Below are positions 1 through 64,000 of a stretch of DNA of 64,000 nt, piece by piece (position 1 is the stretch's first letter; each line of letters opens with the position of its first letter). Position numbers and translations under genes: made by a program. The notes under the pieces are model-generated. The model did not search any database. It saw only the letters and a list, made by a program, of their open reading frames with translations, and was not told the origin of the DNA. The DNA lies in contig NZ_CANMQS010000002.1 in the NCBI RefSeq assembly GCF_947500075.1, positions 682,001 to 746,000 of the forward strand, in the 5' to 3' direction. The DNA comes from an uncultured Sulfitobacter sp. Its GTDB lineage: Bacteria; Pseudomonadota; Alphaproteobacteria; Rhodobacterales; Rhodobacteraceae.

Positions 1-1804
1 AGGCGATCATCGGGTAGACGTCCAGCCGCAGCCGGTCGCTGTTCCCGTCTGCCAGCAAGTGGCGCACACCCGACCGGCGTTTGCCGCTTTTCAAAGCGAT
101 CGCCACAAGGCTGCGGGCTTCTTCGCGCAGGGGGCTGCGCAGAAGATCGACGTGCATCCGCAGGTTGCTGGCGTTGTTCACCGAGATATAGGCGCTGACA
201 TCCCCAAAGACCTGCGCGATGGAGTATTCATCGGTCACCAGAATGGAATTGTCACCCAGCGACTGGGCAAGGGCCTGCAACAGCTGTCTGTCCGTAGACG
301 GCCCATGATCGACAATGGTGGCAGCGCGGTTGGCGCGCATTGGTGCCATGTTCGGCATGCTGAAATTTGCTGCACCTGCTGAACGGATGTTGCGTTTCTC
401 AAACACATGGGCCGCTTCACGGTGCTGAACGAACAATTCATCCGATCCCGCAACGCTCTCCGCCGTTCCCAGAAACAGCAGCGCATCCGGACGCATGGCA
501 TAATGGAACCGCCCCAACACCTTGCGTTGCAGCGCATGTCCGAAGTAAATCAACAGGTTACGGCAGCACAGAAGGTCAACCCGCTGGAATGGCGGATCCT
601 GACAGACGTTGTGGTTTGAAAACAGGATCGCGGAGCGCAAAGGTTCAATCACCCGCACGGAATCCGCTGATCGCACCAGGTATTTGTCCGCCAGCGCTTT
701 GGGAATGTCGTTGAGCGCAGAGAGGTTGTATTGCCCCTGCCGCGCCACCCGCAGCGCGGCGTTGTCGATGTCGGTGGCGAATATCTGGACCTTGGACTTG
801 AACTCCGCCGGGATGCATTCCAGCGCTTCGCACAGGGCCATGGCGATGGAATAGACTTCCTCCCCCGTGGCGCAGCCGGCCACCCAGACCCGCAGCTGCG
901 TGCTGCCCTGACGCTCAACCAGTTTCGGCAGGATCGCCTTGAGTTGATCGAACGCCTCCTTGTCGCGGAAGAACCGGGTGACAGAGATCAGCAGATCCTT
1001 GAACAGCGCATCCACAGCCGAGGGGTTGTGGCGGCAGAATTCCGTGTATTCTTCTTCGCTTTCAATGTTCAGCGCGACCATGCGGCGGCGAATGCGACGT
1101 CCGATGGTGGTTTGCTTGTAGTCGCGAAAATCCACGCGGGTGTGGGCCAGCAGGATCTGCAACAGGTCCGAGGTCGGCGTATCGGGCAGATTGGTCGACC
1201 GGAATTCCTTGAAATCACGCGCGGCGTTCAGGATCTTGGTCAGGTGGCTGCCGATCTCTGGCGGGCTGAGCACCAGATCAACGCAGCCGGTCTGAACGGC
1301 GGATTGTGGCATCCCGTCGTATTTCGCGCTTTCCACGTCCTGTACGATTGTGATGCCCCCGTGTTCCCGGATCGCCTGAATGCCATAGGCGCCATCGCTG
1401 CCGGTGCCGGACAGGATGATCCCCATCGCCTTGTCGCCGTGTTCCTGCGCAAGCGAGGTCAGGAACCGGTCAACGGATGGTTTGGGGCTGGCCACCTCGG
1501 TGCTGGGGTCAACCAGCCGCAGGCGGCCTTTTTCATAAAGCACATCCGCCTTGGGCGGCGTGATGTAGATGACGTTGCGCTCCGGCTTTATGCCGTCTCT
1601 CACATCGCGGACTTCCAGTTTGGTATCGCGCGACACCAGTGCAGTCATCAGGCTGTCATGATGCGGGGACATGTGCTGCACCACGACGTAGGACACCGGT
1701 GCATCCGGTGGCAGTGCTGCGACAAGCGACCGAATGGCCTCCAGACCACCGGCAGACGAACCGATGCCGATAATCGTCAGATTGTCAGTATCTGAATCTG
1801 GCAT
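1..1804 (-). CDS. CheB-CheR-PAS fusion chemotaxis protein, 3' part off the window
   Basis: The minus frame stays open from ATG at 1804 to the window edge, about 601 codons. Residues 1-190 form a CheB methylesterase domain without a receiver domain; its catalytic triad is visible as Ser17 (GSSAGG), His44 (VVQHMSP) and Asp137 (GTGSDG). Next comes a CheR methyltransferase domain with the SAM-binding stretch WVAGCATGEEVYSIAM and CRNLLIYF. After about residue 500 the sequence turns PAS-like. Family knowledge: such fusions usually continue into PAS, coiled-coil and histidine-kinase or GGDEF modules, which would lie left of base 1. The product should be cytoplasmic and add and remove methyl groups on receptors or PAS outputs. 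It is separate from the complete che operon at 5.3-12.1 kb. The identity is firm for the visible part; the C-terminal output is unknown. Confidence 0.93.
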   Translation of the reverse strand, partial: MPDSDTDNLTIIGIGSSAGGLEAIRSLVAALPPDAPVSYVVVQHMSPHHDSLMTALVSRDTKLEVRDVRDGIKPERNVIYITPPKADVLYEKGRLRLVDPSTEVASPKPSVDRFLTSLAQEHGDKAMGIILSGTGSDGAYGIQAIREHGGITIVQDVESAKYDGMPQSAVQTGCVDLVLSPPEIGSHLTKILNAARDFKEFRSTNLPDTPTSDLLQILLAHTRVDFRDYKQTTIGRRIRRRMVALNIESEEEYTEFCRHNPSAVDALFKDLLISVTRFFRDKEAFDQLKAILPKLVERQGSTQLRVWVAGCATGEEVYSIAMALCEALECIPAEFKSKVQIFATDIDNAALRVARQGQYNLSALNDIPKALADKYLVRSADSVRVIEPLRSAILFSNHNVCQDPPFQRVDLLCCRNLLIYFGHALQRKVLGRFHYAMRPDALLFLGTAESVAGSDELFVQHREAAHVFEKRNIRSAGAANFSMPNMAPMRANRAATIVDHGPSTDRQLLQALAQSLGDNSILVTDEYSIAQVFGDVSAYISVNNASNLRMHVDLLRSPLREEARSLVAIALKSGKRRSGVRHLLADGNSDRLRLDVYPMIA

Positions 1805-2036
1805 ATGCCCCCCATGAATTGGTGCTACCATAACTTGAAAACAGGCCAAGACAATACCGCTTATATTGTGGGCCATTGAGCCTGATGCAAGCCTGCCGCG
1901 CCGCGGCGCACTGCGGTCCTTTCCATTCTCTATTAAAACACCTTTTCAATTGGTTAACCGATCGTCATTCACGGATTATCAACCTCTCTTTTCTATAGAT
2001 TGCGCAAGACAAGACAGTTTTTGGGAAGATTGCACT

Positions 2037-2738
2037 ATGGTTGAAAAAAACGCGTTGGTTCAGTGCGAGCCGGGTACAAACGGCCGCCGCTTCATCATTT
2101 CTTTGATCGCGCGCCGGAATGAACCCACTTTGGTCCGCTCATGTGAGATCAAGGGCAGCACGTTCAATAACCGGACGTCCTTTGGCGAAGGGGTGACACT
2201 GCGCCATGCGTTTGCGGCCCCGCTGGTGCGTGCGCTGGACGATTGCCTGTCAAAACTCTCCTACAAGACCGAGGTGCTCTCCCTGCCTGAGTTTCTGTGC
2301 GAAGTCGCCGGGCTGACCCTGCGCGGCATCCATGTGATGGCCACCCGTCTGGCGGATGGGGCGATCAACATCATCATGCGCTTTCTTTCCTTCGTCGGCG
2401 GGATCAATCACGCCCTCGCGCCAGAGATCGGATTTGACGATCCGGTGCATGAAGAAGGGCAGGCGATTGCCACCAAGGTGCTGGAAGACATTGCAGCACC
2501 GCTTTTGAACATCTGCACTTCCGCCGTGCTTGGGCTGAAAGACACCAATGAGATGTTGGGCGCATTTGGCCGGAAAATCGCGTCGCAAACCGATGAGATA
2601 CAGTTTCGGACCCATCTGCTGCGCCGCTATGTTGAACGCCGGGCCAGCGCCATGGCGCCCCCGCCAACGGAGGTGTTGCTGGGGCTGGAACAGGCGCTGA
2701 ACCGGGAAGCGCAAAACAGGCGCATTTCCCGGCACTGA
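2037..2738 (+). CDS. unrecognised 233-aa protein beside the CheB-CheR fusion gene
   Basis: ATG at 2037 is preceded by GGGAAG at a good distance; the same frame is open further upstream, but without a better ribosome site. I do not recognise the family. The protein has no signal peptide or clear membrane segment. It looks mainly helical, with a conserved-looking centre (EFLCEVAGLTLRGIHVMATR, then an INIIMRFLSF segment) and a basic C-terminus rich in Arg and Gln. It is divergent from the chemotaxis fusion gene and convergent with the haloperoxidase gene, so it has its own promoter in 1805-2036. Codon use is like its neighbours, which argues that it is a real resident gene. A role in chemotaxis is only suggested by position. 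Confidence 0.7.
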   Translation: MVEKNALVQCEPGTNGRRFIISLIARRNEPTLVRSCEIKGSTFNNRTSFGEGVTLRHAFAAPLVRALDDCLSKLSYKTEVLSLPEFLCEVAGLTLRGIHVMATRLADGAINIIMRFLSFVGGINHALAPEIGFDDPVHEEGQAIATKVLEDIAAPLLNICTSAVLGLKDTNEMLGAFGRKIASQTDEIQFRTHLLRRYVERRASAMAPPPTEVLLGLEQALNREAQNRRISRH

Positions 2739-2766
2739 ATGCGGCAGACATTCTTTACAGCGGCGC

Positions 2767-2804
2767 ACAAAAGAAATGTGCCGCCCAAAGCGCAGGCGGC
2801 ACAT
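2767..2804 (-). terminator. intrinsic terminator of the haloperoxidase gene
   Basis: A perfect 10-bp stem (ATGTGCCGCC / GGCGGCACAT, 2776-2785 and 2795-2804) is followed, read on the minus strand, by a T-rich run at 2767-2775. It lies just past the stop codon at 2826, as expected for termination of the minus-strand gene. Confidence 0.85.
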
Positions 2805-2825
2805 CAAGGTTTAGTTGAGGTTTGT

Positions 2826-5012
2826 TCAGAAGATCTCTTCGCCAGTGGTGATTGAAATGTGATCCAACCGATAAATCGTGCCGACTTCGACCTCAATCAC
2901 GACAATGTCCACATCGTTGGCGGTCAATGTCCAGCCCGTCCCGGAACGGTAGAGGCCAAGCTCCACCTCACCGTCGACACCGGGTTCGCTGTCAATCTGC
3001 GGTGCGCCCGTGAATCCGTCCAGCTGAATGACGTCCCGGTTGATCTGGAAACCTCTGATCGCATCGACACCAGTGTCTTCGCTATTGAAAACAAAGACAT
3101 CACGGCCACGGCTGCCCACAAGGATGTCTGATCCGTCTTCGCCATACAACGTGTCGGCACCCCGGCCGCCGATCAGATGATCGTCGCCGTCGCCCCCCAT
3201 CATCACATCGTTGCCGCGTCCGCCAAGCAGACGGTCATTGCCGTCCCCGCCGAACATCGTGTCACCGGCCTGACCGCCGTCCAGCGTATCATCGCCCGTG
3301 CCACCGATCAGCAGGTCCTTCTGCCAGCCGCCCGCAAGGTGGTCATCGCCTGAGCCACCATCCAGCGTATCATACCCGGCAGCGCCGGTGAGCGTGTCGT
3401 TGCCCGCCTGACCCTTGATTTCATCATCGCCACGCCATCCACGGATGAAGTCATCACCGCCCCCGGCCAGTGTCAGACCGCCGCGGATGTCCACGCGGAA
3501 GGCATCGTCACCCCCCATCGTAAACAACGCTTCCCAATAGGCCTGCGCGTTCTCGGCAACCTGCTCACCGACCTTGAGGCCGTTGAGGTTTCCGTCCTGG
3601 ATGTGGATGCCGCCATAGAGCCGCGAAATGCCGGCTTCTTCGGCGGCTTCTGTAAGGGTGTCCCACTGCAACACGACCGGTGGATCGGTTTCGCCAAATT
3701 CTTCAAAGGCAAGCTCGGATGTCACATATTGTCCCATCAGATCAACACCTTCGACCGTATCCAGGTCGTAGTTGCCCAATGTCACACCGTCATAAAACGC
3801 ATCCGACCCGGTGAAGGCCGCCAGTGTCTTTGCCGCCGCCATGGAGAAGGTGGAATGCCCGGAGACATATTCAGGGAACGGTGGTGTGACGAATGTCACG
3901 TTCTGATAGGGCTGCCAGAACTGCCCAAGGATGGTCTCCGTCCCGCGGTTGGGACCGGCCCAGGCGTCGATCTCCTGATCGTAATAGAGGTCGCGAATGG
4001 CTGACTGGGGGCGCACATAATCGTGGTGGTATTTCGCCTCCCAGGTCGCGATCCCTGCGTCAAAGATCGCAGCGTTCATCGCAAAGAACATCTTGGCATC
4101 CATGTCGAGGTTGTGACCATCGCGCAGTGCAATATCCTGGGCGATCTGGTTCCAGTGTCCGGGAGGGGATTCCGTGCGCGGACCGTCGGCCCAATACTCT
4201 GCGATGACCTTTTGTTCATTGGTCAAACCGGAAGACATTTCAACTACTTCCGCGATTTGATCCCGGTAGGCCTGATCGTTCGTGGTGACATTGCCCGCCC
4301 CATCGACATATTCTGAAAAATCCCCGAGCTGCGGCGGGGTGTCGGGCCGGAACATGGTATTGTCATCCATCGCAAAGCTGTCCACGCCGCCCCAATGCGG
4401 CGTCAGCGCGATCTGATCGACATAGCTGGACGGATCATTGGGATCGATGATCGGCACGCCCGCTTCGTTGGTGACCGTGCCCGTGGGCACGCGCAGTGGC
4501 TGCCAGTGATTGGGATCGAAATCCATACCCCCCGGTGCCCCGTCTGATCCCGGCTCCGGATCGTTGATCGGCGTATATCCGGTTGTATCAGCGTACCCGT
4601 TTTCAGAGTTGGACCCGTCATTCTGGCGCGCCTCAAACACGTTCCGCGCGGCAAGTGTGCCAAGTCCTGCGGGGTTTGACGGGTCGCTGTTGGCGTCTGC
4701 GGGGTCATACCCAAGCGCCGCCATGAAGTCGTCAAAGATGTGCTGCTGGGCCGGGTAAAGCGCGCTGAGTGCTGCATAGGCGGCAAAGCTGACCGCTTCG
4801 GCCTTGTTGGCTTCTGTGTTGGCAAGCGGCGTCTCGATCTGGGAATAATGCCCGCTGGCATCGGCATCGAATGCAGCCCAGGCATCATAGACAGCGGCGC
4901 TGACCAGATGCAGTTGATAGGTGGTTGCCGTGGGCAGGGCGGACCCCTCACGGATCGCTTCCAAATTGATTTCGTTCCATTGCGCGACAATGGACTGTTG
5001 ATAAGCTGGCAT
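2826..5012 (-). CDS. secreted vanadium-dependent haloperoxidase-like protein with RTX repeats
   Basis: 728 aa from ATG at 5012 (GGAG nine bases upstream; an in-frame TTG at 5027 is less likely). Residues 1-500 match the vanadium haloperoxidase / PAP2 phosphatase fold, with the vanadate pocket in order: Lys327-x6-Arg334-Pro, Ser384-Gly-His386 and Arg464-x5-His470. From about residue 516 there are about 14 glycine/aspartate nonapeptides of the RTX calcium-binding type, then a hydrophobic C-terminal tail. There is no N-terminal signal, so export is probably by a type I system, which is not encoded here. Family role: peroxide-driven oxidation of halides. A phosphatase activity cannot be excluded from sequence alone. 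A Pro usually found just before Ser-Gly-His is Val here. The gene is monocistronic. Confidence 0.88.
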   Translation of the reverse strand: MPAYQQSIVAQWNEINLEAIREGSALPTATTYQLHLVSAAVYDAWAAFDADASGHYSQIETPLANTEANKAEAVSFAAYAALSALYPAQQHIFDDFMAALGYDPADANSDPSNPAGLGTLAARNVFEARQNDGSNSENGYADTTGYTPINDPEPGSDGAPGGMDFDPNHWQPLRVPTGTVTNEAGVPIIDPNDPSSYVDQIALTPHWGGVDSFAMDDNTMFRPDTPPQLGDFSEYVDGAGNVTTNDQAYRDQIAEVVEMSSGLTNEQKVIAEYWADGPRTESPPGHWNQIAQDIALRDGHNLDMDAKMFFAMNAAIFDAGIATWEAKYHHDYVRPQSAIRDLYYDQEIDAWAGPNRGTETILGQFWQPYQNVTFVTPPFPEYVSGHSTFSMAAAKTLAAFTGSDAFYDGVTLGNYDLDTVEGVDLMGQYVTSELAFEEFGETDPPVVLQWDTLTEAAEEAGISRLYGGIHIQDGNLNGLKVGEQVAENAQAYWEALFTMGGDDAFRVDIRGGLTLAGGGDDFIRGWRGDDEIKGQAGNDTLTGAAGYDTLDGGSGDDHLAGGWQKDLLIGGTGDDTLDGGQAGDTMFGGDGNDRLLGGRGNDVMMGGDGDDHLIGGRGADTLYGEDGSDILVGSRGRDVFVFNSEDTGVDAIRGFQINRDVIQLDGFTGAPQIDSEPGVDGEVELGLYRSGTGWTLTANDVDIVVIEVEVGTIYRLDHISITTGEEIF

Positions 5013-5349
5013 CGGAAAAATCTCCAAAAAAATGTGATCGTTTTAATGACTTCAGGAATATCACGCATTCGTGAGGCCACCAATTGAAATAAGGCAAATT
5101 CGCCACATTTTGTAACCTATGGGGGAGTAATAAATTCTGTTTCACCGGCAGATGGAAACGATGGCCAAAGCCTGGGCGGCATCGTTGCCAATTCGTGATC
5201 AAAGACCGATTTTTGGGTGAATTCATCACCTGACTTAAGTGGTCGTTCATCCAAACCATGCCACAAAACGGGATGATAGATTCTGTCCACTGCCGCGCGT
5301 CGTCCGCCACCTCGTTCCGTTTAACCGGACTATGCGGAAGGTGGGCGTG
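5013..5349. other. divergent intergenic region between haloperoxidase gene and cheB
   Basis: About 340 bases, more AT-rich than the flanks near 5040-5140. It must hold the promoters for the minus-strand haloperoxidase and the plus-strand cheB-cheD. It contains a TTAACC half site near 5320, but no second half at CtrA spacing. I see no convincing gene or stable hairpin. Confidence 0.5.
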
Positions 5350-6432
5350 ATGTCTGTGGACGCCCGCGGGGCTGCGGCCCAGAAGAAGGTCGTGATCGTA
5401 GACGATTCACGGGCCTTGCGGGCCTGGCTGCGTGTCGTCATCGAAGAAGACCCCCGTCTTTGCGTCGTGGGAGAGGCTGCAACCGCGCTCGAAGCGCGTG
5501 AGGTGATCAAACAGACAGTGCCCGATGTCCTGACGCTTGATATTGAAATGCCGGGCATGGATGGGCTTGAATTTCTGGCGCGGCTGATGCGGCTGCGCCC
5601 GATGCCGGTGGTGATGATTTCCGGTTCCACCCGGAACCATTCCGAGGCAACGGTCAGGGCGTTGTCGCTGGGCGCGGTGGATTACATCCTGAAACCCGCG
5701 ACTGCCTATGATGAAGCGGCCCGCCAACTGATTGCCCGGCGGGTGTTCTCCGCAGCGTGCAGTACGGTTCAACTGAGCGCGGTGGATCGCACGCCCAAAG
5801 CGGCGGCCGCCAGACCCCGTAGTTCTGGACCGATGCCGCTGGTCTTGATCGGCGCGTCCACCGGCGGGGTGGCGGCGCTTGAGACGGTTTTGGGCAGCCT
5901 GGACACAAGCGGCCCGCCTGTGGTGGTGGTCCAGCATATGCCGGGTCCCTTTCTGGTCAGCTTTTCCAGACAGCTTGACCGCCATCTGGCGCAGGATGTG
6001 CGGCTGGTCTCCACCGATGAGGTGCTTGAACCCGGTCAGATCCGGCTTGCCCCTGCGGAAGGGGCCCATACCCAGATCATCCGCCGTGGCGGGCAGTGGT
6101 CCTGCCGCTTTTCTCCGGCGGAGGAAAGCGCGCTTCATTGCCCCTCTGTGGATGCGCTGTATGCCTCTGCTGCCCCCTATAGTGCTGATATCATTGCGGT
6201 GATCCTGACCGGCCTTGGACAGGACGGGGCCGAAGGCATGGCAACCCTGTCCACAAATGGCGCGATGACATTTGGGCAGGATGAAGCCTCCAGCGTTGTC
6301 TACGGCATGCCACGCGCCGCTTTCGAACGGGGCGCTGTGAAACGCCAGCTGCCGGTCACCCAAATCGGTGCCGCCGTGAATGAAGCGGCCGTCACCTGGG
6401 CCCGCGCCAGCAGGATTGGAGCACACAAATGA
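5350..6432 (+). CDS. cheB: CheB chemotaxis response regulator, protein-glutamate methylesterase
   Basis: An N-terminal receiver domain (VDDSRALRAW; phospho-acceptor Asp64 in TLDIEMPGMDG) is joined by a linker to the methylesterase domain. The triad is Ser169 (GASTGG), His195 (VVQHMPG) and Asp291 (GLGQDGAEGM). The 360-aa length is normal. I chose ATG 5350, which has GGAAGG about 7 bases upstream; ATG 5332 is an alternative. The enzyme demethylates and deamidates receptor glutamates in adaptation. It overlaps cheD by ATGA. It is transcribed toward, not with, the rest of the che operon, so its dosage is set by a separate promoter. Confidence 0.96.
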   Translation: MSVDARGAAAQKKVVIVDDSRALRAWLRVVIEEDPRLCVVGEAATALEAREVIKQTVPDVLTLDIEMPGMDGLEFLARLMRLRPMPVVMISGSTRNHSEATVRALSLGAVDYILKPATAYDEAARQLIARRVFSAACSTVQLSAVDRTPKAAAARPRSSGPMPLVLIGASTGGVAALETVLGSLDTSGPPVVVVQHMPGPFLVSFSRQLDRHLAQDVRLVSTDEVLEPGQIRLAPAEGAHTQIIRRGGQWSCRFSPAEESALHCPSVDALYASAAPYSADIIAVILTGLGQDGAEGMATLSTNGAMTFGQDEASSVVYGMPRAAFERGAVKRQLPVTQIGAAVNEAAVTWARASRIGAHK

Positions 6433-6938
6433 ACCGGCGGGCTGTGATCACGCAAGGGGAGCATCTGGTGTCCACTGACCCGGATCTGACGATTTCCACC
6501 TTGCTGGGGTCCTGTGTGGCCTGCTGTCTGTGGGATGCGGAGATGTCCGTGGGCGGGATGAACCACATGCTGCTGACCCGGAATCAGTCAACTGCGGATG
6601 CTTTTGCGGGCGTCAATGCGATGGAATTGCTGATCAACGACCTCCTGAAGCAGGGCGCGCGGCGGTCGCATTTGCAGGCCAAGGCTTTTGGCGGTGCGCA
6701 AATGGTGACCGGGCTGTCCGACATTGGTTCTGTGAACAGTGCCTTTATCCTGGATTTTCTCAAGGTTGAGGGCATTCCGTGTCTGTCCCAATCTCTGGGC
6801 GGTGCATCCGCGCGCCATCTGCTGTTCAAACCAACGGATGGAACCGTGAAAATGAAAATGCAGAAGGACGCCGCCCTGGCGGAACTTGCACCGCCTGCAC
6901 CAACACCGCCTGTTGGAAACGGGTTGGAGTTGTTCTGA
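6429..6938 (+). CDS. cheD: CheD chemoreceptor glutamine deamidase
   Basis: 169 aa, translationally coupled to cheB through ATGA. The catalytic Cys29 lies in GSCVACC and His46 in GGMNHMLL; a Thr/Ser at 23-24 can complete the triad. FGGAQMVTG and IPCLSQSLGGASARHLLF are typical of CheD. Family role: deamidates receptor Gln to Glu and, in some bacteria, binds CheC-type phosphatases. Unusual: a Pro/Ala-rich C-terminal linker ends in a GLELF carboxyl tail that resembles the DIDLF tail of the small protein encoded at 7093-7485. Confidence 0.94.
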   Translation: MNRRAVITQGEHLVSTDPDLTISTLLGSCVACCLWDAEMSVGGMNHMLLTRNQSTADAFAGVNAMELLINDLLKQGARRSHLQAKAFGGAQMVTGLSDIGSVNSAFILDFLKVEGIPCLSQSLGGASARHLLFKPTDGTVKMKMQKDAALAELAPPAPTPPVGNGLELF

Positions 6939-7092
6939 ACCGCTTGCCTTTGACGTGCTGTGCAAAACACCGATCCTCGCTTGAGGCGCCAGCGTTTTTT
7001 GAGTGACGGTGTTTCAGCCAAGCGCCAGAGAGTCTGACCCCCACAAGTACTACGACGGCGGACAAACCTTTCAGCTGTCCGCACCGCAGCGT
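6939..7092. other. convergent intergenic region with long inverted repeat
   Basis: This 154-base gap separates the converging cheD and CheT-like genes. AAACACCG (about 6965) and CGGTGTTT (about 7007) form a perfect 8-bp inverted repeat around a 34-nt loop, with a T6 run inside it after a short CGCT/AGCG stem. This could end transcription in the plus direction, but it is a weak terminator. Confidence 0.4.
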
Positions 7093-7485
7093 TCAAAACA
7101 GATCGATGTCACCTGTTGTGATCGACGGCGCCTCCGCGCCCACGGGTTCCGCCTGCGCAAAGAGCAGGGCGCGCGTGCGTTCAAGCCGGATGCGCTGAGA
7201 GAGCTTGACGATCTGACGCCCCGGTATGCGTGTTGCGGCCACATCCAGTTGGCTCAAATGGAGGGTCAGCAAGGCGAGATCTTCGGTATATTGTCTGAGG
7301 AAATCAAGGTTTTGTAGGCGTGCCATCCGGTCGGGCCCGGCATTGGAAGGCTGCGCCCCCCGTTCATCTGCAATCGCATGCTCAACTTCATGGGCAAGCG
7401 ACGCAAGGCCGTCCAGATGCGTTGACATGCGGTGCAGGACGCCATCAAGGGTTTGATCAGGTGGGAACGCAGGTTCAGCCGACAT
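7093..7485 (-). CDS. small chemotaxis-operon protein, candidate CheT-like CheY-P phosphatase
   Basis: 130 aa; its start overlaps the stop of the upstream cheY2 gene (TGATG), so it is the last gene of the che operon. It is helical, with an acidic-amphipathic stretch RMARLQNLDFLRQYTEDLAL that carries Asp61-x3-Gln65. A DXXXQ helix is the catalytic signature of CheZ-type phosphatases and of the small Sinorhizobium meliloti protein CheT, which also ends an alphaproteobacterial che operon. The protein ends in DIDLF. No cheZ, cheC or cheX is visible in the window. Function is inferred from motif and context; overall similarity to CheT could not be scored. Confidence 0.62.
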   Translation of the reverse strand: MSAEPAFPPDQTLDGVLHRMSTHLDGLASLAHEVEHAIADERGAQPSNAGPDRMARLQNLDFLRQYTEDLALLTLHLSQLDVAATRIPGRQIVKLSQRIRLERTRALLFAQAEPVGAEAPSITTGDIDLF

Positions 7486-7871
7486 CAGAGCTTGCCAACG
7501 ACCGCCTCAATACAATTGCGCAGCTGATCCGGCTGGAACGGTTTCTTGAGATAATTGTTCATGCCCAGCTTCTTGCCGTGATCAATGATCTGCTGTTCCG
7601 CCCGCCCGGTGATCAGAACAAACCCGACCCCCTTGGTCTGCGGTGTGCCGCGCAGATAGTGCAAGAGCTGCAAGCCATCCATCTCAGGCATGTTATAGTC
7701 AGAGATCACCAGATGCGCGGGTTGCTTTGCCAGCCCTTGCAACGCCTCCTTGCCATTTTCGGCAGTGGCCACATTGCGCACCCCAAACGCATCCAGCGCT
7801 TGTGTGATCAAGCCCCGGCTGGTGGACATATCGTCTACAACCATGATGCGGATTTGGTCTCGCAATGCCAT
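7485..7871 (-). CDS. cheY: CheY-like single-domain response regulator (second copy)
   Basis: 128 aa from ATG 7871, which has AGGAAGAT upstream. It is a receiver domain only: acidic pair VVDDMS, phospho-acceptor Asp in LVISDYNMPEMDG, Thr in VLITGRA and Lys in YLKKPFQP. It sits 55 bases after cheR and overlaps the CheT-like gene. In alphaproteobacteria with two CheYs, one usually drives the motor and the other acts as a phosphate sink. The direct coupling to a DXXXQ protein suggests this copy is the phosphatase's substrate, but that is inference. Confidence 0.93.
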   Translation of the reverse strand: MALRDQIRIMVVDDMSTSRGLITQALDAFGVRNVATAENGKEALQGLAKQPAHLVISDYNMPEMDGLQLLHYLRGTPQTKGVGFVLITGRAEQQIIDHGKKLGMNNYLKKPFQPDQLRNCIEAVVGKL

Positions 7872-7926
7872 GTCATCTTCCTTGCTGCTGGTGCGCGTGG
7901 CGCAAATACGGGTCTGTGGTGATGCC

Positions 7927-8778
7927 TTATGGCGGGGTCGGGGCGTAAGTGGTGGGGCCAACGCAGTCGAACTTATACGTCGATGGGTCTGATATCCGTT
8001 CGGAGTGGCCAAGAAACAGCATCCCATCGGGCTTCAGCGTCTTGTGAAAACGTGGCCAGAGGGCGGTTTGCGTCTGCGCATCGAAATAGATCACCACATT
8101 GCGGCACATGATCAGATCGAAAGGCCGTGTCATCGGCCATGGTTTGAGCAGGTTCAGCTCGTTAAAGCGGATCATCCGGCGCACGAGGTCTTTGGTGGTG
8201 TATTCCTGTTCCCCCTCCGCACCGGCGCCTGCTTCAAAATATCGGGCGCGCAGCGGATCGGGCACGCCGCCCATCAACCGCTCGGCATAGGTGCCTGCGC
8301 GTGCAAAGCTGACGACCTCCGGGTCAATATCAGTCGCCAGAATGCGCAGGTCGAGATCCGCCACCTCGGGGGCGTGTTCAAGCAGGGTCATCACAGCAGA
8401 AACCGCTTCCTGCCCATTTGAACATCCCGCAGACCAGATGCGCATCTGGCCGCCCGCGCGCAGATGCGGCAACCGGGTATCGAGCATCTTCTTCAGCGTC
8501 TCGAAATGATGCTTCTCACGAAAGAAATGCGACACATTCGTGGTCAGGGCCGAGATCAGATGCCGGCGTTCCTGCACCCCGTCGTCAGATCCGATCAGCG
8601 TGCAATAATCAGGAAAACTGTCGATCCCAAGCGCCCTGAGGCGGTGGCGCAGCCGCGATTGGATCATCGTCGCTTTTTCAGCAACGAGCGTCAGACCGCT
8701 TTCACGATAGGCAAGGTCCGAAATCGCGCGAAAACTCGCATCATCCAGCTGCATATTGACCTGGGCGGGGCTGTTCAT
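7927..8778 (-). CDS. cheR: CheR chemoreceptor methyltransferase
   Basis: 283 aa. It has an N-terminal helical CheR_N domain, then the Rossmann methyltransferase with IWSAGCSNGQEAVSAVM, DLRILATDIDPEVV and the CRNVVIYF motif. It uses SAM to methylate receptor glutamates. Its ATG lies within the cheW stop (ATGA overlap), giving translational coupling. The motif after the SAM loop reads GQEAVS rather than the usual EEPYS; GQE is a known family variant, while AV is less common. It is the second CheR activity of the window beside the fusion protein. Confidence 0.95.
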   Translation of the reverse strand: MNSPAQVNMQLDDASFRAISDLAYRESGLTLVAEKATMIQSRLRHRLRALGIDSFPDYCTLIGSDDGVQERRHLISALTTNVSHFFREKHHFETLKKMLDTRLPHLRAGGQMRIWSAGCSNGQEAVSAVMTLLEHAPEVADLDLRILATDIDPEVVSFARAGTYAERLMGGVPDPLRARYFEAGAGAEGEQEYTTKDLVRRMIRFNELNLLKPWPMTRPFDLIMCRNVVIYFDAQTQTALWPRFHKTLKPDGMLFLGHSERISDPSTYKFDCVGPTTYAPTPP

Positions 8779-9233
8779 GCGGCGGTACTCTCGGGCACAT
8801 CAATGGTGGCGGGCAGATCAAGCACGCGGATCATCCGTTCCTCGATCAGCGTCAGCGCGCTGACCACGCCCGCTGCCGCGGCAGAGGTCAGTTCAGGCGG
8901 CGGTTGCAGGTCGTCCGAGGTGAGCGCCACGATGTCCGAAACAGCATCCACCAACAGACCGGTCATGATGTCTTCGTGTTTCACCACGATGATCACGTTG
9001 CGGTCGCTTTGTTCCCGCGGGGGCAGGCCCAGCCGCTCTGCTAGATCCATCACCGGCAAGACCGTACCACGCAGGTTGATGACACCCTTCATGTAGCGCG
9101 GGGCGTGGGGCAGGGGCGTGGCATGGGTCCATCCCCGGATTTCCCGTACCGACATGATATCAAGGGAGTATTCCTGCTCCGCGAGGCGGAAGGTCAGAAG
9201 CTCGATCGTGGCGGGTTTGGTATCATCGCTCAT
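8775..9233 (-). CDS. cheW: CheW chemotaxis coupling protein
   Basis: 152 aa, a single CheW domain: TFRLAEQEYSLDIMSVREI at the start, HAPRYMKGVINLRGTVLPVM, and VIVVKHEDIMTGLLVDAVSDI. It scaffolds receptors to CheA. It is coupled on both sides by four-base ATGA overlaps with cheA and cheR. It is the only CheW gene in the window and no chemoreceptor gene lies near it, so receptors must be encoded elsewhere. Confidence 0.96.
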   Translation of the reverse strand: MSDDTKPATIELLTFRLAEQEYSLDIMSVREIRGWTHATPLPHAPRYMKGVINLRGTVLPVMDLAERLGLPPREQSDRNVIIVVKHEDIMTGLLVDAVSDIVALTSDDLQPPPELTSAAAAGVVSALTLIEERMIRVLDLPATIDVPESTAA

Positions 9234-11470
9234 GCGGTGGCTCCTGCGGTCTGAATGGCGGGTGCAGCACCGGTCTGGGGCATGCTGCCGCTGCTGTTGA
9301 TGATGTCGGATGGATCAAGGATCAGCGCGATCTGCCCATCGCCCAGGATGGTTGCGGCGGCGATGCCTGACGCGCGGTAGAAACTGTCATCAAGGCCCTT
9401 GATCACGACCTGTCGCTGGTCGAGGATATTGTCGATCAACAGCGCGGCCCGCCCGCCGTCTTCGAGCGCAATCAACAGGACAACCGCATCCCCGAACCCG
9501 TCAAGCGGGTCGCGGTATCCCATGGCGGCCCCCAGATCAAAGAGGGGGACAAAGCCGCTGCGCACTTCAATGACGTAATTGCCGGGGCGTACCATCTCAA
9601 CATCGCTGTCCTGCAAGGTCAGCGTTTCAATCACGAGGTTGAGCGGCAGGACCAGCGTTTCGCCCGCGACATCGACCACCATGCCGTCAAGCACCGCAAG
9701 CGTCAGCGGCAGCGAGATCGAGAACGAAGTGCCCTCGCCCGGATTGGAGGTGGTGGTGATCCGCCCGCCAAGGGCTTGAATGGCCGTGCGCACCACATCC
9801 ATACCAACCCCGCGACCGGACAGATCCGACACGACGGTGGCCGTGGAAAAACCCGGCAGGAACAGCAGGTTGTCGATCTCGCTGTCGCTCAATTGTGAAT
9901 CCGGTGGGATCAAACCCTTGTCGATGGCGATTTGCAGGACCTTCGGCCGGTTGATCCCGGATCCGTCATCCGACACTTCGATCACCACCCGGCCCGAACG
10001 ATGCGCGGCCGTCAGGTTTACAGACCCCTGCGGCGGCTTGCCTGCGGCAATGCGGTCTTCCCTGCTTTCCAGCCCGTGATCGACGGCATTGCGGATCATA
10101 TGGGTGAGCGGGTCTGCCAACCGTTCAATCACGGTCTTATCCACTTCGGTGGATTCCCCGAACGTATGCAGGCGCACGTCCTTGCCCACGGCAGAGGAGG
10201 CTTCGCGCACGATACGCGACATGCGTTGGAACAGCGATTTCACGGGCTGCGCGCGGATCATCATCACCGAATCCTGAATGTCACGGGTCAGGCGCTGAAA
10301 CTCTTCCAGCCCGTTCATGGCATCCGAATGCGGCGACAGACCGGACCGCTCAAGGCTCTGACTCAGCATCGCCTGATTGATCACCAACTCCCCAACCAGG
10401 TTCACCAACCGCTCAATCCGGTCCAGATCGACGCGGACAACGGACTTCGCGGCAGCGGCGGGTCCACCGCCTGCCGCCGGTTTTGTCGCGCCCGCTGCGG
10501 GTTTCGGGGCGGGGTCAGCAGGGGCGGGGTCAGCGGGGGCCGGTTCTTGCGGGGGCGGCGGCGGCGCTTCGTCTTCCACTACAGGCGGAGGGGCGGCGTC
10601 GATCGAGGCGGCGGGCGGTGTTTCTGGGGCGGCCACGGGGGCCTCCGCGCCCTCCTCGGTGATGGTCAGCTGGCAGAGCCCATCGACAAACTCGAAGATG
10701 GAAGCAATCTCGCTCTGCTCCACATCCGCATCCAGGGTGATTTTCCAACTCAGATGAGGGATTTCCGGTGTCAGCCCGGCAAGGTCGGGAACATTTGAGG
10801 TGTCACAGACAACTGTACCCTGTCCCAGCTCCATCAGGTTGCGCAGCAGCAGGGCAGGTTCATTGCCCGTCTCAAACAGCTCTGCCGTGGGCGTGAAGGT
10901 GATCACGAACGCCCCGGCGGAAGGGCCGGGCATGGGCGGAGGCGGTGGCAGATCGGATATGTCAAACGCAGGCGCGTCATCTGATCCCGCCTCCCCAAGA
11001 TCAAGGTCCAGCGAGAGACCCATCGGCTGGAAATCGATATCCTCTTCGGGTGCGTCGTCCTCATCTCCGGCGCTGTCGGGCAGAAAGGCGTCGAGAGCGA
11101 CCAGCAGCTCAGCCGTTTTGTCATCTGGCATCGCATCGCCATCGCGGCTGATGCGCACAAGATCAGACAGATGATCCGCCGCCTGAAAAAAGACCTTCAT
11201 CGCCTCCGGTGTCACGTCGAAGCGACCGGCGCGGACCTCATCCAGAACCGTTTCATACCGGTGTGCAAAACGCACCAGATCCTCAAGACCAAAGGCACCG
11301 GCGCCGCCCTTGATGGAATGCACGGCGCGAAAGACGATGTTGATCGTCTCCCCATCGCCCTCACCGTCGTCCATGGTTTGCAAGCTGTCCTGGAGCGCTT
11401 CCAGCAGTTCTTCGCATTCGATGAAGAAGGAAGCGCGGATTTCCGCCATTGGATCTATGTCGCTGCTCAT
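9230..11470 (-). CDS. cheA: CheA chemotaxis histidine kinase
   Basis: 746 aa from ATG 11470, which is preceded by GAGGAG. Domain order: Hpt with phospho-His51 (AVHSIKGGAGAFG); a divergent CheY/CheB-binding region; a Pro/Ala linker around residues 310-360; dimerisation helices (VNLVGELVINQAMLSQS); an HATPase domain with HMIRNAVDHGLE, DDGSGI and GRGVGMDVV; and a C-terminal CheW-like regulatory domain. It autophosphorylates from ATP and passes phosphate to the two CheYs and CheB. It follows cheY by 10 bases and overlaps cheW. Confidence 0.97.
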   Translation of the reverse strand: MSSDIDPMAEIRASFFIECEELLEALQDSLQTMDDGEGDGETINIVFRAVHSIKGGAGAFGLEDLVRFAHRYETVLDEVRAGRFDVTPEAMKVFFQAADHLSDLVRISRDGDAMPDDKTAELLVALDAFLPDSAGDEDDAPEEDIDFQPMGLSLDLDLGEAGSDDAPAFDISDLPPPPPMPGPSAGAFVITFTPTAELFETGNEPALLLRNLMELGQGTVVCDTSNVPDLAGLTPEIPHLSWKITLDADVEQSEIASIFEFVDGLCQLTITEEGAEAPVAAPETPPAASIDAAPPPVVEDEAPPPPPQEPAPADPAPADPAPKPAAGATKPAAGGGPAAAAKSVVRVDLDRIERLVNLVGELVINQAMLSQSLERSGLSPHSDAMNGLEEFQRLTRDIQDSVMMIRAQPVKSLFQRMSRIVREASSAVGKDVRLHTFGESTEVDKTVIERLADPLTHMIRNAVDHGLESREDRIAAGKPPQGSVNLTAAHRSGRVVIEVSDDGSGINRPKVLQIAIDKGLIPPDSQLSDSEIDNLLFLPGFSTATVVSDLSGRGVGMDVVRTAIQALGGRITTTSNPGEGTSFSISLPLTLAVLDGMVVDVAGETLVLPLNLVIETLTLQDSDVEMVRPGNYVIEVRSGFVPLFDLGAAMGYRDPLDGFGDAVVLLIALEDGGRAALLIDNILDQRQVVIKGLDDSFYRASGIAAATILGDGQIALILDPSDIINSSGSMPQTGAAPAIQTAGATA

Positions 11471-11480
11471 CTGATGCTCC

Positions 11481-11846
11481 TCAGCCTGCGACCATATGCA
11501 GGGCTTTGACCAGTTTTTCCGGATCGAAAGGTTTGACGATCCACCCGGTCGCACCAGCGGTGCGGGCGCGCTGTTTGAGTTCCGGTGCCGCTTCGGTTGT
11601 CAGCACCAGAATGGGCGTGGCACGATGCTGGTCCTGATCGCGGACGGCATCAATGAAGCCGAACCCATCCATGCGGGGCATGTTGATGTCGGTGATGATC
11701 GCGTCCGGCTCCAGCCCTTCCAGCACCTCGATCCCGTGCACACCATCATCTGCGGTGTGTACAGTGAAGCCGGCCGGCAGAAGTGCCATCTTGATCATGT
11801 CGCGCATTGTGCGGCTGTCATCGACCGCAAGAACTTCCAAGGTCAT
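11481..11846 (-). CDS. cheY: CheY response regulator (first copy)
   Basis: 121-aa receiver domain with LAVDDSRTMRDMI, phospho-acceptor Asp in AIITDINMPRMDG, Thr in VLTTEAA and Lys in WIVKPFDPEKL. It starts immediately after the stop of the STAS gene (TAG directly followed by ATG) and precedes cheA by 10 bases. It is a typical motor or phosphate-sink CheY; sequence alone does not say which of the two copies binds FliM. Confidence 0.95.
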   Translation of the reverse strand: MTLEVLAVDDSRTMRDMIKMALLPAGFTVHTADDGVHGIEVLEGLEPDAIITDINMPRMDGFGFIDAVRDQDQHRATPILVLTTEAAPELKQRARTAGATGWIVKPFDPEKLVKALHMVAG

Positions 11847-12119
11847 CTACACCCCCTCCGCCAGTGTTTCGGGTGTCAGCCCCATGGCCCCCATTTGCGC
11901 CAGCACGCTGTCGGGCGTGTTGATGATGTCCAACTGGTGCCCTTGTTCGTGCAGCGTTCGCGCGGCTGATACACAGACTTGCAGGCACAGCGCCCCGATC
12001 TGCGAAACCTCCGCCAGATCAAGCACCATATCCCCACCGGGATGGGCCACAAAAGCCGCGTGCAGGTCAGACGCCGCCGTCAGGTCGAGTTTGCCCTTCG
12101 GGCTGAGTACATCAGCCAT
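11847..12119 (-). CDS. STAS-domain protein heading the che operon
   Basis: 90 aa with an anti-sigma-factor-antagonist (STAS) fold: a leading beta strand (LSPKGKLDLTAASDLHAAF), MVLDLAEVSQIGALCLQV and a C-terminal alpha-beta unit ending LAQMGAMGLTPETL. In SpoIIAA-like proteins the loop reads DSSG with a phosphorylated Ser; here it is SQIGALC, with no Ser at that position, so regulation by a serine kinase is unlikely. Family role: protein-protein switch or scaffold. It is the first gene of the operon that continues with cheY-cheA-cheW-cheR-cheY2. Confidence 0.82.
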   Translation of the reverse strand: MADVLSPKGKLDLTAASDLHAAFVAHPGGDMVLDLAEVSQIGALCLQVCVSAARTLHEQGHQLDIINTPDSVLAQMGAMGLTPETLAEGV

Positions 12120-12202
12120 AACGGGCCTCTGCGCGTGGTTGATCCAGCGATGTCATCGGCGGGCTCCCTTTGCTTGGATGACATCTTGTAGGGGGGTGTC
12201 TG

Positions 12203-12217
12203 TTAATTCTCCGTTAC
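12203..12217 (-). promoter_or_regulatory. possible CtrA binding site before the che operon
   Basis: TTAA-N7-TTAC lies 84 bases upstream of the first che-operon start codon and matches seven of eight bases of the CtrA consensus TTAA-N7-TTAA. Chemotaxis and motility genes of Rhodobacterales are generally CtrA-dependent, and the CtrA-pathway gene chpT is in this window. Chance matches are possible; no -10 element was assigned. Confidence 0.4.
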
Positions 12218-12263
12218 CCGCAGGCAGCCCCATTGCGCTGCACCCAACAAGGGCGGCAGCCAC

Positions 12264-12294
12264 AAAAAAGCCCCGCACCTGAGGGCGCGGGGCT
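12264..12294 (-). terminator. intrinsic terminator of the methyltransferase operon
   Basis: An 8-bp stem AGCCCCGC / GCGGGGCT (12269-12276 and 12287-12294) is followed on the minus strand by six T residues. It lies 26 bases past the stop of the pterin-binding methyltransferase gene. Confidence 0.85.
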
Positions 12295-12319
12295 GAATTA
12301 CTGGTTTGTAATGAAAGGC

Positions 12320-13399
12320 TTAGCGGCGTCGCCGTCCGCCGGTGCGGCCTGCGCGCCCGCGCCCTTCCTGACCGGCCTTCGGCGCGGTTTTGTTAAATTT
12401 GATCCATTCCCCGCCATGGGGATCGCGATCAAACAGGAAGTTCGCCGCCCGGATCGCTTCCATTTCCTTGCCCGCGCGGGCCAGGGTGGAACCCATGCCG
12501 AAAAGCTGCACAAAGGCTTCGTCGTCCATCCCTTCGGGCAGGACCACACCCAGCGCTTCGACCTCAGCCCGCTTTTCTGCGATTTTGGCCGCGTTCACGG
12601 GCAGGGCGACCGGGTTCATGATCGCAGACGTCATGCCCGCGCCCATTGCCATCGGCAGAAACGCGTTGTTGATCCCGTGCCGGTTGGGCAGGCCAAAGCT
12701 GATGTTGGACGCCCCGCAGGTGGTGTTCACGCCCAATTCTTCCCGCAGACGGCGCACAAGGGTAAAGACCTGATGGCCCGCCGTTGCCATCGCGCCAATC
12801 GGCATGACCAGCGGGTCAACCACGATGTCATGGGCGGGAATGCCGTGATCCGCAGCCCGTTCGACGATCAGCTTGGCCACGGCAAAGCGCACATTTGGGT
12901 CTTCGGAAATACCGGTGTCGTCGTTAGAGATCGCCACCACCGGCACGTTATACTTCTTCACCAGCGGCAGCACCATTTCCAGCCGCTCTTCCTCCCCCGT
13001 GACGGAGTTGAGGAGCGGACGCCCCTCACAAGCCTCCAGCCCCGCCTCAAGCGCGCCGGGCACGGAGCTGTCGATGCAAATGGGCAGATCCGTCACCGCC
13101 TGTACCCGTCTGATCAGTTCCGGCATCAGCGTGGGTTCAACAAAGTTGTTGTCCGCGTAACGCGGGTCTTCGGCCATCTTGTTGGAGAACACGGCGCCGG
13201 AGTTCACATCCAGCACCGTCGCCCCCGCATTGGCCTGCGCCACCGCATCTGCCTCCACACGGGAAAAATCGCCGCGCTCCAGTTCTTCGGACAGGATCTT
13301 GCGCCCTGTGGGGTTGATCCGCTCGCCAATGACGCAGAACGGCTCTTCAAAGCCGATGACGGCGGTCTTGGTCTTGGATTCGACAATAGTGCGGGTCAT
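12320..13399 (-). CDS. methyltetrahydrofolate:corrinoid methyltransferase (pterin-binding, MetH-like module)
   Basis: 359 aa with a pterin-binding TIM barrel like the folate domain of MetH or MtgA-type enzymes: VIGERINPTGRK, VLDVNSGAVF, ICIDSSVPGALEAGLE, PLLNSVTGEEERL, TCGASNISFGLPNRHGINN. Family role: moves a methyl group between methyl-THF and a cob(I)alamin protein. No homocysteine-binding, cobalamin-binding or activation domain is attached or nearby, so it must work with partners elsewhere. The Arg/Gly-rich C-terminal tail (last about 25 residues) is a non-domain extension. It is the last gene of the operon, 11 bases after the MTHFR-like gene. Confidence 0.88.
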   Translation of the reverse strand: MTRTIVESKTKTAVIGFEEPFCVIGERINPTGRKILSEELERGDFSRVEADAVAQANAGATVLDVNSGAVFSNKMAEDPRYADNNFVEPTLMPELIRRVQAVTDLPICIDSSVPGALEAGLEACEGRPLLNSVTGEEERLEMVLPLVKKYNVPVVAISNDDTGISEDPNVRFAVAKLIVERAADHGIPAHDIVVDPLVMPIGAMATAGHQVFTLVRRLREELGVNTTCGASNISFGLPNRHGINNAFLPMAMGAGMTSAIMNPVALPVNAAKIAEKRAEVEALGVVLPEGMDDEAFVQLFGMGSTLARAGKEMEAIRAANFLFDRDPHGGEWIKFNKTAPKAGQEGRGRAGRTGGRRRR

Positions 13400-13410
13400 T
13401 CAGGTGTCCT

Positions 13411-14337
13411 TCAGGAGGCGTTGGCAGGAGTGGCAGCAGCGCCACCGTTTTCGATGGCCCAATTGGCATTGGTCTTGATCCCGCCGAGCGGGAAGAAATG
13501 CACGCAGGCGATGTTGAAATCAGGGTTGGCCGCCTTGTGTGCGGCAAGTTCGTTCAGCACATCCGTCGGCTCATAGGGCAGCAGCAGCTTGGTCACGTCC
13601 ATCGCGCGCTTTTGCAGCACTTTCAGGGAAGGGCCGACGCCGCAGGCAATGGCGAACTTGATCAGCGTTTGCAGCTTGGCTGGGCCTGCAATGCCGATAT
13701 GGACGGGCAGGGTGATGCCCGCCTCCTTCAGACTGTCAGCCCAAGCGATGATTGGCCCTGCGTCAAAGGCGAATTGCGTGGCAATCGCCATCTGCGCGTC
13801 GGTGCGTGTCTGGAACTCGTTCTTCCAGCGCAGCGCCGCATCCACATTCGCCGTGCCTTTGGCGTCAATGTCGCGGTTGCCTTCGGGGTGGCCCGCCACG
13901 TGCAGCCGCTCAAACCCGGCTTCATCAAACAGCCCTGTTTCCATCAACTGCATGGAGTCGCTGAAATCGCCGTGCGGCTGCGCAACACCGCCTGCCAGCA
14001 ACAGCGCCTGCTTTACATCCGCTTCGCCCTGATAGCGGGCGATCCAGTCGGCCAGCGTGGCGCGGTCCTTGATGATCCGCGCCGGGAAGTGCGGCATGAC
14101 GGTGTAACCGTCGTCCTTCAGGCGCTTGGCGGTCGCCACCATATCCTCAATCGGCGTGCCCTCGATATGCGCGATGTAGACGCGGGTCTCTGCGGGCAGC
14201 AGGGCACGGAAATCCTCGACCTTCTCTGCGGTGCGGGGCATCACCTCGATGGAATAGTCCTGAAGGAAGGCTTCAACTTCGGCGTTGGCACCCACGGGCG
14301 CGGCCGCCTCTTTACGGCGGAAATTGAGAAGGGCCAT
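13411..14337 (-). CDS. methylenetetrahydrofolate reductase family protein
   Basis: 308 aa from ATG 14337, with GGAGAAC just upstream. It is a diverged MetF-family barrel: DYSIEVMPRTAEKVEDFRALLP, VYIAHIEGT, ALLLAGGVAQPHGDF and QFAFDAGPIIAWADSLKEAGITLPVHIGIAGPA. MetF reduces methylene-THF to methyl-THF, the substrate of the methyltransferase encoded next in the operon, so the two together would supply a methylated corrinoid. Sequence divergence from classical MetF leaves the direction of the reaction open (methyl-THF oxidation is possible). It is preceded by the small virulence-factor-family gene, 34 bases away. Confidence 0.86.
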   Translation of the reverse strand: MALLNFRRKEAAAPVGANAEVEAFLQDYSIEVMPRTAEKVEDFRALLPAETRVYIAHIEGTPIEDMVATAKRLKDDGYTVMPHFPARIIKDRATLADWIARYQGEADVKQALLLAGGVAQPHGDFSDSMQLMETGLFDEAGFERLHVAGHPEGNRDIDAKGTANVDAALRWKNEFQTRTDAQMAIATQFAFDAGPIIAWADSLKEAGITLPVHIGIAGPAKLQTLIKFAIACGVGPSLKVLQKRAMDVTKLLLPYEPTDVLNELAAHKAANPDFNIACVHFFPLGGIKTNANWAIENGGAAATPANAS

Positions 14338-14371
14338 GATGTTCTCCTTGAACATGGAAAGCACTGGGATG

Positions 14372-14668
14372 TTACGCCCAGCCGTCGTTGGCAATCAGTG
14401 TCTTGATCCGCGCGCGGTCATATTCCGCGTCCAGTCGTGCGGCTTCTGCGTCTGCAATCGCATCCGGATCACCCTCTACCGTGAACGGATCCGCCTTGCG
14501 CCACTCTGCCAGATAAGCATCGGTATCCTCTGCGCCAACTTTCATCGCGGCGCGGTCGATGGCCTGCTCAAACCGCTCCGGCAGCGGGCGTTTGGACCCA
14601 CGTCGGCCCTTGCCCACGATCACCTGAGCAGGGATGTCGCGCCAGTATACGATTGTGACGTCGGGCAT
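14372..14668 (-). CDS. small 'virulence factor' family protein of the one-carbon operon
   Basis: 98 aa from ATG 14668 with GGAGGAA upstream. It begins MPDVTIVYWRDIPAQVIVGK and ends with an acidic-basic helical half; this matches the small domain databases call 'virulence factor', which I recall beside MetF-like and pterin-methyltransferase genes in Rhodobacterales. There is no signal peptide, metal motif or membrane segment. The family name has no demonstrated meaning here. The fixed association points to a helper role in methyl-THF/corrinoid chemistry, which is inference. Confidence 0.75.
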   Translation of the reverse strand: MPDVTIVYWRDIPAQVIVGKGRRGSKRPLPERFEQAIDRAAMKVGAEDTDAYLAEWRKADPFTVEGDPDAIADAEAARLDAEYDRARIKTLIANDGWA

Positions 14669-14871
14669 GGGATGATTCCTCCGTTGCGTTGAAGACCTGC
14701 TTACAATCCGCGATGCCCCGGACATCGCATTTTTCCGACAATCCGCACTTCGCGAACGACGCGGCTGTTTTATGCGCAATCCTTCACGGGGGCGAGGGGC
14801 GCGCGCCGTCATAATTCTCAACATCAATGTGAGGTTGAGCGGGCGGCAGGGCTGTGGCAGGACTTGGTGCC

Positions 14872-15642
14872 ATGAAAGCCGCGCTCCCTTCCGACGCCTA
14901 TGTGCTGTGCAGCAATCCGCGCAGTGGCACGACGCTGACCTGTGATCTGTTGCGCCAGACCGGCGTGGCTGGTGCGCCGGAGTCCTTTTTCCGCCAGAAG
15001 AGCCTTGCAGACTGGTGCACATCCTGGGCCATCGAAGGTGAGGTGCGACCGGAGGAGGAGTGTTTCTCCCGTGCCTATTTCAACGCCATGCGACGGGCGG
15101 GGCAGGCGGGCACGCAGACCTTCGGGCTGCGCCTGATGGGGCCTGATCTGACCTTTGCCTGCGACTGGCTGGCGCGGCTGCATCCAGACGTGCCAACAGA
15201 CCGCGCCCGGTTTGAAGCGGCTTTCGGACCGACGCGCTATATCCACCTGTCACGGCGCGACAAGCTGGCCGAAGCTGTGTCCTACCTGCGGGCAGAGCAG
15301 ACCGGGCTGTGGCACGCCCACCCGGATGGGGGCGACATTGAACGCATCGCGCCTTCGGAACCAGAGGGCTACGACCCGGACCGGATCACCGCGCGGATTG
15401 AGATGCTGCAAGCCTATGATGTGGCCTGGTCGGAGTGGTTTGCAGATCAAGGGATCAAGCCACTGCGGGTGAGCTACGAAGCACTGTGCAAAGATACTTT
15501 AGGTGTTCTTTCCAAGATGTTGCAATTCCTGAATAAAGACCCTGAACTGGCGAAAACGGTTTCCCCCGGCACGCGCAAGCTGGCTGACGATACCTCTGCC
15601 ACGTGGATCGCGGAATATCGCCGAACCTATCCAGCGGGTTAA
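14872..15642 (+). CDS. Stf0-type sulfotransferase
   Basis: 256 aa from ATG 14872 (AGGA nine bases upstream; an in-frame GTG at 14854 is the alternative). The 5'-PAPS loop is visible as YVLCSNPRSGTTLTCDLL, and the 3'-phosphate site is probably RYIHLSRRDKLAEAVSYLRA. Length and motifs fit the Stf0 (trehalose 2-sulfotransferase) family, which sulfates small molecules or glycans. The acceptor cannot be deduced: no glycosyltransferase, PAPS-synthesis or trehalose gene is near. The last about 50 codons are noticeably richer in AT than the rest. Confidence 0.84.
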   Translation: MKAALPSDAYVLCSNPRSGTTLTCDLLRQTGVAGAPESFFRQKSLADWCTSWAIEGEVRPEEECFSRAYFNAMRRAGQAGTQTFGLRLMGPDLTFACDWLARLHPDVPTDRARFEAAFGPTRYIHLSRRDKLAEAVSYLRAEQTGLWHAHPDGGDIERIAPSEPEGYDPDRITARIEMLQAYDVAWSEWFADQGIKPLRVSYEALCKDTLGVLSKMLQFLNKDPELAKTVSPGTRKLADDTSATWIAEYRRTYPAG

Positions 15643-15728
15643 GAATTGGCCTGACCTGCATGATGACGCTTGCGCGAACCGCCCCGCGAGACTAGCTTGG
15701 GGATAACTCGATATGAAAGGCGCGAACG

Positions 15729-16850
15729 ATGGCGCCAAAGCGTCCCAAAGGTGCGGGCGCGCTCGAAAAGGAAGCAAGACCGGCTCTGAGCCCCGCGCCA
15801 GCCAAGCCGGGATCGAACCAGCTGTACGCAGCGCTCGATCTTGGCACAAATAGCTGCCGCATGTTGATCGCCCGTCCGCAGGGCAGTGGTTTTCATGTGG
15901 TGGACAGCTTCTCCAAATCCGTGCAACTGGGCGCGGGGCTGGAGAAAACCGGGCGATTGTCGCGCGGATCCATGTCCCGTACCTTGCAAGCTCTGCGTAT
16001 TTGCCAACAAAAGCTGCGGCGCAACAAGGTCCGCAACATGCGCCTTGTGGCCACCGAAGCCTGCCGCCGTGCGCACAATGGCGCGGAATTCATGCGCCGC
16101 ATCCAACGCGACACCGGGCTGCGGCTGGACATCATCCGGCCCGAGGAAGAAGCGCAGCTTGCCGTCATCTCCTGCGCGCCGCTGGTCAGTCGCAAGACAG
16201 AAAACCTGCTGGTGGTGGACATTGGCGGGGGGTCGACAGAACTGGTCTGGATCGACATCTCCAAAGTGCCAAAAAAGGAGCGTGCTCAGGCGATTATGAG
16301 GCTTCATTCAGGTTTCAAACAAGCCAAGGGCGAGGTGCCGCAGGCCAAGGTTGTCGACTGGATTTCAGTGCCCCTTGGTGTGGCGACGCTGCGCGATCAG
16401 TTCAACGATGTCGAAGATGATGCTGCGCGTTTTGCCTTGATGAGCTGGTTCTTTGAAGAGAATCTTGCGGATTTCACGCCCTACCAGTCCGCGCAGCCGC
16501 AGGAACGGTTCCAGATCGTCGGCACCTCCGGCACCGTGACCACCGTCGCGGCCAGCCATCTGGGCCTCAAACGCTACGACAGAACCAAGGTGGACGGTTT
16601 GCGGATGACCAGTGACCAGATCGACAAGGTGATCCATTCCTATCTTGCGATGGGCCCCGAAGGGCGCCAGACCGATCCGCGGATCGGGCAGGACCGGTCC
16701 GCGCTGATCATGTCCGGGGCGGCGATCCTGCAAGCGCTCATGCGCTGCTGGCCCACCGACCGGCTGAGCGTTGCGGACCGAGGCCTGCGCGAGGGGCTGC
16801 TCTATGCACAGATGAGCGCGGATGGCGTGCTTGAAGAAGGAGCCTACTGA
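15729..16850 (+). CDS. Ppx/GppA-family exopolyphosphatase / pppGpp phosphohydrolase
   Basis: 373 aa. After a basic, Pro/Ala-rich N-terminal 30 residues comes the ASKHA fold with [42 protein letters not shown] and [14 protein letters not shown]. Family role: hydrolysis of inorganic polyphosphate and/or conversion of pppGpp to ppGpp. It carries only the catalytic region, without the C-terminal HD domains of long Ppx. It is coupled to rlmE by TGATG. Linking a stringent-response/polyphosphate enzyme with ribosome maturation is a plausible theme of the operon. Confidence 0.92.
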
Positions 16851-17572
16851 TGGCCAAGACCCCCAGCGGCAAGAACACCTCCGGGCGCGGACAGCGTGAG
16901 TTGAAGGTGAAGGTCAAATCGGCCCGTGGCCGCAAGCTGTCGTCGACCCGGTGGTTGCAACGGCAGTTAAATGACCCCTATGTCAAGCGCGCGCAGGCCG
17001 AAGGATACAGGGGAAGAGCGGCCTATAAGATCATGGAACTGGACGATAAATACCGTTTCCTGGTCCCCGGTGCGCGGGTGGTTGATCTGGGTGCCGCACC
17101 GGGCGGCTGGTGCCAGGTTGCGGTCAAACGCTGCAATGTGCTGGGGGAGCGGTCCGGCAAGGCGCAGGGCACAATCCTGGGCATTGACCTGCAAGAGATG
17201 GAGCCCATTGCCGGGTGTGAGCTGCATGTCCTTGATTTCATGGAGGATGATGCCGATCAGAAGGTCAAGGAGTTGCTTGGCGGCCGCGCGGATGTCGTGA
17301 TGTCCGACATGGCGGCGGCCTCCTCCGGGCACAAGCAGACAGACCACCTGCGCATCATCGCGCTCTGTGAGGCAGCCGCCTACTTCGCCTTCGATGTGCT
17401 GGACCCCGGCGGCACCTTCGTGGCGAAGGTTCTGGCAGGTGGTGCAGAGGGGGAATTGCAGAAGTTGCTGAAGCAGCGATTTACCAAGGTTGCCAATATC
17501 AAACCACCGGCAAGCCGGTCTGACAGTTCTGAGAAATTCGTGGTCGCGACGGGATTCAAGGGCGAGGATTAA
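16850..17572 (+). CDS. rlmE: 23S rRNA (uridine-2'-O) methyltransferase RlmE/FtsJ
   Basis: 240 aa. It has a basic N-terminal tail, then the FtsJ Rossmann fold with [51 protein letters not shown] and [11 protein letters not shown], giving the Lys-Asp-Lys-Glu catalytic set. It methylates U2552 (E. coli numbering) in the 50S subunit using SAM. Its start overlaps the ppx/gppA stop by one base, so the two are co-translated. The stop lies at the edge of an AT-rich island. Confidence 0.95.
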
Positions 17573-17770
17573 AAATATAATCGTATCAGATTGTTGTGGC
17601 CCTAAGTTAATGTTATGTATTAACTTGGTGCAGTTTGGTTTTTACAATATATTACATTGCTTTATAAGATAATCTTAATCTATCACCTTTACCCTTCTTT
17701 AGGGTTCGAAACATAAAATCTCCTTCGTATTCCAGCACGTCCCATGTGCTCTATCTGAAAGGACTCCATC
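17573..17770. other. AT-rich intergenic island with an inverted repeat
   Basis: These 198 bases are much richer in A and T than the surroundings, especially 17573-17700. AAGTTAAT (17604-17611) and ATTAACTT (17619-17626) form a perfect 8-bp inverted repeat around a 7-base loop. An ACCC/AGGGT mini-stem lies near 17690-17705. The region ends with the promoter and leader of the Cache-like gene. No open reading frame of interest is seen. Confidence 0.55.
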
Positions 17771-18340
17771 ATGTTTCGCGCCGCTTTGTTCGCTCTGCCC
17801 CTGACCCTCACAACCCCTGCTTTCGCCGCTGATGCGCCACCCGCGATGGCCAGTTACATCGAAGACGAATTGAAGGCATGGATCAATGATGCGCAGATCG
17901 TCGCCGGGATCACTGCGCAGAACGCCACCACATCGGACCTCAGCGAGGATGAGATCATTGCCCGCGACAATATCTGGCGTGGTGAAGTGGGGGCGTCTGA
18001 CACGCCGATGATCGACGGCGTGGTCAATAACCCCCTTGCGGGTTTCCTGCGGGACCATGTTGAAAAATCCCAGGGGCGCATCACCGAAGTGTTTGTCATG
18101 GACAGCCGTGGGCTGAATGTCGCGTCCAGCGGCGTGACCTCCGACTATTGGCAAGGGGATGAGGCAAAGTTCCAAAAGACCTATGACGTGGGCTCCGGCG
18201 CGGTCTTTGTGGATGAGATCGAGTTGGATGAAAGCACCCAAACCTATCAGGGGCAGGCGTCTTTCGCGATCACGGACCCGGCCAGCGGGGCCGTCATCGG
18301 TGCCATTACCGTTGGCCTCAATGCTGAGGCGTTCTTCTAG
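17771..18340 (+). CDS. secreted Cache/PDC-sensor-like periplasmic protein
   Basis: 189 aa with a clear signal peptide (MFRAALFALPLTLTTPAFA-AD). The mature part resembles a single Cache/PDC ligand-binding domain without a transmembrane anchor: a long N-terminal helix, LRDHVEKSQGRITEVFVMDSRGLNVASSG, DYWQGDEAKFQKTY and an IGAITVGL end. Family knowledge: these domains bind small ligands outside the cell and usually sit on receptors or kinases; a free-standing secreted form may deliver a ligand to a partner. The gene is single, ending in its own terminator. The ligand is unknown. Confidence 0.75.
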   Translation: MFRAALFALPLTLTTPAFAADAPPAMASYIEDELKAWINDAQIVAGITAQNATTSDLSEDEIIARDNIWRGEVGASDTPMIDGVVNNPLAGFLRDHVEKSQGRITEVFVMDSRGLNVASSGVTSDYWQGDEAKFQKTYDVGSGAVFVDEIELDESTQTYQGQASFAITDPASGAVIGAITVGLNAEAFF

Positions 18341-18384
18341 GCTGATCTTGTTCAAGCGGTAACGCAAGCGCCTGAAAATCCCTG

Positions 18385-18409
18385 AAAGGCATTTTATTCA
18401 ATGCCTTTT
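18385..18409 (+). terminator. intrinsic terminator after the Cache-like gene
   Basis: A 9-bp stem AAAGGCATT / AATGCCTTT (18385-18393 and 18400-18408) with a 6-base loop runs into a short T stretch. It separates the plus-strand gene from the oppositely oriented tRNA-Ser; the A-rich left arm could let it act in both directions. Confidence 0.75.
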
Positions 18410-18436
18410 GGGGGGCTCTTCATCTGAAAAACATGC

Positions 18437-18526
18437 TGGCGGAGAGACAGGGATTCGAACCCTGGGAAGGCTTGCACCCTCAACGGTTTTCGAGACCGCC
18501 CCGTTCGACCACTCCGGCACCTCTCC
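18437..18526 (-). tRNA. tRNA-Ser (anticodon CGA)
   Basis: 90 nt on the minus strand including an encoded CCA end. The acceptor stem is GGAGAGG / TCTCTCC with discriminator G. There is a long variable arm as expected for Ser, the T-loop is GGTTCGAATCC, and the anticodon CGA is at 18490-18492 in the loop CTCGAAA. It reads UCG codons, which are common in this GC-rich genome. Confidence 0.96.
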
Positions 18527-18682
18527 GCGGGGGTCAGCGGCGTTGCAATAATCGCGATTGGGCGGGGCGACAAGGGGGCATGTGCGTGCTTTGGCGCAGC
18601 GCCCCCGTTTTTCCACACGCTCCCTTCCCGAAACACCCAACTCAACCTATCTTACGCACGAGACGCGCCACAAGGAGTTGAG

Positions 18683-19549
18683 ATGACCGCCCAAGCCACC
18701 GTTCCCCCGTTTCACTGGCTGACAGCACTGCGCCTTGGCCTGCTGTCCTTTCTCTTTGCGATCAGCGTCACCACGCGCCCCGCGCAAGCGGCCGATCCCG
18801 AACGGCTTGAGGCGTTTCTGGAGGTGACGGGGTTCGATGTGGCGTTGGAGAGCATCCGGCTGTCGGCAGACAGCGCCCCGCAGATGCTGGGCCTGCAGGC
18901 GGACGACTTTGGGTCCGAATGGTCACGGTTGGTCAGGGAGGTCTTCGCCACCGACATCATGCACGACATGGCAAAGGACATTCTGGGCGAGACGCTCAGC
19001 GATGAACTGCTCGCCCATGCGGCGGGGTTTTATGCCTCTGATCTGGGCCAGCGGCTGGTTGAGGTGGAAAACCGCTCTCACATGTCAGAGGAAGACGACC
19101 TGAAAAACGAAAGCGGCGCGGATATTCTGGCAGGGCTGGAAAGCATCGACAGCCCGCGCATTGGTCTGCTGAACCGGCTGACCCGCGCCAGCGGGTCCGA
19201 AGACAGCGCCATCCGTGCCATTCAGGAGGTGCAGATTCGTTTCCTGATGGCGGCTGCCGGGGCCGGGGTGATCGAGCTGCGGATGGAAGAGCCTGATCTG
19301 CGCGAGGCATTGCGGGAGCAGGAAGGCGACATGCGCGCCTCGATCGCGGCGAATGCGCTGGTCAGTTCTGCCTATACCTATCAGGCCTTTTCCGATGCGG
19401 AGGTCGAAGCCTATGCCGAAGCGCTGGAGCATCCGCAGATGAAAGAGGTCTACGCGCTAATGAATGCCGTGCAATATGAGATCATGGCCAACCGGTTCGA
19501 GGCCGTCGCAGAGCGGCTCGCCGTGATGCAACCCAGCCAGGACCTGTGA
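18683..19549 (+). CDS. exported DUF2059-type protein, first of a tandem pair
   Basis: 288 aa, preceded by AAGGAG. An N-terminal signal or anchor lies at residues 14-36 (LTALRLGLLSFLFAISVTT..AQAAD). The helical mature part has the DUF2059-like pattern FYASDLGQRLVEVEN near residue 113-127, a second helical block and a C-terminal YAEALEHPQMKEVYALMNA. The function of DUF2059 proteins is unknown; they are periplasmic or envelope-associated. It overlaps the next gene by one base (TGATG), and that product has the same architecture, so the pair probably arose by duplication. Confidence 0.72.
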   Translation: MTAQATVPPFHWLTALRLGLLSFLFAISVTTRPAQAADPERLEAFLEVTGFDVALESIRLSADSAPQMLGLQADDFGSEWSRLVREVFATDIMHDMAKDILGETLSDELLAHAAGFYASDLGQRLVEVENRSHMSEEDDLKNESGADILAGLESIDSPRIGLLNRLTRASGSEDSAIRAIQEVQIRFLMAAAGAGVIELRMEEPDLREALREQEGDMRASIAANALVSSAYTYQAFSDAEVEAYAEALEHPQMKEVYALMNAVQYEIMANRFEAVAERLAVMQPSQDL

Positions 19550-20364
19550 TGCGCCGCGCCCTCCTGATCTGGCCGGTTCTGCTGGCGCTGTTGACGACGA
19601 CCGCCTTAGCGGATGCGCGGATGACGGTGCTGGTCGACGTGCTCAAACTGCGCGAAGCGGCGGAGATCCTGCGCATCGAAGGGGTGGAATCAGCGGCACA
19701 GCTGAACACCGACATGCTGGAGGGGCAGGGCGGGGCCAGTTGGCAGATACAGGTGGATGCCATCTATGATCCCGACCGCATGGTGGAGACGGTGCGCAGC
19801 GCGCTGGATGCGGAGCTGGAGGGCGCGTTGCTGGAAGACGTGATAGAGTTCTTCGCGGCAAATCCCGGCGCCCGGATCGTCACGCTGGAGAACACCGCCC
19901 GCGATGCCATCCGAGACCCCGCCGTCGAAGAAGCCGCGCGCGCCCGCTTTGCCGAGGTGGACGGCAGCGCGGATGCCCGGCTGGCGCTGATCGACAGGTT
20001 GGTGGCCAGCGGCGACATGATCAACCGCAACGTGACCAACGCGATGAACGCCAACGTGCAGTTCCTGCGCGGTCTGGTGGACGGCGATGCGGCGGAGATG
20101 ACAGAGGAAGAGATGCTGTCGTCCGTGTCCAGCGATCTGGAAGAGATGACAGAAGACACGCGCAGCTGGCTGTTCGGCTATATGCTGCTGGCCTATTCGC
20201 CGCTTGAGACGGCAGATCTGGAAACATACCTCGCGTTCTCAACCACGCCGGCGGGCGAAGCGTTGAACCGGGCGCTCTTTGACGGGTTTGGGCGGTCTTA
20301 CGAGGATATTTCCTATGCTTTGGGCCGTGCGGTTGCGCTGAACATGATGGCGGAAGAACTTTAG
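19549..20364 (+). CDS. exported DUF2059-type protein, second of a tandem pair
   Basis: 271 aa from ATG 19549, which overlaps the previous stop; an in-frame GTG at 19546 is one codon longer. The signal peptide is MRRALLIWPVLLALLTTTALAD-A. The helical body carries EFFAANPGARIVTLENTARDAI, the counterpart of FYASDLGQRLVEVEN in the first protein, and a C-terminal TYLAFSTTPAGEALNRALFDGF. The two proteins share layout, but identity looks low, so the duplication is old. The stop is followed by the rplU promoter region. Confidence 0.72.
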   Translation: MRRALLIWPVLLALLTTTALADARMTVLVDVLKLREAAEILRIEGVESAAQLNTDMLEGQGGASWQIQVDAIYDPDRMVETVRSALDAELEGALLEDVIEFFAANPGARIVTLENTARDAIRDPAVEEAARARFAEVDGSADARLALIDRLVASGDMINRNVTNAMNANVQFLRGLVDGDAAEMTEEEMLSSVSSDLEEMTEDTRSWLFGYMLLAYSPLETADLETYLAFSTTPAGEALNRALFDGFGRSYEDISYALGRAVALNMMAEEL

Positions 20365-20397
20365 GCGCAATAATCGCCCGCGGGCGGCATAACACGC

Positions 20398-20426
20398 TTG
20401 ACTTGTATGCCTGATCTGCTGATAAG
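20398..20426 (+). promoter_or_regulatory. predicted promoter of rplU-rpmA
   Basis: TTGACT, a 17-base spacer and GATAAG fit a housekeeping sigma promoter. The implied leader of about 125 nt before the rplU start holds an inverted repeat (AGCCCGC at about 20424 with GCGGGCT at about 20452), suitable for autogenous control of ribosomal-protein synthesis. Confidence 0.5.
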
Positions 20427-20558
20427 CCCGCATCCCGGCAAGAACCTTGCGCGGGCTGATATGTAATGACGCCCCAACGGGCGCGCTGTTCGAGGCGGGG
20501 ATATCCCCGAAACACCCATCCGGGGGCCACAGGACGCGGTAAAATGAAGGACGACGCG

Positions 20559-21293
20559 ATGTTTGCGGTCATCAAGACTGGCGGTAAGCAATACAAAGTA
20601 ACCTCAGGCGATATGCTTCGGGTGGAACGGATTGCTGCAAGCGCTGGTGAAACAGTTCAATTCAACGACGTGCTGATGCTCGGTGGCGACAAGCCACAGG
20701 TTGGCGCGCCACTGGTCGAAGACGCAGCCGTGCAGGCTGAGGTTGTCGACCAGATCAAGGGTGACAAGGTCATCAACTTCGTCAAGCGCCGCCGGAAGCA
20801 CTCTTCCAAGCGCACCAAGGGCCACCGTCAGAAGCTGACCCTCGTCAAGATCACTGAGATCATGGCGACAGGTGCGGGCAAATCCAAGGTGATGGCAGCG
20901 GTTGGTACCGGTTCCGTGTCTGCTGCTGCGGTTGCGGCACTGTCCGGCGCTTCCGCTGAAGTGGCTGCAAAGCCCGCGAAGGCGAAGAAAGCTGAAAAGC
21001 CTGCCAAGACAGCAGAGCCAAAGGCCGAAGCGCCCAAAGCCGAAAAGAAAGCCGCACCCAAGAAAGCTGCTGCGCCCAAGGCAGAGGCTGGTGCAGCGGA
21101 CGACCTGAAAGAACTCAGCGGCGTTGGTCCCGCTCTGGAGAAGAAGCTGCACGCCGCAGGCGTCACCACCTTCGCCCAGATCGCAGCATGGACCAAAGCG
21201 GACGTAGCTGATATGGACGAGAAACTGTCTTTCAAAGGCCGGATCGAGCGTGAAGGCTGGATCGCTCAGGCTCAAGAAAAGACCAAAGGCTAA
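20559..21293 (+). CDS. rplU: 50S ribosomal protein bL21 with C-terminal HhH extension
   Basis: 244 aa from ATG 20559 with AAGGACG upstream. Residues 1-103 are normal bL21 ([41 protein letters not shown]). The rest is extra: an Ala/Lys-rich linker of about 75 residues, then a compact C-terminal domain ([34 protein letters not shown]) of the helix-hairpin-helix type. Standard bL21 is about 103 aa. Long bL21s occur in Rhodobacterales, so this is lineage-typical, but the tail's function is not established. It is followed by rpmA after 11 bases. Confidence 0.95.
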
Positions 21294-21304
21294 GGAGAGA
21301 CCAA

Positions 21305-21574
21305 ATGGCACATAAAAAAGCAGGCGGCTCATCCCGTAACGGACGCGACTCAGCAGGTCGCCGTCTTGGCGTCAAGAAATACGGCGGCGAAGCTGTCATT
21401 CCCGGCAACATCATCGTGCGCCAGCGCGGCACCAAGTTCTGGCCAGCCGAAGGCGTTGGCATGGGCAAGGATCACACGATCTTTGCAACAGTGGACGGGT
21501 CCGTGACCTTCCACAAAGGCCTGAAAAACCGCACATTTATTTCGGTCCTGCCGGTGGCGGAGGCCGCTGAATAA
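21305..21574 (+). CDS. rpmA: 50S ribosomal protein bL27
   Basis: 89 aa, starting [20 protein letters not shown], the conserved N-terminus that reaches the peptidyl-transferase centre in family members. The body [20 protein letters not shown] and KDHTIFA is typical. It is co-transcribed with rplU and ends before a strong terminator. Confidence 0.98.
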
Positions 21575-21602
21575 GCCGTACCCGGATAAATGAGACATTT
21601 CA

Positions 21603-21636
21603 GGGATCGGCGGAAACGCCGGTCCCTTTTCTTTTT
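21603..21636 (+). terminator. intrinsic terminator of rplU-rpmA
   Basis: A 10-bp stem GGGATCGGCG / CGCCGGTCCC (one G-T pair) with a GAAA tetraloop is followed by TTTTCTTTTT. Confidence 0.92.
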
Positions 21637-21720
21637 GAGCTTCACCGCTCGGGCCCATGATCCAGAAGGGAGGGGCACCATGGTCGATGAATACAGTGCT
21701 CTCAGTCAGGTCAGCGCGGC

Positions 21721-22319
21721 ATGAGCGTCGCCCTTATCCCCCTCGCGGTCTTTGCCGCGAGCCAAGTCGGCACGCCCGGTCCTGCCAATATGGCGCTGAT
21801 GGCCACCGGCGCGCGGTTTGGCTTTCGCGCGGCATTGCCCTTTGTGGCAGGTGTCGCCTTGGGCAAGCAGTTGATCATCTGGCCCATCGGCTTTGGCCTG
21901 ATGGAACTGGCGGAGGCGGCACCAGCGGTGTTCACGGCGCTCAAATACGCCTCTGCTGCCTATATCATCTGGCTGGCCTGGAAGGTCGCAAATCTGCGGC
22001 TGGGGCAGGGCGGGGGCAGCGGGAAGGCACCCGGTTTCGCCGCAGGCCTGATTGTGCATCCGCTCAACCCCAAGGCCTGGGCGATGATCGTCGGCGGCTT
22101 CACCGCCTTTGTCGCGCCCGGCACATCTGCGCTGACAGCGACTGCAACGATTGCCGCTGTTTTATTGGCCTGCCAGATCATTCTGCACCCGATGTGGACC
22201 TTCGCCGGTGACAGAATCGCGAAAACCGTGGCGGGAACGCCTGCGGAACCTTATCTCATGTGGACATTGGCGGGCCTCACGGTCGCCTCTGTCCTGTTCG
22301 TACTGTTCGGAGGAGGGAC

Positions 22320-22323
<4 letters not shown>
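21721..22323 (+). CDS. LysE/RhtB-family amino-acid exporter
   Basis: 200 aa with about six hydrophobic segments. The family signature near the N-terminus is ASQVGTPGPANMALMATGARFGFRAAL, and HPLNPKAWAMIVGG follows in the middle. Family role: export of amino acids or related metabolites across the inner membrane; the substrate is not predictable. It overlaps the GNAT gene by ATGA, so transporter and acetyltransferase are co-translated, a frequent pairing in detoxification or amino-acid homeostasis. Confidence 0.9.
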
Positions 22324-25010
<2,687 letters not shown>

Positions 25011-25053
25011 AGGTGCGACAGAACAGAAGACTTCAATAGGCGGGCGCAAAGCT

Positions 25054-26319
25054 ATGAAAGATATGGACAACATCGCAGATCTGATGGCAGACATCGGGCG
25101 CCGTGCAACAGCCGCCGCCGCCGTGCTGGCCTCCGCCAGTGCAGAGCGCAAACACGCCGCACTGATTGGCGCCGCCGAGCAGGTCTGGGCGCAGCGCGAC
25201 GCCATTCTGGAAGCCAACGCCAAGGATCTGGTCTATGGCCGGGAGAAGGGGCTGTCGGATGCGATGATGGACCGCCTGATGCTGGATGAGGACCGCATTC
25301 AAGGCATGGTCGACGGGCTGCGCAGCGTGGCAGAGCAAACCGATCCTGTGGGCGAAGTGCTGGCGGACTGGGATCAGCCCAGCGGGCTGAACATCAAACG
25401 TGTGCGCACGCCGCTGGGGGTCATTGGCGTGATCTATGAAAGCCGCCCCAATGTGACAGCGGATGCGGGCGCGCTGTGCCTCAAGGCGGGCAATGCCGTT
25501 ATCCTGCGCGGCGGGTCGGAGGGTTTTCATTCCTCCGGTGCGATCCACGCCTGTCTGCAACAGGGGCTGCGGGATGCGAACTTGCCCGAAGACGCGGTGC
25601 AACTGGTGCCCACCCGCGACCGCGCGGCGGTGTCAGAGATGTTGCGCATGACCGATACCATCGACGTGATCGTGCCACGGGGCGGCAAGGGTCTTGTGGG
25701 ACTGGTGCAGAAAGAGGCCCGCGTGCCCGTTTTTGCTCACCTCGAAGGGATCGTGCACATCTACATTGATGCCGCAGCGGATGCGGAAAAGGCGCTCAAT
25801 GTTGTGCTGAACGCCAAAACCCGCCGCACGGGCATTTGCGGCGCGGCGGAATGTCTGTTGATCCACAAGGATGTTGTGGACCAGATCGGCGTGTCGGTGA
25901 TCAACGGATTGCTACAGGCCGGCGTGGAGGTCCGCGGGGACGACAGCCTTGCACAGATCCCTGGTGTTGTGCCGGCCACCGCCGGGGACTGGGGATGCGA
26001 ATACCTTGATATGATCATCGCCGCGCGGGTGGTGCAGGATGTGGACGAGGCGATTGACCACATCCGCACCTATGGGTCGAACCACACCGATTGCATTCTG
26101 TCAGAGGACGCTGCCGCTGTTGAGACTTTCATGAACCGCCTTGATTCCGCGATCCTGATGCACAATGCCTCAACCCAGTTTGCCGATGGCGGAGAGTTCG
26201 GGATGGGCGCGGAGATCGGCATTGCCACAGGCAAGATGCACGCGCGCGGCCCGGTCGGGGCGGCACAGCTGACCAGCTTCAAATACCTTGTGACCGGCGA
26301 CGGCACTTTGCGCCCCTAG
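25054..26319 (+). CDS. proA: gamma-glutamyl phosphate reductase
   Basis: 421 aa of the aldehyde-dehydrogenase superfamily: [49 protein letters not shown], the catalytic Cys in [16 protein letters not shown], and the C-terminal [21 protein letters not shown]. It reduces glutamyl phosphate with NADPH to glutamate semialdehyde. It is in one operon with proB. Its stop codon overlaps the stop of the convergent chpT gene at CTAG. Confidence 0.97.
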
Positions 26320-26912
26320 AACGCGATGGAGATCGTGGTGTCGTCCATGCGCGTGGTGATCTTGCGGCCGTCTTCCTGCGCAATGAGGGGAAGCAGGGCG
26401 AATTGAACTTGCGCGGGTTGCAGGCTGGACGGTGCCTTGACCCCGTCGAGCAGGGGCCAGATCGTATCATCGATGTTGAGCCGATCCGCCAGCCCATCCA
26501 ACGTCCATTCCCCGCCTGAGCAAGTGGCCGTCAGCCGCCCGCCAAACGGCATGGCGTTCTCAAGACACAGGATCCCGAGGAAAGCCAGCCGCACTGCGGC
26601 GCGGGGTTTGGGGTCGGTGGGGGTCCACTCAACCTCAAGCCGCCCGCCGTGATAGAGATCGCGCAGGATGGAGGTGATTTCAGCCGTACCGACCATCTGA
26701 TCCCCGGCCGCGCCAAAGGCGATGCGGAAAAAGCGGATGCGCGCGCTGGCATTGCCAACGCTCTCCCCGATCAGGCTCATCTCCGGGCCATTGGCTTCTC
26801 CGGCCATGTTCAGCAGCTCAAGCCCATTTGTGATTGCGCCGATGGGCGATATAAGGTCGTGGCAGATACGGCTGCCGATCAGAACGGCAATGCTGGTGTT
26901 ATCGTGACTCAT
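26316..26912 (-). CDS. chpT: histidine phosphotransferase ChpT
   Basis: 198 aa. A four-helix-bundle dimerisation domain with the phospho-accepting His18 in [21 protein letters not shown] is followed by a degenerate ATPase-like domain without nucleotide-binding boxes. This is the layout of ChpT, which passes phosphate from CckA to CtrA and CpdR in alphaproteobacteria. In Rhodobacterales this pathway controls motility, gene transfer agents and the cell cycle. It is divergent from the DUF3553 gene and convergent with proA. Confidence 0.9.
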
Positions 26913-26940
26913 TGATCTACTCGCTTAAGAAGGGCACCTC

Positions 26941-27138
26941 ATGGATGATCTGAATGCGATCCTGACACCAGGCATGCTGGTGCAGCATCCCGACTGCCCG
27001 GAATGGGGCACGGGTCAGGTTCAAAGTAATATCGGGGGAAAGGTGACGGTGAATTTCCGCGATGAGGGTAAGATCGTCATCGACGGCTTTCGTGTGGGGC
27101 TTATACCGGTCTTTGATGGGAAAACATCCTTATCCTAA
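26941..27138 (+). CDS. DUF3553-type small protein
   Basis: 65 aa. It matches the DUF3553 pattern: ILTPGMLVQHPDCPEWGTGQVQSNIGGKVTVNFRDEGKIVID. This is a small beta-barrel-like fold resembling the domain found at the end of some UvrD-type helicases, where it binds RNA polymerase; the free-standing form has no assigned function. It starts 28 bases from chpT in the opposite direction, so the two share a promoter region. Confidence 0.8.
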   Translation: MDDLNAILTPGMLVQHPDCPEWGTGQVQSNIGGKVTVNFRDEGKIVIDGFRVGLIPVFDGKTSLS

Positions 27139-27269
27139 TACGGACACGCGAAGACCATACGCCAATTCTACCCGAGGGCGATAGTGCCTAATTCGCACAT
27201 CTTTTGCAGGTATTGCCCTTTGCGGCGCTGGTCCTTATGTGGCTTTGACAGACCTCCGGGAGGGGTGGC

Positions 27270-28034
27270 ATGCAAATGTCCCTGATGGCCACAGTTGATC
27301 TTGACGTGCGACTTGCGCAGGACGCCGCGGACCTACGCGCCGCGCAGCGTCTTCGGTATGACGTCTTTGTTCAGGAACTTGGCGGTGACGGCCCGCTTGT
27401 TGATCACGTCAACCGGGTGGAGCGGGATCGGTTCGATCCGTTTGTCGATCACCTGATCGCCTTTGACGGCCCCCGCGCCGTGGGCGTCTACCGGCTGATG
27501 CGCGCCGATCAGGCCGAGGCCGCAGGGGGGTTCTATTCCGACGGTGAATATGACCTTGCGCGCCTGTTGTCGTCGGGGCGCAGGGTGCTGGAACTGGGGC
27601 GGTCCTGCCTGCATCCGGATTATCGCGGGGGCATGGCGATGCACCAACTCTGGAGTGCATTGGCCCACTACATCGAACGCCACCGGATCGAGGTGCTTTT
27701 TGGCGTGGCGAGCTTTCACGGCACGGATGTGGCAGCGCTGTCCCCGTCGCTGTCCCTGCTGCACCACCGCCACCTTGCCGCGCCGGAGATCAGGGTCAAG
27801 GCACGTCCAAAGTCCTTTCACCGCATGGACTTGCTGGATGAAGCTGAAGTTGACCGCAGGGCCGCGATGCGGGCGATCCCCAGCCTGATCAAAGCCTACC
27901 TGCGCCTGGGTGGAACCGTTGGAGAGGGGGCGTTTGTCGATCACCAATTCAACACGACGGATGTCTGTCTGATCCTTGATACCGCGCAGATGAACGACCG
28001 GCAAAAGCGCATCTACGACAAGGACCGGGGATGA
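27270..28034 (+). CDS. olsB: L-ornithine N-alpha-acyltransferase OlsB
   Basis: 254 aa from ATG 27270, preceded by GGAGGGG. It is a GNAT-like fold with RLAQDAADLRAAQRLRYDVFVQELG, DHLIAFDGPRAVGVYRLMR, LELGRSCLHPDYRGGMAMHQLWSALAHY and GVASFHGTDV, the conserved blocks of OlsB. It transfers a 3-hydroxyacyl chain from ACP to ornithine, making lyso-ornithine lipid at the inner membrane. It overlaps olsA by ATGA, which makes the pathway complete. Confidence 0.93.
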   Translation: MQMSLMATVDLDVRLAQDAADLRAAQRLRYDVFVQELGGDGPLVDHVNRVERDRFDPFVDHLIAFDGPRAVGVYRLMRADQAEAAGGFYSDGEYDLARLLSSGRRVLELGRSCLHPDYRGGMAMHQLWSALAHYIERHRIEVLFGVASFHGTDVAALSPSLSLLHHRHLAAPEIRVKARPKSFHRMDLLDEAEVDRRAAMRAIPSLIKAYLRLGGTVGEGAFVDHQFNTTDVCLILDTAQMNDRQKRIYDKDRG

Positions 28035-28867
28035 GCACGCCCTGGTGGAATTCAGACGTCCCGTTCGAATTCCCACGCGTCACGGCCGCGGGGATGCTGC
28101 GCACGCTCCTCAAGGGGGCGGCGCTGATCCTGCTGGTGTTTGGCGGGCTGGCGGTGCTGCTGGTGCTGCGCCTGATAGAGCGGCCCCTCTACGGACAGCG
28201 CAGGCCGATCACGCCGTATCTCACCGTTTCTGTGTGCTGGTTGTCCATGCGGATCATAGGGTTACGGCACGTTGTTCATGGCGCACCCATGCAGGGGCAG
28301 GGGGCGATTGTGGCCAATCACTCAAGCTGGATGGACGTTTTTGTGCTGAACGCCACCAAGCGGATCTACTTTGTGGCAAAGTCCGAAGTGGCGGGCTGGC
28401 CCGGCATTGGCTGGCTGGCGCGGGCAACCGGCACCGTGTTCATCGCCCGCGACCGAAAGCAGGCGCAGGAACAGACCAAGGTGTTCCAGCAGCGGTTGCT
28501 TGCAGGGCATAAACTGTTGTTCTTCCCGGAAGGTACCAGCACCGATGGGCGGCAGGTTTTACCATTCAAATCAACGCTTTTTCAGGCGTTCTTTGCGCCG
28601 GAATTGCGCGATACCCTTCAGGTGCAACCCGTTTCCATCAGCTTTCATGCGCCTGAGGGCGCAGACCCCCGATACTATGGCTGGTGGGGAGATATGAGCT
28701 TTGGCGGATCGCTGCCCACGCTGTTATCGCCCGCACGTCATGGCTGGGTTGAAGTGACCTACCACCCGCCTTTGAAAGTCGCTGATTTCCCGAACCGCAA
28801 GGCGCTGGCGGAGGCGGCGGAGACGGCCGTCCGCGCTGGTCATGCGCCCTCACAGATCACGGAATGA
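28031..28867 (+). CDS. olsA: lyso-ornithine lipid O-acyltransferase OlsA
   Basis: 278 aa. An N-terminal membrane segment (residues 26-50) precedes a PlsC-type acyltransferase domain with NHSSWMDVFVLN (the HX4D box), FVAKSEVAGWPGIGWLARATGTVFIARDR and LLFFPEGTSTDGRQVLPFKSTLFQ. It adds the second acyl chain to lyso-ornithine lipid. In marine roseobacters ornithine lipids replace phospholipids when phosphate is scarce. Its last codons overlap the convergent PA14-like gene by 11 bases. Confidence 0.93.
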   Translation: MSTPWWNSDVPFEFPRVTAAGMLRTLLKGAALILLVFGGLAVLLVLRLIERPLYGQRRPITPYLTVSVCWLSMRIIGLRHVVHGAPMQGQGAIVANHSSWMDVFVLNATKRIYFVAKSEVAGWPGIGWLARATGTVFIARDRKQAQEQTKVFQQRLLAGHKLLFFPEGTSTDGRQVLPFKSTLFQAFFAPELRDTLQVQPVSISFHAPEGADPRYYGWWGDMSFGGSLPTLLSPARHGWVEVTYHPPLKVADFPNRKALAEAAETAVRAGHAPSQITE

Positions 28868-29426
28868 AGGCGAAAGCCTCATCCGGGACCGGCCCCATCT
28901 CCCCGTCAACGCTCCAATCCATCAACAGGCATGCGCTGCCTTTGCGCTGGAAATAGGTGGCTTCAAGCGCGTACCAGCCAGCGGCGGGCACGTCGACCTC
29001 CTGAACACCGGCGGATTCGCAGGGATGCGTTTCATCGAAGTTCGCAATTTCCTGACCGCCGATGGTCATGGCGATGCCGTCATTGCTCCACACATCAAGG
29101 GAATAGGTGCCGGGCGCGTCAAACCGGATGAACCCGGTGATCGCGGCGGATACCTTGGTCTCAGCAGTGGATGTCATCGTCATCTCACCCGCTTCGGTAT
29201 CGAGGTAGGACAGGCCGGGCAGGGGCGGGCCCGGTTCTGCCTCTGCCAGCGCGGCAACAGCGCCTTCAAGCGTCTTCACATTCCCTGTGTAGGAATAGCT
29301 GACCGCAAGGCCGGGCGTCAGGCTGCCCGCATCGGGCTGCGGGTCCGCAGGCGACAGGGTCAACACATCGGCGAAGACAGGTGGCGCAAGCAGCACCAAT
29401 GCTGCCGCGAAAGAGCGGAATATCAT
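28857..29426 (-). CDS. secreted PA14-like domain protein
   Basis: 189 aa from ATG 29426, preceded by GGAGG. The signal peptide is MIFRSFAAALVLLAPPVFA-DV. The mature region folds like a PA14 carbohydrate-binding domain: ITGFIRFDAPGTYSLDVWSNDGIAMTIGGQEI, then AAGWYALEATYFQRKGSACLLMDWSVDGEMGPVPD. Two Cys residues (in HPCES and GSACLL) could form a disulphide. The role is likely binding a sugar or envelope ligand outside the inner membrane. It is single and convergent with olsA. Confidence 0.7.
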   Translation of the reverse strand: MIFRSFAAALVLLAPPVFADVLTLSPADPQPDAGSLTPGLAVSYSYTGNVKTLEGAVAALAEAEPGPPLPGLSYLDTEAGEMTMTSTAETKVSAAITGFIRFDAPGTYSLDVWSNDGIAMTIGGQEIANFDETHPCESAGVQEVDVPAAGWYALEATYFQRKGSACLLMDWSVDGEMGPVPDEAFAFIP

Positions 29427-29688
29427 GATCAACCTCCCAGACGATCGTTCTTTTTCGTCAAATTCACGCGATATTTGACTGAGAGTCCATAAAAACGTGA
29501 GGGCAGGGCATTTGCCTGTGCAAATACGCATATTGGTCCTTGCGCGACACGGCACTGCCGGCTAAGGCACCGCTACTTAATCCCGCAGTCGGGGTTGGGC
29601 GTATCGGGGGAGACATCCCCATGCGTCCGCCGGTTGGCACCAGATGTGTCATACCCCCGACGAGGCTAAACCGGAAAGGTATAAAGAC
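29427..29688. promoter_or_regulatory. upstream region and probable structured leader of rpsB
   Basis: The 262 bases before rpsB hold no gene. Several GC-rich complementary segments (for example GGGGG at about 29607 with CCCC at about 29618, and CCGCCGG / CCGG-type pairs near 29630-29670) suggest a folded leader. In enterobacteria rpsB-tsf is controlled by S2 binding its own leader; the same is plausible here, but I cannot fold it reliably by eye. Confidence 0.35.
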
Positions 29689-30516
29689 ATGGCTCTTCCT
29701 GAGTTCTCCATGCGTCAGCTGCTTGAAGCAGGCGTACACTTCGGCCACCAGACGCAGCGCTGGAATCCCCGTATGGGTCCGTTCATCTACGGCGCGCGCA
29801 ACGGCATCCACATCATGGATCTGACACAGACCGTTCCCTTGCTGGATCAGGCGCTGAACGCGATCCGTGACACCGTCGCCAAGGGCGGCAGCATTCTGTT
29901 TGTCGGCACCAAGCGTCAGGCGGCACAGCCCATCGCGGATGCGGCAGAGAAATGCGCACAGTATTACATGAACCACCGCTGGCTTGGTGGCACGCTGACC
30001 AACTGGCAGACCGTGTCCCAGTCCATCAACCGCCTCAAGAACATCGACGAGCAGTCCGAGCGTGGCTTCGAAGGCCTGACCAAGAAAGAGCGTCTGGGCA
30101 TGGAGCGTGACCAGGGCAAACTTCAGGCGTCTCTGGGTGGTATCCGCGAAATGGGCGGCCGTCCTGACCTGATCTTCGTCATCGACGTCAAGAAAGAAGC
30201 GCTGGCCGTGGCAGAAGCCAACAAGCTGGGCATCCCGGTTGTGGCTGTGGTTGACACCAACTGCTCCCCCGATGGCATCGACTATATCATTCCGGGCAAC
30301 GACGACGCGGCCCGTGCGATTGGTCTTTATTGCGATCTGGCCTCCCGCGCAGCGCTTGACGGCATGTCCGCTCAGCTGGGCGCGGCAGGTGTTGATCTGG
30401 GCGCGATGGAAGAAGCCCCGGTTGAAGAAGCACTGGCGGAAGCCGCAGAAGACGCAGCAGCACCCGCTGAAGCGGCACCTGTGGAAGAAGCAGCGGCTGA
30501 AAAAGCCGAAGGCTGA
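29689..30516 (+). CDS. rpsB: 30S ribosomal protein uS2
   Basis: 275 aa from ATG 29689, with GGAAAGG upstream. Core signatures: [64 protein letters not shown] and [26 protein letters not shown]. The last about 35 residues are an Ala/Glu-rich tail common in alphaproteobacterial S2. It is followed by tsf, as in most bacteria. Confidence 0.98.
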
Positions 30517-30627
30517 TCGCCGGTACGCGATTGAAACGCGATTGAGACCGGGGGCAGGCAGGTCCTGCCGCGGTTGATCTATTCAAGGGCAGGGGCCCTC
30601 TGACTACTGATAAAAGGAGCACGTGAG

Positions 30628-31503
30628 ATGGCGATTACAGCATCCATGGTTAAAGAGCTGCGCGACAGCACAGGCGCAGGCATGATGGACGCCAAGAAGG
30701 CGTTGACCGAAAACGACGGCGACATGGAAGCCGCCGTTGATTGGCTGCGCACCAAGGGCCTGGCGAAAGCGGCGAAGAAATCCGGCCGCACGGCGGCAGA
30801 AGGTCTTGTGGCTGTTGCAGTATCTGGCCGCAAGGGTGTGGCCGTTGAAGTAAACTCTGAAACTGACTTTGTCGGTAAGAACGCTGAGTTTCAGACAATG
30901 GTTGCTGGGATCGCAAAAGTTGCGATGAACGCTGCTGACGTGGATGCGCTTCTTTTGTCTGAGATGGACGGCAAGACTGTTGAAGCTGTTTTGACCGAAA
31001 AGATTGCCAAGATTGGTGAGAACATGTCCGTGCGCCGGATGGCGGCAATCGAAGGCGAGACCGTCGTCTCTTATGTCCACAATGCCGCTGCACCAGATAT
31101 GGGCAAGATCGGCGTGCTGGTCGCCATGACCGGTGGCGACGAAGGTCTTGGCAAGCAGATCGCGATGCACATCGCCGCCGTAAACCCTGCCTCCCTGTCC
31201 GAAGACGATCTCGACCCGGCTGTGGTTGAGAAGGAAAAGCAGGTCCAGATGGACATCGCCCGCGAAAGCGGCAAGCCCGAAGCGGTGATCGAAAAGATGA
31301 TCGTGGGCCGGATGAAGAAGTACATGTCCGAAGTGACCCTGCTGAACCAGGCTTTTGTGGTGAACCCTGACGTCACCGTGGGCGACGCGGCCAAAGAAGC
31401 GGGTGCGACCATCACCGGTTTCGTGCGCCTCGAAGTGGGCGAAGGCATCGAAGTGATCAAGGAAGACTTCGCTGCCGAAGTTGCGAAAGCAGCCCAGGGC
31501 TAA
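30628..31503 (+). CDS. tsf: translation elongation factor EF-Ts
   Basis: 291 aa. The N-terminal UBA-like domain ([19 protein letters not shown]), then [16 protein letters not shown], the EF-Tu contact region, and two core domains follow. It recycles EF-Tu-GDP. It follows rpsB after 111 bases, a gap that contains a short GGCAGG / CCTGCC stem. Codons between about 30820 and 31025 are markedly richer in T and A third positions than the rest of the gene. Confidence 0.97.
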
Positions 31504-31527
31504 ACGGCCCTCTCCATCACTGAATAG

Positions 31528-31563
31528 AAACGGGGCGCCCTCCAGTGCGCCCCGTTTCCGTTT
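31528..31563 (+). terminator. intrinsic terminator of rpsB-tsf
   Basis: An 11-bp stem AAACGGGGCGC / GCGCCCCGTTT (31528-31538 and 31547-31557) with an 8-base loop is followed by CCGTTT. Confidence 0.85.
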
Positions 31564-31878
31564 CCGCCACATGCGGACACTTGTTAAGACGAAAATGGGC
31601 GGACCCGAACCCCCCGGATGGGCCCGCCCATACGCCCCGTCTTACGGGATGCTCTCACATCGGAGCAGGGCGTCTAAACGCTCCGGCCGACGCTGCGGAA
31701 AAATACGCGCGCCGGGTCCGGGACCAACAAAGAGCCTTGATATTCCAAGGGTTTGCAGGCCTTTGTTCCTGCGGTCAAACCGTTCATCAGGAACACCGTA
31801 ACCTTGCGTCATCTGTGACTGAACGGATAGTCAGGGATTCCTTACCTTTGGAATTTTTCAAGGGGAGCTTTGGCGCGT
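31564..31878. other. intergenic stretch without a recognised gene
   Basis: About 315 bases between the tsf terminator and the luxR end. A long imperfect hairpin (TGGGCGG..CCC at about 31597 with GGG..CCGCCCA at about 31620, one mismatch) has no T run. The frames that stay open here are short, lack ribosome sites and look like no protein I know. I assign nothing. Confidence 0.4.
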
Positions 31879-31901
31879 AAACGTCAGATATGACGTTTTT
31901 T
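31879..31901. terminator. terminator-like hairpin at the luxR 3' end
   Basis: AAACGTC and GACGTTT (31879-31885 and 31892-31898) form a 7-bp stem followed in the plus direction by T residues; the luxR stop codon lies in that T run. It would terminate plus-strand transcription best and could weakly end the minus-strand aroQ-luxR mRNA. Confidence 0.55.
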
Positions 31902-32655
31902 AGGCGTCCAGAACAAACATCTGATTGGCAAAAGAGGCTTTCAGAACCGCCTGTGCCGTTGTCTCAACGCTCAACGCTTCGCGGGCCAGCCGCAGGTGTT
32001 TTTCCACCGTGGCAGAGGTCAGGCCCATCAGAACCGCAATGTCCTGCATGGTCTTGCCATCGCCAACCCATTCCAGCGCCTCTCGCTGCCTTTTGGTCAA
32101 GGCGCGGCCGGGGTTGCTGTAGGGCAGGGTGAGGATTTTCAGATGCGCGATTTCGTTCATCAACTGGATGTCCGCACCATGCTCTGACCAGATATCATCC
32201 ACGTCTTTCTGAGACAGCCCAGGCCGCGCAGTCAGGGCAATCGCCCCTTTGGAGCGGGCGGAGATCGACTTGAAGCTGACCGTATACCCGGCGGTCACAT
32301 CCAACTGACGGTTGAATTCAAGCACACGTTCCTCAGCCGGGGTGATCGCACTTTGCTGCATCATGTCGTTCAACACGGTCCAGCTACAGGCACCATCATG
32401 CTGCAAGGCCCAGCGGACCATCGGCGCGTGATAATACATGCCGCCACCCAGAAATTCGTCCGTGTAGGCGCGGCTGTGATTGGTCAGGATCACGAAGTCT
32501 TCGGGATCTCCCAGCGATGTGCCGGACCGGTAGCGGGTGAAGCCATAGAACAATCGGTCAAACCCGTAGCTGTCCATCTTCTCGACATGGTGCTCCCAGA
32601 GCTCCTCCAGAGTAGGGCAGCGGGCAATTTGCTGAAGGTATCCGCGCAGGCTCAT
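31900..32655 (-). CDS. solo LuxR-family regulator with autoinducer-binding-like domain
   Basis: 251 aa from ATG 32655, overlapping the aroQ stop by ATGA. Residues 1-165 resemble the LuxR ligand-binding domain; the C-terminal GerE-type HTH is ALTKRQREALEWVGDGKTMQDIAVLMGLTSATVEKHLRLARE. Ungapped comparison with TraR key positions gives Trp57 to Tyr64, Tyr61 to Phe68, Asp70 to Ala77, Pro71 kept (78) and Trp85 kept (92). Loss of Asp70, which binds the acyl-homoserine-lactone amide, suggests another ligand or none. No luxI is in the window. Co-translation with dehydroquinase is unexplained. Confidence 0.88.
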   Translation of the reverse strand: MSLRGYLQQIARCPTLEELWEHHVEKMDSYGFDRLFYGFTRYRSGTSLGDPEDFVILTNHSRAYTDEFLGGGMYYHAPMVRWALQHDGACSWTVLNDMMQQSAITPAEERVLEFNRQLDVTAGYTVSFKSISARSKGAIALTARPGLSQKDVDDIWSEHGADIQLMNEIAHLKILTLPYSNPGRALTKRQREALEWVGDGKTMQDIAVLMGLTSATVEKHLRLAREALSVETTAQAVLKASFANQMFVLDA

Positions 32656-33092
32656 GGCGCTGCAAGCCGTTCTGCCAGTGCGTCCATTGCCATCAGATAC
32701 CCCCGTGCCCCAAAGCCACAAACCTGTCCGATCGCCACGCGACTGATGTAGGACGTGTGACGAAAGCTCTCACGGGCGTGGATATTGCTCAAGTGAACTT
32801 CGACCATCGGCAGTTCCACGCTTGCCACGGCGTCCATCAGCGCGATGGAGGTATGGGTATAGGCACCGGCATTCAGGATGATCCCGCCATGGGTGCCTTT
32901 GGCGCTGTGGATGTGGTCGATCAGCACACCTTCGTGGTTCGATTGGGCAAAGCTGACCTCAACCCCAAGCCGCGCCGCATGGGCGCTGCACATCTCTTCG
33001 ATGTCAGCCAGCGTGGTAGATCCATAGACTTCGGGCTGCCGGGTGCCCAGCAGGTTGAGGTTTGGACCGTTAAGAATCAGAATAGAGGACAT
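32652..33092 (-). CDS. aroQ: type II 3-dehydroquinate dehydratase
   Basis: 146 aa from ATG 33092. Signatures of the dodecameric type II enzyme: ILILNGPNLNLLGTRQPEVYGSTTL with the catalytic Tyr, FAQSNHEGVLIDHIH, ILNAGAYTHTSIALMDA and EVHLSNIHARESFRHTSYIS with the catalytic His. It makes 3-dehydroshikimate in the shikimate pathway. It shares an mRNA with the downstream luxR gene through a four-base overlap. A second shikimate-pathway gene (class II DAHP synthase) lies at 43.8 kb, not in the same operon. Confidence 0.96.
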   Translation of the reverse strand: MSSILILNGPNLNLLGTRQPEVYGSTTLADIEEMCSAHAARLGVEVSFAQSNHEGVLIDHIHSAKGTHGGIILNAGAYTHTSIALMDAVASVELPMVEVHLSNIHARESFRHTSYISRVAIGQVCGFGARGYLMAMDALAERLAAP

Positions 33093-33310
33093 AAATTGCA
33101 CGCGTTTGGATGCGCATAGATACAAGTGGCTGAGGGATTATGTCCAGTAAATTGGCGGGAGGTGACGTGAGGGGCGCATTGGGATTTTGGGTATCCGCAC
33201 ATCTTATAATCAGTATTATGTAACTAAAACGTACACTCACGCCCCCGATAACCGCATCCAGCCCGTATCTGGACGTGACTGGCACGCAGATCGCAGTCTG
33301 GCCCTGCTGG
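33093..33310. other. intergenic region upstream of aroQ-luxR, downstream of phoB
   Basis: 218 bases. It contains the promoter of aroQ-luxR; the stretch 33185-33240 is AT-rich and a likely promoter site. A short GCTGG/CCAGC stem surrounds the phoB stop codon without a T run. I see no lux-box-like palindrome and no gene. Confidence 0.4.
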
Positions 33311-34000
33311 TTAACCCAGCGCGTACCCTGCGCCGCGCACCGTGCGGATCGGATCATCCCCACCGTACTTCGTCAACGCCTTGCGCAACCGCGCGATGTG
33401 CACGTCCACCGTCCGCGTATCCACATAGATGTCGCGGCCCCAGACGTGGTCGAGCAATTGGTCGCGGCTCAGCACCCGGCCGGGTTTCTCCAGCATCGTG
33501 ACCAGCAAACGGTACTCTGTTGGGCCAAGCTTCAGTTCCGCATCACCGCGTTTTACACGGTGCCGCTCCGGGTCGAGTGTGATGTCACCGAATGTCAGCG
33601 CCTTGCCGGATGCCGCAGGCCGTGTCCGGCGCAGCTGTGTGCGCACCCGCGCCATCAGTTCCCGCATCGAGTACGGCTTGACGATGTAGTCGTCCGCACC
33701 CGTTTCAAGCCCCCGCACGGTGTCCACTTCTTCGGAACGTGCAGATAACATAATAATGGGAATATGTTTCGTGTCTTCGCGCGTCTTGAGCTGACGACAG
33801 ACTTCAATCCCGCTCATCAGCGGCATCATCCAGTCGAGGATCACAAGATCCGGCGTGCTCTCTGCCACCAGAAGGATCGCTTCTTCGCCGTTTTCCGCGC
33901 GCTGGACGGCCATGCCTTCGGCTTCCAGATTATAGGCCAGAACTTCGCGTTGGGCCGGTTCATCCTCGACCAGCAAAACCGTTGGTTGGGTGATCGACAT
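33311..34000 (-). CDS. phoB: phosphate regulon response regulator PhoB
   Basis: 229 aa. Receiver domain with VLLVEDEPAQREVLAYNLE, phospho-Asp in DLVILDWMMPLMSGIEV, and Lys in DDYIVKPYSMRELMARV. The OmpR-type winged helix shows LGPTEYRLLVTMLEKPGRVLSRDQLLDHVWGRDIYVDTRTVDVHIARLRKAL. It activates Pho-box promoters when phosphorylated by PhoR; one such promoter lies before pstS in the same cluster. Last gene of the operon, 6 bases after phoU. Confidence 0.97.
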   Translation of the reverse strand: MSITQPTVLLVEDEPAQREVLAYNLEAEGMAVQRAENGEEAILLVAESTPDLVILDWMMPLMSGIEVCRQLKTREDTKHIPIIMLSARSEEVDTVRGLETGADDYIVKPYSMRELMARVRTQLRRTRPAASGKALTFGDITLDPERHRVKRGDAELKLGPTEYRLLVTMLEKPGRVLSRDQLLDHVWGRDIYVDTRTVDVHIARLRKALTKYGGDDPIRTVRGAGYALG

Positions 34001-34006
34001 GACGTT

Positions 34007-34714
34007 TCAAGCCTTTGATACGTATGATGTTTTGTCAGCCTTCGGCCGATCTTCTTCGGGGTGTTGGCCGGTCACCAGATAGACCACCTGCTCGGCAATC
34101 GAGGTCACCAGATCGCCCATGCGTTCGGTGTTTTTGGCGATGAAATGCAGGTGCATACAGGCGGTGATGTTACGCGGATCTTCCAGCATGAAGGTCAGGA
34201 ATTCACGGAACAGGGCATTGTACATCTGGTCCACATCTTCGTCTCGGTTGATGATGTCCATCGCCAGTTCCGCGTCACGCTGGATGTAGGCGTCGAGCGC
34301 ATCTTTCAACATCCCTTCGACCGTGCGTGCCATGCGGCGGATGGAGCCGGCGCTGTCGCTGACGGGCTGCATCTGAGACAGCACACCCGTCCGTTTGGCC
34401 ATGTTTTTCGCATAGTCGCCAATACGTTCCAGGCTTGCACTGATCTTGATCACGCTCAGGATCAGGCGCAGATCGATGGCCGTGGGCGCGCGCAAGGCGA
34501 TGATGCGTGCGGCGCGTTCATTGATCAGGTTCTCAAGGTCGTCAATGGCCTTGTCCCCTGCCCGCACTTTCTCCGCCAGTTCCTCATCGCGGGTTTCCAG
34601 CGATTCAGCAGCCATGCGGATGGCGTCTTCGATCATACCGCCCATCTTCATGATCTGGGCCTGCACGCTCTCCAGGTCGCGGTCAAAAGCGGATGCAATG
34701 TGTTGGTCGTTCAT
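34007..34714 (-). CDS. phoU: phosphate signalling protein PhoU
   Basis: 235 aa, all-helical with the two PhoU repeats: FDRDLESVQAQIMKMGGMIEDAIRMAAESL with LILSVIKISASLERIGDYAKNMAKR, and MLKDALDAYIQRDAELAMDIINRDEDVDQMYN with MHLHFIAKNTERMGDLVTSIAEQVVY. It carries the E/D-rich metal-binding motifs. It links PstSCAB transport state to PhoR and keeps the regulon off in phosphate excess. It lies 3 bases after pstB and 6 before phoB. Confidence 0.97.
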   Translation of the reverse strand: MNDQHIASAFDRDLESVQAQIMKMGGMIEDAIRMAAESLETRDEELAEKVRAGDKAIDDLENLINERAARIIALRAPTAIDLRLILSVIKISASLERIGDYAKNMAKRTGVLSQMQPVSDSAGSIRRMARTVEGMLKDALDAYIQRDAELAMDIINRDEDVDQMYNALFREFLTFMLEDPRNITACMHLHFIAKNTERMGDLVTSIAEQVVYLVTGQHPEEDRPKADKTSYVSKA

Positions 34715-34717
34715 GAT

Positions 34718-35515
34718 TTATCCAATCCGGCCAGTGATATAGCTTTCAGTCCGTGGGTCTTCGGGGGCGGTGAAAATCTTGTCGGTATCGCCAAATTCCA
34801 CCAGATTGCCGAGGTGGAAAAATGCCGTGCGCTGGCTCACGCGCGCGGCCTGCTGCATGGAGTGTGTGACGATCACGACGGAGTAGTTCTGGCGCAGTTC
34901 GTCGATGAGTTCCTCCACCTGAGCGGTCGCGATGGGATCAAGGGCGGAGCATGGTTCGTCCATCAGCAGGACCTCGGGTTCGGTGGCCACGGCACGCGCG
35001 ATGCACAGACGTTGTTGCTGGCCACCCGACAGCCCGGTGCCCGGTGCCTGCAGTCGGTCTTTGACTTCGTCCCAGATCGCGCCACGCTTCAGGGCGCGTT
35101 CCACGATGTCGTCCAGATCGGCCTTGTTGCGCGCAAGCCCGTGGATACGCGGGCCATAAGCGACGTTGTCATAGATGGATTTCGGAAACGGATTGGGCTT
35201 TTGAAACACCATGCCCACCTTGGCGCGCAGTTGGACCGGATCGACCTTGCGGTCATAGATGTCTTCACCGTCGATGCGGATGTCACCGGTCACGCGGCAC
35301 ACATCAATTGTGTCGTTCATCCTGTTGATACAGCGCAGAAAAGTGGATTTGCCACAGCCTGACGGGCCGATGAACGCCGTCACTGTCTTGTCTTCGATAT
35401 CGACGTTGACGTCTTTGATGGCATGGGTGTCGCCATAGTGGACCTGCACATCGCGGGCCGCAATTTTCACGGTGTTCGTCGTCACGTCGTTCTCCCAGCT
35501 CACAGCGTCTTTCAT
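34718..35515 (-). CDS. pstB: phosphate ABC transporter ATPase PstB
   Basis: 265 aa from ATG 35515, with GGAGAGAG upstream. Walker [10 protein letters not shown], signature [14 protein letters not shown], Walker [15 protein letters not shown]-loop [10 protein letters not shown], and the PstB-specific [20 protein letters not shown]. It energises phosphate uptake with PstC and PstA. It starts 10 bases after pstA. Confidence 0.97.
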
Positions 35516-35525
35516 TGTCTCTCTC

Positions 35526-36884
35526 CTACCAGCGGCGTTCAAAGCGACGCCGCAGCATGACGGCGATGGCGTTCATGGTGATGAGGAAAACCAACAGGAT
35601 AATGATACCACCCCAGGCGCGTTCGTAAAACGCAGGGTCGGCCCGTTTGGCCCATTCGTAAATCTGCGCAGGCATGGCGGAGTTGGGTGACATCAGCCCC
35701 TCGCCAATCGTCTCCGGCGCGTTGGAGGCGATGAAGCCGACCATACCGATCAGCAGCAAAGGTGCGGTTTCCCCAAGAGCCTGTGCCAGACCGATGATCG
35801 TGCCGGTCAAAATGCCAGGTGCGGCCAGCGGCAGCACGTGATGGAACACCGACTGCATTTTGGAGGCCCCTACCCCCAGTGCCGCATCGCGGATCGACGG
35901 CGGCACGGCTTTCAACGACGCGCGGGTGGAGATGATGATCGTCGGCAGCGTCATCAGCGTCAGCACCAGCCCACCCACCAGCGGCGCGGAGTTGGGCAGG
36001 TGCATGTAGTTGATAAACACCGCCAGACCCAGAATGCCGAACACGATGGAGGGCACGGCCGCTAGATTGGCAATGTTCACCTCAATGATATCCGTGATCC
36101 AGTTCTTCGGCGCAAATTCTTCCAGATAGATCGAGGCCGCCACCCCAATCGGCAGAGCCAGCACCAGCACCACCAGCATCATGAAAAGAGATCCGATCAT
36201 CGACACGCCCATGCCCGCCGCTTCGGGCCGCTGATCCGAGGCATCGGCACCCGTGATAAACGCCAGATTGAATTGCTTTTGCAGGCTGCCTTCGGCCACC
36301 AGTGCGTCCACCAGATCGAGCTGGGCGGCAGAGATGTTCTTGTCATTGGCGATGGAGGCGCGGGTGACCCGCTCTTTGAGATACCCATCCACACGGCTTT
36401 GGGCGAGGAACTTGAACTCGACCGTTTCCCCAATCATATCAGGGTTTTCCAGCACGAAGTTGCGCAGATCAGCGGCAGCGCTCTTTGACAGGAGTGCTGC
36501 CATTTCCTTTGACTTGAGGTCGGTCTCGAACCCGATCTCCGCCACCTTGGCTTCCAGTGCCGCGCGCATCAGCGGGGCATAGCCAAAGGTGGACACCTTC
36601 TTGATGTCCGCCAGATCGCGGTTGCCCTTTTTGTCCAGTTTCTCTTCCAGCAGTTCGACTTCAACAGTCAGAAAAGTCTGCTGAAATGCGCCTGTGCCCC
36701 GCCCGACGATGGTGGTCAGCAGTATCACCAGCATCAGCAGCCCCATCGCAATGGCGAGGATGCCGTAGGCTTTGAACCGCGCCTCTGCCCGGTTGCGCTT
36801 GCGGGTGCGGGCGTCCTGTTCCAGCAGCGATCCCTTGCGGGGGGCCGGAGCTGCGCCTGCATTTTCAATCGGCATGTCGGTCAT
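35526..36884 (-). CDS. pstA: phosphate ABC transporter permease PstA, long form
   Basis: 452 aa, much longer than the roughly 290-aa E. coli protein. A first membrane segment (residues 35-63) is followed by an extra domain of about 130 residues facing the other side, then a canonical permease part with [33 protein letters not shown] and [39 protein letters not shown], the EAA loop that docks PstB. The N-terminal extension is the one typical of alphaproteobacterial PstA; its role is unknown. It overlaps the pstC stop by ATGA. Confidence 0.95.
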
Positions 36885-38380
36885 TCGTACTGCTCCCGAT
36901 ATTTGCGCACGATGTAGAGCGCCAGCACATTCAGCCCCAAGGTCAGGACAAACAGCGTCAGACCCAGCGCAAAGGCCACCAAGGTCTCAGGCGAGGCAAA
37001 GTTGGTGTCTCCGGTCAGCTGGCTGACGATGCGGGTGGTGATCGTGGTCATCGCCTCCAGCGGGTTGGCAGAGAAGCGTGCAATGGCCCCTGCCCCCAGC
37101 ACCACGATCATCGTCTCCCCAATGGCGCGCGACGCCGCCAGCAGGATCGCACCCACGATGCCGGGCAATGCGGCAGGCAGGACGACTTGGCGCACGGTTT
37201 CTGAATGCGTGGCGCCCAGCCCGAAAGACCCATCGCGCAGGGATTGCGGCACCGCGTTGATGATATCGTCTGACAGCGAAGACACGAAGGGGATCAGCAT
37301 GATGCCCATCACCAGCCCGGCAGTCAGTACCGCTGTGGCGCCGCTCATCCATTCCACACCCAGCAATCCATTGTCGCCACGACCAAAGACGTTCACCAGA
37401 AACGGCCCCACGGTCAGCAGGGCAAAGAGCCCGTAAACGATGGTGGGAATACCGGCGAGGATCTCCAGCAGCGGCTTGGCAAAGGACCGCACACTGCTGG
37501 AGGCATATTCACTGAGGTAGATCGCGGAAAACAATCCGATGGGCACCGCGACCAGCAGCGCGATGACCGAGATATACATTGTGCCCCACAGGAGCGGCAG
37601 GATCGACAGATCACTGTCCCCGCGAAAATTCGGTGCCCATTTGCCGCCAAAGAAGAAATCCGTCCAGGGGTGCATGCGGAAGAAGTTCATCGATTCAAAC
37701 AGCATCGACAGCACGATGCCCACGGTCGTGAGAATCGCGAGCGAGGCGGCAAGCATCAGCAGCACCAGCACACCCCGTTCGACCATGTTGCGTGCGCGGA
37801 AGTTGCCGGTGCTCATCCACATCGCCGCGATCAGACCCAGTATGGCGAGGGCCAGCACCACAAATGCCATGGTGCCCGTCCCTCGCGCTGTCATCACGCG
37901 GTATTTCTGCGCGGCCTCCAACACCGGAGCGGCCACATCAGAGCCAAGCGCCACACCGACATCCGCCAGCAAAGCGCGCACATCGGTCTGGTCTGCCTCC
38001 AGCGCAGCCGCCGCATCGGCCGTCATTGCACCTTGCGCCACTGCCACATCCAGCCCATCCGCAACCCGGCGCACATCGCTCATCACCAGGTTCACCGATG
38101 ACCCTTCGGCCACCATATCAGCGGGGATGAGGTCGATCACCGTGTTCTGGATCACCATCGGCTGGATCAGCATCCACAAGGCGGTGAGCAACAGTGCCGG
38201 AACTGCGACCATCATGCCCGCGAAATATCCGTAGTAGTTCGGGAGGGAGTGCAACCGCCGCGCATCGCCGGAGACCGAAGCCACCGCCCGGCCCCGTACC
38301 AGCACAAAGCCCGCCGCCGTCAACACCAGTACCGCGATGACCACAAAGCCAACCGATCCTGCGTTCAATAAACTGCCCAC
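36881..38380 (-). CDS. pstC: phosphate ABC transporter permease PstC, long form
   Basis: 499 aa if started at GTG 38380, which has GGGGGA close upstream; an in-frame TTG at 38416 is the alternative. Two N-terminal membrane segments flank an extra soluble region (residues about 85-160, ending KYRVMTARGTG), absent from enterobacterial PstC. The permease core shows YLSEYASSSVRSFAKPLLEILAGIPTIVYGLFAL and LGATHSETVRQVVLPAALPGIVGAILLAASRAIGETMIV, the PstB-docking loop. It matches the extended PstA, suggesting co-evolved extra domains. Confidence 0.94.
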   Translation of the reverse strand: MGSLLNAGSVGFVVIAVLVLTAAGFVLVRGRAVASVSGDARRLHSLPNYYGYFAGMMVAVPALLLTALWMLIQPMVIQNTVIDLIPADMVAEGSSVNLVMSDVRRVADGLDVAVAQGAMTADAAAALEADQTDVRALLADVGVALGSDVAAPVLEAAQKYRVMTARGTGTMAFVVLALAILGLIAAMWMSTGNFRARNMVERGVLVLLMLAASLAILTTVGIVLSMLFESMNFFRMHPWTDFFFGGKWAPNFRGDSDLSILPLLWGTMYISVIALLVAVPIGLFSAIYLSEYASSSVRSFAKPLLEILAGIPTIVYGLFALLTVGPFLVNVFGRGDNGLLGVEWMSGATAVLTAGLVMGIMLIPFVSSLSDDIINAVPQSLRDGSFGLGATHSETVRQVVLPAALPGIVGAILLAASRAIGETMIVVLGAGAIARFSANPLEAMTTITTRIVSQLTGDTNFASPETLVAFALGLTLFVLTLGLNVLALYIVRKYREQYE

Positions 38381-38495
38381 GTATCCCCCGATCTGACTGC
38401 GCGTGGCGCAGATCAACCCGTCCTTTGCTGTGCCGTCTTTCAGGCAAACAGGGCCGCCGAAGCGCCCCTGTCCGTTTCAAATCAAACCTGCGGGT

Positions 38496-39536
38496 TCAGG
38501 AACCACCGCCCAGAACCGCTTCGTCCGCGACAACACCCTGGGTGTCGGCCAGCTCTGGATCAGAAACCAGACCGTATTCCGCCAGAGGGCCATCGGGGCC
38601 CGCGATCTCATCTGCAACAAAGAATTCAGCGTATTCCTTCAGGCCGGGGATCACGCCGATGTGCGCTTTCTTGACGTAGAAATACAGCGGGCGGGACACA
38701 GGGTATTCGCCGGTTGCAATGCTCTCGGTCGAGGGGACGATGCCGGACATGGTCGCCACTTGCAGCTTGTCGGTGTTGTTTTCATAAAACGCCAGACCAA
38801 AGACGCCGATGCCGTCCTTGTTGCTGTCGATGCGGGCCAGCGTTTCGGTGTAGTCACCGTCGATGTCCACGGATTTGCCATCGGTGCGCAGCGCGATGCA
38901 GGCTTTCTCTGCGGCTTTCTTGTCGTCGCCCATGGCGGCTTTGATCACCTCGAAATCGCCTGTCTCTTCGCAACCGGCCAGGATCACCTTGTCTTCAAAG
39001 ACTTCGCGCGTGCCGTGCTTGGTGCCGGGTACATACGCCTGAATGGGCTGCGCGGGGAACGCAGGGTTGACCTGATCCCATGTGGTGTAGGGGTTATCGA
39101 CAAGCGCGCCGTCGACAACAACCTTGTCGGACACGGCGCGGTACCAATCCACGGGTGTGAATTCAAAGGTGTTTCCGTTGATATCGGAGGCAAAGACGAT
39201 GCCATCATAGCCGATGCGCACTTCGATGATATCGGTCACACCGTTTTCGGCGCAGACCGCGACTTCGCTGTCCTTGATCTTGCGCGAGGCGTTCGCCACG
39301 TCGATGGTGTTTTCGCCCACACCTTCGCAGAACCGCTTGAGACCGGCAGAGGAGCCGCCCGATTCTACAACCGGTGTCGGAAAGTCGAAGTTTTCGCCGA
39401 AGGCTTCCGCCACGATAGAGGCGTAGGGCAGCACAGTGGAGGAGCCTGCAACCTGCACCTGATCACGTGCGGCAGCGGTGGTGGCAGAAAGGGCCGCAAT
39501 GGCCAGCGCGGATGTGGTCAGTTTGGTCAAGGACAT
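38496..39536 (-). CDS. pstS: phosphate-binding periplasmic protein PstS
   Basis: 346 aa from ATG 39536, with CAGGAGAC upstream. The signal peptide is MSLTKLTTSALAIAALSATTAAA. The mature part has the phosphate-binding blocks VAGSSTVLPYASIVAEAF, ESGGSSAGLKRFCEG, DVANASRKIKD, and PGTKHGTREVFEDKVI. It delivers phosphate to PstCA. It is preceded by the triple Pho box at 39617-39645 and followed after 115 bases by pstC, a gap that may let it be made in excess. Confidence 0.96.
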   Translation of the reverse strand: MSLTKLTTSALAIAALSATTAAARDQVQVAGSSTVLPYASIVAEAFGENFDFPTPVVESGGSSAGLKRFCEGVGENTIDVANASRKIKDSEVAVCAENGVTDIIEVRIGYDGIVFASDINGNTFEFTPVDWYRAVSDKVVVDGALVDNPYTTWDQVNPAFPAQPIQAYVPGTKHGTREVFEDKVILAGCEETGDFEVIKAAMGDDKKAAEKACIALRTDGKSVDIDGDYTETLARIDSNKDGIGVFGLAFYENNTDKLQVATMSGIVPSTESIATGEYPVSRPLYFYVKKAHIGVIPGLKEYAEFFVADEIAGPDGPLAEYGLVSDPELADTQGVVADEAVLGGGS

Positions 39537-39616
39537 GATGTCTCCTGTCAAATTGGTCAGAAGATCACCCCCATGGTGATCCTGCCGCCCGTCTAGGCAG
39601 CCCGTGCTGAGCTTTT

Positions 39617-39645
39617 GTGACAGCTACGTTACAGTTTTGTGACAC
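39617..39645 (-). promoter_or_regulatory. triple Pho box (PhoB binding site) of the pst operon
   Basis: Read on the minus strand there are three heptamers, GTGTCAC, CTGTAAC and CTGTCAC, each separated by exactly 4 bases, matching the PhoB consensus CTGTCAT repeated every 11 bp. The last is 81 bases before the pstS start codon. This is strong evidence for direct activation by PhoB. Confidence 0.88.
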
Positions 39646-39718
39646 AGCGGATGTTTGCCAAAATTTGTCTAGAAACACGCAGTTTTCTGCAACCTGAGCG
39701 TGCTCTCCGGGCTATGCC

Positions 39719-40768
39719 TCAACCGGGATCCTGATCCAGCGGCAGAATCACCGAAAACGCAGCGCCCTGCCCCAGATCAGAGGCGATCTTCATCCGGCCC
39801 CGGTGCCGGTTGAGAATGTGTTTCACAATCGCCAGCCCCAATCCGGTGCCTCCCAACGCCCGGCTGCGGTGGCTGTCGGCACGGTAGAACCGTTCGGTGA
39901 GGCGCGGCAGGTGCATCGGGTCGATCCCCGGCCCATGGTCGCGCACGGTGATCCGTACAGCAGGGCCGCGCAGCGCCGGGTCGCGCAGACTGGTTTCGCT
40001 TATGATTTCAACGGCTTTGCCCGCGCCGCCGTATTTGATCGCGTTCTCCACCAGATTGGTGAAGACCTGCAACAGCTGATCGGCATCACCCAGCAACATC
40101 AGCGGTGTCTCCCCGAACTCCGGCACCAGCGTGACGTCGCTTTCCACCGCAAGCGGGTTGAGATTGCGCAACGTCCGCTGCAACACCTCTGTCAGATCGA
40201 CACGGTCGGTCGGTTTGACCCGTTCTTCCGCCTCCACCCGGCTGAGCGACAACAGATCGCCCACCAGACGGTTCATCCGCCCCGCCTCCCCCGACATGAT
40301 CTCCAGAAACCGGTCGCGGGCAGCCGCATCGTCGCGGGCGGGTCCGCTGAGGGTTTCAATGAACCCCATGAGCGAGGTCAGCGGGGTGCGCAATTCATGG
40401 CTGACATTGGCCACGAAGTCCCGGCGCATCTGGCCTGCCTGCGTCATATGTGTGACGTCCTGAAAGCTCATCAGCAGCACGCCGGTTCCTTCGATCTTGC
40501 GCAGGCTGACGTCATAGTTGACCTCTGCCTCAACCTCTCCGGCGACAAAACGCGCGGTGCGGGGCATACGGTCGGCAAGGCACTGCTCCACCGCTTCCAC
40601 CAAGGCAGGCTGGCGCAGAACAGTGATGAAGTGACGGCCCAAAGCGCCATCGCCCAGCAGGTCTTCGGCAGCGGCATTCAGCGCGACAATACGCTCGGCC
40701 CGATCAATGCCGACAGTGGGAAACGGCAGGGCCGCCAGCACATCAGGCAGGACAGGAACGTTTGGCAC
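39719..40768 (-). CDS. phoR: phosphate regulon histidine kinase PhoR, apparently soluble
   Basis: 349 aa. A PAS domain begins at the very N-terminus (LAALPFPTVGIDRAERIVALNAAAEDLLG). Then DHp with phospho-His124 in FVANVSHELRTPLTSLMGFIETL, N-box LVENAIKYGG, G1 RDHGPGID and G2 GGTGLGLAIVKHI. E. coli PhoR has N-terminal membrane helices; none is visible here. It phosphorylates PhoB in phosphate limitation. The pst promoter lies between it and pstS, so phoR has a separate basal promoter and can also be read from the carbonic-anhydrase side (3 bases). Confidence 0.95.
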   Translation of the reverse strand: MPNVPVLPDVLAALPFPTVGIDRAERIVALNAAAEDLLGDGALGRHFITVLRQPALVEAVEQCLADRMPRTARFVAGEVEAEVNYDVSLRKIEGTGVLLMSFQDVTHMTQAGQMRRDFVANVSHELRTPLTSLMGFIETLSGPARDDAAARDRFLEIMSGEAGRMNRLVGDLLSLSRVEAEERVKPTDRVDLTEVLQRTLRNLNPLAVESDVTLVPEFGETPLMLLGDADQLLQVFTNLVENAIKYGGAGKAVEIISETSLRDPALRGPAVRITVRDHGPGIDPMHLPRLTERFYRADSHRSRALGGTGLGLAIVKHILNRHRGRMKIASDLGQGAAFSVILPLDQDPG

Positions 40769-40771
40769 CGC

Positions 40772-41293
40772 TCAGAGAGCTTTCAGGTCACGCGCGAACC
40801 GTGCGGCGTTTTCCGTGTAGTGCAGCGCGCTGGCGGTCAGCATGGCAATCGCCTGCGCATCGAGCGTGCGCACCACTTTGCCCGGCGCGCCCATGACCAG
40901 CGATCCATCGGGTATCTCCTTGTTTTCGGTGATCAAAGCCCCTGCCCCGATGAGGCAATTCTTGCCAATTTTTGCGCCATTCAGGATGGTCGCACCCATC
41001 CCAATCAGCGTATTGTCCCCGATCGTGCAGCCATGCAGCATGACTTTGTGGCCAATGGTGCAGTTCACGCCGATGCTCAGCGGGAAGCCCATGTCGGTGT
41101 GAAACACGCAGTTTTCCTGCACATTGCTGCCCGCACCCACATCAATCAGCTCATTATCGCCGCGCAGGGTCGCGCAGAACCAGACCGATGCGCCTTTGCC
41201 CAGCCGCACGTTGCCGATCACATTCGCATCTGGCGCAACCCATGCGTCCGGGTCGATCTGGGGGGAGAGATCCCCAAGGGCGTAAAGTGTCAT
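40772..41293 (-). CDS. gamma-carbonic anhydrase family protein
   Basis: 173 aa, a left-handed beta-helix hexapeptide-repeat protein. Candidate zinc ligands are His in [10 protein letters not shown] and the two His of [14 protein letters not shown], as in Cam/YrdA/PaaY. Enzymatic activity in short gamma-class homologues varies and is not certain. It overlaps gmk by ATGA and lies 3 bases before phoR. Confidence 0.9.
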
Positions 41294-41943
41294 GACAGAT
41301 CCTCAAATTCAGTTTGCAGGCCGCGTACATGATCGTTCAATCCCGGCTGTTGGCTGCGTCTGAGCCGCGTCGCCGTGATGATGGAGCGCAACTGCGTTTC
41401 CGTCTCATCCAGATTGTCGTTGATCAGCACAAAATCATAGCCATCCCAATGGCTTATCTCATCCCAGCTTTTCTGCATCCGGCGTGCGATGGTCTCTGCA
41501 TCGTCCTTGCCACGGCTCACCAGCCGCCGGTGCAGTTCAGAAATTGACGGTGGCAGAAGGAAGATCGACAGCGTGTGCTGCCCCAGCGCGGAGTTGCGGA
41601 TCTGCTGCGCGCCCTGCCAGTCAATGTCGAACAGCACGTCATTGCCATCCTCAATCGCCGCCTGCACCGGACCCCGAGGAGAGCCGTAGAAATTGCCAAA
41701 GACATGGGCGTGTTCCAGCATATCGCCGTCATTGACCATGGATTTGAACGCGCTTTCCTCAAGGAAATGGTAATCCGCCCCGTCCACTTCGCCGTCCCGC
41801 GGCGCGCGGGTGGTGGCAGAGACGGAAAACTTCAGATCGCTGTCCCATTCCCGCAAACGCCGCGCCAGCGTGGATTTGCCGGCACCCGAGGGGGAACTGA
41901 GGATGATCAGCAGCCCCCGTCGGTCTGTTGTCTTCGCGCTCAT
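41290..41943 (-). CDS. gmk: guanylate kinase
   Basis: 217 aa with the P-loop [16 protein letters not shown], the GMP-binding region [32 protein letters not shown], and [14 protein letters not shown]. It phosphorylates GMP to GDP. It begins 3 bases after yicC, a widespread gene pair, and overlaps the carbonic-anhydrase gene. Confidence 0.97.
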
Positions 41944-41946
41944 CCC

Positions 41947-42837
41947 CTACTCCACATTCTGTACCTGTTCGCGCATCTGGTCGATCAGCGCTTTCAGCGC
42001 AAGGCCCACGGCCGTCAGCGCGCTGTTTTGCGCTTTGGAGCACAGGGTATTGGCCTCCCTGTTGAACTCCTGCATGAGAAAATCGAATTTTCGGCCAATC
42101 GGCCCCCCCTGGGCGATCAGGTCGCGCGCGGCAGTAACATGGGCACCAAGGCGGTCGATCTCTTCGGTCACATCCGCTTTGACCGCCAGCAGCGCCAGTT
42201 CCTGTGCGATGCGGCTTTCGTCCACACCATCGACGTTGTCCAGAACCCGCGCCAGATTGCTGCGCAGGGTCGCGGCCATCTCGTCCTTGCGGGCCTCTGC
42301 CAGCGTGGCGGCTTCGGCGGTGAGCTGTTCGACCTCGTCAAGCTGCCCGCCCAGCATCTCCACCAATGCTGCACCCTCACTGGCGCGCATGGCGTCGAAA
42401 TCCTGAACCACCGCTTCAAAGTCGCTCAACAGGACCTTGGCCAATGCCGCCCCATCATCCTGCGTGACGCTTTGCTCCAGCACGCCGCGCAGCGCCACGA
42501 TGTCAGAGGCTTTGGAGGGCGCAAGCGATACGCCTGCATCCATGGCTTCGGTCTCAATCCGGCTGAGCGCGGACAACACGCTTTGCAGCTGGGCCGCGTT
42601 TACCGTCATCGCCGCTGTGCTGTCCTCCCGGCTGAGCCGCAGGTTGCAGGTGATATTGCCCCGCGCGGCAGCCGTCCCGATGCGCTTGCGCAGGCCTGCT
42701 TCCAGCCCGTCGATCCAGTCGGGCGCGCGCACGCGGATGTCCAACCCCTTGCCATTGACGCTGCGCAGTTCCCAGCTCCAGCTATGGGGCGCGCTGCTGC
42801 CGGTGGCAGAGGCAAAACCTGTCATGGATCTGATCAT
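41947..42837 (-). CDS. YicC-family endoribonuclease
   Basis: 296 aa from ATG 42837, with GGAG upstream. It begins MIRSMTGFASATG, has ELRSVNGKGLDIRVRAPDWIDGLE, and ends with the conserved KFDFLMQEFNREANTLCSKAQNSALTAVGLALKALIDQMREQVQNVE. YicC-family proteins are RNases acting on small RNAs or mRNAs in E. coli and Bacillus. It is co-transcribed with gmk. Confidence 0.94.
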   Translation of the reverse strand: MIRSMTGFASATGSSAPHSWSWELRSVNGKGLDIRVRAPDWIDGLEAGLRKRIGTAAARGNITCNLRLSREDSTAAMTVNAAQLQSVLSALSRIETEAMDAGVSLAPSKASDIVALRGVLEQSVTQDDGAALAKVLLSDFEAVVQDFDAMRASEGAALVEMLGGQLDEVEQLTAEAATLAEARKDEMAATLRSNLARVLDNVDGVDESRIAQELALLAVKADVTEEIDRLGAHVTAARDLIAQGGPIGRKFDFLMQEFNREANTLCSKAQNSALTAVGLALKALIDQMREQVQNVE

Positions 42838-43064
42838 TTGGAGCTCCGTTGCGCAGTCCACTCTGGCATAGGACCAAGCCCGCACAGGAGCAACCCCGCA
42901 GGCCGCTGTGCGATTAACCACATCTTCACATATCACCCCCGTCACTGCCCGGTTCGGCTATTAATACTTTGGTAACGGTAACAGCGTGTGTGCGCGGGCC
43001 TTGCGACTGTGGTGGGCCTTTGCGGTCCAAAGGAGCATGGCGGGAAGGAGAAGAGGGAAGCTTC

Positions 43065-43778
43065 ATGGACAATCACCCCGATAAGGCGCAGAATGTGATT
43101 TCAATGACCCAGTATCAACCAGAACCGGGCTATGCGGTAATTTCCCAGGTCGAGGCCTATTGGGAAGCCCTGCGCGGTACGCGGTTGATACCCAAACGGT
43201 CCGAAGTCGATCCCCGCGGGATCGAAGCCGCTCTCGAATACGCCTTTATCCTTGAACGCATCGCGCCCGGCATCGCCCGTTTGCGGGTTGCGGGCAGCCA
43301 TCTGACCGAACTGATGGGGATGGAAGTCCGTGGGATGCCGCTCACCACATTCTTTCTGCCAGATGACCGCCGGACGGTGTCAAATCTGCTGGAAGAGGTG
43401 TTTCAGGGGCCGGGTGTGTCTACCCTACGGTTGGACTCCGGCGGCGCTGCGGGACGCCCCTCCCTGGAAGCGCGGATGCTGCTGATGCCGCTGAAAAGCG
43501 ATCTGGGAGACGTCAGCCGCGCGCTGGGGTGTCTGGTCAGCAAAGGCGACATCGGCGAAGCGCCGCGTCGCTTTGGACTGCAAGAACAGAACCTGCGCAC
43601 GCTGCTCCCCCCTGAGGCAAGCCTGCCGGTGGATGATCCCACGCTCCGCGCGCCGCTGCCACCCCGGCCCGTAGAGGCGAAAGTACCCGGTTTCGAAGCC
43701 CCCGCTGTCGCATTTGACGGTAAAGCCAAAAAGCCCCGTCCCCCCTATTTGCGCCTTGTGAAATCTGACAAGTCGTAG
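43065..43778 (+). CDS. single PAS-domain protein (PAS_5-like family)
   Basis: 237 aa from ATG 43065, preceded by GAAGGAGAAGAGGG. Residues 20-165 match the alphaproteobacterial PAS family (VEAYWEALRGTRLIPKRSEVDPRGIEAALEYAFILER.., RLRVAGSHLTELMGMEVRGMPLTTFF). The C-terminal third is Pro-rich and basic, without a domain. There is no output module, so it must act by protein contact. Proteins of this family influence motility and the cell cycle in Caulobacter; a link with the CtrA pathway is possible but not shown here. Confidence 0.82.
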   Translation: MDNHPDKAQNVISMTQYQPEPGYAVISQVEAYWEALRGTRLIPKRSEVDPRGIEAALEYAFILERIAPGIARLRVAGSHLTELMGMEVRGMPLTTFFLPDDRRTVSNLLEEVFQGPGVSTLRLDSGGAAGRPSLEARMLLMPLKSDLGDVSRALGCLVSKGDIGEAPRRFGLQEQNLRTLLPPEASLPVDDPTLRAPLPPRPVEAKVPGFEAPAVAFDGKAKKPRPPYLRLVKSDKS

Positions 43779-43780
43779 CC

Positions 43781-43822
43781 AAAGAAAACCCCGCCAAAGC
43801 AAATGCTTGGCGGGGTTTCTTT
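43781..43822. terminator. bidirectional intrinsic terminator
   Basis: A long stem, ACCCCGCC paired with GGCGGGGT plus flanking A-T pairs and AAGC / GCTT, closes on the loop AAAT. It is flanked by A-rich sequence on the left and TTTCTTT on the right, so it can serve both the plus-strand PAS gene and the minus-strand DAHP-synthase gene. Confidence 0.9.
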
Positions 43823-43840
43823 ATGCAGTATGATGGCCGG

Positions 43841-45211
43841 TCAGCCTGCAGCTTTGGCCGCAACCGCATCCCTGCGGCTGGACAGTTCTTCGGCCACAAG
43901 GAACGCAAGCTCCAGCGATTGGCTGGCGTTCAGGCGCGGATCACAGGCGGTGTGATACCGGTCGCTGAGGTTCTCATCCGACACATCCCGCAGGCCACCG
44001 GTGCATTCGGTCACATCCTGCCCGGTCATCTCAAAATGCACACCGCCGGGCACGGTGCCCTCTGCCGCGTGCACGCCAAAGAATTCCCGCACTTCGCGCA
44101 GCACGGAATCAAACGGCCGGGTCTTGTAGCCGCTTGAAGACTTGACCGTGTTGCCGTGCATCGGATCGCAGGTCCAGACGACCTCCGCACCTTCTTCTTT
44201 GACCGCCTTGATGAGACGCGGCAGATGCTCCCCAACCGATCCGGCACCGAACCGGGCGATCAGGGTCAGACGGCCCTGCTCATTGTTGGGGTTCAGGGTT
44301 TTCATCAGTTTCTTGAGGTCATCGGCGGTCATGCTGGGACCACATTTCAGGCCAATGGGGTTCATCACGCCGCGCGCGAATTCCACATGGGCACCCTCGG
44401 GCTGACGGGTCCTGTCGCCGATCCAGATCATATGGCCTGACCCGGCAATCCATTGCTGCGACAGAGAATCCTGGCGGCACAATGCCTCTTCATACTCCAG
44501 CAACAGCGATTCGTGGCTGGTGTAGAATTCAACCGATTGCAGCGTATGCGCGGTATCGGATGTCACGCCAGCAGCAGCCATGAAATCCAGCGTGTCGGAA
44601 ATCCGGTTGGCAATCTCGCGGTACTTGTCGGCTTTTTCATTGTCGGTAAAGCCCAGCGTCCAGCCGTGCACCTGATGCACATCGGCATAGCCACCGGTAG
44701 AGAACGCGCGGATCAGGTTCAACGTGGCGGCGGCCTGTGTGTAGGCACGCAGCATCTTTTCAGGATCCGGAATGCGCGCCTTGGCGGTGAAATCCAGCTC
44801 GTTGATGATGTCACCCCGGTAGCTGGGCAATTCCACACCATCGACCACCTCTGTCGGGGCGGAGCGCGGTTTGGCAAACTGACCGGCCATCCGGCCCAGT
44901 TTGATCACCGGCACCTTGGCACCGTGGGTCAGCACGATGGCCATCTGCAACATCACCTTGAAGGTGTCGCGGATCATGTCAGAGCTGAACTGCTCAAAGC
45001 TCTCCGCGCAGTCGCCCCCCTGCAGCAAAAACGCCTCCCCGCGCGCGGCGGCGCCAAGGTGGTTTTTCAACCGCTGCGCTTCGCCCGCAAAGACCAGCAG
45101 TGGAAAGCGCGACAGCTGTGCCTCAACCGCGTTGAGGGCGGCTGTATCTGGATAATCAGGCATCTGGATTCGTGGTTTGTTACGCCAGCTTGATTTTGTC
45201 CAATCGCTCAT
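43841..45211 (-). CDS. class II 3-deoxy-7-phosphoheptulonate (DAHP) synthase
   Basis: 456 aa, beginning with the family hallmark W[18 protein letters not shown]. Other blocks: [61 protein letters not shown] and [35 protein letters not shown] with metal ligands. This is the plant-like class II enzyme. It condenses PEP and erythrose-4-phosphate, the entry to the shikimate pathway that also includes aroQ at 32.7 kb. Single gene ending at a shared terminator. Confidence 0.96.
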
Positions 45212-45406
45212 CGTCTTCTCTCCGGTCCCAGGAACGCTATGTCAGCGCTATCAAAGACCTTTTCTATACAAAACCAATGCAGGCAAGGCCAGACATGAAT
45301 GACAGGGTATTGACCTCGCTGAACGACAGGCGCAAAGATTTTCGTGCGGACCATATCAGACGGGTGTTCTCGGTCCGGAAACGAATGAATCCCGAAGGAC
45401 CCGGCC

Positions 45407-46411
45407 ATGTCCGACGTGCGCTCCGCCACACGTATCCATCCGGACACAGAAAAGCCCCGGCGCTTTGTCTTTGTCTTGCTTGATCAGTTCTCTTTGCTGT
45501 GTTTCGCCACGGCCATTGAAGCCTTGCGTATTGCCAACCGTATGGGCGGGCGTGAGCTGTATACCTGGCAGGTTGTCGGGGAAGGTGGTGAAAGTGCGGC
45601 CTGTTCTGCGGGAACGATCTTTCAACTCGACGATGATCTGAGCGAATTGAGCCGCGACGACACTGTGCTTGTGTGCAGCGGGATCGATGTGCAGGCCGCC
45701 ACTACCAAAAAAGTGCTGGGATGGCTGCGCCGGGAGGCGCGCAAGGGGCTGGTCATGGGCGGTTTGTGCACTGCCGCCTATACACTGGCCCGTGCGGGGC
45801 TGCTCGACGGCAAGAAGGCGACGATCCATTGGGAGAACCAGGACAGTTTTTCCGAAGAATTCGAAGACGTGGAACTGACCAAATCGGTGTTTGTGGTGGA
45901 CGGCAACCGTTTGACCACAGCGGGCGGGACATCGTCAATTGACCTGATGCTGAAACTGGTTGCTGAGGATCATGGCGAAGAGCTTGCCAATTCGGTTGCG
46001 GATCAGTTGATTTACTCCTCGATCCGGACAGATCAGGACACCCAGCGTTTGTCCGTGCCGACCCGCATCGGCGTGCGGCACCCGAAGCTGAGCCTTGTGA
46101 TCCAGATGATGGAGACCAACATAGAAGAACCCATCAGCCCATCGGTGCTTGCACAGGATGTCGGGATGTCCACCCGCCAGCTTGAACGGTTGTTCCGCCG
46201 CTACCTCAGCCGGTCGCCGAAGCGGTACTACATGGAGTTGCGGCTGCAAAAGGCGCGCAACCTGCTGATGCAGACGGATATGAGCGTGATCAACGTGGCA
46301 CTGGCCTGCGGCTTTGCCTCACCCTCGCACTTCTCCAAATGCTACCGCGCCCATTATGACACCACGCCCTACCGCGAACGCGGCAGCCACGCGACGCGGT
46401 TGTCGATTTAG
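45407..46411 (+). CDS. GlxA/GbdR-type AraC-family transcriptional regulator
   Basis: 334 aa. The N-terminal DJ-1/PfpI-like domain (RRFVFVLLDQFSLLCFATAIEALRIANRM, VMGGLCTAAYTLARAGLLDGKKATIHWE) is joined to a C-terminal AraC HTH (SPSVLAQDVGMSTRQLERLFRRYLSRSPKRYYMELRLQKARNLL, ALACGFASPSHFSKCYRAHYDTTPY). This resembles the regulators of glycine betaine, carnitine or arginine catabolism. Ligand and targets are unknown; no betaine genes are adjacent. Its stop overlaps the convergent PQQ-dehydrogenase stop by 4 bases. Confidence 0.92.
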   Translation: MSDVRSATRIHPDTEKPRRFVFVLLDQFSLLCFATAIEALRIANRMGGRELYTWQVVGEGGESAACSAGTIFQLDDDLSELSRDDTVLVCSGIDVQAATTKKVLGWLRREARKGLVMGGLCTAAYTLARAGLLDGKKATIHWENQDSFSEEFEDVELTKSVFVVDGNRLTTAGGTSSIDLMLKLVAEDHGEELANSVADQLIYSSIRTDQDTQRLSVPTRIGVRHPKLSLVIQMMETNIEEPISPSVLAQDVGMSTRQLERLFRRYLSRSPKRYYMELRLQKARNLLMQTDMSVINVALACGFASPSHFSKCYRAHYDTTPYRERGSHATRLSI

Positions 46412-47502
46412 GGAACCATCCGGTAAACGGCACCATTGCCCACCGAGATGAACCAGATCGACCCGTCAGGGGCTTCAACGATGTCGCGTACCCGGCTGGT
46501 TTCATTGGTTTCTATCTGCTCCACCTCAGTCAGCGGCGTGCCGTCCAGACGGGCGATGTAGTCGAACTTGAGCGAGCCCACCAGAATGTCGCCGCGCCAG
46601 TCGGGGTTGAGCTTGCCGGAATAGACCAGCAGCCCCGAAGGCGCCATGGACGGATCCCAATAGAGCGCAGGCTGCTCCATCCCGGCCTTGGCCGTCCCCT
46701 CCCCGATCTTCTGGCCAGAGTAGTGTTTGCCATAGGAAATCACCGGCCAGCCGTAGTTAGCGCCGGCCTTCACCGCGTTGACTTCATCCCCGCCGCGCGC
46801 CCCATGTTCCGACACCCACAGGTTGCCTTGCAGGTCCAACCCGGCGCCTTGTGGGTTGCGGTGCCCGAAGGACCAGATCTCCGGCAGGACGTCAGCCCGG
46901 CCCACGAACGGGTTGTCGGCAGGCACCTGCCCGTCCCGCGTCACCCGCACCACGCTGCCGTTGTGCCGCAGGGTGTCCTGCGCGGAGGGACGGTCCCCCC
47001 GGTCGCCAATGGTGACGAACAAGGTGCCATCCCGCGCCTCGACAACCCGGCTGCCAAAGTGACGCCCGCCGCTGCTGCCCGGTTTCATGGCAAAAAGCTC
47101 AGTCACGTCTTCAAGCCGCGTGCCGTCGGTCGAAAGGTCAGCCCGGATCAAAGCGGTCCCGCTGCCTGACCCCTGGGGCTTGGAATAGGTGATGAACACC
47201 GTGCGCGTGGTGTCGAAATCGGCGGCAAGGGTCACATCCAGCAACCCGCCCTGCCCGCGCGTCGCCACAGGGGGCACGCCGGCAACCTCGGTCACGGTCC
47301 CGTCAGTCACATGCAGCAAAACGCCGTCTTTCAATGTGATCAGCGCCCCGCCACCGGGCAAGGGGGCCACGGCCCAGGGTGTGTCCAGACCCGTCACCAG
47401 CGGCGTGATTGAGATGTCGGCGGCGGCCGCGGGCGCGCATGCCACGCCCAGAAGCATGCCAGCTGAACACACCACGCCTGAGAAACCCTTCAAGATCGAC
47501 AT
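46408..47502 (-). CDS. periplasmic PQQ-dependent aldose sugar dehydrogenase
   Basis: 364 aa with signal peptide MSILKGFSGVVCSAGMLLGVACAPAAA. It is a six-bladed beta-propeller of the soluble glucose dehydrogenase/YliI type: GLDTPWAVAPLPGGGALIT, GGRHFGSRVVEARDGTLFVTIGDRGDR with the active-site His, IWSFGHRNPQGAGLD, SEHGARGGDEVN and GANYGWPVISYG. It oxidises aldoses with PQQ. No PQQ synthesis gene is in the window, so the cofactor is made elsewhere or imported. Confidence 0.93.
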   Translation of the reverse strand: MSILKGFSGVVCSAGMLLGVACAPAAAADISITPLVTGLDTPWAVAPLPGGGALITLKDGVLLHVTDGTVTEVAGVPPVATRGQGGLLDVTLAADFDTTRTVFITYSKPQGSGSGTALIRADLSTDGTRLEDVTELFAMKPGSSGGRHFGSRVVEARDGTLFVTIGDRGDRPSAQDTLRHNGSVVRVTRDGQVPADNPFVGRADVLPEIWSFGHRNPQGAGLDLQGNLWVSEHGARGGDEVNAVKAGANYGWPVISYGKHYSGQKIGEGTAKAGMEQPALYWDPSMAPSGLLVYSGKLNPDWRGDILVGSLKFDYIARLDGTPLTEVEQIETNETSRVRDIVEAPDGSIWFISVGNGAVYRMVP

Positions 47503-47689
47503 GAGCCCTGCCCTCTGCTGTCTGCGGTTACCTGTCTGATCAAAGGTATGGTTTGAGCGCAGAATTTCCAGACTGATCCTTTCACAGCGACGTCAGGACA
47601 AGAGGCGTTGGCGGAAAAATGGCTTTTCTTTTTCAAGGGCTTTGCTTACCGTCTTCGGCGAACAATACGTTCCAATATGGGAGATACAC

Positions 47690-48883
47690 ATGAAAAAGAT
47701 GCTATTGGCCACAACGGCCGCAGCACTCATTGCAACTGGTGCCCTGGCGGGCGGCCATGCGAAAGAAGTCAAACTGGGCATTGAATTTGGTTTCACCGGT
47801 CCGATTGAATCGCTCAGCGGTCCGATGGCCATGGGTGCCGAACTGGCGATGAAAGAAGCCACCGACAGCGGCATGCTGCTGGATGCGGCGACAGTGACGC
47901 CAATCCGTGCGGATTCCGGCTGCATCGACAACGGTCTGGCGGTGGCCTCTGCCGAACGTCTGATCGCGGAAGGCATCAACGGGTTGATCGGCGCGGATTG
48001 CTCCGGTGTGACAGGCGCTGTGCTGCAAAACGTCGCGATTCCAAACGGTATGGTGATGATCTCACCCTCCGCCACATCGCCCGGTCTGAGCACCATGGAA
48101 GACAACGGCCTGTTCTTCCGCACCTCCCCATCCGACGCGCGTGAAGGTCAGGTGATGGCGGAAATCCTTCAGGAGCGTGGCATCAACTCCATCGCCCTGA
48201 CCTATACCAACAACGACTATGGCAAGGGTCTGGCGGATGCGATTGAATCCTCCTTCAAGGCGGTTGGCGGCGAAGTGACTATCGTTGCGGCCCATGAAGA
48301 CGGCAAGGCAGACTACTCTGCCGAAGTCGGCGCGCTGGCTTCTGCCGGTGGCGACCTGCTGGTTGTTGCGGGCTACCTTGATCAGGGTGGTGCAGGCATC
48401 ATCAAATCCGCCCTGGACGCAGGCGCCTGGGACACCTTCGGTCTGCCCGGCGGCATGATTGGTGAAAACCTGCCCAAGAACATCGGCCCGGATCTGAACG
48501 GCTCCTTCGGTCAGATTGCAGGCTCTCAGGGCAACGGCATCGACACCTTTGTGGCGATGGCCAAGGACGCCGGTTTTGACGGCACCTCCCCTTACGCGCC
48601 CGAAGCCTATGACGCGGCCGCGCTGTTCTTGATGGCGATGCAGGCGGCGGACAGCACCGATCCGGCGGATTACAAGGACAAGATCCTCGAAGTGGCCAAC
48701 GCGCCCGGCGAAAAGATCTATCCCGGTGAGCTGGCCAAGGCGTTTGAGCTGATCAAGGCAGGCACCGATGTAGATTACGTCGGCGCGTCAGCGGTTGAGC
48801 TGATTGGCCCCGGCGAATCCGCAGGCACCTACCGCATGATCGAAGTCAAAGACGGCAAGAACGAAACCATCGGTTTCAAGTAA
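47690..48883 (+). CDS. branched-chain amino-acid-type ABC transporter substrate-binding protein
   Basis: 397 aa from ATG 47690, preceded by GGGAGA. The signal peptide is MKKMLLATTAAALIATGALAG. The mature protein is a periplasmic type I binding fold (VKLGIEFGFTGPIESLSGPMAMGAELAMKEA, NGLIGADCSGVTGAVLQNVAIPNGMVMISPSATSPGLS, ALTYTNNDYGKGLADAIESSFKAVGGEV). It captures an amino acid or related solute for the transporter encoded downstream; exact substrate is unknown. A strong hairpin follows the stop and probably limits read-through to the transporter genes. Confidence 0.93.
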   Translation: MKKMLLATTAAALIATGALAGGHAKEVKLGIEFGFTGPIESLSGPMAMGAELAMKEATDSGMLLDAATVTPIRADSGCIDNGLAVASAERLIAEGINGLIGADCSGVTGAVLQNVAIPNGMVMISPSATSPGLSTMEDNGLFFRTSPSDAREGQVMAEILQERGINSIALTYTNNDYGKGLADAIESSFKAVGGEVTIVAAHEDGKADYSAEVGALASAGGDLLVVAGYLDQGGAGIIKSALDAGAWDTFGLPGGMIGENLPKNIGPDLNGSFGQIAGSQGNGIDTFVAMAKDAGFDGTSPYAPEAYDAAALFLMAMQAADSTDPADYKDKILEVANAPGEKIYPGELAKAFELIKAGTDVDYVGASAVELIGPGESAGTYRMIEVKDGKNETIGFK

Positions 48884-48902
48884 GTCAGGCCCGCCTGACT
48901 GG

Positions 48903-48931
48903 ATGCAGCCCGCGTAAAACGTGGGCTGCAT
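48903..48931 (+). terminator. attenuating or 3'-stabilising hairpin after the binding-protein gene
   Basis: A 12-bp stem ATGCAGCCCGCG / CGTGGGCTGCAT with a TAAAA loop, 19 bases past the stop, but with only TTT behind it. It fits partial termination or mRNA end protection, raising the level of binding protein over membrane components. Confidence 0.75.
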
Positions 48932-48997
48932 TTGCATAACGATCAGCAAAAAGCTGACGGGCTGTTTCGGCAACCACTGGGACACGGGGAACACGCG

Positions 48998-49801
48998 ATG
49001 GGTCAGCAGACCGACAAGATGATCGTCGTCGACGATCTGCATAAGCACTTTGGCGGCTTTCATGCGGTTGATGGGGCATCGCTCAGCATCGAACGGGGGT
49101 CGATCACCGGATTGATCGGTCCCAATGGTGCGGGAAAAACCACACTTTTCAACGTGATCGCGGGCGTTCTTCAACCAACCTCCGGCACGGTCCACATGGA
49201 CGGTGAGAACATCACCGGCCTTGCCCCGCATGATTTGTTTCACAAGGGATTGCTGCGCACCTTTCAGATTGCCCATGAATTCCACTCGATGTCCTGTCGC
49301 GAGAACCTGATGATGGTTCCCGGCGGCCAGTCGGGAGAGACGTTGTGGAACACATGGTTCGGGCGAAAACGCATCGCGGATGAGGAACGCGCGCTGAAGG
49401 CGAAAGCCGATGAAGTGCTGGAGTTTCTGACCATCGAACATCTGGCCGAACAAAAGGCCGGGCAAATCTCCGGTGGGCAGAAAAAGCTGCTGGAGCTGGG
49501 CCGCACGATGATGGTGGATGCCAAGATCGTCTTTCTGGACGAAGTGGGCGCCGGCGTGAACCGCACGCTGCTGAACACCATTGGGGATGCGATCATCCGC
49601 CTGAACAAGGAACGCGACTATACCTTCGTGGTGATCGAACACGACATGGATTTCATCGGCCGTCTGTGTGATCCGGTGATCTGTATGGCCGAAGGCCACG
49701 TGCTGGCCGAAGGCACGCTGGATGAGATCAAAGCGAACGAGCAGGTGATCGAGGCGTATCTGGGGACTGGGTTGAAGAATAAAGACAAGGTGGGCGCATG
49801 A
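48998..49801 (+). CDS. branched-chain amino-acid-type ABC transporter ATPase (LivG type)
   Basis: 267 aa from ATG 48998. Walker A GPNGAGKTT, signature ISGGQKKLLELGRTMM, Walker B region KIVFLDEVGAGVN and H-loop VIEHDMDFI. The usual DEP of the Walker B/D-loop is DEV here. It hydrolyses ATP to drive uptake through the LivH-LivM-type channel. It is separated from the second ATPase gene by an 84-base GC-rich palindromic stretch. Confidence 0.94.
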   Translation: MGQQTDKMIVVDDLHKHFGGFHAVDGASLSIERGSITGLIGPNGAGKTTLFNVIAGVLQPTSGTVHMDGENITGLAPHDLFHKGLLRTFQIAHEFHSMSCRENLMMVPGGQSGETLWNTWFGRKRIADEERALKAKADEVLEFLTIEHLAEQKAGQISGGQKKLLELGRTMMVDAKIVFLDEVGAGVNRTLLNTIGDAIIRLNKERDYTFVVIEHDMDFIGRLCDPVICMAEGHVLAEGTLDEIKANEQVIEAYLGTGLKNKDKVGA

Positions 49802-49831
49802 GCATGCAGCAGCGCACGCGCGTCTGTCGTC

Positions 49832-49876
49832 GGACCGGGGGCCAGCCCCCGGACCCCCGAGGGATTTATGAAAGGA
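49832..49876 (+). repeat. GC-rich palindromic intergenic element
   Basis: It contains CCGGGGGCCAGCCCCCGG, an inverted repeat with a short central loop, followed by ACCCCCGAGG, a TATTTA-like A/T patch and GAAAGGATGAAG. I recall very similar stretches recurring between genes in many Rhodobacterales genomes, so this is likely one copy of a dispersed element. It lies between two co-directional ABC ATPase genes, where it may stabilise or attenuate the mRNA. Confidence 0.5.
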
Positions 49877-49885
49877 TGAAGCGGG

Positions 49886-50704
49886 ATGTCTGATGCCTAT
49901 GGCGACCGTGGCAACAAGGATGCCTCCATTACCAATCCCAAGGGCATGGGCAGCCGGATACCCGAGGCGAGCGGCGAAAGCTTCGCCTCCCCCGGTGGGC
50001 CGTTCCTGATTGGGGAGAACATGACCGCAGGCTATGGCGCGGGACCGGACATTCTGCATGATTGCACCATTGCCGTCGATCAGGGCGAGATCGCCGTGAT
50101 CGTGGGCCCCAATGGCGCGGGGAAATCGACGGGGATGAAGGCGGTCTTTGGCATGCTCGACATGCGGCAAGGTCACGTGCGGCTGGATGGCGAGGATATT
50201 ACCGGTTTGTCCCCGCAGGACCGGGTGGCCAAGGGCATGGGGTTTGTGCCGCAGACCTCGAATATCTTCACCTCCATGACGGTGGAGGAAAATCTGGAGA
50301 TGGGCGCCTTCATCCGCACCGATGATTTCTCCGATACGATGGCGCAGGTCTATGACCTGTTCCCGATCCTCAAGGAGAAGCGCTTGCAGGCAGCGGGCGA
50401 ATTGTCAGGTGGTCAGCGCCAGCAGGTCGCAGTGGGCCGCGCGTTGATGACGCAACCCAAGGTGCTGATGCTGGATGAGCCGACGGCCGGCGTGTCGCCC
50501 ATTGTGATGGATGAGCTGTTTGACCGGATCATTGAGGTCGCGCGCACGGGGATCCCCATTCTGATGGTGGAGCAGAACGCGCGGCAGGCGTTGGAGATTG
50601 CGGACAAGGGGTATGTGCTGGTGCAGGGCGCGAATGCGTATTCGGGGACGGGCAAGGAACTGCTGGCCGATCCTGAGGTACGTAAGAGCTTTTTGGGGGG
50701 ATGA
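49886..50704 (+). CDS. branched-chain amino-acid-type ABC transporter ATPase (LivF type)
   Basis: 272 aa. Walker A GPNGAGKST, signature LSGGQRQQVAVGRAL, Walker B VLMLDEPTAGVSP and H-loop MVEQNARQALEIADKGYVL. It has about 40 extra N-terminal residues (Gly/Ser/Pro-rich) compared with standard LivF; an internal ATG at residue 46 (MTAGYGAG) is close to where ordinary LivF begins, but lacks a good ribosome site. It partners the LivG-type ATPase. Its stop overlaps the next small gene. Confidence 0.93.
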   Translation: MSDAYGDRGNKDASITNPKGMGSRIPEASGESFASPGGPFLIGENMTAGYGAGPDILHDCTIAVDQGEIAVIVGPNGAGKSTGMKAVFGMLDMRQGHVRLDGEDITGLSPQDRVAKGMGFVPQTSNIFTSMTVEENLEMGAFIRTDDFSDTMAQVYDLFPILKEKRLQAAGELSGGQRQQVAVGRALMTQPKVLMLDEPTAGVSPIVMDELFDRIIEVARTGIPILMVEQNARQALEIADKGYVLVQGANAYSGTGKELLADPEVRKSFLGG

Positions 50705-51159
50705 GGATGGGATTAATGACCAGAAACCCCGCATGTGCTTTTTCCCTTGGCGTTGCAGCATGCGTGTCGACAGGAGTTTCTGCGTCCGACACCGTGCAAC
50801 AGGACGAGAAATACAAGTGTTTCCTATCTAGTCTCGCAGCGACCGGTGGCGAAATTACCGAGCCACCGTCAATGGATGACTACACACCATTCGGTTTTCT
50901 GCGGATGTCGGTGCAAAAGGAGCCTAATCGCTTTGGGTTTGTATCAAGTTTGGGAACAACAGTTGGCATCGGTGAGCGTCAGGCGGCGGCCGGACCGAAT
51001 GGGAGGAGGTGGGTGATCACGAACTGGAGATCGGAACACAGCAATGGGCCGCAACTCACTTTGGCAACCTTCTTTGAAAGCAATGCAATTTTGGTTTCAG
51101 TTGCAGCTGGGGGATCCGGACACGTTACATTCGAAGGCATGTGCGAGGTAATCGAATAA
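50701..51159 (+). CDS. orphan small secreted protein inside the liv operon
   Basis: 152 aa from ATG 50701 (overlapping the livF stop); ATG 50716 would give a cleaner signal peptide (MTRNPACAFSLGVAACVSTGVSA-SD). I do not recognise the mature part, which has KYKCFLSSLAATGG, GFLRMSVQKEP, VGIGERQAAAGPNG and a C-terminal HVTFEGMCEVIE; the two Cys (KCFL and GMCEV) may pair. Codon use is less GC-rich than in the flanking liv genes, a sign of later insertion. Both ends are translationally coupled to liv genes. Confidence 0.72.
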   Translation: MRMGLMTRNPACAFSLGVAACVSTGVSASDTVQQDEKYKCFLSSLAATGGEITEPPSMDDYTPFGFLRMSVQKEPNRFGFVSSLGTTVGIGERQAAAGPNGRRWVITNWRSEHSNGPQLTLATFFESNAILVSVAAGGSGHVTFEGMCEVIE

Positions 51160-52169
51160 TGGACTTCCTAAACGCCCTCATCGCCTTCGCGAACTTCGTC
51201 TTCATCCCCGGCGTCGCCTACGGCTCGCAACTCGCCCTCGGCGCGCTCGGCGTCACCTTGGTCTACGGCATCCTGCGGTTTTCGAACTTCGCCCACGGGG
51301 ACACCATGGCGATGGGCGCCATGGCGACGGTCCTCATAACATGGCTCTTCCAAAGCTGGGGCATCTCACTGGGCCCACTGCCCACCGCCCTGCTCGCCCT
51401 GCCCTTCGGTATCCTCTTCGCCATCGGCTTGCTTCTGGGCACGGACCGGATGATCTACCGCTTTTACCGCGTGCAAAAGGCGAAGCCGGTGATCCTTGTG
51501 ATCGTCAGCCTTGGGATCACCTTCATTTACAATGGCCTGACCCGCTTCGTCATTGGTGCGGACGATCAGAACTTCTTTGACGGCCAACGCTTCATCATCT
51601 CCGCGCGGGAGTTCAAGGCCAGCACCGGCCTGCCTGAAGGGCTGTCGTTCAAGACGACGCAAGGCATCACCATCGTGACGGCGATCATCGTTGTGGCAGC
51701 ACTTTTCTGGTTCCTGAACAAGACGCGCGCAGGCAAGTCCATGCGCGCCTATTCCGACAATGAGGATCTGGCGCTGCTGTCGGGGATCAATCCCGAACGT
51801 GTGGTGATGATCACATGGATCATCGTGGCCAGCCTCGCCACCATTGCAGGCGTGCTCTACGGCCTTGATAAGTCCTTCAAACCCTTCACCTATTTCCAAC
51901 TGCTGCTGCCGATCTTTGCCGCCGCCATCGTGGGGGGCTTGGGCAATCCGCTGGGGGCAATTGCAGGTGGGTTCGTGATCGCTTTCTCCGAAGTCACGAT
52001 CACCTATGCGTGGAAAAAGGTGCTGGTGTACCTCATGCCCGAACCGCTTGAGCCGTCGGGCCTCGTGCAGCTTCTCAGCACGGACTACAAATTCGCCGTC
52101 AGCTTCGTGATCCTGTTGATCGTGTTGCTGTTTAAACCCACGGGACTGTTCAAGGGGCAATCGGTATGA
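51159..52169 (+). CDS. branched-chain amino-acid-type ABC transporter permease (LivH type)
   Basis: 336 aa from ATG 51159 (one-base overlap with the previous stop). About eight membrane helices, starting VAYGSQLALGALGVTLVYGILRFSNFAHGDTMAMGAMATV, the family hallmark, and the ATPase-contact loop GKSMRAYSDNEDLALLSGINPERVVMITWI. It forms half of the channel with the LivM-type protein and is coupled to it by ATGA. Confidence 0.95.
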   Translation: MDFLNALIAFANFVFIPGVAYGSQLALGALGVTLVYGILRFSNFAHGDTMAMGAMATVLITWLFQSWGISLGPLPTALLALPFGILFAIGLLLGTDRMIYRFYRVQKAKPVILVIVSLGITFIYNGLTRFVIGADDQNFFDGQRFIISAREFKASTGLPEGLSFKTTQGITIVTAIIVVAALFWFLNKTRAGKSMRAYSDNEDLALLSGINPERVVMITWIIVASLATIAGVLYGLDKSFKPFTYFQLLLPIFAAAIVGGLGNPLGAIAGGFVIAFSEVTITYAWKKVLVYLMPEPLEPSGLVQLLSTDYKFAVSFVILLIVLLFKPTGLFKGQSV

Positions 52170-53503
52170 GCGAGACTGTCAGAAACACGGTGCTGTTCGG
52201 GTTAATGGCCTTTCTCATCGCCGGTGTGGTGGTTGTTCAGGGCTGGAACTCAGCGCTGCTGATCATCGCGATGGGGCTGATTTCCAGCATCATGGCGCTT
52301 GGCGTCAACCTGCAATGGGGATTTGCGGGGTTGTTCAACGTCGGCATCATGGGGTTTGTCGCCCTTGGCGGCCTGGCTGCGATTATCGTCGGGATGCCGT
52401 CGACGCCGGGTGCGATGTCCGCAGGCGGGTTCATCGTGCTTGGCGCGCTGGCGCTTGGAGCTGCGACCATCGCATTGGCGATCTACACCTACCGACGCAT
52501 GCCCCCCGGCTGGGGACGCACACTGGCCATGCTCGTCATCATCGTTGCGGGGTTTTTCATCTTCCGGGGCGTGCTGGACCCGGCTGTTGACCGGATCGAA
52601 GACATCAACCCTGCGCAGACCGGATACCTTGGCGGGATCAATCCCCGCTGGGCTGAATTCGGTGTGGATGCGGATCTGTTCATGTTGCTGGCCTGGCCTT
52701 TGGGCGGCCTGTTTGCGGCCGCTGCGGCCTGGGTCATCGGAAAGACGGCTTTGGGGCTGCGCTCGGACTATCTGGCGATTGCCACGCTGGGCATTGCGGA
52801 AATCATCATCGCCGTGATGAAGAACGAGGATTGGCTGACGCGGGGCGTCAAGAACGTGATCGGCATCCCCCGCCCTGTGCCCTATGAGGTCACGCTCCAG
52901 AACGATCCGGCATTTGTGGAGCGCGCGGCAGGTTGGGGCCTGAGCCCGGTTGAAGCCTCAACGCTTTGGGTCAAGGTGTGCTACATCGTGCTGTTCGCTG
53001 TGGTGCTGGTCCTGCTCATGTGGATGAGCCAGCGCGCGCTGCATTCGCCCTGGGGCCGGATGTTGCGGGCGATCCGCGACAATGAAACCGCCGCCGAGGC
53101 GATGGGCAAGGACGTCAAGGCGCGGCACTTGCAGGTGTTCATTCTGGGCTCCGCCATCTGCGGCATCGCGGGGGCAATGATGACGACAATGGACGGGCAA
53201 TTGACCCCCGGCACCTACCAGCCGCTGCGGTTCACTTTTCTGATTTGGGTAATGGTGATTGTAGGTGGCTCTGGCAACAACCTCGGCTCTGTCCTCGGGG
53301 GGTTCCTGATCTGGTTCCTCTGGGTGCAGGTGGAGCCGATGGGGTTGGGGTTGATGAACCTGATCACGGCCGGCATGGAAGAAGGATCGGCGTTGAAAGA
53401 ACACCTCATTGAATCTGCCGCGCACATGCGGCTGCTCACGATGGGTCTGGTGCTGCTCCTGGTGCTCAGGTTCTCCCCCCGCGGATTGATCCCCGAAAAG
53501 TAG
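52166..53503 (+). CDS. branched-chain amino-acid-type ABC transporter permease (LivM type)
   Basis: 445 aa, about ten hydrophobic segments. Hallmarks: ALGVNLQWGFAGLFNVGIMGFVALGG, DYLAIATLGIAEIIIAVMKNEDWLTRG and the ATPase-contact loop SPWGRMLRAIRDNETAAEAMGKDVKARHLQVFILGS. Longer than most LivM proteins because of an extra periplasmic loop around residues 130-160. It is the last gene of the operon; paired inverted repeats follow the stop. Confidence 0.94.
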   Translation: MSETVRNTVLFGLMAFLIAGVVVVQGWNSALLIIAMGLISSIMALGVNLQWGFAGLFNVGIMGFVALGGLAAIIVGMPSTPGAMSAGGFIVLGALALGAATIALAIYTYRRMPPGWGRTLAMLVIIVAGFFIFRGVLDPAVDRIEDINPAQTGYLGGINPRWAEFGVDADLFMLLAWPLGGLFAAAAAWVIGKTALGLRSDYLAIATLGIAEIIIAVMKNEDWLTRGVKNVIGIPRPVPYEVTLQNDPAFVERAAGWGLSPVEASTLWVKVCYIVLFAVVLVLLMWMSQRALHSPWGRMLRAIRDNETAAEAMGKDVKARHLQVFILGSAICGIAGAMMTTMDGQLTPGTYQPLRFTFLIWVMVIVGGSGNNLGSVLGGFLIWFLWVQVEPMGLGLMNLITAGMEEGSALKEHLIESAAHMRLLTMGLVLLLVLRFSPRGLIPEK

Positions 53504-53561
53504 GGTGCGCATTCACTGCGCACCACCACACCAGATTCCCAGACCATCGGTGCGCAGTGAA
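53504..53561 (+). repeat. overlapping inverted repeats after the liv operon
   Basis: TTCACTGCGCACC (53512-53524) can pair either with GGTGCGC just upstream (53504-53510) or perfectly, over 13 bp, with GGTGCGCAGTGAA downstream (53549-53561). The two folds exclude each other. There is no T run, so simple intrinsic termination is unlikely. Confidence 0.7.
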
Positions 53562-53581
53562 CCTGCGGCCGACGTGCCTTG

Positions 53582-55132
53582 TCAGCGCCCCTTGAACAAC
53601 CCACCCAGAATGCCGCGCACAATCCGGCGGCCGGTGGTGCCTTTGAGTTCCTTGATCACAACCTGCGCCACGGCCTGACCGAACCCGTCCTGCGATTTGC
53701 GCCGGGGTGCGCGGGAGGATGACCGCGCCACCCCCTTGCCTGCATAGCGACGCGCATTGTTGAACTCCCGCAGGGAGGGTGTCGCGGCTTCCTCTGCTTC
53801 TTCCTCTGCCTTGGCGGCGTCGGCGGCGGCCTTGTCGGCACGGGCGCGCAGCATCTCGAAGGCGGAGTTGCGGTCCAGCCGTTGATCGTATTTTCCGGCC
53901 ATGGGCGATTGTGCCATCAGGGCGGCACGTTCGCCCGTGCTGATCGGACCCAGTTGGGAGGATGGCGGCCGGATCAGCGTGCGTTCCACAATGCCCGGCA
54001 CCCCCTTCTTTTGCAGGAAAGAGGTCACCGCCTCCCCCACGCCGACTTCGCGGATCGCCTCTTCGGTCTCGAACCGGGGGTTTTCGCGATAGGTCTCGGC
54101 GGCCATGCGCAGTTCCTTGCGGTCCTTGGCCGTGAAGGCGCGCAGGGCGTGCTGGACGCGGTTGCCCAATTGACCAAGGATGTCTTCGGGTACGTCAGCC
54201 GGATTTTGGGTGATGAAATAGACCCCAACCCCCTTGGAGCGGATCAGGCGGGCAACCTGTTCCACCTTGTCGACCAGCGCCTTGGGCGCGTCATCAAACA
54301 GCAGGTGCGCTTCGTCAAAGAAGAAGACCAGCTTGGGTTTGTCCGGGTCGCCCACCTCGGGCAGTTCTTCGAAAAGCTCCGACAGCAGCCATAGAAGGAA
54401 AGTTGCATAGAGCTTGGGCGCGCCCATCAGTTGGTCGGCGGCAAGGATGTTGATCGAACCGCGCCCGTCCGTATCCGTCCGCATCAGATCTTCAAGCGCC
54501 AGCGCAGGCTCCCCGAAGAGTTCAGCCGCGCCCTGGTTTTCCAACACCAGCAAACGTCGCTGGATCGCACCAACAGAGGCGGAAGAGACATTGCCGTAGC
54601 GCAGCGCCAGTTGTTTGGCGTTCTCACCGATCCAGACCAGCAGCGCTTGCAGGTCCTTGAGGTCCAGGAGCGGCAGGCCATCTTCATCCGCCACGCGGAA
54701 CGCAATGTTCAGGATACCCTCCTGCGCCTCCGTCAGCCCCAGAAGTTGCGCCAGCAGCAGCGGGCCCATTTCGGATACGGTGGTGCGTACCGGATGTCCC
54801 TGCTTGCCGTAAAGATCCCAGAAGGTGACCGGAAAGGCATCATAGGTATAGTCGGTGAAGCCGATCTTGGTCGCGCGGCTTGTGAAGGCATCGTGCAGCT
54901 TGTGTTCCGCACTGCCCGATTTCGCCAGGCCGCTGAGGTCCCCTTTCACATCCGACAGGAACACCGGCACGCCTTGGGCAGAAAACCCTTCGGCCAGGAT
55001 CTGCAAGGTGACCGTCTTTCCCGTACCGGTGGCCCCGGCAACCAAACCATGACGGTTTGCGTAACCGATGTTCAGAAACTGCTGCGTGGCATATGCTTCG
55101 CCGCCGCCGCCAATAAAGATGTCTTTTGTCAC
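53582..55132 (-). CDS. HerA-like ATPase with DUF853 (helicase-like)
   Basis: 516 aa. FtsK/HerA-type ATPase: Walker A GLVAGATGTGKTVTLQ, FLSDVKGDLSGLAKSG, Walker B KLVFFFDEAHLLFDDAP, sensor VYFITQNPADVPEDILGQLGNRVQHALRAF. A Lys/Ala/Glu-rich helical linker (residues 425-455) and a basic C-terminal tail with REFNNARRYAGKG follow. The family is common and usually annotated as a putative helicase; no substrate is established and no NurA nuclease gene is adjacent. Monocistronic and divergent from ialB. Confidence 0.9.
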   Translation of the reverse strand: MTKDIFIGGGGEAYATQQFLNIGYANRHGLVAGATGTGKTVTLQILAEGFSAQGVPVFLSDVKGDLSGLAKSGSAEHKLHDAFTSRATKIGFTDYTYDAFPVTFWDLYGKQGHPVRTTVSEMGPLLLAQLLGLTEAQEGILNIAFRVADEDGLPLLDLKDLQALLVWIGENAKQLALRYGNVSSASVGAIQRRLLVLENQGAAELFGEPALALEDLMRTDTDGRGSINILAADQLMGAPKLYATFLLWLLSELFEELPEVGDPDKPKLVFFFDEAHLLFDDAPKALVDKVEQVARLIRSKGVGVYFITQNPADVPEDILGQLGNRVQHALRAFTAKDRKELRMAAETYRENPRFETEEAIREVGVGEAVTSFLQKKGVPGIVERTLIRPPSSQLGPISTGERAALMAQSPMAGKYDQRLDRNSAFEMLRARADKAAADAAKAEEEAEEAATPSLREFNNARRYAGKGVARSSSRAPRRKSQDGFGQAVAQVVIKELKGTTGRRIVRGILGGLFKGR

Positions 55133-55268
55133 GTAAAAACCCCCTGTTGCGGCATTGCTTGCCGCATGTTCGCGGTGAGCATACTTAATTAACCTCTACG
55201 CGCCATAGTGATTGTGTCGCCTGCCAACATGTCCTTTAGGCGGGCGGCACTTCCTCCCTGTCAGACTG

Positions 55269-55294
55269 GCCGCGCCTTCGGGCGCGGCACTTTT
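55269..55294 (+). terminator. UUCG hairpin followed by TTTT in the intergenic region
   Basis: GCCGCGCC / GGCGCGGC with a TTCG tetraloop forms a perfect 8-bp stem, then ACTTTT. There is no plus-strand gene upstream of it to terminate, so it may end a short untranslated RNA starting between 55140 and 55230. Confidence 0.55.
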
Positions 55295-55380
55295 CGCCTT
55301 TGGCGGGAGTGGAACGGTGCTCTTCCCTCCACGCGCGTCACAATCCTGTTATTTAGTGGACTTTCGTCACATATTTCCGG

Positions 55381-55486
55381 TTGACCGTTCAATGTCGCTC
55401 TCGTAACGTTGCGTCATAAGTCGGCCCAGTCCGATGGGGAGAACCAAATCGAGGAAGGAGTTGCTTTGCAGCTCCTTTTTCTTTCC
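55381..55486 (+). ncRNA. candidate small RNA of about 70 nt
   Basis: TTGACC (55381-55386), a 17-base spacer and TAACGT (55404-55409) form a plausible housekeeping promoter. About 45 bases after the expected start near 55416 there is a strong intrinsic terminator: GGAGTTGC / GCAGCTCC (55459-55466 and 55470-55477) closed by a TTT loop and followed by TTTTTCTTT. Between them is no ribosome site with start codon. It could instead be an attenuated leader of ialB, whose start is 117 bases past the T run. Confidence 0.5.
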
Positions 55487-55602
55487 TGCGTGGCAGCCAG
55501 CCTAATCCCGCCTGATCCGGTCGATTTTCGCCGCCAACCCACTGACATTCCTGTACCATCATGCTAGACCCCCAAAAAACGAGAGTAGGTGTGGAAAACA
55601 AC

Positions 55603-56214
55603 ATGAGCATGACCCTGAAATCCCTTTCCCTTGCGGCGGCATTTGCCGTGCTGACCCCCATTTCCGTCCTGGCGCAAAGCACGGACGCAGAAGCGGATAC
55701 CGATGCAACCAATGACATTGAATCGCAATTGCCTCTTGGTGAGGACGCCGACAAGGATCCCGATCTGGGCAAACCCTATACGGCTGAAGTGATTGGTTCG
55801 TGGGAACTGCGCTGTATCAAGACAGAAGCCGAAGATCCCTGCCAGATGTATCAGCTTCTGGACGATGGTGAGGGGGCTCCGGTTGCGGAAGTGTCCTTGT
55901 TCCGGCTGCCCGAAGGCGGCAAGGCTGAAGCGGGCGGCACGATCATCGTACCGCTTGAGACGTCGCTGACCGACCAGATGACGATCTCTATTGATGGGGC
56001 CAAAGGCCGCCGGTATCCGTTTGCGTTCTGCAATCCTGTCGGTTGCTACGCCCGCATGGGGCTTACGCCTGCGGATGTGACGGCGTTCAAACGCGGCAAT
56101 GAAGCGGTCATCACAATTGTTCCTGCCTTGGCACCAGATCAGAAAGTTCAGCTGAAACTGTCGCTGACGGGCTTTACTGCCAGCTATGACAAAGTGTCTG
56201 TCATTCAGCCGTAA
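55603..56214 (+). CDS. invasion-associated locus B (IalB) family protein
   Basis: 203 aa from ATG 55603. Signal peptide MSMTLKSLSLAAAFAVLTPISVLA. The mature part matches IalB: GSWELRCIKTEAEDPCQMYQLLDDGEGAPVAEVSLFRLP, VPLETSLTDQMTISIDGAKGRRYPFAFCNPVGCYARMGLT. Two Cys pairs (RC..PC and FC..GC) are conserved. The name comes from Bartonella; in free-living marine bacteria it is a common periplasmic protein of unknown role. Preceded by sRNA-like signals, followed by a terminator. Confidence 0.9.
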   Translation: MSMTLKSLSLAAAFAVLTPISVLAQSTDAEADTDATNDIESQLPLGEDADKDPDLGKPYTAEVIGSWELRCIKTEAEDPCQMYQLLDDGEGAPVAEVSLFRLPEGGKAEAGGTIIVPLETSLTDQMTISIDGAKGRRYPFAFCNPVGCYARMGLTPADVTAFKRGNEAVITIVPALAPDQKVQLKLSLTGFTASYDKVSVIQP

Positions 56215-56240
56215 TCACCAACGCGATCACATGATCATAT

Positions 56241-56267
56241 GGCCGCGCCTTCGGGTGCGGCCTTTTT
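56241..56267. terminator. intrinsic terminator between ialB and the KAS gene
   Basis: GGCCGCGCC / GGTGCGGCC with a TTCG tetraloop (one G-T pair), followed by TTTTT in the plus direction. It ends ialB; the convergent KAS gene stops a few bases away. Confidence 0.9.
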
Positions 56268-56273
56268 CATGGG

Positions 56274-57485
56274 TCAGACGCGGCGCAGTGCCAGAACGGC
56301 GTTCATGCCACCAAAAGCAAAAGCGTTGCTGAGCGCCACAGACACCTTCGCCTCACGCGCCTCATTCGGGACCACGTCCAGCGCGCATTCGGGATCGGGT
56401 TCTTCATAGCCGATGGTGGGCGCGATCACACCGTCGCGCAGGGCCATGATGCAGGCCAACAGCTCCACCGCGCCGGTGCCGCCAATAAGATGCCCGTGCA
56501 TCGATTTGGTCGAAGAGATCATCAACCGATCCGCATGCGGGCCAAAGACATCCGCGACCGCAGCGCATTCGGTCTTGTCATTGGCAGCGGTCCCGGTGCC
56601 ATGAGCGTTGATATAGCCCACCTCTTCGCCATTGATGCCTGCGTCCTGCAACGCGCCGGCCATGGCCCGCGCCGCCCCATTCTTTGACGGCATCACGATG
56701 TCGCTGGCATCCGAAGACATGGCAAAACCCGCGACTTCACACAGGATATCCGCGCCGCGGGCACGGGCGTGATCATAGTCCTCAAAGACGAACACCCCTG
56801 CCCCTTCGCCCTGCACCATCCCGTTGCGGTTGGCCGAAAACGGACGGCACGCATCGCGGCTCATCACCCGCAGGCCTTCCCAGGCCTTCACACCGCCAAA
56901 GCACAGCATGGATTCCGACCCGCCTGTGACCATCACCGGCGCCATGCCGGACCGGACCATCGAAAACGCCTGCGCCATCGCGTGGTTCGAGGACGCACAG
57001 GCAGTGGAGACGGTGAACGACGGGCCTTTGAGGTTCCATTCCATGCTCACATGGCTGGCGGCGGCGTTGTTCATCAGCTTGGGCACCACAAAGGGATGCA
57101 CCCGGTTTTTGCCCTCTTCATAGACGGCGCGGTAATTGTCGTCCCAGGTCGACACCCCGCCGCCCGCCGTGCCCAGCACAACACCGGACCGCGCGGCCAG
57201 ATCACCGGAGAACGTCAGCCCCGACTGTTCAATCGCTTCTCTGGCGGCGGCCAGCGTGAATTGGGTGAATCGGTCATAAAGCGAAATCTGCTGGCGGTTA
57301 TAGCGCCCTTCGGCTTCAAACCCGCGCACCTGCCCGCCGATCTGGATCGACAGACGATCGGTGTCGCGGAAATCCAACGGGCCAATCCCGCAAACCCCTT
57401 CGCGCATCGCAGCCAGGGTGTCAGCCACGGAATGACCAAGCGCGTTGATCGTGCCGGCACCTGTGATGACAACACGGTGCACCAC
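56274..57485 (-). CDS. FabF-like beta-ketoacyl-ACP synthase paired with a dedicated ACP
   Basis: 403 aa starting at GTG 57485, directly after the ACP stop. Thiolase fold with triad Cys163 (VSTACASSNHA), His294 (NAHGTGTAANDKTE) and His331 (KSMHGHLIGGTGAVE), so it should be an active elongating or condensing enzyme. It differs in many places from housekeeping FabF and is not in a fab cluster; it is co-transcribed with a special acyl carrier protein and follows lpxD. A role in making an unusual acyl chain, perhaps for lipid A, is inferred from context. Confidence 0.87.
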   Translation of the reverse strand: MVHRVVITGAGTINALGHSVADTLAAMREGVCGIGPLDFRDTDRLSIQIGGQVRGFEAEGRYNRQQISLYDRFTQFTLAAAREAIEQSGLTFSGDLAARSGVVLGTAGGGVSTWDDNYRAVYEEGKNRVHPFVVPKLMNNAAASHVSMEWNLKGPSFTVSTACASSNHAMAQAFSMVRSGMAPVMVTGGSESMLCFGGVKAWEGLRVMSRDACRPFSANRNGMVQGEGAGVFVFEDYDHARARGADILCEVAGFAMSSDASDIVMPSKNGAARAMAGALQDAGINGEEVGYINAHGTGTAANDKTECAAVADVFGPHADRLMISSTKSMHGHLIGGTGAVELLACIMALRDGVIAPTIGYEEPDPECALDVVPNEAREAKVSVALSNAFAFGGMNAVLALRRV

Positions 57486-57743
57486 TCAGGCCTGCTCGGC
57501 TTTCAGCCGTTCGATGCCCGTGATGATGCTGGCGACCGAGGAAATGTCAAAATCGGACTCCTGCGGCGCATTCGCGTTGAAGGGCACGGAAATGTCGAAG
57601 GCTTCTTCAATGGCAAAGATGCTTTCGACCAGCCCGAGGCTGTCTATTCCGAGATCCTCCAGCGTGCTGTCCAGCGTGACATCCTCGGGTTCCAGCACAG
57701 CCTGTTCGGCAATGATCGCGATGACCTGATCCTGAATGCTCAT
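57486..57743 (-). CDS. acyl carrier protein, specialised copy
   Basis: 85 aa, a four-helix ACP with the phosphopantetheine site Ser35 in LGIDSLGLVESIFAIEEAF. It differs from housekeeping AcpP (DSLDTVELVM) and has a longer loop (NANAPQESDFDISSV). Such divergent ACPs serve specific pathways, for example AcpXL for very-long-chain lipid A acyl groups in rhizobia. It is 33 bases after lpxD and immediately before its own KAS gene. Confidence 0.9.
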   Translation of the reverse strand: MSIQDQVIAIIAEQAVLEPEDVTLDSTLEDLGIDSLGLVESIFAIEEAFDISVPFNANAPQESDFDISSVASIITGIERLKAEQA

Positions 57744-57776
57744 GACGTTTCCTTGGTATTGGCCTTCGGGGCTGAT

Positions 57777-58868
57777 TTAGTCATCGTCACCCGGTTTGAA
57801 AACCGCCTTTCTGAGGTCCGCGACATCACGCAGCAAGCGCGGCAAGCGCCGGATCGCTTTGTACATGTCCACCTGTTTGTCCATCTGCGTGGCGGGATAG
57901 CCCAGCATGGTGCGCCCTGCGGGCACGTTTGACATCAGTTTGGTGCCGCCCCCGGCAATCACGCCGTCGCCCACGAAGATGTTGTCATTCACCCCGCACT
58001 GGCCTGCCATCACCACGTTGTTGCCAATCACGGCCGATCCTGCGATGCCCACTTGCCCGCAGATCAGGCAGTTTTCGCCGATGGTCACGTTGTGGCCCAT
58101 GTGCACCTGATTATCGAGCTTGGTGTTATTGCCGATTTTCGTATCCCGGATGGTGCCGCAATCAATGGTGCAGCCCATGCCAATCTCAACATCATCGCCC
58201 AACGTCACACTGCCCAGCGAATGGATGCGGATCCACGGCTGCGCTTTGGCTTCGCCCTGATCGCCCAGGGTTTTCCGGGCGGATTCGACCGTCGAAGGCT
58301 CAGCCGTGACAAAGGAAAACCCGTCCCCGCCAATGCGTGCGCCGGACTGGATGATCACCCGGTCGCCGATGGTCACACGCGCGCCGATGCTGACATGTTC
58401 GCGCAAGTAGGCATCCGCCCCCAGCGTCACATCCACGCCAATGAAGCAATGCGGCCCGATCACCGCGTTGTCGCCAATCACCGCCCCGGCAGAGATCACG
58501 GCGAGCGGCCCCACGCTGATGTCCCGGCCCAGCTTTGCTGCGGGATCAACCACGGCGGAGGGGTGAATGCCCGGCTGAAACCCCTGCCCTGCATCCAGCA
58601 TCCGCGTCATGCCGGACATCGCAAACCGGGGTCGGTTCGGCAGGATGGCGGCCTTGAGCCCCATAGCCTGCCAATCCGCATCCGGCCACAGCATGGCGGC
58701 ACGCGCAGCACCCTCCGGCAAGCTTTCGGCATACTTCGGGCTCATCGCGAGGGCCAGATCATCCGGACCCGCCGTTGCAGGCTCCGCCGCGCGGGCGATG
58801 GTCAGGGTGGTATCCCCGACCGCCTGCGCGCCGATGGCATCCGCTATTTCCGCGATAGAATGTGGCAT
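57777..58868 (-). CDS. lpxD: UDP-3-O-acylglucosamine N-acyltransferase LpxD
   Basis: 363 aa from ATG 58868. The N-terminal uridine-binding domain (HSIAEIADAIGAQAVGD, LALAMSPKYAESL) precedes the left-handed beta-helix of hexapeptide repeats with the catalytic HMGHNVTIGENCLICGQVGIAGS. It adds the N-linked 3-hydroxyacyl chain in lipid A synthesis, taking it from ACP. Unlike in most bacteria it is not beside lpxA, fabZ or bamA, but heads a small operon with an ACP and KAS. Confidence 0.95.
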   Translation of the reverse strand: MPHSIAEIADAIGAQAVGDTTLTIARAAEPATAGPDDLALAMSPKYAESLPEGAARAAMLWPDADWQAMGLKAAILPNRPRFAMSGMTRMLDAGQGFQPGIHPSAVVDPAAKLGRDISVGPLAVISAGAVIGDNAVIGPHCFIGVDVTLGADAYLREHVSIGARVTIGDRVIIQSGARIGGDGFSFVTAEPSTVESARKTLGDQGEAKAQPWIRIHSLGSVTLGDDVEIGMGCTIDCGTIRDTKIGNNTKLDNQVHMGHNVTIGENCLICGQVGIAGSAVIGNNVVMAGQCGVNDNIFVGDGVIAGGGTKLMSNVPAGRTMLGYPATQMDKQVDMYKAIRRLPRLLRDVADLRKAVFKPGDDD

Positions 58869-58899
58869 GGGGCACCCCGCTTCGGAATTGCCCCGAGGC

Positions 58900-60591
58900 T
58901 TATCCCTGAACGCCGCCCAAGACCACCCCTGCCTTTGACAGCGCATCCCAGATCCGCGCATCGCGGCCATATATGTCTGCGCGATACTCAGTATGGCCCC
59001 GCGCGTTGGTCACCGCTGTGCGGTAGATGATGTGCACGGGCACAGGTTGATCCAGCAGCACTTTCGTCTCCCGACCGGATTTCAGCACGCGCTGGAAGTA
59101 CCCTTTGGGATCGTCCTCCTGTGCGGCCAGCAGCGTGTAGGCAAAATCAAACGGATCGTTCAGACGCACACACCCATGGCTGAACGCCCGCACATCACGC
59201 GAAAACAGGCTCTTCTGTGGCGTGTCGTGCAGGTAGATGTTGTGCTTGTTGGGGAACATGAATTTCACCAGACCCAGCGCGTTCCGCGGGCCCGGAGGCT
59301 GGCGCATGGCATAAGGGAAATTGCGCGCGGAATACTTGCTGAAATTCGCCGCCCCCCGGTTCACAACCCGCCCGCGACGGTCCGTGATCTGGATATGACG
59401 CACCGCATTGGGGTTGCGGCGCAGCGCAGGCAGGTATTCCTTCGTGACGATGGAGCGGGGCACATACCAGCTTGGATTGATCACCATATGCTCCATCACA
59501 TCGGAGAATTCCGGCGTCGGCCGATCCTCCGTGCGTGCCCCCACCACGGACCGTGTCTGGAAGGTGACCTTGCCATCGTCGACCACCTTGGCGGTGAAAT
59601 CGGGGATGTTCACAAGGATATGCCGCTTGCCGCGTTCGGTGTTGAACCACCGCTCCCGCTCAAGTGCCACAAAGACCGATTGCAGGCGTTTGGCGACGGT
59701 TGTGTTGATCTGCGCCATGGTGGCGGCACCGGCCACACCATCCGCGTTCAGCCCATGGGCAACCTGAAATTCATGCACTGCATCGGTGATGGCCTTGTCA
59801 TAGGTCTGGGTGTTGGAGCGGCCCAGATAATCCATCGCCATCAAGCGGTTGCGCAAGGCGATGACCGCAGTGCCACTGTCTCCCGGCTCAAGCGACTTGG
59901 CGGGCACCGTTGGACCCCAGCCCCCCGCATCCAGCAGGCGCTGCATCGCGATCTTCTCTTTCAGCAGGGCGTTGTACTCAAGACTGCGGGGCGGCAGCGC
60001 GCGAAAGAAGGCCGCCGGTTTCGCCTCTGCCAATCCGGTCAGATAGGCGGTGCGGTCGCGGTAAGGCACATCGCGGACGATGCGGCTGTCCACGCGGTTG
60101 GGGATCAGCATGCCGGTCTGGATGTCGCGGGCGTATTGCAGGAAAACGCGGCTCATCTCCACTTCGGCAAATCCCCGGTCACGGGGGCTTTGCACGGCAG
60201 AGAGTGTGCCCATCAGCCCCTGTGGATCATAGCGGGCAATCGACAATCCATGATCGTCCGCGGTTGAAATCGCAGCCATCAACTGCGCACGACGGGCGCG
60301 GTGCTGGTCCGAAGGGCCAGTCCACAAGGGCGCGTAATTCGTGGAACGATAAAACGCCGCGATGTCCTCATCACGCGCGGCCGCTTCTGCCACGGCTTGT
60401 TTGAAGGCTGTAACCTGCGCGCTGGCAGGGGTGGGCGTGAAAAAAGATATAAAAACGAATGCAATGGCCGAAAACACCACGCCAAAGCGTGGCAGGATGG
60501 AATCACCTGTCATCTGAAAAACCCCGAATTTGAACACCGTCACTTTTTGTTCTTCTAATGTTCGGAGATTCCCCAATGCCTGTCTATTCAC
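58900..60591 (-). CDS. L,D-transpeptidase (YcbB/LdtD-like) with peptidoglycan-binding domain
   Basis: 563 aa from GTG 60591, which has GGAG at good spacing; ATG 60513 would remove 26 residues and give a more ordinary signal peptide (SILPRFGVVFSAIAFVFISFFTPTPASA). Order: an amphipathic N-domain, a PG_binding_1 domain (LEPGDSGTAVIALRNRLMAMDYL..FQVAHGLNADGVAG), and a YkuD catalytic domain with HDTPQKSLFSRDVRAFSHGCVRLNDP carrying the active Cys. It makes 3-3 crosslinks or anchors proteins to peptidoglycan. It is divergent from the DUF882 gene. Confidence 0.93.
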   Translation of the reverse strand: MNRQALGNLRTLEEQKVTVFKFGVFQMTGDSILPRFGVVFSAIAFVFISFFTPTPASAQVTAFKQAVAEAAARDEDIAAFYRSTNYAPLWTGPSDQHRARRAQLMAAISTADDHGLSIARYDPQGLMGTLSAVQSPRDRGFAEVEMSRVFLQYARDIQTGMLIPNRVDSRIVRDVPYRDRTAYLTGLAEAKPAAFFRALPPRSLEYNALLKEKIAMQRLLDAGGWGPTVPAKSLEPGDSGTAVIALRNRLMAMDYLGRSNTQTYDKAITDAVHEFQVAHGLNADGVAGAATMAQINTTVAKRLQSVFVALERERWFNTERGKRHILVNIPDFTAKVVDDGKVTFQTRSVVGARTEDRPTPEFSDVMEHMVINPSWYVPRSIVTKEYLPALRRNPNAVRHIQITDRRGRVVNRGAANFSKYSARNFPYAMRQPPGPRNALGLVKFMFPNKHNIYLHDTPQKSLFSRDVRAFSHGCVRLNDPFDFAYTLLAAQEDDPKGYFQRVLKSGRETKVLLDQPVPVHIIYRTAVTNARGHTEYRADIYGRDARIWDALSKAGVVLGGVQG

Positions 60592-60837
60592 ATTTACTCC
60601 AGTTTAAGATTCAATTGTTCCCATGATGCGCAAAAACCACTTGTTTTATTGGGGTCTGAGCGCCCCCTGCACAAACGATGCGCAACTTTTCGCCTAAACT
60701 TGCAAATTCATTGAACCTTTTTCTTTCACGGGTTGGTTCATAATTGCCGCTATGCCATACCAATGTTGCATCTGGGGAAACGATGACGCGCCCGTGTAAC
60801 ATCATGGGCCAGGCAGACGACGGGACAGATAGAAACT
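60592..60837. other. divergent promoter region of the two cell-wall genes
   Basis: 246 bases between the L,D-transpeptidase and DUF882 genes, AT-richer around 60600-60740. It must contain both promoters. No open frame with a ribosome site or stable hairpin is apparent. Confidence 0.4.
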
Positions 60838-61407
60838 ATGGCAGTGTTAAGCACATCGGGCATGACCCGGCGCGCCCTCCTTGGCGCATTCGCAGCGACC
60901 ACAGTAGCGGCAGCACCCACGTTCTCTAACGCAGCAGGTTTCCTGCGCGGCGGCGGTGATATCCGACGCATCCGTATGTACTCCGGCCGCACCGGTGAGC
61001 GTATCGACATGATCTACTGGATCGAAGGCAAGTACATCAAGGACGCGGTGAAGGAAGTGAACTACTTCATGCGCGACTGGCGGACCGATGGGGTGAAAAC
61101 CATGGATCTGCGCACCATCGACATCATGGCGGCGGCGCACAATCTGATGGATGCGAATGAGCCCTATATGCTGCTGTCCGGCTACCGCAGCCCCAAGACC
61201 AACGCGATGCTGCGCTCCCGCTCGCGCGGGGTGGCCAAGAATTCCCTCCACATGAAAGGTCAGGCGGCTGATCTGCGTCTGTCTTCCCGCTCCGTGCATC
61301 AGATGGCGAAGGCTGCGATTGCCTGCCGCGGTGGCGGTGTCGGCAAATACTCCGGCTCCAACTTCGTGCATATGGATTGCGGCGTTGTGCGGAACTGGGG
61401 ACGGTAA
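60838..61407 (+). CDS. DUF882 (YcbK-like) cell-wall peptidase-type protein
   Basis: 189 aa. The N-terminus GMTRRALLGAFAATTVAAAPTFSNA has a twin-Arg motif, although a Sec route is possible. The catalytic region is of the M15 zinc peptidase type: LSGYRSPKTN, NSLHMKGQAADLRL and NFVHMDCG give His, Asp and His ligands. The family is predicted to cut or modify peptidoglycan peptides. It is divergently paired with an L,D-transpeptidase gene; the two probably act on the same wall. Confidence 0.9.
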   Translation: MAVLSTSGMTRRALLGAFAATTVAAAPTFSNAAGFLRGGGDIRRIRMYSGRTGERIDMIYWIEGKYIKDAVKEVNYFMRDWRTDGVKTMDLRTIDIMAAAHNLMDANEPYMLLSGYRSPKTNAMLRSRSRGVAKNSLHMKGQAADLRLSSRSVHQMAKAAIACRGGGVGKYSGSNFVHMDCGVVRNWGR

Positions 61408-61432
61408 ACCGCGTCGCGGAAATTACGAGCCA

Positions 61433-61463
61433 AAAGCGTCCTTCGGGGCGCTTTTTTGTTTTA
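61433..61463 (+). terminator. intrinsic terminator after the DUF882 gene
   Basis: AAAGCGTCC / GGGCGCTTT (one G-T pair) with a TTCG loop, then TTTGTTTT. Confidence 0.9.
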
Positions 61464-61544
61464 AATCATACCTCTACAAGATCGCTGGCCGAACGCGCCT
61501 TCCCCATTGCAGCCCCACGATGCCTTCTGTATAGATCAGGACGT

Positions 61545-61621
<77 letters not shown>

Positions 61622-61646
61622 CCTCTTTCCCCTCAAACCCTGAATG

Positions 61647-62096
61647 CTACGCGTCGAGCGCCTTGATCATGTCGACCCGAAGCCCATGACGCCCGCCTTC
61701 GAAGTCGGTCGTCAGAAACGCATCCACAACGTCCAGCGCCAGACCTTCGCCAATCACACGGGCCCCCAGCGCCAGCATGTTCGCGTCATTATGCGCCCGG
61801 ATCATCCCGGCAGAGAACGTGTCATGACAGACGCCGCAGCGGATGCCCTTGACCTTGTTGGCCGCCATCATGATGCCCTGCCCCGTCCCACACACGATGA
61901 TGCCAAGCGCACAATCGCCCGATGCCACCATCCGCGCTGCTGCTTCGCCATGTTTGGGGTAATGCGTGCTTTCCGTCGTGGTCGGACCAATGTCGACCAC
62001 CTCCCAGCCCTTTGCCGCGACATGTTTGGCAATCGCCTGCCGCAGGTCAATGGCGGCATGGTCGCTGGACAGAACGATACGTTTGTTGGTGGTCAT
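61647..62096 (-). CDS. rpiB: ribose-5-phosphate isomerase B
   Basis: 149 aa. RpiB/LacAB fold with VLSSDHAAIDLRQAIAKHV, the catalytic Cys in LGIIVCGTGQGIMMAANKVKGIRCGVCHDTFSA, and RAHNDANMLALGARVIG. It interconverts ribose-5-phosphate and ribulose-5-phosphate in the pentose phosphate pathway. It lies 27 bases after sufS, probably on the same transcript, and converges with tRNA-Arg. Confidence 0.96.
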   Translation of the reverse strand: MTTNKRIVLSSDHAAIDLRQAIAKHVAAKGWEVVDIGPTTTESTHYPKHGEAAARMVASGDCALGIIVCGTGQGIMMAANKVKGIRCGVCHDTFSAGMIRAHNDANMLALGARVIGEGLALDVVDAFLTTDFEGGRHGLRVDMIKALDA

Positions 62097-62123
62097 AAGG
62101 AGCAGTCCCGTTGTGCGGTTAGG

Positions 62124-63343
<1,220 letters not shown>

Positions 63344-63344
<1 letters not shown>

Positions 63345-63925
63345 CAGCTCATTACTCCCTGGGCGCTCAGCCCGATCAAAGACAAAAAGATACTCAGCCC
63401 CAGCACCAGCCCGACAGCCGCGATCACCACAACCGCGATGCCATGCCCGGCGGTGGGCAGGCGGCCCGCAGCGGCGATGAAGTTAAACATAATCCACAGC
63501 CCCCAGATGCCCACAACGATGGTCAAAAGCACACCAAGAAGAGGCAAGGCAAGGGTGATGATCAACAGCGCCAACTGCGCCACGGCGCGCAGGATCTGCA
63601 ACCAGACCATCACGCTCAGCATGTCCCACAGATCACCTGTGCCGCCCAGGGCACGGGCGACCCAATGCAAGGCGTGCACAAAGACGACCAGGCCGCCTGC
63701 AACGATCACAAACAGAACTAGTGGTCGGCTGGCAAAGGACGGAATGCCGATCGTCGGTTCCGACAGATACAGCATCAACTGCATCACCAGCGCATAAAGG
63801 GCCGCGCCCAACAGCAACCCGGTCCACAGCACGTCCCGCTTGAGCCCCAACGACATGATGTATTCCGCCGCCTCACGCGGCTGGCGCAGCGTGGTCTGGA
63901 TCAGCGGCATCAAAGCGATGTCCAT
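63344..63925 (-). CDS. YIP1-family membrane protein
   Basis: 193 aa from ATG 63925. About five membrane helices in the YIP1 pattern: LGLKRDVLWTGLLLGAALYALVMQL, PLVLFVIVAGGLVVFVHALHWVA, LQILRAVAQLALLIITLALPLLGVLLTIVVGIWGLWIMFNF and a C-terminal AVVVIAAVGLVLGLSI. The family's molecular role is unknown. I recall YIP1 genes inside the suf operon of Rhodobacterales, as here. Coupled to both neighbours by one-base overlaps. Confidence 0.83.
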
Positions 63926-64000
63926 TACGCAGCCTCTGTTCGGGCGGCGACCAGCAGGCCGGAAATCCAGAACCATCCGAAGACGGCCAGCCAGATGAAG
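63925..64000 (-). CDS. C-terminal end of a membrane protein gene, cut by the window edge
   Basis: The frame upstream of the YIP1 gene ends in TAA overlapping its ATG (TAATG). The 24 visible residues, hydrophobic and Trp-rich (FIWLAVFGWFWISG followed by LLVAARTEAA), look like a last membrane helix and short tail. Too little is visible to name it; position suggests a suf-operon-associated protein. Confidence 0.6.
   Translation of the reverse strand, partial: FIWLAVFGWFWISGLLVAARTEAA

Follow-up and report, generated by a model that had tools for sequence, protein, structure and literature searches.

Many alphaproteobacteria have no CheZ, so that the ending of the CheY signal in these bacteria has been an open question. 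CheT is a kind of protein described in 2024, and the original CheT study reportedly names CheY1, the phosphate sink, as its substrate. In rhizobia, CheY2 carries the signal and CheY1 serves as phosphate sink (PMC8429497). CheT of S. meliloti is reported to speed dephosphorylation, to have a single substrate among its two CheY proteins and to form a complex with CheR (PMC12654446). The S. meliloti operon (locus L123) runs STAS, cheY1, cheA, cheW, cheR, cheB, cheY2, cheD and finally a gene annotated 'hypothetical protein' (L123:9561-9935), whose product scored 225.5 bits against NF047973, the NCBIfam family for CheT, i.e., above the curated equivalog cut-off of 200 bits.

We analyzed a window of 64,000 nucleotides from an uncultured Sulfitobacter sp., for which the original prediction had placed a candidate CheT-type CheY-P phosphatase at 7093..7485. 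The product of this cheT-like gene is, judged from its sequence, a CheT homologue, and is probably the missing off-switch enzyme for the CheY signal, i.e., a putative phosphatase. The CheT reading is right as homology and, probably, as mechanism; a CheD-like C-terminal tail is the new element here, and the part worth following.

Gene order and kinship with CheT

The predicted frame of 130 residues containing D61-F-L-R-Q65 was found at 7093..7485 on the minus strand, with its ATG at 7485-7483 and its stop at 7095-7093; read from the first base, the plus strand has two stops, and the minus strand is open. It is the last gene of a minus-strand operon, following genes for a CheS-like STAS protein (11847..12119; STAS_2, 1.3e-11; 30% identity over 70 residues to the STAS protein of the S. 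meliloti operon), cheY1 (11481..11846; 61% to S. meliloti CheY1), cheA (9230..11470; 47% to S. meliloti CheA), cheW (8775..9233; 48% to S. meliloti CheW), cheR (7927..8778; closest solved relatives 1af7 and 1bc5) and cheY2 (7485..7871; Response_reg, 41% to S. meliloti CheY2, by orthology a motor-type CheY). This order agrees with the description of a small terminal gene in a che operon with two CheYs and a STAS protein. The cheT start codon overlaps the stop codon of cheY2 by one base (TGATG, 7483..7487, minus strand), which makes the proposed translational coupling of the two genes plausible. Genes for CheB, with receiver and methylesterase (5350..6432), and CheD (6429..6938) lie together in a convergent operon on the plus strand. 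Elsewhere in the window, a second adaptation protein, in which Pfam finds CheB methylesterase and CheR joined in one chain but no receiver, runs off the edge (2-1876, minus strand), and a vanadium-chloroperoxidase-like protein fused to RTX calcium-binding repeats (2826-5027, minus strand) lies between the che gene groups.

NF047973 was the only NCBIfam family matched by the window protein (21.4 bits, E 2e-4), and at E ≤ 1 the cheT-like gene was its only place in the whole genome. The score is 21 bits against a cut-off of 200, a value that we take to mark how close to the rhizobial protein a relative must be to receive its name, and we therefore regard the window protein as a diverged homologue rather than as that equivalog. 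Of the 68 aligned relatives, 32 were also matched by NF047973 at E ≤ 0.1 (best 1.9e-9); each of the 13 other NCBIfam families matched one member of that set. The reverse comparison agreed: a profile of the window's family, built with no rhizobial sequence, gave S. meliloti CheT 51.2 bits, and the next score after the window's own among the 21 proteins compared (from S. meliloti, E. coli and the window's Che set) was 2.6 bits. With hhalign, the family and S. meliloti CheT aligned with a probability of 96.3% (E 1.9e-9). The CheT-type identity that had been proposed is therefore borne out as homology by sequence, operon order and the invariant motif described below.

Position is also conserved, since 66 of 70 relatives lie within 400 bases after cheY2. 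The other four differ: locus L033 has the S. meliloti order cheB-cheY2-cheD-cheT; in L048 the match follows cheR, and the stretch fetched contains no CheY2 match; around L022 the only che genes are cheD and cheB, on the opposite strand; and the stretch fetched for L024 is free of che genes. The named close relatives of the window protein belong to Sulfitobacter and Roseobacter.

The HMM comparison that had been suggested, against CheT and CheZ, matched CheT, and found no detectable sequence relation to CheZ: Pfam CheZ gave no match at E ≤ 10, hhalign to CheZ a probability of 0.8%, and E. coli CheZ scored -0.3 bits against the family CheT profile. Pfam CheC (PF04509) did not match the protein either. 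The original prediction had also noted no cheZ, cheC or cheX in the window; our whole-genome searches, which covered CheZ and CheC, extend this for these two, with no CheZ above the cut-off (best score 14.4 bits, inside a chemoreceptor) and no CheC at E ≤ 1.

Beyond the family, NF047973 gave one genome at E ≤ 0.001 among 289 genomes of the class, none of them above the cut-off, and one at E ≤ 0.01 among 10 genomes of one order. The larger family profile A2 (68 rows), run on 385 genomes of the class, matched 17 at E ≤ 0.01, and the window's own family accounts for five of these. In four further families of the class, A2 pointed to loci that are likely relatives of CheT (L100:1345-1746, minus strand; L091:1501-1773, L087:1501-1839 and L089:1501-1857, plus strand), which stand beside cheD and other che genes and carry QxxDxxxQ; L100 has the lowest score of the four (E 0.008) and ends in DVTFF. 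Three weaker A2 matches that we examined (L092, L093 and L095) lie in unrelated long frames and were not used; L094, L096-L099, L101 and L102 were left out of this examination. On plasmid records of Ruegeria sp. TM1040, Phaeobacter inhibens and Leisingera thetidis, cheT is annotated 'hypothetical protein'. CheB of these three che clusters (L124:8006-8941, L125:8002-8943 and L126:8010-8954, respectively) seems to lack the receiver: in L124 Pfam gives the methylesterase and no other domain, and the N-termini of the other two resemble that of L124.

The QxxDxxxQ motif and its predicted setting

The DXXXQ motif on which the original prediction rested is not above chance in a single sequence. Among 20,000 shuffles of the window protein 47.3% contained DXXXQ, and we dropped the lone motif as evidence; the longer form, QxxDxxxQ, appeared in 3.3%. 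In the window protein it comprises Q58, D61 and Q65, with codons at 7291..7314 on the minus strand (D61-F-L-R-Q65 at 7305-7291), and is the predicted catalytic motif.

What raises the motif above chance is its conservation across the family. By 'window's family' we mean the sampled group that, from the names of the relatives, appears to be GTDB Rhodobacteraceae (NCBI: Roseobacteraceae). Searching 248 genomes of this family with the single protein gave 11 matches, and searching with an 11-row alignment (A1) gave 83, of which 70 were aligned and 13 examined later. Q58, D61 and Q65 are invariant in all 70 aligned relatives, so that the conservation of D61 and Q65 in orthologues, the absence of which was to count against the phosphatase reading, is complete in this set. 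In the 68-row alignment, which omits L072 and L073 of the 70 (each with an early stop), these three are the sole invariant columns, at a mean column identity of 21%. In a 20-row alignment of the window protein and 19 named relatives, the motif is again invariant, among 16 invariant columns. Among the 13 genomes fetched later, 11 have QxxDxxxQ directly after cheY2; two matches with no CheY2 in the fetched stretch, G177 and G182, are probably false.

Since a profile favors its own motif, we made a control based on gene order instead. A cheY2 match was present in 99 of the 248 family genomes, and 19 of these had no A1 match (E ≤ 0.01). At 14 of the 19 loci, an open reading frame starting at the cheY2 stop (-31 to +13 bases) carried QxxDxxxQ. 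Of the other five, one is cut off upstream of its cheY2 stop by the end of the stretch that was fetched. In the remaining four this stretch holds no cheR, cheB or cheD; their CheY matches are 39-43%, and one of the four, G061, has a motif-bearing frame that we left out of the count. Among uncut loci with cheR and cheY2 that A1 had missed, the figure is therefore 14/14, a criterion that was chosen after the loci had been viewed; one of the 14, G075, was later recovered by A2.

These results bear on the possibility that DXXXQ arose by chance in an unrelated small helical protein. The frequency of the short motif in shuffles and the weak CheT score of the single sequence are what such a coincidence would produce, but it would account neither for invariance in 70/70 relatives, nor for the motif at every uncut cheR-cheY2 locus missed by A1, nor for the profile match to S. 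meliloti CheT, and the family evidence makes it very unlikely indeed. The QxxDxxxQ gene appears instead as the usual neighbor after cheY2 in this family (66/70 relatives, and a further 11/13 and 14/19 loci).

An AlphaFold2 model from 20 sequences (mean pLDDT 81.5, pTM 0.68) has long helices at 13-43 and 51-78 besides two short ones, and its end is of low confidence. D61 and Q65 both fall on helix 51-78, as had been predicted for a single DXXXQ helix. On a helical wheel drawn with the motif residues left out, D61, Q65 and Q58 point 135, 175 and 165 degrees away from the hydrophobic face, respectively, and this position opposite the hydrophobic face suggests that all three are exposed. Foldseek with the model gave no match at E ≤ 0.001, CheZ included, and VIA rows were only middling; these fold searches say little for or against a CheZ-like hairpin. 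The A2 profile hit 22 distinct solved chains at E ≤ 10. Most of them are coiled coils, fragments of spike proteins or helical proteins made by design, with no chemotaxis protein among them; we take these hits, the best of which was keratin (1.8e-4), as compositional.

Candidate mechanism and substrate

We consider it quite probable that roseobacter CheT is a phosphatase built on a QxxDxxxQ hairpin, with CheY1~P as a likelier substrate than CheY2~P, and docked by its tail to a partner in the receptor array. In the second helix of the hairpin, Q58, D61 and Q65 would all point to the same side. By analogy with the way in which CheZ and CheT are thought to work, D61 would hold the receiver, and Q65 would place a water molecule for attack on the CheY aspartyl phosphate. 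The flexible GDIDLF peptide would then dock the enzyme to an array partner, probably one that it has in common with CheD.

A different role is suggested by the reported complex of S. meliloti CheT with CheR (PMC12654446), and by a tail conserved in the manner of a docking peptide: the QxxDxxxQ face might bind a receiver or CheR for scaffolding only, making the protein an adaptor without phosphatase activity. We consider this improbable, because catalysis better explains why Q, D and Q never vary in an alignment whose columns average 21% identity, and because the characterized homologue is reported to speed dephosphorylation.

As to the substrate of the putative phosphatase, the original prediction had pointed to CheY2 on the basis of coupling. 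This assignment is not supported, because cheT follows cheD both in S. meliloti and in L033, so that the coupling to cheY2 is a local arrangement. The CheY pair of the window is orthologous to the rhizobial pair (61% for CheY1, 41% for CheY2), and by sequence its CheY1 is the clear orthologue of S. meliloti CheY1, reportedly the substrate of CheT. CheY1, an orthologue of the rhizobial phosphate sink, is therefore our first candidate, and by that analogy a more likely substrate than CheY2. That a CheT homologue acts here on CheY2~P, the motor regulator, is a variant of the same explanation, and the odds of the two are not exclusive. The overlap of the cheT start codon with the cheY2 stop and the position of 66/70 relatives within 400 bases after cheY2 speak for this variant, but the gene order in S. 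meliloti and L033 speaks against it, as does the action of rhizobial CheT on one CheY, reportedly CheY1; we regard it as rather unlikely. The restriction to one CheY is described for the rhizobial protein (PMC12654446).

A C-terminal tail in CheT and CheD, and comparison with known systems

The window CheT ends in GDIDLF (codons 7096..7113, minus strand), a putative docking peptide, and the window CheD ends in NGLELF (6918..6938 with its stop, plus strand), which matches the tail pattern; the two like peptides are encoded by different codons. In the window protein and its 19 Sulfitobacter and Roseobacter relatives, DLF is invariant (20/20) after a variable linker. Among the 70 family members, 53 CheT proteins end in F, and 10 others have a W-type variant instead; among the last seven, L048 has two residues after LF and six have no comparable end. 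The W-type ends (for example DIWL, DDLWL and DDDIWM) include L047, L051, L023, L016 and L040; in L016, L023 and L047, CheD keeps ELF though the CheT end is W-type.

The CheD tail is conserved as well. Of 48 complete CheD frames from the window and related loci, 35 end in [VIL][DET]LF and 45 in a looser form; among the three misses, L017 and L022 look like wrong frames and one ends in NDIMLF. In a search of the phylum, CheD was present in 72 of 150 genomes, and of the best 30 of these 72 loci 14 had the tail, judged by eye with one residue allowed after F; the rest of the 30 were mostly short CheDs without an extension. In three roseobacter records (L124-L126), CheT has no tail and CheD has one. 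In the genome, the tail pattern followed by a stop occurred at three places, i.e., CheD, CheT and one where the codon is not a stop, and CheD and CheT are thus the only C-termini in the genome that match the pattern searched. As a reversed control pattern occurred at eight places, the pattern counts by which genes it marks, not by enrichment.

Chemoreceptors tether CheR by a pentapeptide whose second residue is W and whose fifth is F (PMC7390727), and one of six receptor places in the genome ends in GWEEF. None of the 70 CheT tails of the window's family fits the CheR consensus -x-[HFYW]-x(2)-[HFYW], and position 2 is aliphatic or P in 54 of them; the rhizobial tail, DFEAF, does fit. P. aeruginosa McpA is kept from binding CheR by a valine in the second position, and the role of the conserved McpA tails is called unclear (PMC7184735). 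The 0/70 fit and the McpA valine weaken a reading of the tail as a CheR pentapeptide. The boldest reading would be that CheD and CheT share a partner that is not the classical CheR site. In a comparison of the CheR beta-subdomain with the loss of the CheT tail, the clade L073, L080 and L124-L126 differs, and the tail-less L069 and L071 do not.

We propose, tentatively and with some doubt, that CheT and CheD have a docking peptide in common, x-[VIL]-[DE]-L-F, and that with it both would bind the same partner in the receptor array, either jointly or in competition. This partner might be CheB, a CheY receiver or, although the second residue is changed, CheR. The motif may also be that of the conserved, as yet unexplained valine-type tail in McpA-like receptors. 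If this is true, signal termination by CheT and receptor deamidation by CheD would be coupled by a tether unlike the tryptophan-type CheR pentapeptide. Through the common tail, a connection between the ending of the signal and the adaptation of receptors can be put to the test, and the exact residues Q58, D61 and Q65, together with the tail, are now available for mutation. The literature passages searched, including those of PMC13401364, PMC2577667 and PMC2829493, contain no description of a CheD or CheT tail, which is not a claim that it is unpublished.

Apart from the aliphatic-[DE]-L-F terminal peptide that the two have in common in the window, CheD is unlike CheT, scoring -1.3 bits against the CheT profile; CheD has a deamidase fold. 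E. coli CheZ resembles the window protein in its DXXXQ motif and in a gene that adjoins cheY, but it is 214 residues long rather than 130, lacks a Q at the third place ahead of its catalytic D, and shows no detectable sequence relation. CheC, CheX and FliY, which are also CheY-P phosphatases, have a motif and fold other than those of the window protein. The closest system is S. meliloti CheT. It is of similar size (124 against 130 residues), homologous over about 96 of its 124 residues, carries the same LQxxDxxxQ (LQGIDLAVQ) and a C-terminal G-D-x-x-x-F tail, and is encoded at the end of a STAS-cheY1-cheA-cheW-cheR-...-cheY2 operon whose order is largely kept. The differences are an identity of 27% (alignment A5), the placement of the window's cheB and cheD in a separate convergent operon, and the tail itself, GDFEAF in S. 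meliloti fitting the CheR pentapeptide consensus, whereas GDIDLF in the window does not.
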